DNA from: Candidatus Aenigmatarchaeota archaeon
Lineage (GTDB): Archaea > Aenigmatarchaeota > Aenigmatarchaeia > QMZP01 > JAFGSV01
NCBI GenBank assembly: GCA_016934325.1
Contig: JAFGSV010000006.1
Span: forward strand, 1-51,596
Direction of reading: 5' to 3'
DNA: 51,596 nucleotides
The translations under genes were made by a program, and so were the position numbers. Below are positions 1-51,596 of the stretch, one piece after another (within the stretch, counting starts at the first letter, position 1; the number at the start of each line of letters is the position of its first letter). A model generated the notes under the pieces. That model had not been told where the DNA came from. It did not search any database and was given only the letters and a program-made list of their open reading frames with translations.

Positions 1-110
1 GTGTTCGGCGCCGGTTCCTCTTCGAGATTGACCGGGTTCCTGCATCCGCAGAAGATCTTGCTCTGGGTATTGAGCTGCACGTGGCTCTCTAATCCTATTT
101 TGACTCTCAT
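1..110 (-). CDS. gatB: Asp/Glu-tRNA amidotransferase subunit B, N-terminal fragment (truncated by window edge)
   Basis: Reverse strand from ATG at 110 reads MRVKIGLESHVQLNTQSKIFCGCRNPVNLEEEPAPNT, the characteristic GatB N-terminus (IGLExHVQLNTxSKxFCxC). Not present in the supplied ORF track. Confidence 0.88.
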   Translation of the reverse strand, partial: MRVKIGLESHVQLNTQSKIFCGCRNPVNLEEEPAPN

Positions 111-198
111 AATGAATAATTGCACCCCATATAAGAAAAGCGAGCATCGTTTTAATGTTTTCTTAAGGCTCTTAAACAATCTTTAGGAAGCTCATTGA

Positions 199-1479
199 TT
201 AAGGATAAACCCTGTTTATGGTTCTGGGGAAGGCTATGCAGTCGCGGACATGCTCCGCGTTGCATATCCACTGGGTGAGCCGCTCCACCCCGAGGCCGAA
301 GCCGGCGTGGGGAACCGAGCCGAACTTCCTGACATCCAGGTACCAGTCGTAGTTCTTGGGCGGTATCCCCTGCTGCTTAAGGTTGGCCAGTATCTTTTCC
401 ACATCGGTCTCCCTCGCCGAGCCACCTATGAGCTCCCCGAAGTCCCCCGGGGCTATGAGGTCGGCGTTCATGACGGTCTCCGGGTCGTCCGGGTTCTCGA
501 GCATGTAGAACGGCTTCGCCTCCTTCGGCCAGTTGATGATGAAGAAAGGCTTCTCGAAATCTCGCGCCAGCTCCCTGCTCTGCAGGTCGGTGAGGTCTTC
601 CCCCCATTTCATCCTGACCCCCTTCTTGGCAAGCCTGTCAAGGGCTTCCTTGTAAGTGATTCTGGGGAACGGCGCCTTGACGCGCTCCAGCTGCTTTATG
701 TCGCCCCCCAGTTCCTCGATCTCCTTGCGGTGCTTCTCAAGCGCTGCCTGGACGACGTGCGAGACCAGCTGCTCCTGCAGCCGCAGCGAATCCTCGTGGT
801 TTATCCAGGCCGCCTCCGCCTCGGCGTGCCAGTACTCGGCCAGGTGGTGCCTGGTCCTGCTCTTCTCCGCCCTGAAGCTGGGGGCTATGCAGTATATCTT
901 CTCGAGAGCGCTGGCCATCGCCTCCGCATGCAGCTGCCATGACTGGGTGAGATAAGCCTTCTCCCCGAAGTACTTCACCTCGAAGAGCGTGGACCCCTCC
1001 TCGCAGGCCATCTTCGTGATGCTTGGGGACTGTATCTCGAAAAACTCCCTGTCCCTGAAGAACTGGTGTATCGCGCCGAGGATGGCCGACCTGACCTTGA
1101 ATGTCTTCGTCAGCCGCTGGCTCCTGATCCAGAGATGCCTGTTGTCAAGCAGCAGCTCGGGGCTCTGCTGCTCCTTGATGGGAAAATCCTCAGCGAAGCC
1201 AATCACCTTGAAATCGCTCACCTGGACCTCGTAACCCCCCGGGGCCCTGTCATCCTTCCTGACCGTTCCCGTGAGCTCGACGGAGGACTCGACCAACGCC
1301 TTCTGCGCGTCCGCGAATCCCTTCACGCCTTCCTTGACGACGCACTGGACGATGCCCGTGGAATCGCGCACGACGACGAACGATATGTTCTTACCCGACC
1401 TGGTCCTGTATATCCAGCCGAGCAGCTTCACCGCCTTCCCGGCGCGCTTGCCCACCTCGCCGATCATAGTCCTTTCCAT
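199..1479 (-). CDS. asnS: Asparaginyl-tRNA synthetase (archaeal type, class II)
   Basis: 426 aa; OB-fold N-terminus, SFRAEKSRTRxHLAEYWHAEAEAAW, IIGGSxRE-like (LIGGSARE), and C-terminal GSVPHAGFGLGVERLTQWICNAEHVRDCIAFPRTINRVYP, typical of archaeal AsnRS. Confidence 0.9.
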   Translation of the reverse strand: MERTMIGEVGKRAGKAVKLLGWIYRTRSGKNISFVVVRDSTGIVQCVVKEGVKGFADAQKALVESSVELTGTVRKDDRAPGGYEVQVSDFKVIGFAEDFPIKEQQSPELLLDNRHLWIRSQRLTKTFKVRSAILGAIHQFFRDREFFEIQSPSITKMACEEGSTLFEVKYFGEKAYLTQSWQLHAEAMASALEKIYCIAPSFRAEKSRTRHHLAEYWHAEAEAAWINHEDSLRLQEQLVSHVVQAALEKHRKEIEELGGDIKQLERVKAPFPRITYKEALDRLAKKGVRMKWGEDLTDLQSRELARDFEKPFFIINWPKEAKPFYMLENPDDPETVMNADLIAPGDFGELIGGSARETDVEKILANLKQQGIPPKNYDWYLDVRKFGSVPHAGFGLGVERLTQWICNAEHVRDCIAFPRTINRVYP

Positions 1480-1536
1480 AAATCCAACTTCGAGCCGAAA
1501 TTAAAAAGCTTTATGCCGGGTCGGATGGTTGGGATG

Positions 1537-2664
1537 TCAGCCCTTGTCCCATCGTCTTATCACTTCAAGGACGGCTTCCGTTGCCCTGAACATCCCTTCA
1601 ATCTCGCAGTGCTCATCGATCTGATGGGCAAGATTCATGCTCCCCGGGCCCAGCATGAACGACCCTATGTTTCCGAGATTGTATAGCAGGGAAGAGTCGA
1701 TCCTGGCCTGCTGGAAGTAGGGCTTCGCCTTAAGGCCCAGTGATTCGACCGCATTCACGCACATATCCAGGAACCGCCTGTCATCGAAATAGTATCCCTG
1801 CTTGGCATTCTCTCTCATCATCCTGAATTTGTTGCCGAAGGCTTGCCTGCAGATCCTCTCGAGCTTGCCGTCAACCTCCCCCGGTTTCTCGTCGGGCAGG
1901 GACCTCCTGTCAAGGGTAACCCTGCAGACGCCCGGGACCACGTTGGCGCCTTCCTCGGCGTGGATCTCAGTCACGGTTATCTGATCATTGACGATCTCGC
2001 CAGTAAGCGGTATCATCGTCTTCCTTCTTGGGAAATGCTTGATCCTCTCAAGGAATGCAGGGAACTTGTATACGGGATTGTCGGACAAGTGGGGCCTTGA
2101 GCTGTGGCCCCTCTTCCCGAATATCTCCACATGGTAGAAGGTGCTGCCCCTGCACCCCACGGCTATGCCAATCGTCTTGCCCAAGGCGGAAGGCTCGAGT
2201 GAAAGCCCCTTGTCGATGCCCTTTAGCTTCGGCAGGATCCTGCAGACCCCGTTCTCCCCCTCGGAATAGCCCTCCTCGAAAGCCGTGAACGTGAAGACCA
2301 CCCTCTTCCGCAGCTTCTTCTCGTCCCGCTTCAGAATCCTGGCGATCTCGATCATCGCCGCGACCCCGGCCTTGCAGTCGCTTGCCCCCCTGCCGTAAAG
2401 CTTCCCGTCATGGATCTCCCCGGAGAACGGGTCATGCTTCCACCCTTCCCCAGGGCCCACCGTGTCGAGATGCGCATTCAGCAGGAATCCCGGGCCCTTC
2501 CCGATCTCTGCTATGAGGTTCCCGTCACTGTCCGAATAGACCTCGTACCCGAAGCCTTGCAGCTCGTCCTTCACCCATCTCGATATGTCTATGCTGTCCT
2601 TGAAGCTGGGTATCTTGACCAGGCTCTGCAATGTCGAAACAAGCCTTTCCTCATCGATTTCCAT
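1537..2664 (-). CDS. M20-family metallopeptidase (ArgE/DapE/ACY1-like)
   Basis: NAHLDTVGPGEGW, GRGASDCKAGVAAM, FTAFEEGYSEGENG, and HSSRPHLSDNP dimerisation-domain motif. Confidence 0.85.
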   Translation of the reverse strand: MEIDEERLVSTLQSLVKIPSFKDSIDISRWVKDELQGFGYEVYSDSDGNLIAEIGKGPGFLLNAHLDTVGPGEGWKHDPFSGEIHDGKLYGRGASDCKAGVAAMIEIARILKRDEKKLRKRVVFTFTAFEEGYSEGENGVCRILPKLKGIDKGLSLEPSALGKTIGIAVGCRGSTFYHVEIFGKRGHSSRPHLSDNPVYKFPAFLERIKHFPRRKTMIPLTGEIVNDQITVTEIHAEEGANVVPGVCRVTLDRRSLPDEKPGEVDGKLERICRQAFGNKFRMMRENAKQGYYFDDRRFLDMCVNAVESLGLKAKPYFQQARIDSSLLYNLGNIGSFMLGPGSMNLAHQIDEHCEIEGMFRATEAVLEVIRRWDKG

Positions 2665-2733
2665 GTTGATTCTATCGGGAGCTGAAATAAAAAAACGATT
2701 AGCTTATTAATTTTTTTGCCAATTATATTACCA

Positions 2734-3882
2734 ATGACAACCGATAAGTACGATTATTCTAATAGGGAAGCCATTGCAGTTGCCGCAATAAAAGATGCGA
2801 TACCGGCGGAAATGAAGGGGGACATGCTTGCTGAAAGCAAAGGGGGGTTCGTGGAACTGTTCCGTTCCGATGTAATTCCCAATCACTATGTTACCACAGC
2901 CATCGATGGCGTCGGAACGAAGGTCGTCCTCGCCTCAGTCATGGGCATATATGACACCGTCGGCATCGATTGTGTCGCCATGGCGGCTAACGACAAAGCA
3001 GCGCATCCCTGTAACGGAAATGCAGCTCCATTCTTGTACATGGACTATCTTGCCGCACAGCACAGAATCGAGGAGGAGGGGCTCACCGGAAATATCATGA
3101 AAGGCATCGTTGAGGGATTAAGGTTGGCAGACGCCGGCGAAGTCTTGCGCATTCCCGTTCGGGTAAACATCGGCAAGGGGGAGACAGCCAGTCTGGATGA
3201 GATCATATCCGGGCCTTGGGATGGCTACGGCTTCGACCTTGCGGGCGCGATGATCGGGTTCATCGAAAAGACGAAGTTCGATCCTGACCTGACGCCCAGA
3301 CCGCACGATGAAATAATCGCCTTCAGAAGCAGCGGACCTCACAGCAACGGTTACACAGATCTGAGGCTGCGTCTGCTGAACGGCAATTTTGAGGAAAGGG
3401 GAGAATTCAGGAACAGGTACAAGGGAAGGTTTTCCTTGGACGACAAAATTCCCGGCACCGAAAAAGAGATAGGGATAGAACTGCTGACTCCTACCAAGAT
3501 TTATAGCAAAGTCATGGCGAAGATCGCTTCAGATGGGATTCCCATTATTGGCATCAACAATACCGGATATGGACTGCACAATTTCAACAGGGTCGGAAAG
3601 AATGTAAGATACGTCATAACCGATCCCATGGAAGCGCAGGAAATTTTCAAGCTCACGCAGGAAGAGTCCGGATTCGATAAAGAGAAGATGTACAGGAAAT
3701 TCAACATGGGCATGGGATTCTTCGTTATTGTCGATTCCAGGTACTCGGACAAAGTGATGGGAATCGCTGAAGCAAACGGAATCGGGGCTGCACCGGTCGG
3801 CAGGGTTGAAAAGTATGACGGGGGGCCTGTAGTGATAATGCCTCAAGCGAGAGGGGACCTGCAATTCGCGGGCTATGGTTGA
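2734..3882 (+). CDS. purM: Phosphoribosylformylglycinamidine cyclo-ligase-like (PurM/AIRS family)
   Basis: TAIDGVGTKVVLA, GIDCVAMAANDKAAHPCNGNAAPFLYMDYLA, GKGETASLDE, GYGFDLAGAMIGFI, SSGPHSNGYTDLR; ATG chosen at 2734 within the ORF starting at 2716. Confidence 0.78.
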   Translation: MTTDKYDYSNREAIAVAAIKDAIPAEMKGDMLAESKGGFVELFRSDVIPNHYVTTAIDGVGTKVVLASVMGIYDTVGIDCVAMAANDKAAHPCNGNAAPFLYMDYLAAQHRIEEEGLTGNIMKGIVEGLRLADAGEVLRIPVRVNIGKGETASLDEIISGPWDGYGFDLAGAMIGFIEKTKFDPDLTPRPHDEIIAFRSSGPHSNGYTDLRLRLLNGNFEERGEFRNRYKGRFSLDDKIPGTEKEIGIELLTPTKIYSKVMAKIASDGIPIIGINNTGYGLHNFNRVGKNVRYVITDPMEAQEIFKLTQEESGFDKEKMYRKFNMGMGFFVIVDSRYSDKVMGIAEANGIGAAPVGRVEKYDGGPVVIMPQARGDLQFAGYG

Positions 3883-5292
3883 TCATCCTGATAGACTTTC
3901 GAAAGCCTTCCCGACTCTCAGTATCTTCCCTTCTTCAAGATGGTTGCCGAGGATGTGCATGCCGACCGGCATCCCCCTGATCTCTCCACAGGGGACGGAG
4001 AGCATCGGTATCCCCGCCATGTTCGGTGCTACGGTGAGTATATCTGACATATAGTTCTGGATGGGGCTCATCTTGCTTATCTCCGAGAACTTGGGCGCTA
4101 TGAAAGGCATCGTCGGGGCCGCGAGGACATCGAAGCGCCTGAAAGCCCTCTTGAAATCGTTGATTATCAAGGTCCTTACTTTCATGGCCTTCAGGTAATA
4201 CTGATCCCTGTATCCGGCCATCCTGGCGAACGTTCCAAGCAATATCCTTCTCTTCGCCTCGTCGCCGAAGTGCTTGCTCCTTACCTTGGAGAAGTACTCG
4301 TTGAACTCCCCCTCGACCTTGCCTTCAGCACCGTATCTCATCCCGCAGAACTTGGCGAGGTTCGTGCTCGCCTCCGCGGTGGCGATGATGTAGTATGCCG
4401 GTATGCTATATCTGGTATTGAGCAGGGTGCACTCCGCGGATCTCGCCCCAAGCTCCTCCATCTTTCCGACAGCATCCAACACCTTCCGGCGAACTCCGTC
4501 ATCCACACCTCCGCCCATGTATTCCTTCGGTATTCCGATCCGCATCCCTTTCAGATCGTCCTTGCCCTTGCCAAGCGCACCAAGATAGTCCTGCGGTTTC
4601 TTGTCTATCGTGGTCTGGTCCCTGGCGTCTCGGCCGGCGATGACCGAGAGCATAAGAGCGACGTCTTCCACGGTCTTTGCGATGGGGCCTATCTTGTCAA
4701 GTGAGTTGGCGTAGTCTATGAGGCCGTACCTGCTCACCAATCCATATGTAGGAGTCAGCCCGACCACGCCGCAGAAAGCTGCGGGGCAAGAGATGGAGCC
4801 CCCCGTAGACTGCCCAATGGCGACATGGGGCATGTCCATGGCCCTCACCAGTCCGGCGGCGCCACCGCTCGAGCCGCCGCAGCTCCTGGACGGGTCGATG
4901 GGATTCGTTGGAACCCCGAAGGCGCAGTTTGTGCTGAATGTCCCGAACCCGAACTCGTCCTGAGCTGTCTTTCCGACGACCTCCGCCCCCGCCTGCTTGA
5001 CCCTTTCAACGCAGGTGGCGTCGAAGGGAGGCACGTATCCCTCGAGTATCCTGCTTCCGGCCGTGGACTGTATCCCCTTCGTGCATATGCAGTCCTTGAC
5101 GGACACTGGAAGACCGGCAAGCCTGCCTCCCCTGCTTGAAGGCTTTCCCTCGGCGATGGTTATCATGAAGTTATGCTTCTCGTTCAGCCTCGCGAGCTCA
5201 GTGAACAGATTAACATAGAACTCATCGAGGTTCACCTGGCCCCTCTTGACTGCGTCGATGAATCCCACGGCCGAGAGCTTCGTCCTTGTCAT
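3883..5292 (-). CDS. gatA: Asp/Glu-tRNA amidotransferase subunit A
   Basis: Amidase signature: GLPVSVKDCICTKG, SCGGSSGGAAGLVRA, IGQSTGGSISCPAAFCGVVGLTPTYGLVSRYGLIDYANSLDKIGP. ATG at 5292 overlaps the stop of the upstream gene. Confidence 0.93.
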   Translation of the reverse strand: MTRTKLSAVGFIDAVKRGQVNLDEFYVNLFTELARLNEKHNFMITIAEGKPSSRGGRLAGLPVSVKDCICTKGIQSTAGSRILEGYVPPFDATCVERVKQAGAEVVGKTAQDEFGFGTFSTNCAFGVPTNPIDPSRSCGGSSGGAAGLVRAMDMPHVAIGQSTGGSISCPAAFCGVVGLTPTYGLVSRYGLIDYANSLDKIGPIAKTVEDVALMLSVIAGRDARDQTTIDKKPQDYLGALGKGKDDLKGMRIGIPKEYMGGGVDDGVRRKVLDAVGKMEELGARSAECTLLNTRYSIPAYYIIATAEASTNLAKFCGMRYGAEGKVEGEFNEYFSKVRSKHFGDEAKRRILLGTFARMAGYRDQYYLKAMKVRTLIINDFKRAFRRFDVLAAPTMPFIAPKFSEISKMSPIQNYMSDILTVAPNMAGIPMLSVPCGEIRGMPVGMHILGNHLEEGKILRVGKAFESLSG

Positions 5293-5870
5293 CAATGCCC
5301 CTCCCCGAAGACCATGTCGTGCAGAGGGACACCCTTCGCCTTGCAATGCTCAATGAACAACTCCCCATAGCTCATGGGTATCGCATCTCGCATATCCAGC
5401 CCGAGCTTACCGGCTGTCTCCTCGATCTTCTCTTTCGTTCCCTCGATCTCTATGAAGTTCCCGATGACGAGCTCATCCACCAGTATGCCGGCACCGTTGT
5501 ATTCCCAGGTCTGCCTCCTCTTCTCGTACCTGAAATCCGGCTTGAAGCCTATGGCCTCCAGCAGCCGCTTCCCTCTCTCGAAGCTGTCCACGTTCAGTAT
5601 GATTTCCTCCCTCATCATGAACTTCTCCGAGGGCAGTCGCTTCTTGTATGTTATGTCGGCCTTTCCGGCGTAAGACCTAAGCCTGAGCAATGACCCCGCC
5701 TTGAGGAGCCTGCATTTCCTGTCGAACTTGATGTTCCTCTCGAACCCATCATCGACCTTCCTGGCCCCGACCCGCTTGAGCCTCTCGATTATAGTACCCG
5801 GGTCGTCGACCCTGAACTTCACCTCGATCTCAAGCATCTTTTCAGGATCCATGGCAATGCACACCCCCAC
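5292..5870 (-). CDS. CYTH-domain protein (class IV adenylate cyclase/CyaB-like, thiamine triphosphatase superfamily)
   Basis: MLEIEVKFRVDD...LRLRSYAGKADITYKKR... EIEGTKEKIEE; ExExK signature EIEVK near the N-terminus. True start may be 5852 or 5837. Confidence 0.82.
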   Translation of the reverse strand: MGVCIAMDPEKMLEIEVKFRVDDPGTIIERLKRVGARKVDDGFERNIKFDRKCRLLKAGSLLRLRSYAGKADITYKKRLPSEKFMMREEIILNVDSFERGKRLLEAIGFKPDFRYEKRRQTWEYNGAGILVDELVIGNFIEIEGTKEKIEETAGKLGLDMRDAIPMSYGELFIEHCKAKGVPLHDMVFGEGH

Positions 5871-5872
5871 CT

Positions 5873-6193
5873 TCAGCTGTCGGAGAACTCCCCGCTATCT
5901 ATCCTCTCGGCCATGATCTTCAGGACCCTGCCGTATTCCCTGCCCAAGTCCACGCCGTAAAAGTCCGCGATCATGAAGATGTCGAACATGATGTCGCACA
6001 GGGAATCTATTATCTCGGCCCTCTTCCTGTTCTTGGATTTGAATCCCCGGTCGACGAGGATGGCGTTGGCAAGCTCCCCTACCTCCTCAGCCATGTCGGT
6101 CAGCATCACCTCGGGCTTCCATTCCATCTTCCTGGCAAGCATGAACTTCCTGTTGACTGCATTGGACTTCTTCTGCGCTTCCTTGAAATCCAT
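5873..6193 (-). CDS. MazG-like nucleotide pyrophosphohydrolase
   Basis: 106 aa; MAEEVGELANAILVDRGF...KRAEIIDSLCDIMFDIFMIADFYGVDL matches the EExxE...ExxD pattern of MazG-like all-alpha NTP pyrophosphatases. Confidence 0.75.
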   Translation of the reverse strand: MDFKEAQKKSNAVNRKFMLARKMEWKPEVMLTDMAEEVGELANAILVDRGFKSKNRKRAEIIDSLCDIMFDIFMIADFYGVDLGREYGRVLKIMAERIDSGEFSDS

Positions 6194-6480
6194 TAAACCA
6201 CCTTGGGCCCCTTGAAGTGCCCCTCTTCCTTGTTCCCGGTGTTCGCGAGGGCCTCACGCTGGGGAATGCACGGCTCGATCTTGTCTTCCCTGGCGACGTT
6301 CTTGATATCGACGGGCTGGAAGGTCGGCCTGACATCCTTCGTGCTGACCTTCCCAATAACATTGAAGGCGTCAAGAACGGACACCAGGTCCTCAGAGAAC
6401 CTTCTGAGCTCTCCCTCGGTAAGGTTCAGCCTGGCGATTCCCGCCACCTTCTTGACGGTCTTTTTGTCTATCGCGACCAT
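6193..6480 (-). CDS. gatC: Asp/Glu-tRNA amidotransferase subunit C
   Basis: VKKVAGIARLNLTEGELRRFSEDLVSVLDAFNVIGKVSTKDVRPTFQPVDIKNVAREDK, typical GatC. Confidence 0.87.
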   Translation of the reverse strand: MVAIDKKTVKKVAGIARLNLTEGELRRFSEDLVSVLDAFNVIGKVSTKDVRPTFQPVDIKNVAREDKIEPCIPQREALANTGNKEEGHFKGPKVV

Positions 6481-6530
6481 GGCAATCCCATCTTATTCTA
6501 TTGCCCGCCTGTATTAAATCTATGCCTGGA

Positions 6531-7925
6531 TCATCCCTGCACGTATTTACTTCCGTCTTTCATCGCCTGTTCCGCTCTCTCAAGCTCCTTGCCAAGATAT
6601 GCGGCATGGTCCAGCCGGCTGACCAGGTTCTCGTGCACTATCCTCCTGAAGATGGCTGTTGCGTCCTTCCCCCTGAAGACGAAGCCGGTCTCCCTGCCGT
6701 CCGGCAGGTGGTGCTTCGCGACCAGCTGTTTGCCCTCGACCGCAATCGTAAAGTAACCGAGCCTGTCCTCCATCAGTTCCATTGACTTCCCCGAATAATG
6801 CTCCTTGATTATCCTGCTTGCATGGTCGAAGTTGTTCTCATAGATGTGGGCGGAATTGGAGATTATCGTCAGCGCCCCGGGCTCCTTTCCGACGTCCTTT
6901 GCCACCATGCGCTGGAGCTGCCTCAGGGCGTACGCGTTCATCGGCCACCCCCCGAAGATGTCATGGGACCGGAAGACTGCCGTCTCGAAGAGCCGGCCGT
7001 GCTTGATGCTCCATGTTATCTGCGTCAGGCATGGAGGGCTATCGGACATGCTGTCCTCATGGACGTACCACGTGAAAGCGGCGGCCCTCCTCGTGTGAGG
7101 CGCGAGCCTCAGGTGCTGCACCGCGTTCTTGATCTGGTCGAAGGTCGCCCTGGCCTCGCTCTCCCATTTGGGCTCAGTGCCGGGCATGATGTACTGGAAC
7201 AGCCTCTTCCCGTAAGTGTAGCTCAGGCCCTTGCCGGAACCCGTTCCGAAGAAGGTCTCGAAATACTTCTCGAGCTCGGGCTTTTCGAAGGGAAGCCATT
7301 CCGCTATACCCGTGTCGTCGCCGTCGATGACGCTCACGACGTTGAGCAGCTCTTTCTGCTTCAGGCCGTGCTCGCTGTCCTTGTTCTCCCCGAACTTCAT
7401 GACGAGGTCAAGCAGATTCAGCCAGGCCCTGCCAATCCCTGCCTCCTCGACCCTCAGGCCCGAGACGTCAGGGACCTCAAGGTCGCCGCACTCTTCCTTG
7501 CACTCCTCGATTATCACGGGCTTGGAATACGGCGGCTTGGGATCGAGCCCTCCTATCCTTTCTTCGATGTCGTCTTCCTTTCCCCTCATGTCGATCAGCT
7601 CCACGTTCCGGCGCATCTTCTCGATCACATCGGGTGTCAGGTTCGGGTCGAGGACGACGTCGGAGCCGAGTATCCTGCCGTTGGCATCGATCCCCTTCCC
7701 GAAGAGGTTTGACAGGTCATCACCGCTCTTGGTCCTGTCGTTCCCGCACATGATGATGTATCTTATCCTAGGGTTGGCCAGGAGATTCCTCACAAGGTAC
7801 TTGATCCCGTTTCCGGAGTACAGGTTCCCCTTGACAGCGAACTTGCCCTTGCCGACATCGATCTTCCTAGTCTCGGTCCAGAGGGTGCATATGGCGACAT
7901 TGCTGCCGAGGTCCCCGATCTCCAT
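6531..7925 (-). CDS. Thymidylate synthase domain fused to an N-terminal MtrA-like (DUF4346-type) domain
   Basis: C-terminus: TYGKRLFQY...DSPPCLTQITWSIKHGRLFETAVFRSHDIFGGWPMNAYALRQLQ (thymidylate synthase PCLTxI...RSxDxxxGxPxN). N-terminus: VAICTLW...GNLYSGNGIKYLVRNLLANPRIRYIIMCGNDRTKSGDDL resembles tetrahydromethanopterin S-methyltransferase subunit A. Confidence 0.8.
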   Translation of the reverse strand: MEIGDLGSNVAICTLWTETRKIDVGKGKFAVKGNLYSGNGIKYLVRNLLANPRIRYIIMCGNDRTKSGDDLSNLFGKGIDANGRILGSDVVLDPNLTPDVIEKMRRNVELIDMRGKEDDIEERIGGLDPKPPYSKPVIIEECKEECGDLEVPDVSGLRVEEAGIGRAWLNLLDLVMKFGENKDSEHGLKQKELLNVVSVIDGDDTGIAEWLPFEKPELEKYFETFFGTGSGKGLSYTYGKRLFQYIMPGTEPKWESEARATFDQIKNAVQHLRLAPHTRRAAAFTWYVHEDSMSDSPPCLTQITWSIKHGRLFETAVFRSHDIFGGWPMNAYALRQLQRMVAKDVGKEPGALTIISNSAHIYENNFDHASRIIKEHYSGKSMELMEDRLGYFTIAVEGKQLVAKHHLPDGRETGFVFRGKDATAIFRRIVHENLVSRLDHAAYLGKELERAEQAMKDGSKYVQG

Positions 7926-8034
7926 GTTCTCGCCGAAGAATAGGGGCCATGTCACTAGAATCACCGGGATTCTTAATGGGTTTCAAGAAATATATATTGA
8001 TACCGCCTGGGGTTGGGTATCATACGATGGCTCA

Positions 8035-8502
8035 TTATGGCTTGATGCCCGGGAATATGATGTCACTCGAAAATTGGTCTTGGCGACAATATCTCGCTGA
8101 GGGGCCTGCACTGACAAGATGCACACTATGCGGGTTATCATGCAACGGGTGAGCGCCAATGTAATGAAAATAACTTCCCTGTCTGAAATGTGTACCGGTC
8201 CCCTTGTCATAAATGGTAATCTGGTATGTGCCTATTCTCCTTTGAGCGGGTTCGGTGCCGTCGCTTTCATCGCCCCCTTCCTTAGCGATAACACCCACCT
8301 CGATCTTAATTCTCGAAACGTTCCTATCGGATATGAAAGATGCCCGTGTGGTATTGAATTCTTTGTCCAATACGCATTCGCATTGCATGGCATCTCCAAG
8401 CTGTTGCAGAAAACCCGCAGGATAATTGTTGCTAATTATACTCTGCGCTCTGACATGAGGGAAAGAAGAGTAGCGAATCGAACCCATTCTCATTATAGGC
8501 AT
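8035..8502 (-). CDS. Hypothetical protein (155 aa), uncertain
   Basis: Open frame with AGA/AGG-dominated Arg codons like neighbouring genuine genes; overlaps an antisense 155-aa ORF (8119..8586 +). No family recognised. Confidence 0.35.
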   Translation of the reverse strand: MPIMRMGSIRYSSFPHVRAQSIISNNYPAGFLQQLGDAMQCECVLDKEFNTTRASFISDRNVSRIKIEVGVIAKEGGDESDGTEPAQRRIGTYQITIYDKGTGTHFRQGSYFHYIGAHPLHDNPHSVHLVSAGPSARYCRQDQFSSDIIFPGIKP

Positions 8503-8630
8503 GCCATAACCTCTGCATCTTCAGTTATGAAAGGTAAGAAATTTATACTTGACCGCTCGATTCCGCTGCTTCGCAGGGATGTTTGACCGCATCGCTCAGG
8601 GATGGATATCAGGGCAGGCAGATTCTTCTA

Positions 8631-8840
8631 TCAAACCCTCCCGAGCAGCATGAGGGCGCCCGTGAAGAGAGCGAGGAACGCCGATGACATGGCGATCCTC
8701 ATCTCCGCGTCCTCTATCGAGAAGATGCCGTTCAGGGCGAGCGAGAAAACGAACGCTATCGCTATGATTATGAGGAACTGGACGTACAGCCTGCCTATCG
8801 TGTTGGGTATCCCGCGCATATCCTTTTTCTCCTTAATCAT
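8631..8840 (-). CDS. Small membrane protein (two predicted TM helices)
   Basis: 69 aa: hydrophobic LYVQFLIIIAIAFVFSLALNGIF and AMSSAFLALFTGALMLLGRV; follows the DUF58 gene by a few nt on the same strand. Confidence 0.55.
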   Translation of the reverse strand: MIKEKKDMRGIPNTIGRLYVQFLIIIAIAFVFSLALNGIFSIEDAEMRIAMSSAFLALFTGALMLLGRV

Positions 8841-8845
8841 CGCCG

Positions 8846-10648
8846 CTACACGAAACTGACCAGCCCCATGACGAACCCGGGGGTTGCCAGCCTGTCATAG
8901 GGTACGTAAATGTGCTTGATCTTCGCCCTCTTGAACTTGGCCATCGTCTCCTTGTTGGGCTCCGTGATTATGAACGTGTACGGGTATCTCCTGCTATCGC
9001 ATATCTCCTTGAACCTCTTGAACATCTCCATGTTCCCGGGGCTGCCGTCCGTGATCAGCACTATCTTGCCGCTCTTCCTCATCTGGGTGAAGAACTTCCT
9101 GGTGCAGCTCTTGAAGATGTTCTCCCCCCTCCACGACATGTAGGTGTGCTTCTTGCCAAGCCCCGAATAGGAGTAGACCATCGACAGGGTCATGTGCTTC
9201 TCCCTGCACTTCCTCTTCAGCTTCTCAAGTCCCGGTCCCAGGGCATCCTGCAGTATCAGCTCCACGCCCTTGGTCGAGATCTCGTAGAGCGGCATGGTCA
9301 CCTTGGTGAGCCCGGAAAGCAGGGTCCTCTTGTTGATCTCGTAGTCTATGTAATAGAAGCTCGGCGCGAAAGTAGAGAGCCCAGTCGAGATGTCCTTCCT
9401 GGTGCACAGCTCTATGAATATCCTGCTGAACTGCATCATGCCCTTAATCGCATCTTCGGGTAAGTTCGGGTTCGTCATGTCGAGCACGAGCATCCACCTG
9501 TCCTCCGAGAAGGAGTGGAACTGCTTGACGAGCATCTTCCCGCTCTTGGCCAGGCCCTTCCACCAGACCCGGCTGAGGGGATCGCCGTGCTGGTATTCCC
9601 TGATCCCGGCGAAATCCAGCGATGACCCCAGCTGCTTCCTTATGAGGGAATCTGTCTCCTTCACCACGCTCGGCTTCCTGATGTACATCCTGGTCTTGAA
9701 ATGGAGGGGCGGGATCACCGATATGTCGGCGTTGGCGTCGCAGACCTTGTAGACGGTGGTCTTGAGGAACGGGAACGTCGTGATGGTGACCGGGACTATG
9801 TCGAAGTTGTAGTAGCCCTCCTTGAGCTCGAGATCCTCGCTGTTCTCGACCGACATGAACGACAGGCTCTTCCTCGATCTCATCTTCCATTTCGATTTCC
9901 GTTTCCGGGGGACGGGGACGGGACCGATCGACATGTTAGGGGCCGGGAAGGATGATGAAAGGCTCGTGCTCAGCACGAGCCTCTCCCCTTCCTGGCACAG
10001 ATGCTTCGATACGCTCCGGCTCACGCTCACATGATTCCTGCTGAGGCTGACCACCGTCGCGTGGAAGAAAAGCGGGGAAAGGAAAAGGGCGGCGATGAAA
10101 GCGTCCAGCCTGACCGAAGAGAAGAGGTAGAGCGGGCCTATCACGAAGAAGTTGAAGCCCACGGCCAGGGCGTACAACACGGTTCCGAGGATCTGGCCGG
10201 GATATCCGCCAATGGATGAGGCCTGGGTCCCGGCCTGCATGATGAACTGGTTCATGCCCGCGACGATCTCCCCGGTCAGCGGGGGCTGCCGCACGAAATA
10301 CGGCACGAGGAAGAGCAGGACGGCCATGACGCCACAGATGAGCACGTACTTGAGCATGCTCCCCCTTTTTATGCCGAGATAGTGCCTCTCGAGCCTGTGG
10401 ACGGGGTACAGCCTGTACTTCACCAGCAGTATGGCCACCGAGAAGAGAATGCCGTAGCCTATCCATTCCAAGGCCTCCGGCAGGAAGGTGACGAACAGGA
10501 CGTATATGAAATCCAGGAACAGGATGTCGAACTCCATGCCCAGCAGCCAGCGCTGGATTCCGGTCTGCGCTATCGCATATGATGCTAGGACGAACAGAAC
10601 CCCGTAAACGGCCCTCTTGACTATCCTGTTTATGATTACCCTTCGCAT
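8846..10648 (-). CDS. DUF58 domain-containing membrane protein
   Basis: 600 aa; N-terminal TM segments; SSLDFAGIREYQHGDPLSRVWWKGLAKSGKMLVKQFHSFSEDRWMLVLDMT is the DUF58 signature (REYxxGDxxRxIxWKxSARTGxLxVKxF). Confidence 0.82.
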   Translation of the reverse strand: MRRVIINRIVKRAVYGVLFVLASYAIAQTGIQRWLLGMEFDILFLDFIYVLFVTFLPEALEWIGYGILFSVAILLVKYRLYPVHRLERHYLGIKRGSMLKYVLICGVMAVLLFLVPYFVRQPPLTGEIVAGMNQFIMQAGTQASSIGGYPGQILGTVLYALAVGFNFFVIGPLYLFSSVRLDAFIAALFLSPLFFHATVVSLSRNHVSVSRSVSKHLCQEGERLVLSTSLSSSFPAPNMSIGPVPVPRKRKSKWKMRSRKSLSFMSVENSEDLELKEGYYNFDIVPVTITTFPFLKTTVYKVCDANADISVIPPLHFKTRMYIRKPSVVKETDSLIRKQLGSSLDFAGIREYQHGDPLSRVWWKGLAKSGKMLVKQFHSFSEDRWMLVLDMTNPNLPEDAIKGMMQFSRIFIELCTRKDISTGLSTFAPSFYYIDYEINKRTLLSGLTKVTMPLYEISTKGVELILQDALGPGLEKLKRKCREKHMTLSMVYSYSGLGKKHTYMSWRGENIFKSCTRKFFTQMRKSGKIVLITDGSPGNMEMFKRFKEICDSRRYPYTFIITEPNKETMAKFKRAKIKHIYVPYDRLATPGFVMGLVSFV

Positions 10649-10683
10649 ACCAAATCCTGACAGAGACCCTTGCAGAGACGGGC

Positions 10684-11625
10684 TCAGACCGCGTCGATGT
10701 TCTCGAAGGACTTCTCCACTATCTCGGATTTCGTCAGTCCCTCCAGCTCGTACTCGGGTCCGAGGCCTATCCTGTGTCCAAGGATATGGGCGCTGTGCCT
10801 GAGGACGTCTCCAGGGACCACGTATTCCCGGCCGTTGAGCAATGCAATGACCTTTCCGGTGCTTATCCCCGAGATGCTCGCCCTCGGGCTCGGTCCCCAG
10901 ACTATGCTCGGGTTCATCCTCAGGTTCGATATCACGTCCGAGACGAATCGCATGATCTTCTCAGAGACCGAGACGCTCCCCAGCTGCTTGTTCGCCCTCA
11001 TTATCTCGCTCTTGGAGAAGACCTTGGGCACCGTCGCTCCGGCCCCTTCGCCGAACTTCGTCTGCAGGATCCTGACCTCGTTGTCCTTCGTCGGATAGTC
11101 GATGTTTATCTTGAACAGGAACCTGTCGAGCTGGGCCTCCGGCAAGGGGTAGGTTCCCTCCTGCTCGACGGGGTTCTCGGTGGCGATGACCATGAAGGGC
11201 TCGTCCAGGGGGTAGGTCTTGCCCTCGATGGTGACCTGCCTCTCCTCCATCGCCTCGAGCAGGGCGGCCTGGGTCTTCGGCGAGGCCCTGTTTATCTCGT
11301 CCGCGAGCAGTATGTTCGTGAATATGGGTCCCGGCCTCGTGCTGAACTTCTTGGCGTCCGGATCGTATATGACGGTTCCGACGATGTCCGTGGGCAGCAG
11401 GTCCGGGGTGAACTGTATCCTCTTGAAATTGGCATCCACCAAGGATGCGAAGGTCTTGGCCAGCATGGTCTTGGCCACGCCGGGCGGGCCCTCCAGCAGC
11501 ACGTGCCCCTTGACGACGAGCGAGATGAGCAGGCATTCGGCGACCATCTCGAACCCTATCAGCTTGGTGCCTATGATCCTCTGGTACTCATTGTATTTGT
11601 CCAGCAGCTCCGTTGCCATTTTCAC
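10684..11625 (-). CDS. MoxR-family AAA+ ATPase
   Basis: GHVLLEGPPGVAKTMLAKTFA (Walker A), RIQFTPDLLPTDIVG, LADEINRASPKTQAALLEAMEERQVTIEG, ATENPVEQEGTYPLPEAQLDRFLFK. Confidence 0.93.
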   Translation of the reverse strand: MKMATELLDKYNEYQRIIGTKLIGFEMVAECLLISLVVKGHVLLEGPPGVAKTMLAKTFASLVDANFKRIQFTPDLLPTDIVGTVIYDPDAKKFSTRPGPIFTNILLADEINRASPKTQAALLEAMEERQVTIEGKTYPLDEPFMVIATENPVEQEGTYPLPEAQLDRFLFKINIDYPTKDNEVRILQTKFGEGAGATVPKVFSKSEIMRANKQLGSVSVSEKIMRFVSDVISNLRMNPSIVWGPSPRASISGISTGKVIALLNGREYVVPGDVLRHSAHILGHRIGLGPEYELEGLTKSEIVEKSFENIDAV

Positions 11626-11638
11626 ACCTTCTCCACAC

Positions 11639-12925
11639 CTATATCTTAATCTTGGCGAGCATGATTAAAGTTGCTATCGTCGCGGCGATGGCTATAATGT
11701 ACGCGAACTCGATGGGGATCTCCTTCGCCCAGTCGCCGAGCATCTCGAGGAAGGTCTGCGAGAACGTCTCGGTCGCCTTCATCATGGTCTCGAGCATCTG
11801 CGGGTCCTGCAGCATGCCCTTTATCTCGTCGATCTTGCCCTCCCTGACCAGCTCCCTCATGTGCCCCGTGAACCCTTCCATGAGCGTCTCCAGCAGCTGC
11901 TCCTTGTTGTCGAGCTTGTTGAATAGGTCGAGGACCTCGTTCACCGATTCCCAGTCCGCGCTCTCGAAGAGCTTGTCCACCGCCTCCCTGAACATGTCCA
12001 AGGTGGCCGGGTCATCCAGGGCCTCGTTCGCCATGTCGATGACGTCCCCGAAGGCCTCGGGATTTTCCTTGATCATATCGGCCGCTTTTTCGGCGGCCTT
12101 CTTGAATTCGTCCGAGTTGAGCAGGTCGGAGTATCTCCCAAGGTCATGCGTGTCAAGCTCGGCGTTCTCCATTTCAGCGATGGAATCCAAGACGTTGCGC
12201 ATGAACTCCTCGAGCTGGACGGGGCCGATCTTCTTGTCATTCAGGGCCGAGTAGAGGTTCGACAGGTCGTATGCCTCGTCGATGTCGAAGTTTTCGCCAA
12301 GGTACCTCTCGAGGTCTTGCACTGCACCCTCGAGGTCGCTAGACCTGACGTTCCTCGTCAGGGAATCGTAGATCTCCGGATCCTTCATGATATCGTCGAT
12401 CGCGTAGTCGAAGACATCGTCGTAGGCGTTCCCGTAGTAAGTGCTCGTCAGGAAGTCCTCCTGGTCGCCGAGCATCTGCTTCTCGAACTCCCCGAGCGCC
12501 TGCGGGTTGTCGGCCAGCGCCGTCCTTATGCCGTTTATGATGTCGATGAAATCCTCCATCTCCCGGTTGCCGACGACCACTGACTCGTCGATGACGTTCA
12601 GTCCCTCGAGCGAGGCAGCATCGAGCCTTTCCGACCCCAGGACGTAGTTGTTCATGGTTATGTTGCCGCAAATGCCCGTGCAGCCGTATGACCCGTTGCC
12701 TGAATAGTAGAAGAGCGGGACCCCGTCATCGCCGATCACGGGATAGACGGACTGGTTGTGCAGGTATTCCAGGAAGGACTGGTGCAGATAGGGCCTCGCG
12801 ATGATGGTTTCGTTGGCGGCCTCTGTGAACGGGAAAACAATGTCCATGGAAGGCTCGGCCGCCAGGGCCGGCTGGCTAAAGATTAGCGTAGCGATCAAGG
12901 ATATCAGAAACGACCTTCGGTTCAT
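11639..12925 (-). CDS. Exported membrane-anchored protein, acidic helical repeats, unknown function
   Basis: Signal peptide MNRRSFLISLIATLIFSQPALA|AEPS, C-terminal TM FAYIIAIAATIATLIMLAKIKI; SD-like aggagg upstream of ATG at 12925; sits in the MoxR-DUF58 operon. Confidence 0.78.
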   Translation of the reverse strand: MNRRSFLISLIATLIFSQPALAAEPSMDIVFPFTEAANETIIARPYLHQSFLEYLHNQSVYPVIGDDGVPLFYYSGNGSYGCTGICGNITMNNYVLGSERLDAASLEGLNVIDESVVVGNREMEDFIDIINGIRTALADNPQALGEFEKQMLGDQEDFLTSTYYGNAYDDVFDYAIDDIMKDPEIYDSLTRNVRSSDLEGAVQDLERYLGENFDIDEAYDLSNLYSALNDKKIGPVQLEEFMRNVLDSIAEMENAELDTHDLGRYSDLLNSDEFKKAAEKAADMIKENPEAFGDVIDMANEALDDPATLDMFREAVDKLFESADWESVNEVLDLFNKLDNKEQLLETLMEGFTGHMRELVREGKIDEIKGMLQDPQMLETMMKATETFSQTFLEMLGDWAKEIPIEFAYIIAIAATIATLIMLAKIKI

Positions 12926-13307
12926 TGGATATCCTCCTGTTACCATATTCCTTCGACTCGTAAAGATCGAAGAGGCTCGTCAGCAGCTTCCGCTTCTCGC
13001 CATCAGGCAGGCTCGCCAGTGCCTTGCTCCTGGAGCGCAAGCCGTCCTTGTCCTTCTTGCTAAGGATGCCCTCCCTCCTGAGGCTCTCCATGATGGCGGC
13101 ATAGACGTCCTCGACCGTCTTCATCCCGCCTTTCTCCCGCTTGGCCTTCATCTTCCACATGATATGCGATATGTATTTCCCCGGGTGCCTCCGCTTGGCC
13201 ACGAAAAGGACCAGCCTGATCATGACGTACATGATAATGACCAGGGCAATGATAACGGCTGCGAAAATGTATGGGCTTTCATAGAGCAGGGCGAACCACT
13301 CGATCAT
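12876..13307 (-). CDS. Single-pass membrane protein, unknown function (143 aa)
   Basis: N-terminal TM YIFAAVIIALVIIMYVMIRLVLFV; overlaps the next gene by about 50 nt, consistent with coupled translation in the same operon. Confidence 0.7.
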   Translation of the reverse strand: MIEWFALLYESPYIFAAVIIALVIIMYVMIRLVLFVAKRRHPGKYISHIMWKMKAKREKGGMKTVEDVYAAIMESLRREGILSKKDKDGLRSRSKALASLPDGEKRKLLTSLFDLYESKEYGNRRISNEPKVVSDILDRYANL

Positions 13308-13331
13308 TGATTGATATTTGTCTCCGCTCAG

Positions 13332-14606
13332 TTAAAAATGATTGCGAGAAAGGGATAATCTGGACCGCAGCCGGCCTCCTACATGTCCCCTACTCCTGCC
13401 GAAGTACGCAACCACGATGATGAGCAGGGCGAGCGAAGCGACCGCCGGGACCAGGCCAAGGCCGTACCCGGTTCCCGATCCCGACCAGTCATGCTCGAAG
13501 GCCCTCGCATAGTAGCCGGCGGATTCGCCAGATATCAACAGGCCGACCTCCCTGTTGCTCATGACGGAATTCTCGTTCCAGTTGATGCTCGACACGAGGG
13601 CCGTCTCACCGTCTATGACCAAGCCCTTGTTGTGGGCCTTCGCGAGGCCGCTCTTATCAAGGTCTATTGCCTTTGCCTCGAGCGGGATGCCCTCCCCCTC
13701 GCCGATGGAGTTCAAGTACGCAATCGTGTGCAGGTTGCTGACCCCCTTCTCCTCGTCCATGTTGAAGTAGGTGCTGTCGAGCAGGACCCTGACGCTTATC
13801 CCGTGCCTGGCCCTGTCGATGAGCGCTTCCAGCAGCGGGTTAGGGGCCGTGTCAACGGTGTCATGCTTGACAGACCCCCAGTGCTGGTATGCGTAGTACT
13901 GCTCGACCGACACCGAGGAGTTCGCAGACACTATCAACGACAGCAGCCCGTCGAGGGATTCCGGCGCAGCAATCAACTTGACTTCCTGCCCATAATAAAG
14001 CTCCCTGCCGAAGACGGGCCTGTATCCCCCGCCGCTTCCCCATCTCGGAACCGTGAAATTGTCAAGCCCGCATTCGAATGGCAAGGAAAACCCCTTGTCT
14101 TCCTCGAAGATGGCGTGAAGGGCTTCCGCAATCGGCTCATCGTGCACGATGGCGCCCCAGCCCCTGTTCCCGTAGTCCCCGCCGGGGGAGAAGCCCGTGG
14201 TCCCCATGTTCTCGCTCGTCACAAGTACGGATGACCCGTCCCTGATGACGTATTTGGCGTGCATGTACCTCGCAGGGCCGTCGTACAGATGGACTGGTAT
14301 GCCGTGACCGGCAAGGGTGCACAGGATCGCCTCTTCCGCGTCGGAAACGCCCCCGGCGGGGCTCTTCTCGACCAGGACATCGACAGCGACGCCCTCCGCC
14401 CGCTTCTCAAGCAACTTGTCCATGATTTCGGGGGAGCTGAATGTGTACGTGGCCAAGGCTATCGATGCGCCTGAGCCGTCGAGGAAATCAAACATGGCCT
14501 GATAGCCGGAATCCGGGGAGACGAACGTCTCCACGTCGGCGGCTTGCGCCAGCTGCACCGTGGCAAGGCATATGAGCAGGATCAAGGCAAATGATTTCGG
14601 CTTCAT
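13332..14606 (-). CDS. Secreted, membrane-anchored phospholipase D-like protein (two HKD motifs)
   Basis: Signal peptide MKPKSFALILLICLATVQLAQA; HAKYVIRDGSSVLVTSENMG and HNKGLVIDGETALVSSINWNENS; C-terminal TM. ORF track extends to 15425, but the upstream part is shadow sequence over nadM/NUDIX; ATG at 14606. Confidence 0.87.
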   Translation of the reverse strand: MKPKSFALILLICLATVQLAQAADVETFVSPDSGYQAMFDFLDGSGASIALATYTFSSPEIMDKLLEKRAEGVAVDVLVEKSPAGGVSDAEEAILCTLAGHGIPVHLYDGPARYMHAKYVIRDGSSVLVTSENMGTTGFSPGGDYGNRGWGAIVHDEPIAEALHAIFEEDKGFSLPFECGLDNFTVPRWGSGGGYRPVFGRELYYGQEVKLIAAPESLDGLLSLIVSANSSVSVEQYYAYQHWGSVKHDTVDTAPNPLLEALIDRARHGISVRVLLDSTYFNMDEEKGVSNLHTIAYLNSIGEGEGIPLEAKAIDLDKSGLAKAHNKGLVIDGETALVSSINWNENSVMSNREVGLLISGESAGYYARAFEHDWSGSGTGYGLGLVPAVASLALLIIVVAYFGRSRGHVGGRLRSRLSLSRNHF

Positions 14607-14611
14607 AGCGA

Positions 14612-15121
14612 TTAGCTTTGTTTCGCCAACAGGCGCCTGACGCGTTCCTCTCCCTTTATATTGATAATGAAGCCATGGACCTCGGCCGGGACGAGGTCGC
14701 GCCATCCCTTCCCGGCCGCCATCCTCTTCCTTATCTCCACGCCGCTGTACTTGCGCTTGTGGTATAGCCTGTGCTTCTTGGCACTTACGCCGTTCCTGCC
14801 GAAGCACTCGAGGGTCCATGGGTTCCTGGAATACACGGCATCGAACTTGTAGGCGTCCCTGATCGCGGAGGTCCACAGCTTGTCGTCGTTGAAATCCTCG
14901 ATGGAATCGATCTCGAAATGCCTGATACCCCTGGCGAGCAGGCTCCTCGTTAGCATCTCTATCCTCTCCTTTACGGAGAATGGGTTCTCCGGCGTGTCGT
15001 GCTGCCTGGCGGAGCCGACTATTATTATGATGTGGTCGTGCTTCCTCAGTATCTCCTCTATCGCAAGCACGTGCCCCATGTGGAACGGCTGGAAGCGTCC
15101 GACGAAAAGCGCCCTGCTCAT
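14612..15121 (-). CDS. nadM: Nicotinamide-nucleotide adenylyltransferase (archaeal)
   Basis: ALFVGRFQPFHMGHVLAIEEIL (GRFxPxHxGH), IIVGSARQHDTPENPFSVKERIEM, SGVEIRKRM. Confidence 0.92.
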   Translation of the reverse strand: MSRALFVGRFQPFHMGHVLAIEEILRKHDHIIIIVGSARQHDTPENPFSVKERIEMLTRSLLARGIRHFEIDSIEDFNDDKLWTSAIRDAYKFDAVYSRNPWTLECFGRNGVSAKKHRLYHKRKYSGVEIRKRMAAGKGWRDLVPAEVHGFIINIKGEERVRRLLAKQS

Positions 15122-15130
15122 GAAAGCATC

Positions 15131-15538
15131 CTACCCCTTTCTCATCAGGCCCAGCGCATTGAGGATGTCGCGCGTGTTGTGTATCATGTCGAAGCCGTCT
15201 AGCTCGTCGAGCGAGACCCACCGGAAGTCGTCGTGCTCGCGATCCATCCGCACGTCCCTCGACCCGGCATCGCAAAGGAGGGGAACGACGACGAATCGCC
15301 AGTCGCCGTCCTCCAGGGTGACCGGGCTGCCCCTCCTGACGACCTCCACGGCCAGGCCCGCTTCCTCCATCACTCCCCTGACCACGTTGCCCGAGAGCGA
15401 GCCTTCGTCCTTCACCCTCTCGCAAGGGAAGTCCCAGCTGCCGGCATAGTGGCTCTTTGACTTGGACCTCCTCATGATGAGCATCTTGCCGTCGTTGACG
15501 ACCACGCCCGCCACTGCGATGTCAATGAATACGGTCAT
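15131..15538 (-). CDS. NUDIX hydrolase family protein
   Basis: VVNDGKMLIMRRSKSKSHYAGSWDFPCERVKDEGSLSGNVVRGVMEEAGL; NUDIX box present but degenerate. Confidence 0.8.
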   Translation of the reverse strand: MTVFIDIAVAGVVVNDGKMLIMRRSKSKSHYAGSWDFPCERVKDEGSLSGNVVRGVMEEAGLAVEVVRRGSPVTLEDGDWRFVVVPLLCDAGSRDVRMDREHDDFRWVSLDELDGFDMIHNTRDILNALGLMRKG

Positions 15539-15686
15539 ATAAGGGAATTGTCAGCCGCTCTTAAATGTGAATCGGGATGTGGGACGGGAATACCCTTTCA
15601 ATACGATGAAAAACAGGGGATCGATCTGTCGAATTGCCTCCCTTTATAAAGCTAACGGCACCTTAAGAATCTACACGGGTGTTGTC

Positions 15687-16253
15687 ATGAGCGAGTTCGA
15701 TGTCAAGGTCGAGAACGTGGTGGTGTTCGTCACTCTGGGGACGAAGATCCCCCTCGATGTGATATCCAGCAAGCTGGAGGGCGCCGAGTACTCCCCGGAA
15801 TCGTTTCCGGGCGTCATCTACAGGATCAAGGAGCCCAGGGCGGCCACGCTGATATTCTCGTCGGGAAAGATCGTGTGCACCGGCACCAGGAGCGTCGACA
15901 ACGCGAGGGAGGCCGTCTCGATAGTGGCGGGAGACCTGAAGAAGCTGGGGATCGACGTCCCCAAGGATTTCGACGTCAGGGTCGAGAACATAGTCGGGTC
16001 GACTCAGATAGCCACTAACAAGAAGCTGAGCCTTGACGAGATCGCATTCTCCATAGAGAACACGGAGTACGAGCCGGAATCGTTCCCCGGTCTCGTATAC
16101 AGGGTCAAGGAGCCCAGGGTCGCTTTCCTTCTCTTCGGGACGGGCAAGATCATTTGCACGGGGGCCCGGAACATGGACGACATACAGGCGGCGCTTGTGA
16201 AGTTCAAGGACAGGCTCATCGAATCTGGCGTAGATTTCGGGGCCGCTGCTTAG
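15687..16253 (+). CDS. tbp: TATA-box-binding protein
   Basis: Two direct repeats: VENVVVFVTLGTKIPLDVISSKLEGAEYSPESFPGVIYRIKEPRAATLIFSSGKIVCTGTRS and VENIVGSTQIATNKKLSLDEIAFSIENTEYEPESFPGLVYRVKEPRVAFLLFGTGKIICTGARN. Start ATG 15687. Confidence 0.95.
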   Translation: MSEFDVKVENVVVFVTLGTKIPLDVISSKLEGAEYSPESFPGVIYRIKEPRAATLIFSSGKIVCTGTRSVDNAREAVSIVAGDLKKLGIDVPKDFDVRVENIVGSTQIATNKKLSLDEIAFSIENTEYEPESFPGLVYRVKEPRVAFLLFGTGKIICTGARNMDDIQAALVKFKDRLIESGVDFGAAA

Positions 16254-16360
16254 AGGCTTGGAAATTATCATTCATGTTCGCAAGAAATAAGATTAACGTT
16301 GAATCACACCAAGATGGGAAAAGGGGTAATTTTTTATTTATTAGTTCCTGAGATAAAATA

Positions 16361-16684
16361 ATGTTACGGGGAGAAATCGAAGAAAAATACGGCACGGACT
16401 GGTGGAAAAGGCAACTGAAAATGGATCTTGACCATGTTGTCAAGCTCTGTGTTAGGCAAATTGATGAGAAGATACCGGAGATATTGAGGTGCGGTGTGAT
16501 ATTCAAACATCCTACCAAACCGAAAAGATATAAGTGTGTGCATAAATGGAACGATAACGAATATACAACCCTGGTTTTTATCCCAACGAATCATTCAAAT
16601 ATCGTAATAACCGGTTTTTCATCGAACCCGGAAGATATAAATATGTTTGAACGAATTAGAGGCGGGGGTGGAAAAGATGCCTGA
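16361..16684 (+). CDS. Small protein, candidate toxin partner (DUF4258/RelE-fold-like by context)
   Basis: 107 aa in an AT-rich islet; overlaps the ATG of the downstream YgiT-type zinc-finger gene. Function assigned by context only. Confidence 0.5.
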   Translation: MLRGEIEEKYGTDWWKRQLKMDLDHVVKLCVRQIDEKIPEILRCGVIFKHPTKPKRYKCVHKWNDNEYTTLVFIPTNHSNIVITGFSSNPEDINMFERIRGGGGKDA

Positions 16685-16868
16685 AATATGCCCAGACTGT
16701 GATATAGAAATGAAAGAAGAGGACTTCTGCGGTGAATTCGGTAATCCGATTCCTATAAAAACAGCGGTTCCGACAGAGGTCTGTCCAAAATGCGGATTCA
16801 GGATTGTATCCGAAGAGCACCTGGGCACCATTAAAAGGGCAATTCCATTGCATCCAGGGAAATGTTGA
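16677..16868 (+). CDS. YgiT-type zinc-finger protein, candidate antitoxin
   Basis: MPEICPDCDIEMKEEDFCGEFGNPIPIKTAVPTEVCPKCGFRIVSEEH; CxxC...VPTEVCPKCG pattern of YgiT/MqsA-type zinc fingers. Confidence 0.65.
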   Translation: MPEICPDCDIEMKEEDFCGEFGNPIPIKTAVPTEVCPKCGFRIVSEEHLGTIKRAIPLHPGKC

Positions 16869-16940
16869 ACACGATTCCATGTTTATATTGAGTTACTTGG
16901 GATGAAATCTATCGCTTGATATCTACGGCATCATAGATAA

Positions 16941-16950
16941 CTTTTTATAC
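16941..16950 (+). promoter_or_regulatory. Probable TATA box of pyrG (leaderless)
   Basis: ctttttatac centred about 25 nt upstream of the pyrG ATG at 16970, the spacing expected for a leaderless archaeal transcript. Confidence 0.4.
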
Positions 16951-16969
16951 CTTTTCCGCATATCTTATT

Positions 16970-18676
16970 ATGCCGACAAAGAAAACTGTCAGGACGTTGT
17001 CGAAGAAGACGACGGAGCACGAATTCTACACGTCGATACCCAAGGGTTACAGGGTCGGCAGGACCAAATACATCATCATAATGGGCTCCGTGATGTCCGG
17101 GGTCGGGAAAGGGACCTTCAGCGCAAGCCTTGGTAACCTTCTCACCACCCTGCACGGATTCAAGGTCTCTCCCATCAAGTTCGACGGGTACTTGAACTAC
17201 GATGCCGGGACGCTGAATCCTTACAGGCACGGAGAGGTTTTCGTTCTCGACGACGGGACTGAATGCGACCTTGACCTCGGATCCTACGAGAGGATGATAA
17301 AGAAGGGGCTGACAAAGAGCAGCTACCTGACAGGCGGCAAGATATTCAAGGACCTCATCGACAAGGAGAGAGCGGGCAAGTTCCTCGGCCGGGATGTCCA
17401 GTTCATCCCGCACGTCACGGGCGAGATCAAGGGGTTCCTCCGGAAGCTCGCGGTCGAGTCCGACGCCGACATAGTGATGGTGGAGGTCGGCGGGACGATC
17501 GGGGACATAGAGAACGCATATTTCATAGAGGCCATGAGGGAGCTCGCATACGAGGAGGGAAAGGAGAACGTCTGCTTCGTGAACGTCACGTACATCATCG
17601 AGCCGAAGTCGCTGGGCGAGCAGAAGAGCAAGGCCGCCCAGCTCGGCATTAGGAATCTCATGAGCCTCGGGATCCAGCCCAACCTGATCGTGTGCAGGAG
17701 CCACAATCCCATACGCGAGAAGATAAAGGAGAAGATAAGCATATACTCGAACGTCCCGGTAGAGAGGGTGATAGGGCTGAGCAACATGGAGAGCATCTAT
17801 CATATTCCGCTCAATCTGATGCAGAAGGGCGTGGACAAGTCCATAATGGAGATACTGAACCTGAAGAGCAGGAAGAACGGGAGCAAGGAGTTCGACTCAT
17901 GGGTGAAGCTGACCAAGATGATCGAGTCGGCGAAGAAGACCGTGGAGGTCGGGATAACGGGCAAGTACACCGAGGTCCACGACTCCTATATATCTATACT
18001 GAAGGCGCTTGAGCACTCGGCCCCCTACGAGGATGCGAAGGTTAATGTCCGGTGGGTCGAGACAAGCAAGATCACAGTGAAGAACGTTTCTGAAAAGCTG
18101 AAGGGTCTTGACGGCATCATAGTCCCGGGGGGATTCGGATCGAGGGGTGCCGAGGGGAAGATCGAGTGCATCAGGTACGCAAGGGAGCACGACATACCGT
18201 ACTTCGGGCTTTGCCTTGGCTTCCAGATGGCAGTGATAGAGTATGCAAGGCACATATGCGGGATGAAGAAGGCGAACTCTACTGAGATCGACAGCAACTG
18301 CAAGCAGGATGTGATCTGCATACTCCCGGAGCAGGAGGAGATCGAGGAGCTGGGAGGGACGATGCGCCTCGGAGGCCACGATGTCGTGGTGAAGAAGGGC
18401 ACCCAGGCCTACAAGCTGTACGGTAAGGGTTTGGTCAGGGAGCGGTTCAGGCACAGGTTCAACGTGAACACGACCTGCATAGAAACCCTGGAGAAGCACG
18501 GCATGGTCTTCTCGGGGATGGCCCCGAAGAAGAGGATAATGCAGATTCTCGAGCTGCCGAAGAACAGGTTTCACATCGGGGTGCAGTTCCACCCAGAATT
18601 CACCTCAAGGCCGCTCGAGCCGAACCCGCTGTACCTGGGTTTCATAAGAGCCATGCTCGACAAGAAAAGACGATGA
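16970..18676 (+). CDS. pyrG: CTP synthase
   Basis: KYIIIMGSVMSGVGKGTFSASLG, KFDGYLNYDAGTLNPYRHGEVFVLDDGTECDLDLGSYER, GIIVPGGFGSRGAEGKI, FGLCLGFQ, QFHPEFTSRPLEPNPLYLGFI. Confidence 0.96.
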   Translation: MPTKKTVRTLSKKTTEHEFYTSIPKGYRVGRTKYIIIMGSVMSGVGKGTFSASLGNLLTTLHGFKVSPIKFDGYLNYDAGTLNPYRHGEVFVLDDGTECDLDLGSYERMIKKGLTKSSYLTGGKIFKDLIDKERAGKFLGRDVQFIPHVTGEIKGFLRKLAVESDADIVMVEVGGTIGDIENAYFIEAMRELAYEEGKENVCFVNVTYIIEPKSLGEQKSKAAQLGIRNLMSLGIQPNLIVCRSHNPIREKIKEKISIYSNVPVERVIGLSNMESIYHIPLNLMQKGVDKSIMEILNLKSRKNGSKEFDSWVKLTKMIESAKKTVEVGITGKYTEVHDSYISILKALEHSAPYEDAKVNVRWVETSKITVKNVSEKLKGLDGIIVPGGFGSRGAEGKIECIRYAREHDIPYFGLCLGFQMAVIEYARHICGMKKANSTEIDSNCKQDVICILPEQEEIEELGGTMRLGGHDVVVKKGTQAYKLYGKGLVRERFRHRFNVNTTCIETLEKHGMVFSGMAPKKRIMQILELPKNRFHIGVQFHPEFTSRPLEPNPLYLGFIRAMLDKKRR

Positions 18677-18690
18677 AACCGTTTTCCGCT

Positions 18691-20670
18691 TCATTCGACA
18701 TCGATAATGTCAATGGTGCCCTCATATATCGGCTTCGGGATGTTGTCGGTTCCTGAGAGCTCAAGGTCGCTGACCTCTTCCCAAGTGTTCTCGTCCAGCA
18801 CCGTTATCTTGGCCGCGCCGATTATGTAGAGGTAGTCGTCTATGTATATCGCCCTGATGGCCCCGGTTTCGCTCACCGCCTTGACCAGGGAGAGCTCGTC
18901 CCCTTCGTAAGAGAAGACGTATCCTCCCTTGCTGCCGGGCATGAAGAATATCCCGTGCTTTTCGTCGAGCAGGAACGCGTGATGGGTGTTCAATACGTCG
19001 GACCAGTACTCGCTGAGGGTATACTTGGACCTCTCAGACGGGTTCTCGGGGTCCGTTACGTCGAAAAGTGAAATCTTGACCTGGGAGCCCTCCTTGCCGA
19101 TCCCGAGTATCTTGTCCTTCGTTATAGGGTGCAGGTAGCTCGAGTATCCGGGTATCTTGAGCTCGCCCTTTATCTCTGGGTTCGCGGGGTCCGAAAGGTC
19201 CATGACGTAGAAGGGGTCTATCTGCCTGAAGGTGACCACGTATCCCTTGTCCTGGATGAACCTCACCGAATATATCCTCTCTGTCAGCCCCATGTCCAGG
19301 ACGGAGCCGACGATATCGAGGCCGTCGTCGAGCACGTAGACGTCGTTCGCGCTCTCGCCGCTCATCATCCAGCCGGAGCCGCCGACCGTGACGGCGACCC
19401 TCAGGTTGCCCTCGTATTCGTCCAGCGAGAACTGGTTCAGCAATGTTCCCGGGACCGAGCCGCTCGCCTCGATGTTCAGGTCCAGGCTTATCTTGGCTAT
19501 GCCCGTCCTGACGAGATCCCTCTTGTGCTTCGCGGTGTAATTCGACATTCTGTTCGATAGCTCGTTCTCCAGTCTGAGCCTCTCGTCATTGCTCAGGGAG
19601 CTCCAGTACCTTTGCAGAATGATCCCGAACTCGGTCATCTTTGATGTCATGCTTATGTCATATCCCGCAATCCTGTCCATATCAGCTACGACATGGGCGG
19701 GGACCAAGTCGGGGTTCTCCCTGAAGAAGTCGGTGTATATCTTCAATATGTCTCCCTGGTACTGGTAGGTGACGTAGATCGCATTGGTCGACATGTACAG
19801 GACCGAAGAGCTCGATGACCCGACGAATGAGACCGCCTTCTCCGCATGTCCGGTTTGGGGGTCCATGACTATTGCATTATAGGTCACGTCAACCTCGAAT
19901 GGATTCGCGGGGTGGAATATGCTCGAGCACGATATGGTCAGGGGCACCCCGTCCGTCGATAACGCGACAAGCGGGCACGGACGGTAATAATCGATGTTGT
20001 TCCTCGTGATCAGGTATATCTTGCCGTCATAGAGCCTGGCGTCAACCATGCTCCCGTTCAGCTCGGCCTTCCACGATTGCTCAGGGGAATCGGGGTCCGA
20101 AACGTCATATCCGTATATGCTGTCATAAGTAAATACTACCAGGGTGTCGCCGACCAGCAGCAGGTTCCCGGTCTTGTCTATCTTCGCCCTCTCTTCCAGC
20201 TCCTCGGGAGGGAAGGCCCCTATGACCTTCGTCTCGCCGCCATAATAGTAGGAGCTTCTCCAGTATCCGTATGGGGATGATGAGAAGTATATGTCCTGCC
20301 CGTCGGTCTTCACGATGTCAGGCTCGTCGATGCCAATTACCTGCACGTTGGTACCCGAGACCCTCTCTGCCTCGCCGCCCGCTCCCGCAGGCGCCGCGGT
20401 CGGGGCCTTGACGCCTTGGTCGAAGTTCGCGTCTTCCGCGACGGCCATGGACCTCGCTGAGCCAGCCATGACGCCGCCGTAATATCCCATCCCAGAAAGG
20501 GCGGCCGAGTTGTCGAGGTAGTCCTTGAAGTCCTGCTCCGATTGGAAGGGCACGACCCCCTGGTCCTCGCTCACGGGCACGTCGGGAACATCCATGCTGA
20601 CGAAAAGCACTGCTCCCAGCGCCAGCAGCAGTACCACGAGGAATGCCAGGCCCATGTTTCCTGATTTCAT
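18691..20670 (-). CDS. Membrane-anchored beta-propeller domain protein
   Basis: N-terminal TM/signal; NVQVIGIDEPDIVKTDGQDIYFSS, VYVLDDGLDIVGSVLDMGLTERIYSVRFIQDKGYVVTFRQIDPFYVMDLSDPANPEIKGELKIPGYSSYLHPI, the secreted C-terminal beta-propeller family (PF09826-type). Confidence 0.82.
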   Translation of the reverse strand: MKSGNMGLAFLVVLLLALGAVLFVSMDVPDVPVSEDQGVVPFQSEQDFKDYLDNSAALSGMGYYGGVMAGSARSMAVAEDANFDQGVKAPTAAPAGAGGEAERVSGTNVQVIGIDEPDIVKTDGQDIYFSSSPYGYWRSSYYYGGETKVIGAFPPEELEERAKIDKTGNLLLVGDTLVVFTYDSIYGYDVSDPDSPEQSWKAELNGSMVDARLYDGKIYLITRNNIDYYRPCPLVALSTDGVPLTISCSSIFHPANPFEVDVTYNAIVMDPQTGHAEKAVSFVGSSSSSVLYMSTNAIYVTYQYQGDILKIYTDFFRENPDLVPAHVVADMDRIAGYDISMTSKMTEFGIILQRYWSSLSNDERLRLENELSNRMSNYTAKHKRDLVRTGIAKISLDLNIEASGSVPGTLLNQFSLDEYEGNLRVAVTVGGSGWMMSGESANDVYVLDDGLDIVGSVLDMGLTERIYSVRFIQDKGYVVTFRQIDPFYVMDLSDPANPEIKGELKIPGYSSYLHPITKDKILGIGKEGSQVKISLFDVTDPENPSERSKYTLSEYWSDVLNTHHAFLLDEKHGIFFMPGSKGGYVFSYEGDELSLVKAVSETGAIRAIYIDDYLYIIGAAKITVLDENTWEEVSDLELSGTDNIPKPIYEGTIDIIDVE

Positions 20671-20694
20671 GTTGAATATTATTTCGGGCCGCTT

Positions 20695-21462
20695 TTATTT
20701 AACTGTTGTTTTTGTTCGGTTTCGCCCGAAAGAAGGCGCCGCCGGGCCAGGCTTTCCCCTTTCACCAGGATCGTCCTCATACGGCGCGTTGAGGACGCTC
20801 CAGATGCTCTTCGCCTTCTTATTCCCTATGCCGTCGACCTTCATGATGTCCGGCTCGTCCAGGGAGAATATTTTCTTGACGGTCCTGAATTCCCTGAGCA
20901 GCCTCTTGCTCAGGACCGAATTGACGCTAGGGATCCCTGCGACAATGAACTCCTGCTGCTTCTGCACGCTGCTCGCCTTCTTGCAGGCCCTGGTCTGCAG
21001 TCCCCTCTTTCCCGCCACCTGCTCCCGGCATGCGGTCCAGTATATCTGCGCCGCGGTGACTTGCGGGGAGTGGGTCCAGATGATAGGGATGCGATAGTCG
21101 AGCGTTATGGATGAAAGGACGCCGTGGATGGTGTTCGGGTGCATGTTCCTCGCTTCGAAGAGCGTCTTCTGGTCACCTTCGATAATGAGCAGCGGCTTTT
21201 CGAAAGTGCCGGACATCAGCTCAAGCTGCCTGAACAGCCTCTGGTCCAGCACGGACTGCAGCAGGTCGTTGACGGTCTTCCTCTCGATGCCGACCCGGTC
21301 CGACACTATGTAATCGGCCACCTCCAGCTGCTTCTCGATTATCCTCGCGTCGTACGTGCGCAGCCATTCGCAGGCCTTCGTGCCCCGCTCCCGATGGTCG
21401 GCGATTATGCTTATCCTGCCGCCCGTGAGAACACGCTGCGCCCTGATTTCCCCGGCCATCAT
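20695..21462 (-). CDS. ERCC4/XPF-type structure-specific nuclease with C-terminal HhH (Hef nuclease half)
   Basis: ISIIADHRERGTKACEWL, DYIVSDRVGIERKTVNDLLQSVLDQRLFRQLELM (ERKxxxD), then IPSVNSVLSKRLLREFRTVKKIFSLDEPDIMKVDGIGNKKAKSIWSVL (HhH). Confidence 0.88.
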   Translation of the reverse strand: MMAGEIRAQRVLTGGRISIIADHRERGTKACEWLRTYDARIIEKQLEVADYIVSDRVGIERKTVNDLLQSVLDQRLFRQLELMSGTFEKPLLIIEGDQKTLFEARNMHPNTIHGVLSSITLDYRIPIIWTHSPQVTAAQIYWTACREQVAGKRGLQTRACKKASSVQKQQEFIVAGIPSVNSVLSKRLLREFRTVKKIFSLDEPDIMKVDGIGNKKAKSIWSVLNAPYEDDPGERGKPGPAAPSFGRNRTKTTVK

Positions 21463-21557
21463 TATCTAATGGACGGGGAAAATAAATATCTCTTTTTTGT
21501 GGGAACAAAGAAATCGGATCAGAAAAAATCGGCAATCCCAGTTCTGCTGTTCATCGT

Positions 21558-21878
21558 TCACATGACTTTCGAGCCCACGGCGACGTCCTTGTCCACTGCC
21601 AGCAGGCTGACGGTCCCGCCGTCGATGGCGGCGAGCAGCATCGCCTGGGAATCTATGCCCCTTATCTTGGCCGGGTCAAGGTTCGCCACGACCACGACCT
21701 TCTTCCCTCTCAGCTCGTCGGCGCTGTAGTGCTGCTTCAGGCCGGCGACCGTCTGGACCTGCCTGCCCCCGACGTCAATCTGGAGCACGAAGAGCTTGTC
21801 CGCCCCCTCGACGCCTTCCGCGGCGACTATCTCGCCCACCCTGAGGTCTAGGGCCTTGAACTCATTTATGGAAACCAT
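21558..21878 (-). CDS. Stand-alone tRNA-binding (EMAP/MetRS C-terminal-like) domain protein
   Basis: FKALDLRVGEIVAAEGVEGADKLFVLQIDVGG...TVAGLKQHYSADELRGKKVVVVANLDPAKIRGIDSQAMLLAA. Confidence 0.87.
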   Translation of the reverse strand: MVSINEFKALDLRVGEIVAAEGVEGADKLFVLQIDVGGRQVQTVAGLKQHYSADELRGKKVVVVANLDPAKIRGIDSQAMLLAAIDGGTVSLLAVDKDVAVGSKVM

Positions 21879-22007
21879 ACGATCTCTTTGTCCGCTTGAT
21901 ATTTAAATGATTAATTTGCTAGTATATCCTGTTATCTTTATATTCTTCTCCAGGAATATATTCTTGTATTTGAAATTCGGGCTGCGTTTCCATGTAGCGG
22001 AGGCAAG

Positions 22008-23189
22008 ATGAAAATATTGATGTTCGGCTGGGAATTCCCCCCGTTCAACACGGGCGGACTTGGGACCCACTGCTACGGCCTGACCAAGGCGCTGCACGGC
22101 AAGGACGTCGACGTGACGTTCGTCATGCCGAGGTTCGGCAAGGACTTCAAGCACGGGTTCATCAAGATCATCCACGCCGAGGAGGGCAAGTTCGTGGAGA
22201 TCAAATCGAGCCTTACCCCTTACATCCCTTCTTACGACGTGAAGTTCATATCCAGGAACGGGGACACGGATGAGCCGTACGGCAGGGATTTCCTGAGCGA
22301 CGTGAACAAGTACACGGAGCTTGCAGCGAGGGCGGTCGCCAGGGAGGATTGCAGCGTTATCCACTGCCATGACTGGATGACCTTCCCGGTGGGGATCAAG
22401 GTCAAGCATGAGAAGAAGAAGCCCCTTGTCGTCACGGTCCATTCCACGGAGTTCGACAGGAGCCCGCTTTCGCCGAACCCGTGGATCAGCCACATAGAGT
22501 GGAAGGGCATGTACGAGGCTGACCGGATAATCACGGTCAGCAACTACATGAAGAAGAGGATCATGGACAAGTACAACGTCCCGGGGGGCAAGATCACGGT
22601 CATCTACAATTCCGTGGAGGCCGATCTTTACGGTGGCGACAGGGTCGATTTCGGGCTCGACGAGCGGGTGGTCCTCTTCCTGGGCAGGCTGACCATACAG
22701 AAGGGCGCTGACTATCTTCTCAGGGCCGCGAAGAAGGTGCTTGAAGTCGAGAAGGACGTGCGTTTCATCTTCGTCGGGACGGGCCACATGCTTCCGGAGC
22801 TCATAAACCTCAGCATAGACCTGGGCATATCCGAGCATGTGATATTCACCGGATACCAAGAGAGCATCGCCGAATACTACCGGATGGCCGACGTCTATGT
22901 CATGCCATCGGTTTCCGAGCCCTTCGGCATCGTTGCGCTGGAGGCCATGGCCTCGGGGCTGCCCGTAATCATCTCCAAGCAGTCGGGTTGCTCCGAGATA
23001 ATGAGGCATGCGATGAAGGTCGATTTCTGGGACGTGGACAGCATGGCGGACAAGGTTCTGGGCGTCCTGAGCTACGGAGCGATGAGGGAAGAGATGTCGA
23101 GGAACGGGCTCAAGGAGATAAAGGGGATAAACTGGGGAAAGACCGCCGAGCAGACCATCGGGGTCTATTCCAGCTTCGGGGGTGCCTAG
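22008..23189 (+). CDS. Glycosyltransferase family 4 / glycogen synthase-like
   Basis: MKILMFGWEFPPFNTGGLGTHCYGLTKAL, SVIHCHDWMTFPVGI, LFLGRLTIQKGADYLLRA, VMPSVSEPFGIVALEAMASGLPVIIS. Confidence 0.88.
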   Translation: MKILMFGWEFPPFNTGGLGTHCYGLTKALHGKDVDVTFVMPRFGKDFKHGFIKIIHAEEGKFVEIKSSLTPYIPSYDVKFISRNGDTDEPYGRDFLSDVNKYTELAARAVAREDCSVIHCHDWMTFPVGIKVKHEKKKPLVVTVHSTEFDRSPLSPNPWISHIEWKGMYEADRIITVSNYMKKRIMDKYNVPGGKITVIYNSVEADLYGGDRVDFGLDERVVLFLGRLTIQKGADYLLRAAKKVLEVEKDVRFIFVGTGHMLPELINLSIDLGISEHVIFTGYQESIAEYYRMADVYVMPSVSEPFGIVALEAMASGLPVIISKQSGCSEIMRHAMKVDFWDVDSMADKVLGVLSYGAMREEMSRNGLKEIKGINWGKTAEQTIGVYSSFGGA

Positions 23190-23190
23190 C

Positions 23191-24360
23191 ATGCCGGCCG
23201 TCTGCTTCTACTTCCAGGTCCACCAGCCGATAAGGCTCAGGAGGTTCAGCGCCTTCGACATAGGGAAGAACAGCAACTATTTCGATGACGATATGAACAG
23301 GTTCTACATGGAGAGGGCAGCCAAGAAGTGCTACCTCCCTACGAACAAGAAGCTCATGGAGCTCATCGACGCCCACAACGGAAGGTTCAAGGTGTCCTTC
23401 TCGCTGAGCGGGGTCTTCCTTGAGCAGCTGGAGATGTTCTGCCCGGATGTCCTGGAGTCATTCCAGCGCCTCGTCGACACAGGCAACGTTGAGGTCTTCA
23501 ACGAGACGTATTACCACAGCCTGGCTTACCTGATATCGAAGAGGGATTTCGTTGACCAGGTCAGGATGCACAGGAAGAAGATCAGATCGGCCCTCGGAAT
23601 CAGGGCGAATGTGTTCAGGAACACGGAGGCGATGTACAGCAACGACATCGCTAAGCTGGTGGAGGAGCTCGGCTACAAGGCGATCATCGCGGAGGGCCTG
23701 CAGCACGTGCTCGACTGGAGGTCCGCCAACTACCTGTACAGGGCCAAGGGATCGGGCATCCCGGTGTTCCTGAGGAACTTCAAGATGAGCGACGACATAG
23801 CCTTCAGGTTCAGCACACGCGATTGGGAGGAATGGCCCCTCACCGCCGACAAATTCGCCTCGTGGCTGTCGCGGGCCGACGGGCAGGTGGTGAACCTGTT
23901 CATGGACTACGAGACGTTCGGGGAGCACCAGTGGGCGGAGACGGGGATATTCGATTTCCTGCATCATCTGCCGTCTGAATGCCTCAAGCACCCGAACCTC
24001 AGCTTCATGACTATAAGCGAGGCCCTGAGCACCTTCAGCCCCGTGGGCGATTTCGACGTGCCCCATCTCAGCTCATGGGCAGACGTCCACAGGGACCTCA
24101 GCGCCTGGCTGGAGAACAAGATGCAGGTGCAGGCGTTCGAGGAGGTCAAGCGGCTCGAATCGGCCATCAATAAGAGGAAGAACAGGCACCTGCTGCATAC
24201 GTGGAGGAAGCTGCTCACTTCCGACCACTTCTACTACATGTGCACGAAGTGGTTCGCGGACGGGGATGTCCACAAGTACTTCAACTATTACGACACGCCC
24301 TACGACGCGTTCCTGAACTACATGAACATATTGACGGACCTCAAGAGCAGGATTCAGTGA
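23191..24360 (+). CDS. Glycoside hydrolase family 57 (alpha-amylase-like)
   Basis: VCFYFQVHQPIRLRRFSAFDIG, FNETYYHSLAYL, FRNTEAMYSNDIAKLVEELGYKAIIAEGL, MDYETFGEHQWAETGIFDFL. Confidence 0.88.
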   Translation: MPAVCFYFQVHQPIRLRRFSAFDIGKNSNYFDDDMNRFYMERAAKKCYLPTNKKLMELIDAHNGRFKVSFSLSGVFLEQLEMFCPDVLESFQRLVDTGNVEVFNETYYHSLAYLISKRDFVDQVRMHRKKIRSALGIRANVFRNTEAMYSNDIAKLVEELGYKAIIAEGLQHVLDWRSANYLYRAKGSGIPVFLRNFKMSDDIAFRFSTRDWEEWPLTADKFASWLSRADGQVVNLFMDYETFGEHQWAETGIFDFLHHLPSECLKHPNLSFMTISEALSTFSPVGDFDVPHLSSWADVHRDLSAWLENKMQVQAFEEVKRLESAINKRKNRHLLHTWRKLLTSDHFYYMCTKWFADGDVHKYFNYYDTPYDAFLNYMNILTDLKSRIQ

Positions 24361-26147
24361 CGCCCGGTCGCCTTGTCATAGGCAAGAAGATAGTTCTCGT
24401 ACATGAAGCTCCAGTCTGCGGCCGCAGATAGCTCTTTCGCCCTGGCGGCCCCCGCGAGCCTGTCATTCTCGCTCATGCCGCAGATGCTGAAGAGAACGTC
24501 ACCGAGCTGGGAGACCACATCATCGTACCTCCTCTTGTCCCTCTCCAGCACAACGATGCTGGCGGGGCCCTTCCCAATCTTCGATCTTATGAACTTGCCG
24601 AATCCGCTGAGGTCCGTGGTCACCGACAGGAGGCCAAGGGCCGCCGCCTCGAGGGGGGTGTAGCCCCAGGATTCGTAGTAGGAAGGGAAGACGCCGACGT
24701 CGCAGCCGGCCATGGCGTTGTAGTACTTGAGCTCGAGCAGCTCGTCTTTCTCGGAAAGGTAGGCGGGGTAGTATATCACCTTGACCATGTCGCCTTCGCC
24801 GTTCAGCAGGCCGTTCTTCGCCAGGGCATGCGTGATGCTGTTCTCGTGCATCTCGAAGGGGGTTATGGGCGGGTTCTCTCCGCTCCTCTTCTTCAGCCGG
24901 GCCCCCATTTCGCGCAGCCTCTGCAGGAAAGACGAGTCGAACACGTCGCTCTTCCTTGGCTCCTCCCCCCTGATGAAAGACTTCAGGACCTCCTTCTCTA
25001 TCCTACCGGTCTCGTCCTCAATCGCCTTCCCTACGTCCTCGAACAGCTGGAGGTGCTCGACGACCGTTGGCTTCTTTCCATCGGTACCAGCCGGCACCCA
25101 TATGAAGGCGAAAACGTTCCTGCCGCTGCCGGAATCCCTGAGCCTCTCGTTCAGCCTTCCGAGGGCGTCTATGAAGACGTCGATGCCCTTGTTGCGCAGC
25201 TCGTACCTGCCCGAGATGAAGCAGACGAGGCTTCCGTCCGCTTCTACGTCGTAGTACGGCAGGAAGTACCCGAGCAGGAAGTTTTTTATCCTCTCCCTGC
25301 AGCTTTCATGCATCTTCCGCAGGACATCCGCCCGCGGGAACTTGTTCATGTCGAGCCCGTTCATGGTCAGCACCTCCGGCTGCCTGCCCAGCATGAACCT
25401 GCACTCCCTCGCCATTATCTCCGATACGGTCGTGAACACGTCAGCGTTGACCGCGCCCGCCTTCTCCATCATGTGCTTCGCCTGCACCTTGTAATGATAT
25501 GCCTTCTTGTCGTCAACGACGGCGCCTTGATGCAGCCCCTTGTCGATTATCTCGTAAAGGTCCTCCTTGCCGGTCTCCGCTATTGTCCTTCCGAGGACCG
25601 TCGAATGGGTGGTGAACACCGTTGCCACGCCCGCCTTCTTCCTCTTGAGGTACAGCAGTCCGGCGCAGCTGAGCCATTCATGGAAGTGCGCGACGACCTT
25701 GTTCTTGAAGGCGCCGCTGCCCACCAGCTCCCGTATGAGAATGCCGACGGCCCATGACCACGCGACTGGCTCGTTGAACCATTCGTCCGAATGGAGCGAG
25801 TCTATCTTGTAATGCTCCCAGAGCTCGTACTTGATGTCATCCACCTTCCTCTTGATCGACGCCGGGTCGACCAGTATGGCCCTCGGGCTCTTATCGATCA
25901 GCCATCTGCCGTAATGGCATTCGATGCCGTGCTTGCTGTGCAGCTTCGAGAAGACCCTTTTCAGGGGGGCCGGGACGTTCTCCGGCCTGAACTCCGCTTT
26001 CGCCTTGTCCTCGTAATAGGGGCCGACCGTGTAGTAATCCTTAATCCTTTCGAGCGCGTACGAGGCCTTCGACACAAGAACGGTATAGATGCCCCCGACC
26101 TTGTTTGAGACCTCGTAGCTCACCTCGAAAAGGGTGATGTCCTTCAA
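24354..26147 (-). CDS. GT3-like glycogen/starch synthase
   Basis: FEVSYEVSNKVGGIYTVLVSKA, VAHFHEWLSCAGLLYLKRKKAGVATVFTTHSTVLGRTIAE, VGVFPSYYESWGYTPLEAAALGLLSVTTDLSGFG. Confidence 0.88.
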   Translation of the reverse strand: MKDITLFEVSYEVSNKVGGIYTVLVSKASYALERIKDYYTVGPYYEDKAKAEFRPENVPAPLKRVFSKLHSKHGIECHYGRWLIDKSPRAILVDPASIKRKVDDIKYELWEHYKIDSLHSDEWFNEPVAWSWAVGILIRELVGSGAFKNKVVAHFHEWLSCAGLLYLKRKKAGVATVFTTHSTVLGRTIAETGKEDLYEIIDKGLHQGAVVDDKKAYHYKVQAKHMMEKAGAVNADVFTTVSEIMARECRFMLGRQPEVLTMNGLDMNKFPRADVLRKMHESCRERIKNFLLGYFLPYYDVEADGSLVCFISGRYELRNKGIDVFIDALGRLNERLRDSGSGRNVFAFIWVPAGTDGKKPTVVEHLQLFEDVGKAIEDETGRIEKEVLKSFIRGEEPRKSDVFDSSFLQRLREMGARLKKRSGENPPITPFEMHENSITHALAKNGLLNGEGDMVKVIYYPAYLSEKDELLELKYYNAMAGCDVGVFPSYYESWGYTPLEAAALGLLSVTTDLSGFGKFIRSKIGKGPASIVVLERDKRRYDDVVSQLGDVLFSICGMSENDRLAGAARAKELSAAADWSFMYENYLLAYDKATGRH

Positions 26148-26169
26148 TTGTCCACCTTAACAATATTTG

Positions 26170-28059
26170 TCAGGGCTTCTTAATCAGCTTTATGCCGGGA
26201 TCGCTGCAGCTCACCATGGTCGACCTTCCTTTCCTTTCGAAAACGAGGGAGACCTGCCTGTCGCCAATGAGCCTCTTCCTTTCTATGCGCTCCACCCCGC
26301 GCGGCAGCCTCGGCGCCACGGCCAGCGCGTTGCCGGGTGCGTCGACGTCGATCCCGAGCATGAAATCGTCCACAAGCCTGACCAGGAACGCGGCGCCCCA
26401 CAGCTGCAGCGGACATCCGATCAGTTCACCCGATTCGGAATCCCAGCACTCGCCGATGCAGCCGAGCGAATCGGACTCCATGTCATCGATCATCTTGCCG
26501 ATCATATCCCAGCCGGTCTCCGGGTCCCCATTGACGAAAGCGGCCGCCCCGCACCAGCCGGTCGTAAGGGACCATGAGGAACCTCGGTGATAGCCGCGAG
26601 GCGAATAGCCGGGCTGGTCCCTGGCCAATGTCCTTGTTCCCTTCCTGCTGGCGAAGGCCCCGGATTTCAGCACGTCAAGGACCGCCCTCGGCCTCTTCCC
26701 GGGACCGTAGATGAGAGGCATCGCGGCGTTCGCGGTTTTCTCCCTCACAGGGCCTGCCCCGTCGAGCCTGTCGGCGTAGAAGCCCGAGTGCAGGAATCCC
26801 TTGTCGAACGCCTTCTCCAGAAGGTTTATCCTCTTCTGGATGCCGATGCGCATGTCCTCGCGCCTGAGAAAGCTGAAGACGTAATGAGCGGCCTTCAGGG
26901 CCCTGTAGTAGAGGGATTGTATCTCGACGGCCGTGCAGTATCTCCTCTGCGTGTCCATCCAGGTCTCGTTCCTCTCGAAATCGTGCTGCAGCAATCCTCC
27001 CCTTTCCCTCGCGAACAGGAACGCGATGAAATCCCTGACGCTCATCTCCATTCCCGCAAGGAAGCCCGTGTCGCCGCTGTTCCTGACATAGTGCTCGAGG
27101 CCTATAAGCCACAAAAGCGTGGCGTCGATTGAGCTGAAGGACCTGCCCATGGACTTCGACACGAAGTTGGGTATGCACAAGCCGGCTGCGTTCTTCGCGA
27201 AATACTCCAGCATCTCCCTCGACTCCCGGTGGTAACCCAGGTCTACCAGGGCGGGGAGGGCCCACATGGAGTCCCTTCCCCAGTTCTGCTGGAACCACGG
27301 GAGGCCGGCATCATAGCCGTCCGCCCTCTTCAGGAGATGCATCGAGAGAACGGCAGACTCGAACCCCTTCCTGAGCGGTCCGCTGCTGGTTTCGATCACG
27401 CCCCTGACCAGTCCCCTGCGAGCCCGGGCAGTCGACTGAAGAAGTTCCTGGTACCTGCCGGGTTCGGGATTCCCCGGCCCGAATGCGAACACGATGTCGG
27501 AGCCGCGCAGCTTGATGAGGCCCGGGATGTAATAATTCTGCTCTTCCCCCGAAGGCACGTGCTTCTCGTACCTGCCTCCCAGGACTATGTCCTGCTCAGC
27601 CGCGGATGATTCGAAGGACAGGCTGCCAACGGCGTTTGAAATCCTCAGGGTCTGTCCGCTTATCTGCGCGGAGTATCGCCTGTCGGTTACGTTCTCGTTG
27701 ATGTTCCTGATGTTGACTGCAAGCTTGATCTCAAACTCGGCCCGGTTGGCGCATTCTATCCTGACGAAGACCGTATCGCCATCATCGGGGATGAATATCG
27801 TCTCCCTGACGGCCCCCTTTCTGGTCATGTAATGGTGCACGGCTTTCGCGAAATCGTATTCGACCTTCCGCGCGTTCTGTGTGCCGAGCCATTCGCCCCC
27901 GGCATTAACGGCGAAGAACTCCAGGAACTTCCTTTCCCTTCCCCAGAAACCCGTCCACTTGTTCCTGAATCCCGAGTCGGCGAACCTGTGGAAGAAGCAG
28001 CCGCGGTTTGCGAGGAAGTATGAAAGGCCCTGCAGGTTTTCGCGTTTGGAGAACAGCAT
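26170..28059 (-). CDS. Glycogen debranching enzyme (amylo-alpha-1,6-glucosidase)
   Basis: LKRADGYDAGLPWFQQNWGRDSMWALPALVDLGYHRESREMLEYFA, SIDATLLWLIGLEHYVRNSGD, RPLIYGPG-like region, YSPRGYHRGSSWSLTTGWCGAAAF. Confidence 0.88.
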   Translation of the reverse strand: MLFSKRENLQGLSYFLANRGCFFHRFADSGFRNKWTGFWGRERKFLEFFAVNAGGEWLGTQNARKVEYDFAKAVHHYMTRKGAVRETIFIPDDGDTVFVRIECANRAEFEIKLAVNIRNINENVTDRRYSAQISGQTLRISNAVGSLSFESSAAEQDIVLGGRYEKHVPSGEEQNYYIPGLIKLRGSDIVFAFGPGNPEPGRYQELLQSTARARRGLVRGVIETSSGPLRKGFESAVLSMHLLKRADGYDAGLPWFQQNWGRDSMWALPALVDLGYHRESREMLEYFAKNAAGLCIPNFVSKSMGRSFSSIDATLLWLIGLEHYVRNSGDTGFLAGMEMSVRDFIAFLFARERGGLLQHDFERNETWMDTQRRYCTAVEIQSLYYRALKAAHYVFSFLRREDMRIGIQKRINLLEKAFDKGFLHSGFYADRLDGAGPVREKTANAAMPLIYGPGKRPRAVLDVLKSGAFASRKGTRTLARDQPGYSPRGYHRGSSWSLTTGWCGAAAFVNGDPETGWDMIGKMIDDMESDSLGCIGECWDSESGELIGCPLQLWGAAFLVRLVDDFMLGIDVDAPGNALAVAPRLPRGVERIERKRLIGDRQVSLVFERKGRSTMVSCSDPGIKLIKKP

Positions 28060-28087
28060 ATGTTATATTATCAAGAACTATTTTAAT

Positions 28088-28306
28088 CTATCTTAACCTC
28101 TTCAGCAGCCTCTTTCTCACCGTGATCTGGGATGCGGTCCCCTTCTCCTTCGCCATCCTGAAATCCTCGGCGAGCTTGAAAGCACCCAGGATGAGCAGGA
28201 TCGCGCAGACGAACAGTATCTCATGCGAGAACATGATCAAGAGGGAATACAGCAGGAGAATCTGCATGGCGGCGAACATCGTCCAGAACAGCTTGTTCCA
28301 TATCAT
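28088..28306 (-). CDS. Small membrane protein
   Basis: 72 aa; two hydrophobic segments; overlaps the adjacent 71-aa coiled-coil ORF by 4 nt. Confidence 0.5.
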   Translation of the reverse strand: MIWNKLFWTMFAAMQILLLYSLLIMFSHEILFVCAILLILGAFKLAEDFRMAKEKGTASQITVRKRLLKRLR

Positions 28307-28518
28307 AGCTGCTTCAAAACCTTGAGCACCGATTTGTCAATCTTCAGGTCACCCCTTCCCGACAGCTTCTGCATTCCGCTCTTCAGGTCCTTAATCTCGG
28401 ATTCCACCTTCGCTATGGCAGCCTCCTGCTTTCTCATCCTTCTCTCGATGATGGAGATCATCTCCTCGAAGAACTCGTCCAGGTCTATCCTCTCTTCATC
28501 GTCTTTCCCGGCAGCCAT
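28303..28518 (-). CDS. Small acidic/coiled-coil protein
   Basis: 71 aa; MAAGKDDEERIDLDEFFEEMISIIERRMRKQEAAIAKVESEIKDLK; coupled to the downstream small membrane protein. Confidence 0.52.
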   Translation of the reverse strand: MAAGKDDEERIDLDEFFEEMISIIERRMRKQEAAIAKVESEIKDLKSGMQKLSGRGDLKIDKSVLKVLKQL

Positions 28519-28598
28519 ACATAATATTCGCGGTAAAATTTTTAAACAGAACCCGCGCTGCTCGAGAGGTCAGTGATGCGCGGCAACGGGCCAGCCGG

Positions 28599-28808
28599 CT
28601 ATTCGACGAGCTTGAACTTCACCTGGCTGTTTCCCGACCGAACCAGCCTTATCTTGCCTTCCCTTGCAAGCCATCCCAATCCCACGCTCACTTCCTTCAG
28701 CGTCAATCCCGTCGATTTCTGCAGCTGGGTGAGGGTCTTGGAATCCGCCCCGTGAAGGACCTTCCAGACCTTGCCGGCCTTCGCCCCGAAGAACTCATCC
28801 GAATCCAT
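28599..28808 (-). CDS. Winged-helix DNA-binding protein (DUF2582-like)
   Basis: GKVWKVLHGADSKTLTQLQKSTGLTLKEVSVGLGWLAREGKIRLVRSG; ATG directly abuts the parA stop codon. Confidence 0.72.
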   Translation of the reverse strand: MDSDEFFGAKAGKVWKVLHGADSKTLTQLQKSTGLTLKEVSVGLGWLAREGKIRLVRSGNSQVKFKLVE

Positions 28809-29564
28809 CTAACCACCTTCGATGTTCAATAGCTCCTCAGCCAGATTCTGGTACGCGTAAGCGCCCCTGCTCTCCTTGGATGAAATCGTAATCGGCTCGT
28901 GCTTGCTGGGGGATATGGAGAGGTCCACGTTTATGGGAATGACGGTATCGAAGACCTTGTCCCCGTAGCTGCCCCTGACCAAGCCTTCGATGCTCGAAGA
29001 GAGGTTGTTCCTCTTGTCGTACATGGTCAGGACCAGCCCCTTCACATCGAGGTCGGGGTTCAGGTCTTCCCTGACCTTGTGAATGGTGTTCATCACCTTC
29101 TCGACTCCGTCGAGCGCGAAGTAGTTGACCTGCACGGGGATCATCACATGGGATGAAGCGGTCAGGGCGTTCAGGGTCAGCAGCCCGAGCGAGGGCGGAG
29201 TGTCTATGATTATGTAATCGTAATCCTTGACCGCGCTGAGCTTCTTCTTGAGCTTGAACTGCATGCCGACGTCGTTCAGCAGCTCTATCTGGGTCGCGTA
29301 CAGCTCCGGGCTGCCTGGCGCTATGAACAGGTTCTCCACGCTCGTCTTGACGGCTATGTCCTTTATCTTCAGCTTGCCGTTCAAGAGAAGCGCGCTTGTC
29401 GTCTTCCTGTGCTTCTTCCCCGTGAGGTAAGTTGTCGCATTGGCCTGGGGATCCATGTCCAAAAGCAGTACCTTCTTGCCCTTCTTCGCCAAGGTCGCCG
29501 AAAGGTTGACGGCAAGGTCGGTCTTCCCTACGCCCCCCTTCTGGTTGGCAACGGTGATTATCAT
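28809..29564 (-). CDS. parA: ParA/Soj-family ATPase
   Basis: MIITVANQKGGVGKTDLAVNLSATLAKKGKKVLLLDMDPQANATTYL; YDYIIIDTPPSLGLLTLNAL. Confidence 0.93.
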   Translation of the reverse strand: MIITVANQKGGVGKTDLAVNLSATLAKKGKKVLLLDMDPQANATTYLTGKKHRKTTSALLLNGKLKIKDIAVKTSVENLFIAPGSPELYATQIELLNDVGMQFKLKKKLSAVKDYDYIIIDTPPSLGLLTLNALTASSHVMIPVQVNYFALDGVEKVMNTIHKVREDLNPDLDVKGLVLTMYDKRNNLSSSIEGLVRGSYGDKVFDTVIPINVDLSISPSKHEPITISSKESRGAYAYQNLAEELLNIEGG

Positions 29565-29589
29565 GTTTAATAGTAATTGTTGCGCTTGC

Positions 29590-29629
29590 TTATAAATTCA
29601 AGGACAGACTTATAAATTCAAGGACAGAC
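29590..29629. repeat. Perfect 2 x 20-bp tandem repeat (ttataaattcaaggacagac) in the parA upstream region
   Basis: Read directly: units 29590-29609 and 29610-29629; each carries a TTTATAA-type TATA motif on the minus strand. Confidence 0.9.
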
Positions 29630-29680
29630 AATATATATTATTACATAAAGATTGACTGGATAGGTCAAGGAGATGGTTGG

Positions 29681-29749
29681 ATGGGTTGGTTCGGTTTCGG
29701 CAAGAAGAAGGAAAAGGCTGAGAAGAAGGAAATTAAGAAAAAGAAGTAG
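29681..29749 (+). CDS. Possible 22-aa basic miniprotein MGWFGFGKKKEKAEKKEIKKKK
   Basis: aaggag SD-like motif 8 nt before ATG; AT-rich TATA-like stretch upstream; too short for the ORF track. Confidence 0.3.
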   Translation: MGWFGFGKKKEKAEKKEIKKKK

Positions 29750-29813
29750 TATATTCTTCACGTTTCATGGATTGAGGTTTCTTTATTGTTTTGCTTTTTG
29801 ATATTGAAAGGGG

Positions 29814-30713
29814 TCAGGCGTGCGTATCGAAGATAGTCCTGTTCCTTTCGTCCGAATCAAGCTTATGCATGACGCAATCGCAGAACTTCTCGACTGTCCA
29901 CCAATACATGTCCTCGGGCATGGACTTCTTCTCGACCTCAGGGACCTCGTTCATAGCCTCTATGATGCAGAGCTCACCTTCGCCGTCGATGCACCATTCG
30001 ACGGCATTGAAATCTATGTCTATGGCCCTGTTCAGCTTTATGGTCGTCTCCGTGATCCTCTTCGCTATGCCCTCGAGCTGTTGCGGGTCCGGCTCGGAAT
30101 ACACACCCAGGCCCCCGGGCTTCGGGTCCCACTTCACTATCAGGACGTCGCTCTTGTTGATGCAGAAGACCCTGAAATAATCGGTGTACTCTATCTTCTC
30201 CTGGATCAGCAGCAGATGCCTCCCCTTCATGGAGTTGTAGAGGTTTTCCACCTCCCTCAGGGTCGTCGCTACGTAGACATCTTCCCATGCGAAGCCGTCG
30301 TACGGCTTCATGATGACCGGCAGGCTTATTTCCCTTCTGAGCGCGTTCCAGTCCGGCTCCTTGACAGAATCGCCAAGCTCCCAGCCTTCGCTCATCCGAG
30401 GCAGCGCGATCGTGCGTGGCTGCTTCACGCCAAGGGAGCCTATGATGCTGTGATGCAGCAGCTTGTTGTTGATGGTCGATGAGAAGGGGTTGTTGATGAC
30501 GTATGACCCGCTCAGGGAAGCGAGCATCATGGACTGCCTGAGATAAGTGTCCTGGAAACTCAGCCTGTCGATGATCACCCTGTGCCTGGCTTCCAGGGGC
30601 AGCTTCTGCTCCGCCAGGGATATGAATTCCACCTCCGTCCCCTTGCCGGAAAGCTGCCTGGCCACGTCCTGGATGAACTGGTATTCCCTGAGCTCCAAAA
30701 TTCCTACCTTCAT
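29814..30713 (-). CDS. ATP-grasp ligase (RimK/glutathione-synthetase-like)
   Basis: From ATG 30713: MKVGILELREYQFIQDVARQL...SLPVIMKPYDGFAWEDVYV...LLIQEKIEYTDYFRVFCI...IDIDFNAVEWCIDGEGELCIIEAMNEVP. Confidence 0.75.
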   Translation of the reverse strand: MKVGILELREYQFIQDVARQLSGKGTEVEFISLAEQKLPLEARHRVIIDRLSFQDTYLRQSMMLASLSGSYVINNPFSSTINNKLLHHSIIGSLGVKQPRTIALPRMSEGWELGDSVKEPDWNALRREISLPVIMKPYDGFAWEDVYVATTLREVENLYNSMKGRHLLLIQEKIEYTDYFRVFCINKSDVLIVKWDPKPGGLGVYSEPDPQQLEGIAKRITETTIKLNRAIDIDFNAVEWCIDGEGELCIIEAMNEVPEVEKKSMPEDMYWWTVEKFCDCVMHKLDSDERNRTIFDTHA

Positions 30714-30984
30714 AAATATAATTCGCGTTTCTGAATATATTGGTTTGTCTACCACCCCAAAAAACAGGGTTTCAGTCATGGATTCCATATTCCCTGCCCG
30801 AAAATGCGGGGATATCGAAGGGCATGAGCATTCTGCATCGGCGTCCCCCTCCATATAGCAGCGATTGTCCTCTCCTAGTGAATCAACCTTATTCTCAAAT
30901 GACTAAAATTCAATTCAAGAATTAATAAGTATTAAACACGTATGATGTTTATAGAGTGCGGGGAAAATAACCATTGGTGGCTTC

Positions 30985-31131
30985 ATGGGTTCAGGATCTA
31001 ACTGTTTTTTCTGTGGAAACCCAGCGGAATTCGTTTGTTCGAAGTGCGGCTACTCCGTTTGCAAGAACGATTCCAACATGCGTGATGGCAAGATTTTATG
31101 CTATCTATGCTTGAAGAGCAAAGGCATGTGA
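30985..31131 (+). CDS. 48-aa Cys-rich zinc-binding miniprotein
   Basis: Manual translation: MGSGSNCFFCGNPAEFVCSKCGYSVCKNDSNMRDGKILCYLCLKSKGM (three CxxC pairs plus one C). Absent from the ORF track because under 60 aa. Confidence 0.62.
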   Translation: MGSGSNCFFCGNPAEFVCSKCGYSVCKNDSNMRDGKILCYLCLKSKGM

Positions 31132-31134
31132 TCC

Positions 31135-32217
31135 TCACATCCATTTCTTCCTCTTGAAATAAGAGATCATGATCAATGCGACGATTGTCATGAACGCCAG
31201 AACCGCCGGATAGCCAAGGGGGTGGTTGAGCTCAGGCATGTTGAAAGAGGACGCCTCGGGATTGAAGTTCATGCCATAAATACCGGCAAAGAAGCTCAGC
31301 GGGATGAAAATGGTCGCGATTATCGTCAGCACCTTCATCACCTCGTTCATCTTGTTGCTTATGCTCGAGAGATAGAGGTCGAGAAGTCCCGAGGTCATGT
31401 CCCTGAAGGTCTCGACGGTATCGATTACCTGTATCGTGTGGTCGTATACGTCCCTCATGTACAAATGCGTCTTCTTCTTCATAAGCCTGGATTCTGACCT
31501 GCTGAGCCCGCTCACCGCCTCTCTCAGCGGCCATACGGACCTCCTCAGGAAGATCATCTCCTTCTTCATCGCATGTATCGTCTCCAGGGTTTCCTGTTTC
31601 GGATTGCTAACCATATCCTCTTCGATGCCCTCGATCCTGTCCCCGTACTTCTCAAGGATTAAGAAATAATTGTCCACGATAGAGTCGATCAGCCGGTATG
31701 CGAGATAGTCAGGACCCGATTTCCTTATCACGCCTTTATTCTCTTGGGTGCTCTTCCTTATGAAGTCAAAGACGTCCCCTGCGGATTCCTGAAACGAAAT
31801 CACGTAATTGTCGCCCAGTATGATGCTCATCTGTTCAGATCTCGTTTCATCCTTGTCCTCGTCATAACTGAGCCTCTTCAGCACTATGTATATGTATTCG
31901 TCGAAATCCTCGACCTTGGGCCGCTGCGTCGTGTTCAGAACGTCCTCGAGCACCAGGGGGTGTATGCCGAACTCCTTGCCTATCTTCTCGATTATGTCCA
32001 CTTCATGGAGGCCGTCGATATTGATCCATGTAACGGTTGGCTTCTTCTTGAAGGGGAAGCACTCCTCGATCCTTGTCACTTCCTTTGCTGTGAAGCGCTT
32101 CTCGTCGTAATCGATCATCGTGATCCTGGCCTTTTCCATCCTCTTCTTCCCGATGTGAACGAGCGCGCCGGGGGAAGAACCGGCCTTCTTTGAGACCCTC
32201 TTGAAGAATCGCGGCAT
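31135..32217 (-). CDS. corA: CorA-family Mg/Co transporter
   Basis: C-terminal IFIPLSFFAGIYGMNFNPEASSFNMPELNHPLGYPAVLAFM (GMN motif) plus two TM helices. Confidence 0.92.
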   Translation of the reverse strand: MPRFFKRVSKKAGSSPGALVHIGKKRMEKARITMIDYDEKRFTAKEVTRIEECFPFKKKPTVTWINIDGLHEVDIIEKIGKEFGIHPLVLEDVLNTTQRPKVEDFDEYIYIVLKRLSYDEDKDETRSEQMSIILGDNYVISFQESAGDVFDFIRKSTQENKGVIRKSGPDYLAYRLIDSIVDNYFLILEKYGDRIEGIEEDMVSNPKQETLETIHAMKKEMIFLRRSVWPLREAVSGLSRSESRLMKKKTHLYMRDVYDHTIQVIDTVETFRDMTSGLLDLYLSSISNKMNEVMKVLTIIATIFIPLSFFAGIYGMNFNPEASSFNMPELNHPLGYPAVLAFMTIVALIMISYFKRKKWM

Positions 32218-32421
32218 GCTGACACCTGCAATTATTGTTCAGCATTTCTTGGGTTATAAATGAATCGTCCCAGAAGATCGCCGATAATGCGGTGTGGATG
32301 TTCGATGTGCCGGAAAACCCGGCTATCCATGCGGCAACACCTCTGCCCCATGCCGCCGTTCTCATGAAAACAAGCGATCGGCTCCATCACACCAAATCAT
32401 GCTCTGCTTTTATTTACTTTC

Positions 32422-33435
32422 TTGATAATAAGTATGGTTATGCTGCATATGATAGAAGTCAGAGATTTGAGTAAGGTTTTCAATGGCAGGATAAAGGCAG
32501 TGGATGGCATAGACGTTGAGGTGAGAAGTGGTGAGATATTCGGACTGCTTGGTCCAAATGGCGCGGGAAAGACCACAACCATAAGGATGCTTGCCACCAT
32601 GACCAAGCCCACCTCCGGCCAGGCGATGGTCTGCGGCATCGATGTCGCAAAGGATCCGGACTCTGTCCGCAGATGCATAGGCATTGTCTTCCAGGACCCT
32701 GCCCTCGACGACCAGCTTACCGGAGGGGAGAACCTTGATTTCCACGCAAGGATGTACGGTATGCCAAGAAAGGAGCGCGAAGAAAGGATAAATGAGGTGC
32801 TAAGACTTGTGGAGCTGTCTGACAGGGCGGATGAGCTGGTTGAAAAATACTCCGGCGGCATGAAGCGCAGGCTTGAGATAGCCAGGGGTCTAATGCACAG
32901 GCCGAAGGTGCTGTTCCTAGACGAGCCTACTCTTGGCCTCGATGCCCAGACGAGGAGGATTATATGGGATCATATAATGAAGCTGAACAGTGCCTACAAT
33001 ATCACCGTCATTCTCACGACCCATTATATGGAAGAGGCTGATTTTCTGTGCAAGCGCGTGGCTATCATTGACCACGGAAAGATACTTGCGATCGACACGC
33101 CGGAAAACATGAAGCGGTCCTTGGGTGGGGACTTGATTACGCTTAAGGTCAAGGATGCCGCAAAGACGGCTTCAATAGTCAGGTCCATAAAGGGGGTGAA
33201 GCAAGTGAAGAGGCATGACAATTCCGTTTCGATAGCCATGGCCAACGCCGGAAGCAGGATACCAGAGCTCCTCAAAAAAGCTGAAAGTGCTGGGATAGAA
33301 GTTGAGTCAATCGATCTGCACAAGCCAACGCTGGAAGATGTCTTTATCCATTTCACTGGCAAGAGAATCAGGGACCAGGAGGCGAACGCTGGTGATCGCC
33401 TCAGGGAGCGCATGCGCGCAAGGAACAGAAGGTGA
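32422..33435 (+). CDS. ABC transporter ATP-binding protein (DrrA-like)
   Basis: LLGPNGAGKTTTIRMLATM, KYSGGMKRRLEIARGLMHRPKVLFLDEPTLGLDAQTRR. Start may be the ATG at 32434, 32440 or 32449. Confidence 0.93.
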   Translation: MIISMVMLHMIEVRDLSKVFNGRIKAVDGIDVEVRSGEIFGLLGPNGAGKTTTIRMLATMTKPTSGQAMVCGIDVAKDPDSVRRCIGIVFQDPALDDQLTGGENLDFHARMYGMPRKEREERINEVLRLVELSDRADELVEKYSGGMKRRLEIARGLMHRPKVLFLDEPTLGLDAQTRRIIWDHIMKLNSAYNITVILTTHYMEEADFLCKRVAIIDHGKILAIDTPENMKRSLGGDLITLKVKDAAKTASIVRSIKGVKQVKRHDNSVSIAMANAGSRIPELLKKAESAGIEVESIDLHKPTLEDVFIHFTGKRIRDQEANAGDRLRERMRARNRR

Positions 33436-34205
33436 ATGGGATGAGAATGGATATGAACGCAATCTACGTGATCTGGCTGAGAGAGATGAAGAAATACGTC
33501 AGGAACAGGAGCAGGCTGGTTGGTAACCTGGCGATGCCTTTCTTCTTCCTCACCTTCCTCGGCATGGGGTTCAATTCAATGGGTATAACGGGGTTGCCTG
33601 AGGGGATCTCATACCTCGATTTCCTTGCGCCGGGCATCGTTGCCATGAGCCTGCTCTTCTCCTCGATGTTCGCGGGAGTTTCCATACTCTGGGACAGGCA
33701 GTTCGGGTTCCTGAAAGAGATAATGGTGGCTCCGGTCAGCAGGACCTCGATTGTGATAGGGAGGATTTTTGCCGGCATGACCAGCGGCGTGATACAGGCA
33801 TTTCTGATATTAGCGATATGCATGCTGCTGGGCGTAAGAATCGCGAACCCCCTGGGTGCCGTGGCTTCTATAATATTCATAGTGCTGATAGCGATGTCTT
33901 TCGTGGGCCTGGGCATATCCCTTGCATCCAAGATAGAGGACATGCATGGTTTCCAGCTCATAATGAATTTTCTGGTCATGCCGACATTCCTGCTATCGGG
34001 GGCTTTGTTTCCTTTGGACAAGCTGCCGGCATGGCTTGCCGGCATTACCTACTTCGATCCCCTGACTTATGGTGTTGACGGCCTTCGAGGCCTCATAATC
34101 GGGACATCCCATCTGCCTGTTGTGCTTGATTTCTGCATCCTGGGTTGCTTCTGCGCCGCGATGATATTGCTGGCAAGGCACCTCTTCAATAAGACAGAGG
34201 TGTAA
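33432..34205 (+). CDS. ABC-2 type transporter permease
   Basis: Overlaps ATPase gene; multiple TM segments; IEDMHGFQLIMNFLVMPTFLLSGALFPLDKLPAWL typical of DrrB/ABC-2 permeases. Confidence 0.9.
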   Translation: MNGMRMDMNAIYVIWLREMKKYVRNRSRLVGNLAMPFFFLTFLGMGFNSMGITGLPEGISYLDFLAPGIVAMSLLFSSMFAGVSILWDRQFGFLKEIMVAPVSRTSIVIGRIFAGMTSGVIQAFLILAICMLLGVRIANPLGAVASIIFIVLIAMSFVGLGISLASKIEDMHGFQLIMNFLVMPTFLLSGALFPLDKLPAWLAGITYFDPLTYGVDGLRGLIIGTSHLPVVLDFCILGCFCAAMILLARHLFNKTEV

Positions 34206-34448
34206 ATCCTAGGGAAAATGTCCATGAGCCAGGATCAGCAATCTTGATGAAGTGGTCATTAATTTTTTTGCACCAACCCGGCATAATATTAAAGTACCTC
34301 TAATCGGTTGCGAATATTGTGGCCCGTTCCTGGATATCGATTTGATATTGGATTATAAATCTATATTATTTCTTGGTATCGAATTCAATCAAAATGAAGA
34401 ACAATACCGATGGGTGCTGGGCAGAAAAAATCCATGGAGCGGTTAGTC

Positions 34449-35441
34449 TCACAGCAACAATGTTGCGATGAAAAAGTAAATCGTAACGCTCAAAATATCC
34501 TGAATTATAGTGCCTATGGGCCCGCTGCCGCTGGCCGGGTCCTTCTTAAATTTTCTGAATGAAAAAGGTATAAACAGGCCGGTAAATACCGATGAGAGGG
34601 TGGCACATACTATCGATATCCCGATTATCACAGCAATAACGAATGTACCGAAAAGAATCAAGCATAGAGCCAATGATGTGATTCCTAAAAAGGTTGCTAT
34701 TATCATAACAATCAGGCTTTGTTTCATGAAGTATTTTGAAAAATCCAGACGTTGATGCAATGCAAAATCCCTGATTGAAAAGGCTTCCAACTGCGTGCCA
34801 ACCGCATCAGCAATATAAACGACGAGCGGTATGAAGGCTGCCAGCATTATGTTCTGGCTGAGTGTCTGCTCGAAATAATTCACAATTCCGGCTGCCAGCA
34901 ATCCTCCAATCAGACCGACGAACAGCCACAACAGCCTGAATTTTATTGTTTCAAATATCGGCACATTTATCACGTCTTCAAATTCTGTATGTCTTCTGTG
35001 GATTCCAGCCTGAACGAACTTATCTTCAAGGTGTTTCTTATGAAGAATGGAAAGGATGCTCTCTTTTGCTATGATCCCGAGAAATGTACCATCGTCATTG
35101 ACAACCGGCACTGATGAAATTTTGTTCTTAAGTGACAAATAAGCAGCGAAAACCGCCCTGTTATTCGGACCGACCTTGACTATTTCGGGGACTTTGCATA
35201 TATTTTCTATCTTCGACCTCGGATTAAGGGAGTAAAGCATTCTCATCGAAAAAACGCCTTCGAGTTTACTGTTTTCTACAACGTAAACGTAATCAAGAGA
35301 GTCGAATTCTCTTATATGGTCCTTGATGTATTCGAGGGTATCCCGTATCGTGAAATTCGGTGGAACAACAGGCACTTTTTTAGTGATGTACTTTTCCGCA
35401 AGTCCGGGATTCAATTTAGATTTTGTTATAGTCGTGCCCAT
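34449..35441 (-). CDS. MgtE-family divalent cation transporter with CBS domains
   Basis: CBS pair (DYVYVVENSKLEGVFSMRML; KISSVPVVNDDGTFLGIIAKESIL) followed by TM region FIPLVVYIADAVGTQLEAFSIR (cf. MgtE GNxGxQ region). Confidence 0.82.
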   Translation of the reverse strand: MGTTITKSKLNPGLAEKYITKKVPVVPPNFTIRDTLEYIKDHIREFDSLDYVYVVENSKLEGVFSMRMLYSLNPRSKIENICKVPEIVKVGPNNRAVFAAYLSLKNKISSVPVVNDDGTFLGIIAKESILSILHKKHLEDKFVQAGIHRRHTEFEDVINVPIFETIKFRLLWLFVGLIGGLLAAGIVNYFEQTLSQNIMLAAFIPLVVYIADAVGTQLEAFSIRDFALHQRLDFSKYFMKQSLIVMIIATFLGITSLALCLILFGTFVIAVIIGISIVCATLSSVFTGLFIPFSFRKFKKDPASGSGPIGTIIQDILSVTIYFFIATLLL

Positions 35442-35564
35442 ATATGATAATCATTCCCTGAAAATAAAAAGCATTCATTATGCGGTGACTAAGAGCTGGT
35501 AAGCTTAATAGCGAATTATGCGCGCCTCCAATAATATATTGGCATAGGAGAATAAATCAGGAAA

Positions 35565-35966
35565 TTATTGTTTGACTGGAACACATATCATATTAGAATT
35601 TCCCAAAGAATCTTTTACATCATGTGTTATTATCGGTTCAGGTTGTAATATTTTATTTCTCACTTTTATTTGAAACATAAGACGAATTTCAATTCTACTT
35701 TGTGTTTTACTTAACCTATTCACACGGGCTTTCAACTTCCACCTCATTGCTATTTTTAAAAATTGCTTACGTATACCAAAGTATTCAGAAGCGTCAAAGA
35801 TTTGCAATCCAACAACGAAATTTTCTTCATCGATATCAATAACAAGATTTTCAAATTCAATAGATTTCTTATATTCTCTATTTTTTACTTTGAAAAACAA
35901 AATGTCACTATAATAATCATAATCAAATTCCCCTTTACCAACCAAATTCCTTTCTTTTTCAATCAT
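35565..35966 (-). CDS. DUF2283-like protein, candidate antitoxin
   Basis: FDYDYYSDILFFKVKNREYKKSIEFENLVIDIDEENFVVGLQIFDASEYF matches the DUF2283 pattern (YDxxxDxLyi...DxDexxxvvGieIldAS). Confidence 0.68.
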   Translation of the reverse strand: MIEKERNLVGKGEFDYDYYSDILFFKVKNREYKKSIEFENLVIDIDEENFVVGLQIFDASEYFGIRKQFLKIAMRWKLKARVNRLSKTQSRIEIRLMFQIKVRNKILQPEPIITHDVKDSLGNSNMICVPVKQ

Positions 35967-36298
35967 TTTATCACCGGCAACTGTTTTTTATCAATGACAT
36001 AAAAGGTCACAACGCGAATTACATCAGACCTTATGTCAAGTATTATCCTAATAAATCTTTGTCTTATATATTTATAAAATACCGCATAACACCCGTTATA
36101 CTGAATTCCCACTAAAACAGGCGTTTTTTCGAATAAAAACTCATTCATAGTCTCGGGGGTGAAGCTTTCTTTTTGCCTATCGCTCAACCTGAAGAATGTA
36201 TGGCTGGTATATACGATGTTTTTGTGATTGTAATTTTTCATCAATTCTACAAATTCTGATATTTTCATCAATTCTCTGATTCTATGGCTACCTATCAT
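35963..36298 (-). CDS. Candidate toxin (DUF4258/RelE-fold-like)
   Basis: YTSHTFFRLSDRQKESFTPETMNEFL...VLVGIQYNGCYAVFYKYIRQRFIRIILDIRSDVIRVVTFYVIDK; 4-nt overlap with the DUF2283 gene. Confidence 0.55.
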   Translation of the reverse strand: MIGSHRIRELMKISEFVELMKNYNHKNIVYTSHTFFRLSDRQKESFTPETMNEFLFEKTPVLVGIQYNGCYAVFYKYIRQRFIRIILDIRSDVIRVVTFYVIDKKQLPVIK

Positions 36299-36505
36299 AA
36301 TTTTCTTATGTTTGTTTTCTTTAATAAGAAACTATTTGCACATACCGATATCATCAACAGAAGCTTGTTGGCATTTTTGTTTTTATATCATGTCCCTGGA
36401 AGGAGTTACACAATTTGTTTACTAGCGTAATGAATAGTTCTAATAATAATTAAGCCAAATCAATCAGGCCTAATATTTAAGTATTCCAAGGGCAACTATT
36501 ATTAT

Positions 36506-38485
36506 ATGAGAAAAATCGGATTGCTGCTTGCTATCGTATCGTTTATCGCGCTGTCGGCGAATGCCCGGGCGTTCAACATCTGCGATTACAACCACCTCCC
36601 GTCCTACCCGTCCGCGAATTCCAGCATGCTGCTCATAATCCCGAGGCTAACAGTGGAAACGACGCTGTCAAACCTCACCCATCCCATGAAGGTCAGCTAC
36701 TGGGTATCTGACGAGTTCTTCAACGTCATCGACGAGGGATCGCTGCTGAAATTCAATGACTGCTGGGTCTGCGAGTTCTCCGGCAAGGTCAGCAACTTCT
36801 ACGGCAACTGCGGGCCGACGCCCTTCAGGAACAGCGGCCAGTACAGGATGTATTATACTGCGAAGGACTTCTACAAGGAGATCGAGTTCAACAAGACCGT
36901 TCTCGTCCATTCCCTGGGGATGGCTTCGGGGGTCAGCGTCGACGCGAACGGCAACGTCAAGATCACGGTGGATGCACCCACAAACAGCAACGAGGTATGG
37001 ATGACGCTGTTCGATGCCGAGACAGGGGACATAATCCAGGATTTCAACAGGACAAACCTCGAAAAGACGGAGTATCCCGGCCGGTACCTCATGGACATAA
37101 ATTCCCTCGGCACGGGGACCTATTATGCGGCGTTCGGCTTCAGGACCGACACGATGCAGGCCGGCGGGAGCGTCTCCAAATTCGAGATAAAGACCAAGGA
37201 GACCGAGCTCAGCGTCGAGACCGACAGTGATTCATACTGGCTCGGAGAGGAAGTCATAATATCCGGGCAGACAAAGTACGACCAGGTTTCCGCCGGCGTC
37301 CTGCTGCCGAGCGGCCGGACGGAGTCCTTGGGGACCAAGAGCGTCTCCAACCAGCAGTACAGCATAACCTTCAAGCTGCTGAATACTTACGAGGAGGGGA
37401 ACTACGTCGTCACGGTCAACGCGGGGGGAGCTTCCGCCCAGCGCTCCTTCTCGGTTGACAGGGTGCTGCAAGTGTCCCCCGCTGCGCTCACTTTCCTGAT
37501 CACCAACAAGACGGGGATCCTGCAGAAGACGGTGACCGTGCAGAACATGGGCAACACCAGCGTTTCCCTTTCCGCCAGCACCGAGGACATCACGAGCTAC
37601 ACCACCCTTACCTTCGACAGGACCAGCATATCGCCCGGCTCGTCAGCCACCCTGACGGTCAAGGTCAACCCTGCGACGCTGGGGTCTAGCAAATCCGGCA
37701 GGGTCATAGTTACGGGGAACAGCATAGTCTCCGTTCCCGTAGATGTCAGCCTCAACCTCGCTGCCGGGGACGGGGAAGGGGCCAAGATAGAGATAAATCC
37801 CGGCTTCTGGGAGACCGATGACTGCATGGTCGGCGTCCCCCTGAGCCCCTCCTTCACCGTCCAGAACACGGGAACGGGGAACCTTGGGGGGTTCGGGCAC
37901 AGCCTGAGCAGCGACCTGGATGACATAACCGAAGTCACCTTGCCTTCTTCATCCCTCTCTTCGGGCTCGTTCGGATCGATCGAGCTCGAGGTGACTCCCA
38001 ACAAGGAGACCATCTCGGGATGGGTGAAGATAACAAGCACCGGGGGCCAGGACACGATATACATAAGCCTGGACTGCGCCCGGGACCTGACCATGGACCT
38101 CAACACGATGCAATCGGATGTCGAGTACCTGAAATCGGAATTCCTCGACGCCGGCTTCAGCGAAGACTCGATCTCGAGCATATTCTACACCCTCGACGCG
38201 GAGATATCCGATGCCATGTCCGATATGAACAGCGGCGAATACGCAACGGGGAAGGCGAGCTACCAGAGCGCCCAGACGAGGTACAACACGCTGGGAGCGC
38301 TGATAAGCGAGATCGGCTCGGCCCCTATCCAGCAGGCCGACACGTCCTGGGTAACCTGGGTCGTCGTCATCGTCGTGCTCGTCCTTCTAGCTTTCGTCGG
38401 TTTCATCCTGTACAAAAAGTTCGGGTCCAAGCTGTTCGGCGCGAAGGGCGGGGAAGAAGAGGCCTACGAAGAGGAGCTCTACTGA
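36506..38485 (+). CDS. Large exported protein with Ig-like domains and C-terminal TM anchor
   Basis: Signal peptide MRKIGLLLAIVSFIALSANARA; beta-rich repeats (TVQNMGNTSVSLSAS; PSFTVQNTGTGNLGGFG); C-terminal VTWVVVIVVLVLLAFVGFILYKKFGSK. Confidence 0.82.
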   Translation: MRKIGLLLAIVSFIALSANARAFNICDYNHLPSYPSANSSMLLIIPRLTVETTLSNLTHPMKVSYWVSDEFFNVIDEGSLLKFNDCWVCEFSGKVSNFYGNCGPTPFRNSGQYRMYYTAKDFYKEIEFNKTVLVHSLGMASGVSVDANGNVKITVDAPTNSNEVWMTLFDAETGDIIQDFNRTNLEKTEYPGRYLMDINSLGTGTYYAAFGFRTDTMQAGGSVSKFEIKTKETELSVETDSDSYWLGEEVIISGQTKYDQVSAGVLLPSGRTESLGTKSVSNQQYSITFKLLNTYEEGNYVVTVNAGGASAQRSFSVDRVLQVSPAALTFLITNKTGILQKTVTVQNMGNTSVSLSASTEDITSYTTLTFDRTSISPGSSATLTVKVNPATLGSSKSGRVIVTGNSIVSVPVDVSLNLAAGDGEGAKIEINPGFWETDDCMVGVPLSPSFTVQNTGTGNLGGFGHSLSSDLDDITEVTLPSSSLSSGSFGSIELEVTPNKETISGWVKITSTGGQDTIYISLDCARDLTMDLNTMQSDVEYLKSEFLDAGFSEDSISSIFYTLDAEISDAMSDMNSGEYATGKASYQSAQTRYNTLGALISEIGSAPIQQADTSWVTWVVVIVVLVLLAFVGFILYKKFGSKLFGAKGGEEEAYEEELY

Positions 38486-38566
38486 GACCTGCTTATCCGA
38501 TGAGCCAGCCCGACTTCGCCGGATGTGTGTTAAGCTTTTAAAGGGTTGCATGATAAGAATTCTACT

Positions 38567-39256
38567 ATGAGATGCAGAAGGTGCGGTTTCAAGCTTGACG
38601 GGGGCTGGGGTTTCTGCCCAAGGTGCGGGGCCAGGAAGGGCGACATGTTCGACAGCCTCGGCAGGGACATATTCAGCCAGCTCTTCAATCAGATGAAAAG
38701 CTCCTTCGCGGAGATGGGCAGCTTCGACAATGATCTGGAAGCCCTCGACCTCTCGCCCTGGTTCAGGAGGGCCCAGGACATGGAGCGCCCGGTGAAGCCC
38801 ATGCAGAAGAAGGGATTCAGCGTTCATATCACGAGGGGCACCGGCATGAAGCCCAGGGTCGACATAAAGACGTACGGCGACGTCAACAGGGAGAGCATCG
38901 AGAAGGAGCTGCGCGACAGGTTCGGCGTCAGGCAGCAAGAGGAGCGGCCGGCCCCCGCCCGGGAGAAGGAGAGCCGCAGGTCCCCGTTCCCGGCGATGAG
39001 GAAGAGGGACGTCCCCAAGAGCATGGAAGAGCCGAAGGCTGACGTTAGAAGGATTGGGGAAAAGGTCACCGTTGATATCGACATGCCGGGAGTCAGGTCC
39101 CAGGAAGACGTCGATGTGCATGAGCTGGAATCCTCGGTCGAGGTCAAGGCGATAGCGGGTGAAAAGGCGTACTTCAAGATACTCACCAAGCCCCCGCAGT
39201 TCAGGCTTTCCATGAAATCCTTCAGGGACGGAAAGCTGCATCTGGAATTCTCCTAG
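38567..39256 (+). CDS. Zinc-ribbon protein with C-terminal HSP20/p23-like domain
   Basis: MRCRRCGFKLDGGWGFCPRCG and C-terminal KVTVDIDMPGVRSQEDVDVHELESSVEVKAIAGEKAYFKILTKPPQFRLSMKSFRDGKLHLEFS. Confidence 0.75.
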   Translation: MRCRRCGFKLDGGWGFCPRCGARKGDMFDSLGRDIFSQLFNQMKSSFAEMGSFDNDLEALDLSPWFRRAQDMERPVKPMQKKGFSVHITRGTGMKPRVDIKTYGDVNRESIEKELRDRFGVRQQEERPAPAREKESRRSPFPAMRKRDVPKSMEEPKADVRRIGEKVTVDIDMPGVRSQEDVDVHELESSVEVKAIAGEKAYFKILTKPPQFRLSMKSFRDGKLHLEFS

Positions 39257-39377
39257 CGGTATCATATCCGACATCCGCCTTCAAGAAACTGAGAAGGCAA
39301 AACCAAAAAGAATCAGAAATAGCCAGAAGAAAATGAACTCTGGCATACGAAAGGTCGTTGGGTTATTATCTTGAGCG

Positions 39378-39698
39378 TCACTTCTTCTTTGGTCGTCCTC
39401 GCTTCTTGGAAGCGTTGACCGCTGCCTTGACGTCCTTGGTTTCCTCTGAATCCATCGGCTCGGTCTCGACGGCCATTTCCTTCTCTGCGCTCAGTTCGTC
39501 CGCTTCGAGCCAGACGATGAACAGGCCGACCAGTATCAGCAAGGCTGGTATCACGCCGGTGAGAACGATGATGAAGTTGTTCCACCAGTTTATCCCTGTA
39601 ACGCTGCTCCACAATCCGAGAGAAGGCGAATCCAGGAACAATCCAAAGCCTATCGCTATGATTATCAGGCCAAGCAGAATCTTTGCCGCAGCACCCAT
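39378..39698 (-). CDS. Two-TM membrane protein with AT-hook-like basic tail
   Basis: From ATG 39698: MGAAAKILLGLIIIAIGFGLFL...FIIVLTGVIPALLILVGLFIVWLEAD...NASKKRGRPKKK. Confidence 0.72.
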   Translation of the reverse strand: MGAAAKILLGLIIIAIGFGLFLDSPSLGLWSSVTGINWWNNFIIVLTGVIPALLILVGLFIVWLEADELSAEKEMAVETEPMDSEETKDVKAAVNASKKRGRPKKK

Positions 39699-39796
39699 AA
39701 AATCACCTCGTAAATTTATATTTAATAAATCGGGTTTAAGAGTTAAATATATTTGCCATCCAATATTTATAAACTTTGCAAGCGAAAAGTGATGGT

Positions 39797-40324
39797 ATGC
39801 ATAAGTCATCATCCAGGAAATTGAAGAAGCCCGGGGAGGGCCTAGGAGACGCATTCAAGCAAAACATCATCGAGTGGAGGTCCGACCTCAGCGTCAAGAG
39901 GGTGAACAGGCCCACCAGGTTGGCAAGGGCGAGGACCCTGGGATACAAGGCTAAGCAGGGGATCGCCGTCGCCAGGGTGAGAATAAAGAGGGGCGGCAGG
40001 AAGACCCCCAAGCAGGCGGGGGGAAGGAGGCCCAGGAGGGCCGGTAGGTTCTTCACGCTCAACAAGTCGAAGCAGCAGGCAGCCGAGGAGAAGGCTGCCG
40101 GGAAGTTCAAGAACATGCGGGTCCTGAACTCCTACTGGGCCGGCGAGGACGGTAAGTTCACGTGGTACGAGGTGATACTGGTCGATCCAGACCACCCGTC
40201 TATAAAGCGTGACAAGGGCCTCAAGTGGATCTCCTCCGGGAAGCAGAGGGGCAGGGCCAGCCGGGGCCTCACCAGCAGCGGGAAGAAGTCTAGGGGCCTG
40301 GCCCACAAAGGCAAGAAGGGCTGA
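39797..40324 (+). CDS. rpl15e: 50S ribosomal protein L15e
   Basis: RVLNSYWAGEDGKFTWYEVILVDPDHPSIKRDKGLKWI...RGRASRGLTSSGKKSRGL. Confidence 0.95.
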   Translation: MHKSSSRKLKKPGEGLGDAFKQNIIEWRSDLSVKRVNRPTRLARARTLGYKAKQGIAVARVRIKRGGRKTPKQAGGRRPRRAGRFFTLNKSKQQAAEEKAAGKFKNMRVLNSYWAGEDGKFTWYEVILVDPDHPSIKRDKGLKWISSGKQRGRASRGLTSSGKKSRGLAHKGKKG

Positions 40325-40421
40325 TTTCCATCGGATCATCTCATAGTTTTTAGAACCATTCCCTGTAGCGATGAACTGCCTGAATAGCCTGAATATATTA
40401 TAAATATAACAATAATTTCTT

Positions 40422-40899
40422 ATGGCGCTGATATACGAAACCAGGGATTTCATCGTCGAGGCATTTGACAGGCCGCATGTGACCAGAACGGATGGCGGCC
40501 ATATCAAGATACTTCCGAAAGAGAGGGTTCCGGACAGGACGGAGATGCCCCCCGAGATTGGCAATAGAATTCATGAGATTGACGATGGTCGTCGGGAAGG
40601 CGCTGAAGACGGCAATGGGGGATAGGGGCGTCGACGTTGGAAGGGTCAACTACCATGACATGGGGAACTGGGCCTTCAAGTCGGGAAAGGAGCCATATTT
40701 TCATGTGCATATATATGGCAGGGCCAAATCCGCCAAGCACCAGCCTTTCAAGGAAGCCGTGCATCTGCCAGACAGGTCCAGCGGGTTCTATGAAGGGTTC
40801 GAGCCCTTGGACAAGGATGACATCCGGGAAATCAGGAAGCAGATCGAACTGATACCGAAAGAAAAGAAATATGACGATGCCAGCTGGGGCCTCTCATGA
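40422..40899 (+). pseudogene. HIT-like family protein interrupted by a single-nt frameshift at a C6 run
   Basis: N-terminal half in frame of 40422 (MALIYETRDFIVEAFDRPHVTRTDGGHIKILPKERVPDRTEMPP) and C-terminal half in frame of 40492 (PPRLAIEFMRLTMVVGKALKT...NYHDMGNWAFKSGKEPYFHVHIYGRAKSAKHQPF). Removing one C from cccccc at 40548-40553 joins them. Status (error vs pseudogene vs recoding) undetermined. Confidence 0.8.
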
Positions 40900-40900
40900 T

Positions 40901-41770
40901 TCAATTGAAGCTGTACCTGAATCCCTCTTCCTTGCCCCGCCCCGCCAGCCTCTTGACCCTGGACTTCAGCTTCTTGGCCACGTGGGCCCTCTTGACGACG
41001 AGCGTGACAGCTATGATGCCCAGTATCACCCCACCGAAGAACATGCCCGGCAGCTGCGTGCTTATCAGGGAGCCGGTGATGGCGTTGAGCTCCTTGTTGG
41101 ATTCCTCGAGCTCGGCCGACCTGTCCATGAACTCGTTCAGTTCGCTCTCGAGTTCCGTGTTCTCGGACAGCAGGGAATCCCTCTCGTCCTCAAGCACAGT
41201 GAGGTTCCTCTGGTATTCGTAGATCTCCTGCATCCTGCTCGAGACCTCGGCCTCAAGAGTCGCGACGTCCACCCTCATCATGTTCAGGCTTTCTGTCAGT
41301 GATTCTACCTTATCTTTCAGGTTTCCGACTTCCTTGTCGACGTCCGACAGCTGCTCGAAAGCCTTGGCGTCGCTGAGCTCGAGGGTGACCTTCACCGCAA
41401 GGCTCGAGATCTTCCTGCCGTCCGCCTTGATCATTCCAGTGTACTCATCGAGGTCCATGCCTTCCGGGACCGTTATTGTCACGAGCACGATTGTCATGAA
41501 GAAGGAAGACGACACGTTTATCTTGGTCTTCTTGTCCTCGCCGAACCTGACCCAGTCATCTATCTCCCCTTCAGCCGTCAGGACGGCTTCCTCATCCACG
41601 TCGTTCACCAGCATGAAGAAGGAATATGAAGAGCCGCGCTCTATCGTGAGGTCGATATTCTCCTGCGCGGAGGGGACGCTGATGGCTTCCGAAAGGTTGG
41701 ATGCCAGAACGAGGGTTAAAGCGATTGTGAGAACCATGAACGAAAACAGAGAGAAAGCCCTTCCCATCAT
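40901..41770 (-). CDS. Exported coiled-coil protein with C-terminal TM anchor
   Basis: ATG at 41770: MMGRAFSLFSFMVLTIALTLVLASNLSEA signal; coiled coil VDKEVGNLKDKVESLTESLNMMRVDVATLEAEV...; TM LPGMFFGGVILGIIAVTLVV. ORF-track N-terminal extension to 42181 is shadow of the GNAT gene. Confidence 0.75.
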   Translation of the reverse strand: MMGRAFSLFSFMVLTIALTLVLASNLSEAISVPSAQENIDLTIERGSSYSFFMLVNDVDEEAVLTAEGEIDDWVRFGEDKKTKINVSSSFFMTIVLVTITVPEGMDLDEYTGMIKADGRKISSLAVKVTLELSDAKAFEQLSDVDKEVGNLKDKVESLTESLNMMRVDVATLEAEVSSRMQEIYEYQRNLTVLEDERDSLLSENTELESELNEFMDRSAELEESNKELNAITGSLISTQLPGMFFGGVILGIIAVTLVVKRAHVAKKLKSRVKRLAGRGKEEGFRYSFN

Positions 41771-41787
41771 AATATTTTGGACAGAAT

Positions 41788-42225
41788 TTATAAATCCTTT
41801 TCCATCACGTATCTCCTGGTTTCGAAACCCATATGCCTGTAAAGGGAGACCGCTGCCTTGTTGTCTGCGGTCACCGTCAGCTTGACCTTCTTTATGCCCC
41901 TGCCCCTGAAATAGTCCTCGGCGGCAAGCATCAGCCGCTTCCCTATCCCATGGTTCCTGAAGCCCCGATCTACGAACACGTGCTCGATCCTGCCGAAGGT
42001 GCCGACCGTGCTCTCGACTATCTTGAGCCATATGTATCCCGCCACCTTCCCGTCGGCCTCGATGACTTTGACGTTCTCGGGATCCGTTCTCAGCTGCCTG
42101 AGCAGATGCGCCCTGAACATCTTGTCGGAGAACTCGCATTCGGGGAAGTTCAGCCTGACGCTCTCCAGCTTGTATCCGCATATCTTGTCCGCATCGCCGG
42201 GCCTCCCGTCCCTGACCTTGATCAT
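41788..42225 (-). CDS. GNAT-family N-acetyltransferase
   Basis: VAGYIWLKIVESTVGTFGRIEHVFVDRGFRNHGIGKRLMLAAEDYFRGRGIKKVKLTVTADNKAAVSLYRHMGFETRRYVMEKDL. Confidence 0.92.
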   Translation of the reverse strand: MIKVRDGRPGDADKICGYKLESVRLNFPECEFSDKMFRAHLLRQLRTDPENVKVIEADGKVAGYIWLKIVESTVGTFGRIEHVFVDRGFRNHGIGKRLMLAAEDYFRGRGIKKVKLTVTADNKAAVSLYRHMGFETRRYVMEKDL

Positions 42226-42254
42226 ATAGAATTATTATGTCGGCAGCCCGTTAA

Positions 42255-43256
42255 TTAATTTTCGGAAGAGGCGTCCTGCAGGTACTCCGTGATCTTCCTC
42301 ATCGGCTTTATCTCGTTGACTATGTCGAGAATGATGTCCGAGGCCTCGTTCGGGTACCAGTAGTTGATGAAGGCGTTCGATTCTATGCTTATAACGTTCT
42401 TCAGGCGGAAGATGTCCCTCTTCTGCGACCTCCCGTGCTCGCCCCTGAATATGGACTCGACCGTGATCCTCGGGGTCCCGCCGTTGACCAATGCGGACCT
42501 GACGGCAAGCATGAAGTTCTTCTGGGTGAAATGCCTGTCGAGCCTTTCCACCCTCCGGCTGTCAGCCAGCCGCCTGATCACCAGCAAGTCATCGAGCAGG
42601 TTGTTCTTGTACTCGATGCCCATGCTGTCCAGGCTGAACCCGCCGTATATCTCCGCGATCCTCTCCACCGTCCTCTTCTCCTCAAGCAGGATCGCATTGA
42701 CGTAGTTCTCCTTTATCGACAGCAGGAAATCGGCGTACTTCCTGTCAATCCTCTTGACCAACGGCGCCAGGATGTTCTTGCTGAACCCGTAACCCTCGTA
42801 GGCCACTATGTCCATGATGCTGGGGAAGTTCTTGAGCCGGGTGAACTTCCTGTGGACGAAGACCACGGTCCTGCCGGATTCCCTGACCGCTGACCAGAAC
42901 CTCCTGTATATCCTCATCCTGCGCTCGTGGTCCCTCCTGTCCGCCGCGCAGAACGCGTACTTCTTCCTGTACTCCTCCAGCTTCTCCGGGCAGTTGTTCT
43001 CCGAGAAGAGGCGATGGTATTCGAGGGATTTGCGCAGGGGCGGGCTGTCCCTGTTGAAGTCTATCCCCAGGGCCCTCTTCCTGGGCATGGTGGAGATTAC
43101 GAGCCTGCCGCCTATCTTCATCCAGCACAGGCTGGCCACGGTATCGGAGTTGTCGTCCCTCGACGTCGGGGTCTCGAGCGCGGGCCCGGAATGGGGCGTC
43201 GACCAAGTTATCTTGTCGCCGTTCTCGAAAACAATGAATCCGGGTTTCACCTGCAT
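42255..43256 (-). CDS. Putative N-formylglutamate amidohydrolase-like protein with an uncharacterised C-terminal half
   Basis: N-terminal WSTPHSGPALETPTSRDDNSDTVASLCWMKIGGRLVISTMPRKRALGIDFNRDSPP resembles PHsG...D..TD...R..iDxNR of that family; rest not recognised. Confidence 0.6.
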   Translation of the reverse strand: MQVKPGFIVFENGDKITWSTPHSGPALETPTSRDDNSDTVASLCWMKIGGRLVISTMPRKRALGIDFNRDSPPLRKSLEYHRLFSENNCPEKLEEYRKKYAFCAADRRDHERRMRIYRRFWSAVRESGRTVVFVHRKFTRLKNFPSIMDIVAYEGYGFSKNILAPLVKRIDRKYADFLLSIKENYVNAILLEEKRTVERIAEIYGGFSLDSMGIEYKNNLLDDLLVIRRLADSRRVERLDRHFTQKNFMLAVRSALVNGGTPRITVESIFRGEHGRSQKRDIFRLKNVISIESNAFINYWYPNEASDIILDIVNEIKPMRKITEYLQDASSEN

Positions 43257-43309
43257 ATTAGATTATTGGGCAAGCTTCTATTTGTTTTTTCGTTGTCTGA
43301 ACCGTTCCG

Positions 43310-44155
43310 TTATTTCCTGTTCTGCTTCTCTACGGGGTTCTTCGTCAGAATCGAGTTGGGCATAATTATCACGGACTTCCCGGAGTTCAACATTGTCACG
43401 AGCGGCCGGATGCTCTCGACGACGCCCGAGTAGCCGTCGACCTTTACCCTGTCCCCGGCCTTAAGCCTGCTCTTCACCTGGATGCCAGAGGTTATCTCGG
43501 GCAGTATGTCCTTGAGGCTGATTGCCGTTATCATGATTATGGTCACAAGCAGCGCTGCCAGCAGGATCGAGAGGGCGGCGATGTCAAGGCCGATGAGGGC
43601 GAGCGACATTATAAGGACGACCATCCCTATGGTGTACCTAACCAGCCCCCCGACGAACTTCCCGAGGTCTTGGTCCTGCAGCATCCTGAACCCGGCCTCC
43701 CCGAAGACCTTGCCGAAGAAATCCGCTATTATGAAGCCAATCACCATGAGCAGTATCGCCCCTATGGACCTCGGCACGAAATTGGCGATCTGGCCGAATA
43801 CGTCAGCCACGCCGGACAGCCCCAGGGTCTGCAGAATGAAGGTGAAGAACAGTATGTATATCAGCCACTTCACGAGGTCCCCTATCAGCTCGACGACGCT
43901 TCCCTTGTATCCGGTTATCTTGAGGACGTTTTCAGCCCATGACTTGGCGGTCATCCTCTTCAGGCCGACCATGCTGAGCAGCCTCTTCGTGACGAACTTG
44001 CCGAACCTGCCCACTATATATGCTATTACGAGTATGAATACGACCTCGAAGATGAGCCACAGGTTCGGCAGTATGTATTCGGGCAGGAGCTTGCTGGAGA
44101 AATCCGCGATCCAGGCCCACAATGACTGTCCGAGCGAGTTCAGGTCCATACTCAT
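43310..44155 (-). CDS. Mechanosensitive ion channel (MscS-like) / conserved TM helix protein
   Basis: Multiple TM segments; AALSILLAALLVTIIMITAISLKDILPEITSGIQVKSRLKAGDRVKVDGYSGVVESIRPLVTMLNSGKSVIIMPNSILTKNPV (MscS beta-domain pattern). Confidence 0.82.
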   Translation of the reverse strand: MSMDLNSLGQSLWAWIADFSSKLLPEYILPNLWLIFEVVFILVIAYIVGRFGKFVTKRLLSMVGLKRMTAKSWAENVLKITGYKGSVVELIGDLVKWLIYILFFTFILQTLGLSGVADVFGQIANFVPRSIGAILLMVIGFIIADFFGKVFGEAGFRMLQDQDLGKFVGGLVRYTIGMVVLIMSLALIGLDIAALSILLAALLVTIIMITAISLKDILPEITSGIQVKSRLKAGDRVKVDGYSGVVESIRPLVTMLNSGKSVIIMPNSILTKNPVEKQNRK

Positions 44156-44261
44156 AATAAGGCCTCTATTAATAAAAATGCCTCTTCAGGCGTTTGCGGC
44201 TTTTCATAGAGGCTTGTAGGACTGGAAATTTTATGATTGTCTTGGTATGAAGTGGCAGCCC

Positions 44262-45167
44262 TCACTTCTTCAGAACATCCCTCATAACGGACTTGGCGTC
44301 CTCGAAGAACCTCATGAGGATGGGCTTCTCCTGGTGCTCCCTGTAGTTCCTGTGCATGGATTCCATCAGCTTCTCTGGGATGTTCACCTTCGTTACCCTG
44401 CTTGGCTCCATCAGGCCAGGGTTCAGCTCTATGTTAACGACCTTGGGTTCCTTCCCGGGCGAGATGTCAACCCGCGTTATCTGGGTATCTATCGCCTCGG
44501 CCGCGTCCAGGGCGAGATGCTTGACCTCCATGTCAAGCTTCTGGGACTTGATGGAGCCGGGAGCGAACACCACGTCCTGCTCCTTGGTCACCTTCTTGAC
44601 GGCGGCCACGACATCGGGCTTGGCCACGAAGACCGAGACCATGTCCTTTATGAGGTCCTCTATCAGCACCGGCTGCTTCAGCGATCCCAGGGCCTCTATG
44701 ATGCTCTTCGCCTCTGTCTTCCCCTTCACCGTCACACCCGTCTTCTGGGTGGGCACGCGGATGACGACCGGGAAGTCGGCGCCGTCCAGTATCCTCGTGG
44801 CCGCAGCGACGGACCTGGCGAGATATAGGTTCAGCGTCGCTATGCCCCTCTTCCGCAGAACGGTGAGCATGAAGAACCTCTCGCTGGCCAGCAGGAACGC
44901 TATCGGGGGTATTGGCATGAAGGTGTTGCTGGGGAAGAGGGATAGGAGCTGGTACGCGTAGGAATGGAAGTTCCTCGGTATCCTGGGCAGCACCGCGTTG
45001 AACTTCAGGAGGTCGGAGGTCCTGTACGCGATGCTGAAATCGCTGTTCAGGCCCACGCCTATGCTTTCAATGGGCACGAAGAATACGGAATTGAACCTCT
45101 TCTTGGCCTCATGCAGCAGTTTCAGGTTGCTCTCGGTCTTATCCTGCCCGAGGATGCACAGCGTCAT
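44262..45167 (-). CDS. RimK-like ATP-grasp ligase (paralog 1)
   Basis: FNAVLPRIPRNFHSYAYQLLSLF...FPVVIRVPTQKTGVTV...QPVLIEDLIKDMVSVFV...PEVVNIELNPGLMEP-like end (KVVNIELNPGLMEPSRVT). Confidence 0.78.
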   Translation of the reverse strand: MTLCILGQDKTESNLKLLHEAKKRFNSVFFVPIESIGVGLNSDFSIAYRTSDLLKFNAVLPRIPRNFHSYAYQLLSLFPSNTFMPIPPIAFLLASERFFMLTVLRKRGIATLNLYLARSVAAATRILDGADFPVVIRVPTQKTGVTVKGKTEAKSIIEALGSLKQPVLIEDLIKDMVSVFVAKPDVVAAVKKVTKEQDVVFAPGSIKSQKLDMEVKHLALDAAEAIDTQITRVDISPGKEPKVVNIELNPGLMEPSRVTKVNIPEKLMESMHRNYREHQEKPILMRFFEDAKSVMRDVLKK

Positions 45168-45304
45168 ATTTTTCCCGCTTATCCCGCTATATGCCCATAA
45201 TTGAATCCCGGGTTAATAAGTCTATGTGACGGCAGCATGGCTATATCTCGAATCCCGAAAGAAAGCGGCATCAGTGGCGGCCTTCACGAAGCGGTCTATC
45301 CGAC

Positions 45305-46183
45305 CTATCTCCTGATCTCGCCGCGCACGAAATCTATTATCCTCTGAGCGACGTTGATGTTCGTGGCCTTCTCGATCCCCTTCAGGCCGGGGTTTATGTT
45401 CGCCTCAATCACGTAGGCCTTTCCCTTGCTCTCGACCATGTCTATGGCGCATATCTTGCTTCCAATCGCCTTTGCCGCCTTGAGGACGATCTCCCTCATC
45501 TCGGGGCTGAGCTTGAAATCGACGCCCCTCCCCCCGAGATGTATGTTGGCCTTTTGCTCCCCCGAGTTCGCGATCCTCTTGAAGGAAGCGATGACCTCGT
45601 CCCCCGCGACTATCCCCCTTATGTCCTCCCCGGGATTGGGAAGGTACTTCTCGATGAGGATCTCCTGCTTGAGGGTCTTCATCGTGTGTATCGTCGCCTT
45701 GGCCGCTTCCTTGCTCTCCATTATCATGACGCCCTCGCCGCCGAACCCGGACAGCAGCTTCATGATGACGGGCATCTTCTGCTTGTCTATAATGCCGCCC
45801 GCCATATCCTTCGAGCCGGTTATCCATGTCTCGGGAACCGGGATGTCCCTCCTTACCATCTCGATCAGCGTGAGGAACTTGTTGTGCGCGGTGACTATGC
45901 TGGACGCTGAAAAGGGCTTCCTTACCCCGGTCTCGTCCAGGAACCGCATCACGTGGTATCCGATCTGCGCCCTCTTGGAATCGATCCTCGGCAATATATA
46001 GTCGTAATCCAGGATGCTCCTGCCCTCCCACATGGCGTCCATCCCGTCGTTCACCTTCAGCATCACCTCTGCGACGGGGACAAGGCAGGCCTTCTTGAAC
46101 TGCTTGCGGGCCTCCTCCAGCAACCGCTTCGTGGTATAGCCCGCAGCATCATTCCCCGGGCCCAGTATTGCCAGCTTCATCAT
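45305..46183 (-). CDS. RimK-family ATP-grasp ligase (paralog 2)
   Basis: YDYILPRIDSKRAQIGYHVMRFLDETGVRKPFSASSIVTAHNKFLTL...MPVIMKLLSGFGGEGVMIMES...EILIEKYLPNPGEDIRGIVAGDEVIASFKRIA...AYVIEANINPGLKGIEKAT. Confidence 0.9.
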   Translation of the reverse strand: MMKLAILGPGNDAAGYTTKRLLEEARKQFKKACLVPVAEVMLKVNDGMDAMWEGRSILDYDYILPRIDSKRAQIGYHVMRFLDETGVRKPFSASSIVTAHNKFLTLIEMVRRDIPVPETWITGSKDMAGGIIDKQKMPVIMKLLSGFGGEGVMIMESKEAAKATIHTMKTLKQEILIEKYLPNPGEDIRGIVAGDEVIASFKRIANSGEQKANIHLGGRGVDFKLSPEMREIVLKAAKAIGSKICAIDMVESKGKAYVIEANINPGLKGIEKATNINVAQRIIDFVRGEIRR

Positions 46184-46225
46184 ATCATCCCGAAGCATCT
46201 ATTTGAAACAATGACTTAAAAATAG

Positions 46226-46621
46226 CTATTCATACTCGGAAAGCATCTTCTTCTTCATCGCCACTTGTTTGAATATCTCTCTGTTCTTCCCCGCGTCGAC
46301 CAGGAAATTGCCGGTCAATATGTTCCTGCCTATCAGGACAGGGAAGGTCATGTGGGACCTGTCCTGTATGTTGACCTCTGTATTGAACCTCCTGCCGGCA
46401 ATCTCTATCGTGGCTTCGAGGACCGGCCTCCTGGTGCCTACGTCCTTCGAGGCGCTCTTTATCTTCGTGATCCGGGTTACGGGACCGATGCCCGTCTCGG
46501 CGGCGAGCTTGATGTCGACGGAAGTCAGCTTGGCTCCGGTGTCGATTAGAGCTAGCGATTCCTTCTCGCTGTTGCCGATGATCTTGACCTTCTCAACGAG
46601 TCCGATGATTTTTTTCGGCAT
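46226..46621 (-). CDS. Retropepsin-like protease family protein (RimB-like, PF05618-type)
   Basis: LALIDTGAKLTSVDIKLAAE (D[ST]GA active site) ... FPVLIGRNILTGNFLVDAG. Confidence 0.85.
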   Translation of the reverse strand: MPKKIIGLVEKVKIIGNSEKESLALIDTGAKLTSVDIKLAAETGIGPVTRITKIKSASKDVGTRRPVLEATIEIAGRRFNTEVNIQDRSHMTFPVLIGRNILTGNFLVDAGKNREIFKQVAMKKKMLSEYE

Positions 46622-46654
46622 GCTTTATTTTAATCCTGTTTCGCTTTAAAAGTT

Positions 46655-48208
46655 ATGAGCGATTTCGTCGAGCACCCCATGATAAAGCCCGGCGTCCTGC
46701 AGTCAAGGCTGTACCAGCAGAGCATTCTGGGCCGGGTCATAAAGGAGAACCTGCTCGTCGTCCTGCCCACGGGATTGGGCAAGACCCCGATCGCGATAAT
46801 GCTGGCGGCACACATGCTCAGGACCCATCCCGGTTACAAGATCATGGTCCTGGCCCCGACGAAGCCCCTTACGAACCAGCACAGCGCCTCTTTCAGGCGC
46901 TTCCTGAACGTCGACCCTGGCCAGTTCCAGGTTGTGACGGGCGAGGTCCCGCCCAGTGAAAGGCAAGTCCTTTACGAGCATAAGAGGATCATCTTCGCCA
47001 CCCCCCAGACGATAAGGAACGACATCGCCAAGGACAGGCTCGGCCTGGGCCGCTTCTCGCTGCTCGTCGTCGACGAGGCCCATCATTCGATAGGCGGGTA
47101 CGCTTACCCCTTCATCGCCAAGCGCTACAGAGAGGAGGCGGAGCACCCGAGGATACTCGCGCTCACCGCTTCCCCCGGAGCCACCAGGGAGAAGATCAGC
47201 GAGATTTGCGACAACCTGGGGGTCAAGGCCGTCGACATCAGGACGGAGCATGACATGGATGTGCAGCCATACGTCATGCATAAGGAGATCGAGCAGGTCA
47301 GGGTTTCGCTCCCCCCCTCATTCGTCGGGATAAGGGACATGATCAACACGGTGTACCAGAAGAAGCTTGCGCACCTCAGGAAGTTCGGGTTCACCAAGCC
47401 CTCAAGGCTCGTCACCAAGAAGGACCTGCTCTACCTGCAGGGCGATTTCATGGGCCAGCTGAAGGGGGGCAAGAGGTCCGCTTTCGCGGCCATTTCGATA
47501 ATAACGCAGTGCATCAAGCTGGAGCACGCCATAGGCCTGCTCGAGACGCAGGGCATAAGGCCCCTGCTCGAGTACTGGGATAAGCTGAAATCGGACAAGA
47601 CGAAGGCGTCGAAGGTCATAAGCAACGACAAGCAGGTCGTCAAGGCCATTGGGCTCACGAAGCAGCTTGCTGAAAGGGGAAGCAGGCATCCCAAGATATC
47701 CAAGCTCTGCACCATAGTCGACGAGGAGATGCGCAGGGACTTGGACTCAAGGATAATCATCTTCGCAAATTACAGGACGAGCGTGGAGGAGATCGTCGGG
47801 GCTGTCTCGAACGTGAGCGGCGCAAAGCCGGTGAGGTTCGTGGGTCAGAAGATGGGGGTCACCCAGAAGCAGCAGATGGAGACCGTGAATAGGTTCAGGG
47901 CGGGTGATTTCAACATCCTTGTGGCCACGAGCGTCGGAGAGGAGGGGCTCGACATCCCGAGCGCGAACCTCGCCATATTCTACGAGCCCGTCCCGAGCCC
48001 GCTGCGATCGATTCAGCGCAGGGGCAGGGTCGGCAGGGCCAGCATAGGCCGGGTGGTCCTGCTCATCACCGAGGACACGAGGGACGAGGGCTATTTCTGG
48101 ACCAGCCATCACAGGGAGAAGAGGATGAAGAGCATCCTCAAGGGAATGAAGGGCGAGGGCGGGGAATCGAGGATCAGGAAGCCGAAGACGCTCTATGATT
48201 TCAGCTGA
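46655..48208 (+). CDS. Hef-type superfamily 2 helicase (helicase half only)
   Basis: HPMIKPGVLQSRLYQQSILGRVIKENLLVVLPTGLGKTPIAIMLAA, VVDEAHH, ALTASPGATREKI, FVGQKMGVTQKQQMETVNRFRAGDFNILVATSVGEEGLDIPSANLAIFYEPVPSPLRSIQRRGRVGR; ends without a nuclease domain. Confidence 0.92.
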   Translation: MSDFVEHPMIKPGVLQSRLYQQSILGRVIKENLLVVLPTGLGKTPIAIMLAAHMLRTHPGYKIMVLAPTKPLTNQHSASFRRFLNVDPGQFQVVTGEVPPSERQVLYEHKRIIFATPQTIRNDIAKDRLGLGRFSLLVVDEAHHSIGGYAYPFIAKRYREEAEHPRILALTASPGATREKISEICDNLGVKAVDIRTEHDMDVQPYVMHKEIEQVRVSLPPSFVGIRDMINTVYQKKLAHLRKFGFTKPSRLVTKKDLLYLQGDFMGQLKGGKRSAFAAISIITQCIKLEHAIGLLETQGIRPLLEYWDKLKSDKTKASKVISNDKQVVKAIGLTKQLAERGSRHPKISKLCTIVDEEMRRDLDSRIIIFANYRTSVEEIVGAVSNVSGAKPVRFVGQKMGVTQKQQMETVNRFRAGDFNILVATSVGEEGLDIPSANLAIFYEPVPSPLRSIQRRGRVGRASIGRVVLLITEDTRDEGYFWTSHHREKRMKSILKGMKGEGGESRIRKPKTLYDFS

Positions 48209-48359
48209 GCCGTGGCCATCCGCTTGATACGCAGAATCCGTATCCTATACCCGCTCATGACCTACCCTTCATGTGGAAACATCGGGAGGGAACGTCGTTG
48301 CCGGTCATTTTTGAATGAGCAAGATGCGAAAATGCAGCGAAAGAGAATTCAGAAACCAT

Positions 48360-48953
48360 TCAGCTATACCTTGGGGTGCATGCGACCATCTGGCTGTAAT
48401 AGCACCCGCAACCAGTGCAAAAACCCCAGCCGCCATTTACCGACCTGTAGCAGTAGCTGTAAGCGCTTTGCTGACCCTCGCACGGAAGGCCGGAGCAGGC
48501 TGAGTACATGCTCGGGCAGTCATAATACAGGGGAGCGCCGATGTCGACCGGCACGCAGCTCCAGGCGGATCCCGTCCATTTTGGCAGGCTGTAATCGTCG
48601 CAGTTCGGCGGCAGGGACACGGCAGCCGGCCAGCTGCTCTTGCAGCTGGTGCCTATGCAAATCTGGCTGCATCTCGTAGGCTGGTCGCATCTTGTATCTT
48701 GGAAGCTGGGCCAGAAGTAGCGGCAATCGCCTCCCAGGCAAGTCTGGTCGATTCTGATGGAGGGGATCGTTCCGCTCCAGTCGATCTCGCCGACGTCGTG
48801 CCCGAGTATGTCCGGGCCCAGGCCTGACTCGTATGCTATGACAAAACCGCCGCCGAGAGAGAAGAATATGGCTGCTATCAAGACCGGCCACAACGGCCCG
48901 TCCCGGATCCTCTTCCTGGTTTTCATCTTCATGTCACGTCTCCTATCAGTCAT
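48360..48953 (-). CDS. Cys-rich membrane-anchored secreted protein, paralog A
   Basis: N-terminal TM, GHDVGEIDWSGTIPSIRIDQTCLGGDCRYFWPSFQDTRCD...CIGTSCKSSWP...WGFCTGCGCYYSQMVACTPRYS; 16 cysteines after the anchor. Confidence 0.85.
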   Translation of the reverse strand: MTDRRRDMKMKTRKRIRDGPLWPVLIAAIFFSLGGGFVIAYESGLGPDILGHDVGEIDWSGTIPSIRIDQTCLGGDCRYFWPSFQDTRCDQPTRCSQICIGTSCKSSWPAAVSLPPNCDDYSLPKWTGSAWSCVPVDIGAPLYYDCPSMYSACSGLPCEGQQSAYSYCYRSVNGGWGFCTGCGCYYSQMVACTPRYS

Positions 48954-49518
48954 AGAGCGGTTCGCAGCTGTACGGCATGTTGATGTAGCAGCCGCAGCCT
49001 ATGCAAAAGTCATAAAACGCACGGTAATGCCCGTAGCAGACAGAGCCTGCCTGGATCTGCCCATTGCACTTCGGGTTCTGGGTCGCGCAGCTGTCCGCCT
49101 CGTTGGGGCACCTGTACCTGGTGGGTCCGGCGACGTTCACGTGCTCGCACGCCCACCCCCCGCCGCTCCTGACGAGTATCTCGTTCCCCGAGCAGACCGG
49201 TGGAGCCGCGACCGAAGTGGGCCATATGTCCCTGCACACAGATCCTATGCAGAGCTTGTGGCAATCGCTTGCGGCGGAGTCGCACCTGGTGTCCGTGAAG
49301 ACCGGCCAAGCCGCCCTGCAGGTTCCCTGCATGCAGAGCTGATCGGTATTGATAGCCGGTATGAGTTCCGTCCAGTTCATCTCTTCAATGTCATGGCCGT
49401 GCCACGGGGGGTTTTCGGATCCGAACGCGAACACGAAGACCGACCCGGAAACGAAGGCCAGCAGGGCTATCAATATCAGCAAGAGTTCCTTTCTCCGCGT
49501 CTTCTTGTTGATCTTCAT
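48946..49518 (-). CDS. Cys-rich membrane-anchored secreted protein, paralog B
   Basis: N-terminal TM, HGHDIEEMNWTELIPAINTDQLCMQGTCRAAWPVFTDTRCD...CIGSVCRDIWP...YDFCIGCGCYINMPYSCEPLYD; 16 cysteines aligned with A and C. Confidence 0.85.
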   Translation of the reverse strand: MKINKKTRRKELLLILIALLAFVSGSVFVFAFGSENPPWHGHDIEEMNWTELIPAINTDQLCMQGTCRAAWPVFTDTRCDSAASDCHKLCIGSVCRDIWPTSVAAPPVCSGNEILVRSGGGWACEHVNVAGPTRYRCPNEADSCATQNPKCNGQIQAGSVCYGHYRAFYDFCIGCGCYINMPYSCEPLYD

Positions 49519-49531
49519 TCATTCCCGCCTT

Positions 49532-50095
49532 TCAGGTATAGACCGGCCTGCAGCTGTGGCTCACCGACACATAGCAGCCGCAGCCGGTGCAAAAGTCGGT
49601 GAACGCCTGCCGCTGCCCATTGCAGTAGGGTATGGCGCTCCTCTGCCCCTTGCACGGATACGATTGGACGCAGTTGTTGGTCAAGCTGGGGCATTGGTAA
49701 TACAAAGGGCCGTTTATGTTCACCAGGGAGCAAGTCCATGCGCTTCCTGTCCATCTGGGCACATTCTCACCGCTGCATGTCGGGGGCACGGGAAGCATGA
49801 AAGGCCAGCCGGTCCTGCAGTCGGAGTAGATGCAGACATGGCTGCACCTGCCGGCTACATCGCATCTCGTGTCTGTCGCGGACGGCCAGACCGTCCGGCA
49901 GGTCCCGGAAATGCAAATCTGATTCGTGCGGATCAGGGGGATGGTCTTGCTCCAGTCGATCTCGCCGACGTCGTGCCCATGCAGAACAGGGTCATCGGAG
50001 CCCGTGGCCACAACGAATCCGGACCCTATCAGAAAAATCACTGACAACAAGAGAACGAGACAGTGTTCCTTCATGATTTCAATGTTTATTTCCAT
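49532..50095 (-). CDS. Cys-rich membrane-anchored secreted protein, paralog C
   Basis: N-terminal TM, HGHDVGEIDWSKTIPLIRTNQICISGTCRTVWPSATDTRCD...CIYSDCRTGWP...TDFCTGCGCYVSVSHSCRPVYT; 16 cysteines after the anchor. Confidence 0.85.
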   Translation of the reverse strand: MEINIEIMKEHCLVLLLSVIFLIGSGFVVATGSDDPVLHGHDVGEIDWSKTIPLIRTNQICISGTCRTVWPSATDTRCDVAGRCSHVCIYSDCRTGWPFMLPVPPTCSGENVPRWTGSAWTCSLVNINGPLYYQCPSLTNNCVQSYPCKGQRSAIPYCNGQRQAFTDFCTGCGCYVSVSHSCRPVYT

Positions 50096-50232
50096 AATTA
50101 ATAATTATTCCGCTTGATATATTAATCTTAAATTGGTGTGCTTCCACATTCGACTGCTCAGTGAATCGAGATGGATTCTGCAAGCACAACGGTATCAGAA
50201 TCCCGAAAATGAATCACGCGGGGTTCGCCTCA

Positions 50233-50874
50233 TCACACAACCCTGCAGCACCTGGCATAGGCACCCGTTGCAATGGTCGGGGATATGTATGCAGCCCTGC
50301 ATTCATAGCCGTTGCCAGATACGTAATTAGAATGCCAGCCAGTCCCATAACCGTCGTGTTCTGATCTGCAGCCCCCACCGGTGACAAAATAGCCTGACGG
50401 ACAAGTCGCTGTGACAGGTGTTTGATAATTGCTACCCCCTGAAACATGCACCGTGGTGCACTGAAAGGCAGCGCCTGCCAACCCATCCACATAACCCTTG
50501 GTCGCGGCGTCGGTACTGGCGGAGGGGCTGGCCACGCTGGTGATTCTATGACCGTTCATGTTTAGATTCGCGGTCGCGATATGGTTGCCGAGGTTGTCCC
50601 CGGAATCGCTCTCGCACACCACTGTCCCGTCCGCGTTAATAACCCTGATGGAGTTGCCGGCCGCGCACGTTCCGGTAACCCTGCTCTGCACGTTCTCAAG
50701 CTCTCCTATGCTATGCCCATGTTCGAGCGGGTTAGTCCCGCCATAAGCAATCACGTAGGATGTCCCCAGCAATAATAGCATTATGGTAAGTACAATAACC
50801 ATGTAGCGGTTTGTCTTGTCAACTTCAAGTTTGAGATGTTTAATGAGTTTGCTTTTCGATTTCTTATCATTCAT
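50233..50874 (-). CDS. Membrane-anchored secreted protein D (shares N-terminal GHxxxE module; tail-fibre-like middle)
   Basis: N-terminal TM, VIAYGGTNPLEHGHSIGELENV...LNMNGHRITSVASPSASTDAATKGYVDGL...CPSGYFVTGGGCRS...YARCCRVV; 'ITSVASPSxxTDAATKGYVD' resembles phage tail-fibre/shufflon-type segments. Confidence 0.82.
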   Translation of the reverse strand: MNDKKSKSKLIKHLKLEVDKTNRYMVIVLTIMLLLLGTSYVIAYGGTNPLEHGHSIGELENVQSRVTGTCAAGNSIRVINADGTVVCESDSGDNLGNHIATANLNMNGHRITSVASPSASTDAATKGYVDGLAGAAFQCTTVHVSGGSNYQTPVTATCPSGYFVTGGGCRSEHDGYGTGWHSNYVSGNGYECRAAYISPTIATGAYARCCRVV

Positions 50875-50992
50875 ATATTATTAATAACGGTATTCGTTGT
50901 TTAATAAAACATTCCTTCCACGATAGCATGAATTATAACTCAGATAAGAAGATGGCGTTTCCCAAGATTGAATTCTATCTTCACGTAATAAT

Positions 50993-51016
50993 TTCTTCAC
51001 ATAATTCTTCACATAA
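50993..51016. repeat. 2 x 12-bp tandem repeat (ttcttcacataa)
   Basis: Read directly: 50993-51004 and 51005-51016; a degenerate copy (atcttcacgtaat) lies just before. Confidence 0.85.
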
Positions 51017-51033
51017 TATATGATTTATATAAT

Positions 51034-51085
51034 AAATCAATAATGTAAATCAATAATGTAAATCAATAATGTAAATCAATAATGT
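51034..51085. repeat. 4 x 13-bp perfect tandem repeat (aaatcaataatgt)
   Basis: Read directly: units at 51034, 51047, 51060 and 51073. Confidence 0.93.
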
Positions 51086-51105
51086 TCTTCAGCGTAGTGT
51101 TTTAG

Positions 51106-51596
51106 TCAAAACGGCTTGCTAACGCAGCAGGATCCGCAAGGCCCTCCCTGGGACCAGCAGCTCGCGCCGCACGAACCAGTATCCGAATACGCCGCGCATG
51201 GAGCCATTTGTCTTGACACGAGCCCTGGTCAGAGGGCCCGCATCTGCATATCGAATCACCTGTATAAGGTTCAGCGACGCTGACGCATAGGGCAGATGTG
51301 GTCGAAGGATGCCTAGAGGACCCCGGGTGCCCTGGGGACCCCTGAACTCCACCCATGCGCCGCTCTTGCAGACGTACACCCTGTGGTTGTCGCTGTCGTA
51401 ATAGATGGCTCCATTGTGGCTTGAGCTGCATGAGGCGCTGGACCTGGGGATAATCCTGATCGTCCCTGCCACCGTGAGACGGTCCGTGACGCTCGGGCCG
51501 GATACTCCGACGCCAATCTTGCCATTGACGATAAGGTTGCCCGGAACAGGGTCGCTCCAGTCGAACTCATCGACTGAATGCCCCATAACTACGGGA
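51106..51596 (-). pseudogene. Protein E of the same N-terminal family, 5' truncated by window edge; Cys-rich C-terminus split across three frames
   Basis: Window edge reads PVVMGHSVDEFDWSDPVPGNLIVNGKIGVGVSGPSVTDRLTVAGTIRIIPRSSASCSSSHNGAIYYDSDNHRVYVCKSGAWVEFRGPQG in frame. Continuation in the 51102 frame: STTSALCVSVAEPYTGDSICRCGPSDQGSCQDK. Continuation in the third frame: MAPCAAYSDTGSCGASCWSQGGPCGSCCVSKPF*, stop 51106-51108. Confidence 0.6.

Follow-up and report, generated by a model that had tools for sequence, protein, structure and literature searches.

A tandem array of small exported cysteine-rich paralogs with fibre-like stalk modules in an Aenigmatarchaeota archaeon

Gene organisation at the contig end

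Three genes, C, B and A, lie head-to-tail on the minus strand near one end of a 51,596-nucleotide contig (JAFGSV010000006.1, assembly GCA_016934325.1) of a Candidatus Aenigmatarchaeota archaeon; this whole stretch is referred to below as the window. As an initial annotation made from the letters alone had proposed, all three open reading frames are present and their products are paralogs, alignable over their full length with 40-48% identity (Table 1). The motifs listed in that annotation were likewise all recovered, namely GHD[VI]xE[IM][DN]W[ST], C-x4-C-[RK]-x2-WP (twice), DTRCD and FC-x-GCGCY...C-x-P-x-Y. So was the even and fixed set of 16 cysteines: all 16 columns are invariant across A, B and C, and a 17th cysteine in gene C lies within the signal peptide. 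In the three-protein alignment, 16 of the 17 cysteine-containing columns are invariant versus 47 of the 169 other ungapped columns, and cysteine makes up 10% of the mature proteins, which are about 157 residues long, versus 0.86% for 16 genes nearby (binomial P about 1e-12). Thus, neither the fixation nor the enrichment of the cysteines is a matter of chance.

The longest open reading frame of gene A spans 48360-48953, and an 8-nt overlap with gene B, annotated alongside the 13-nt C-B gap, arises only from its start at 48953. The start at 48932, in contrast, aligns with those of genes B and C and is preceded by a GGAG box. With this start, gene B is flanked on either side by a gap of 13 nt and the overlap disappears, while the other 13-nt gap stands as annotated. 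That the two gaps are equally long and both contain an SD-like sequence would fit tandem duplication of one unit, and the reading of the genes as one operon is plausible. The TATA-like element annotated upstream of gene C is present and has no second exact match in the window, but the motif itself is weak, with 3 matches at up to one mismatch versus 1.67 expected. Gene C has no SD; the TATA-like element would place the transcript start near its ATG, and the gene is possibly leaderless. When the window was scanned for Rfam families and tRNAs, neither gave a match.

Table 1 Coordinates of the array and of related features (window positions unless a locus is given)
Feature	Position	Strand	Description
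Gene C	49532..50095	-	first of the trio, 187 aa; signal peptide residues 1-30 (VVA/T), GHDVGEIDWS, two disulfide-hairpin modules (predicted), WTGSAWTC loop, 8-Cys tip
Gene C stalk	49799..49921	-	C-x4-C-RxxWP / DTRCD...C / C-x4-C-RxxWP
Gene C 8-Cys tip	49535..49708	-	YYQCP...FCTGCGCY...C-x-P-x-Y
C-B gap	49519..49531	-	13 nt, AAGGCGGGAATGA, with SD-like AAGGCGGG
Gene B	48946..49518	-	second paralog, 190 aa, architecture as gene C
Gene B stalk modules	49216..49341	-	
Gene B 8-Cys tip	48949..49125	-	
B-A gap	48933..48945	-	13 nt, TAGGAGACGTGAC, with GGAG box
Gene A	48360..48932	-	third paralog, 190 aa, from the SD-supported, paralog-matching start
Gene A stalk modules	48624..48746	-	
Gene A 8-Cys tip	48363..48533	-	
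TATA-like element	50116..50125	-	TTAATATATC, 21-30 nt before the gene C ATG; weak motif
Gene D	50233..50874	-	leader as in the trio (YVIAYGGTNPLEHGHSIGEL), phage tail-fibre-like segment (NLNMNGHRITSVASPSASTDAATKGYVDG), CPSGYFVTGGGC...CC tip
Direct repeats	51030..51090		~14-base unit (ttgatttacattat), four direct copies in the interval from gene E to gene D
Gene E	51119..51596	-	5' end cut by the contig edge; GHSVDEFDW motif, fibre-like front
Retroelement	L072:9495-12263 (G000:C14, about 22000-24760)		RT of 374 aa, Avd-like gene
Retroelement template	around L072:10971-11070		
Retroelement variable repeat	around L072:11486-11585		inside an ORF reading ...CRWYSNDDSGRFDVGAYYGPDV...

The array comprises five genes rather than three, since genes D and E lie upstream of the trio on the same strand and belong, by their leader or GHSxxE motif, to the same leader family. 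Gene D matches PHROGs, the best tail family at 1.6e-5 and an unnamed family at 8e-10, and a relative at another locus (L012) also matches phage tail-fibre PHROGs. The cysteine-rich stretches of gene E sit in the two other frames, downstream of its fibre-like front; it is probably a broken gene or misassembled at the contig end. The genes around the array are cellular, encoding an MscS-type mechanosensitive channel, two RimK-like ligases, a protease and a helicase, and nothing in this neighbourhood points to adhesion. One of the RimK-like genes (45305-46198) lies 2.2 kb from the array; a related RimK-like gene in another genome adjoins a gene for a protein with two C-x4-C-RxxWP modules (L014:100-1803, G028:C110). 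Two further leader paralogs are found on other contigs of the source genome (1.24 Mb, 35 contigs, 79% complete). That on contig C17 is intact and encodes 137 aa, while that on C11 (L005:1501-1872, G000:C11) has an in-frame TAG directly past the signal peptide.

An export leader found in tandem arrays

The leader was aligned with 13 other members of the family. It has a charged start, a hydrophobic core and an invariant Ala, followed by roughly [YFT]-G-x-x-[ND]-P-x-x-x-G-H-[SDN]-x-x-E-[IVLM]. At the predicted cleavage site, Ala at -1 and V/A/S at -3 are found in 17/17 leaders, which fits cleavage by signal peptidase. The leader is thus probably a cleavable signal peptide, and the proteins would be released from the membrane instead of being held there by it. 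The secretion of the trio assumed in the initial annotation is thereby upheld, and its export is well supported by these sequence features; the N-terminal transmembrane anchor given to each protein there is not. No conserved [KR]G or E5, as in a class III prepilin motif, was seen in the aligned leaders.

The leader profile matches A, B, C, D and the C17 paralog at 2e-16 to 4e-21, values obtained for proteins that were all rows of the profile. That the family is real is instead indicated by independent matches in other genomes; an earlier profile of the whole trio had also matched foreign leaders. Members occur in 7/156 Aenigmatarchaeota genomes and in 51/371 genomes of the phylum that holds a Woesearchaeota locus, L040, the latter figure being a sample estimate from 371 genomes drawn evenly from a larger group. 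The 97 leader matches in this sample form 12 same-strand clusters in 11 genomes, versus about 0.2 chance pairs expected. Genome G500 has two leader-gene triplets, and G485 and G158 have one each. Those of G500 (L075:125-5810, G500:C3) are tightly packed, with tips that mostly end in a CC pair (CCK, CCE, CCR). L040 has four leader-family genes in a row, three of them with two CSQ[VIL]CIGxxC-type modules and with differing cysteine-rich tips. The arrays of L040, G500, G485 and G158 resemble the trio in that each is a run of short secreted paralogs that have NPxxxGH[SD]xxE[IV] and variable cysteine-containing C-termini; they differ from it in their tips, several of which are of the CPSGY..GGxC...CC type, and among the arrays read only L040 has doubled stalk modules. 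The initial annotation had made homologous arrays a test of its proposal; such arrays occur for the leader family and for the stalk module, but not for the tip. We found no description of the leader family in the open-access literature, an absence that is no proof of novelty.

Beside one leader-family gene (L018:233-1336, G031), a divergent gene encodes a membrane protein that, read by eye, looks like a thioredoxin or DsbA (MSYCPYGLQMEKAM). This protein could bear on disulfide formation.

Stalk modules and the eight-cysteine tip

The pattern DTRCD-x4-5-C / C-x4-C-[RK]-x2-WP recurs in Aenigmatarchaeota, Woesearchaeota, Pacearchaeota, Gracilibacteria and Portnoybacteria. In DPANN archaea as in candidate-phyla bacteria, fibre-like proteins also carry both C-x4-C-R/K-x2-WP hairpins and the DTRCD and WTGSAWxC loops, and single C-x4-C hairpins stand after a GIGTxxPxxxLDV repeat in long fibre-like proteins across the phylum. 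At two loci, L041 and L042, the module is carried on a type IV pilin front (GFSLAELL or GFSLIELL); in both, it is followed by repeats of the GTDGLPIISYYDxTNxDLKVxHC type. A relative, L011/L038, shares the architecture of leader, fibre repeat, two modules and cysteine-rich tip but is interrupted by stop codons. The annotation of a single 16-cysteine domain is not supported, since the first eight cysteines are part of short modules that fibre-like proteins elsewhere also have. Judged from these sequences, the 16 cysteines are split, eight in shared modules and eight in the tip.

Among the distinct sequences of relatives, the C-x4-C hairpin has both cysteines in 20, neither in 4 and a single one in 0 (Fisher P about 1e-4), a count in which the sequences are non-independent and the profiles favoured cysteine, although this bias hides single-cysteine forms less than cysteine-less ones, and the latter were found nonetheless. 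The four cysteine-less hairpins have N/L, T/T, S/Y and T/A at the cysteine positions. The turn carries GG, SG or similar, and positions i and i+5 oppose each other across a tight hairpin. Since the cysteines are present as both or neither at facing positions, a cross-strand disulfide is the natural reading of C-x4-C, and the predicted hairpin disulfides are well supported. Two AlphaFold models place hairpins at the C-x4-C sites, at a confidence (pLDDT 38 and 45) too low to bear on pairing. The DTRCD...C cysteines occur as a pair in relatives, with few cysteine-less cases, and in the C-x14-C WTGSAWxC loop (C107-C122 in gene C) both cysteines are present in all four true instances. The disulfides suggested in the initial annotation are likely, those within the tip being putative. 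For gene C the predicted pairs are C61-C66, C88-C93, C78-C84 and C107-C122, with four more inside the tip.

The tip, i.e. the last ~57 residues with eight cysteines, occurs only in the source genome among the searched genomes of its order and phylum, and has no match in viral contigs. Profile comparison with the tips of L040, gene D, G494 and L011 gave a best probability of 1.5%, none significant, and no claim is made for the likeness to the G494 tip that is apparent by eye. The tip is no more divergent between paralogs than the rest of the protein (39-47% versus 40-48% identity). Between the paralogs, dS is near saturation; dN/dS comes to about 0.25-0.39 overall, to 0.48-0.63 for the tip, and lies below 1 wherever it could be computed across the trio. 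The trio therefore consists of old duplicates under constraint, and such purifying selection on paralogs, alone, is no argument for an arms race. Surface display remains the likeliest setting, as first proposed, but the diversification proposed with it finds no support in these values.

That the cysteine domain belongs to no named family is supported by searches of Pfam, NCBIfam, PDB and PADLOC, none of which gave anything above threshold; DUF7107 (PF23416) reached 15.4 and 14.1 bits versus a gathering threshold of 24.6. With no PADLOC model matched, the defence role that had been considered was not sustained. The whole-trio alignment found no relative in 84,980 named genomes or in viral contigs, and there was no match for the stalk module or gene D in viral contigs, or for gene C in phage records. 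Against PHROGs, the trio gave nothing better than 0.06, and a tail-fibre repeat (GIGTxxP or NLxMNGxxI..DAATKGYVD) is not present in it. An identity of the trio as phage-type tail fibres was rejected for want of a PHROG match or viral relative, and in view of the cellular neighbours.

Targets of diversity-generating retroelements are known in DPANN archaea (PMC8144416), and the source genome has such an element on contig C14, with a reverse transcriptase, an accessory gene and a template/variable repeat pair. Over 100 extended bases this pair shows 22 A mismatches and 4 of other kinds; for the core 60 the counts are 8 and 0. When the reverse-transcriptase neighbourhood was compared with the window, allowing up to 4 non-A mismatches in 60, no template match appeared, and diversification of the trio by this element was dropped on that account. 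The idea of surface recognition is common to the known targets and the trio, but evidence for a C-type lectin fold, like a template match, is missing from the window.

Proposed function and alternatives

We propose that the products of the trio are small fibre-like proteins, stapled by disulfides, which this DPANN archaeon exports; they would have arisen by tandem duplication and be made from one operon. The signal peptide would be removed outside the membrane. The new, conserved N-terminus with GH[DS]xxEIDW, common to the family whatever the tip, might then dock to a surface partner. Behind it, two C-x4-C-stapled beta-hairpins, the DTRCD...C loop and the C-x14-C WTGSAWxC loop would form a short stalk presenting the C-terminal tip, whose eight cysteines likely make four disulfides and which may bind a ligand. 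The array would in this way supply several tips on one common stalk. A constant exported front, a stapled stalk, a variable cysteine-rich end and several copies per array together make up the layout of receptor-binding proteins or tip adhesins, and for this reason we favour surface recognition. We put the probability that the trio encodes secreted mini-fibres, stapled by disulfides and bearing exchangeable tips, that serve in recognition or adhesion at the cell surface at roughly 55%; attachment to a host cell would be one such role.

Several known systems provide comparisons. Pilus-tip adhesins such as PilV have shuffled C-termini on a constant front. Such a front with an exchangeable tip is what is proposed for the trio, and the stalk module does occur on a pilin front in L041/L042, but the trio has no prepilin leader. 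The likeness of the array layout to these adhesins, or to phage receptor-binding proteins, is put forward as an analogy. Modular surface proteins of a fibre-like kind, with GIGTxxPxxxLDV repeats and tail-fibre PHROGs such as phrog_9942, occur in DPANN archaea and candidate-phyla bacteria and share with the trio the export leader, the C-x4-C-RxxWP hairpins, a DTRCD...CSQVC module and a C-terminal tip; the trio lacks their GIGT repeats, is short at its mature length and has its own 8-Cys tip, not found elsewhere. Among DPANN archaea, LamG/PKD proteins have been credited with host contact and giant SPEARE proteins have been discussed in that role (PMC10266531), and cysteine-rich surface proteins have been proposed for host contact in Ca. 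Huberarchaeum (PMC6792436). Like the trio on our reading, these proteins are exported, are proposed to act in host contact and are in some cases cysteine-rich; the SPEARE and Huberarchaeum proteins are described as large, whereas those of the trio have ~190 residues.

Of the alternatives, the one that survives best, though we consider it unlikely, is that the proteins help to build the cell's own envelope, or an appendage resembling a pilus, and have no specific ligand. The stalk module on the type IV pilin front of L041/L042 agrees with this, and the common N-terminal motif would suit proteins that assemble into a larger structure; tips that differ strongly between arrays and genomes are nevertheless unlike a lattice protein, and the trio has no conserved prepilin cleavage motif. 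Somewhat less probable still is that the tips are small toxins or growth inhibitors directed at neighbours, with leader and stalk serving to export and present them. Polymorphic toxins have variable C-terminal ends on a conserved front, and the trio proteins are small, secreted, cysteine-rich and adjacent to one another. Gaps of 13 nt, however, leave no space for an immunity gene per copy, there is no match to a toxin family, and it is in fibre-like proteins and pilins, rather than in toxins, that the stalk modules recur.

A metal-binding or redox surface protein, in which the cysteines would act as ligands or active thiols rather than in disulfides, is improbable: the closely spaced FC-x-GCGC of the tip does recall some metal sites, but the hairpin cysteines are lost in pairs from a GG-turn hairpin, as fits cross-strand disulfides, and the protein is exported. 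Least probable in our estimate is a provirus remnant, in which an archaeal virus would have left its receptor-binding proteins behind in the chromosome, a reading which the tail-fibre PHROG matches of gene D and its relatives and the broken appearance of gene E would suit, but which is at odds with the lack of viral or phage relatives of trio, module, tip and gene D, with the signal peptide on each protein (tail fibres have none) and with the cellular genes around the array.

There is also a wider and more tentative possibility, which we would not yet back over its negation: the leader family may represent an undescribed, widespread DPANN recognition system, in which small secreted proteins in tandem arrays, with a common docking end and exchangeable disulfide-rich tips, would let each symbiont recognise its partner cell in the manner of receptor-binding proteins. 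Most surface proteins of ultra-small DPANN archaea lack annotation, and how these archaea recognise and hold their partners is an open question. The leader motif marks short, expressible secreted proteins with variable cysteine-rich ends, and thereby provides a list of candidates in many genomes, while the disulfide pairs predicted for the trio are amenable to laboratory tests.
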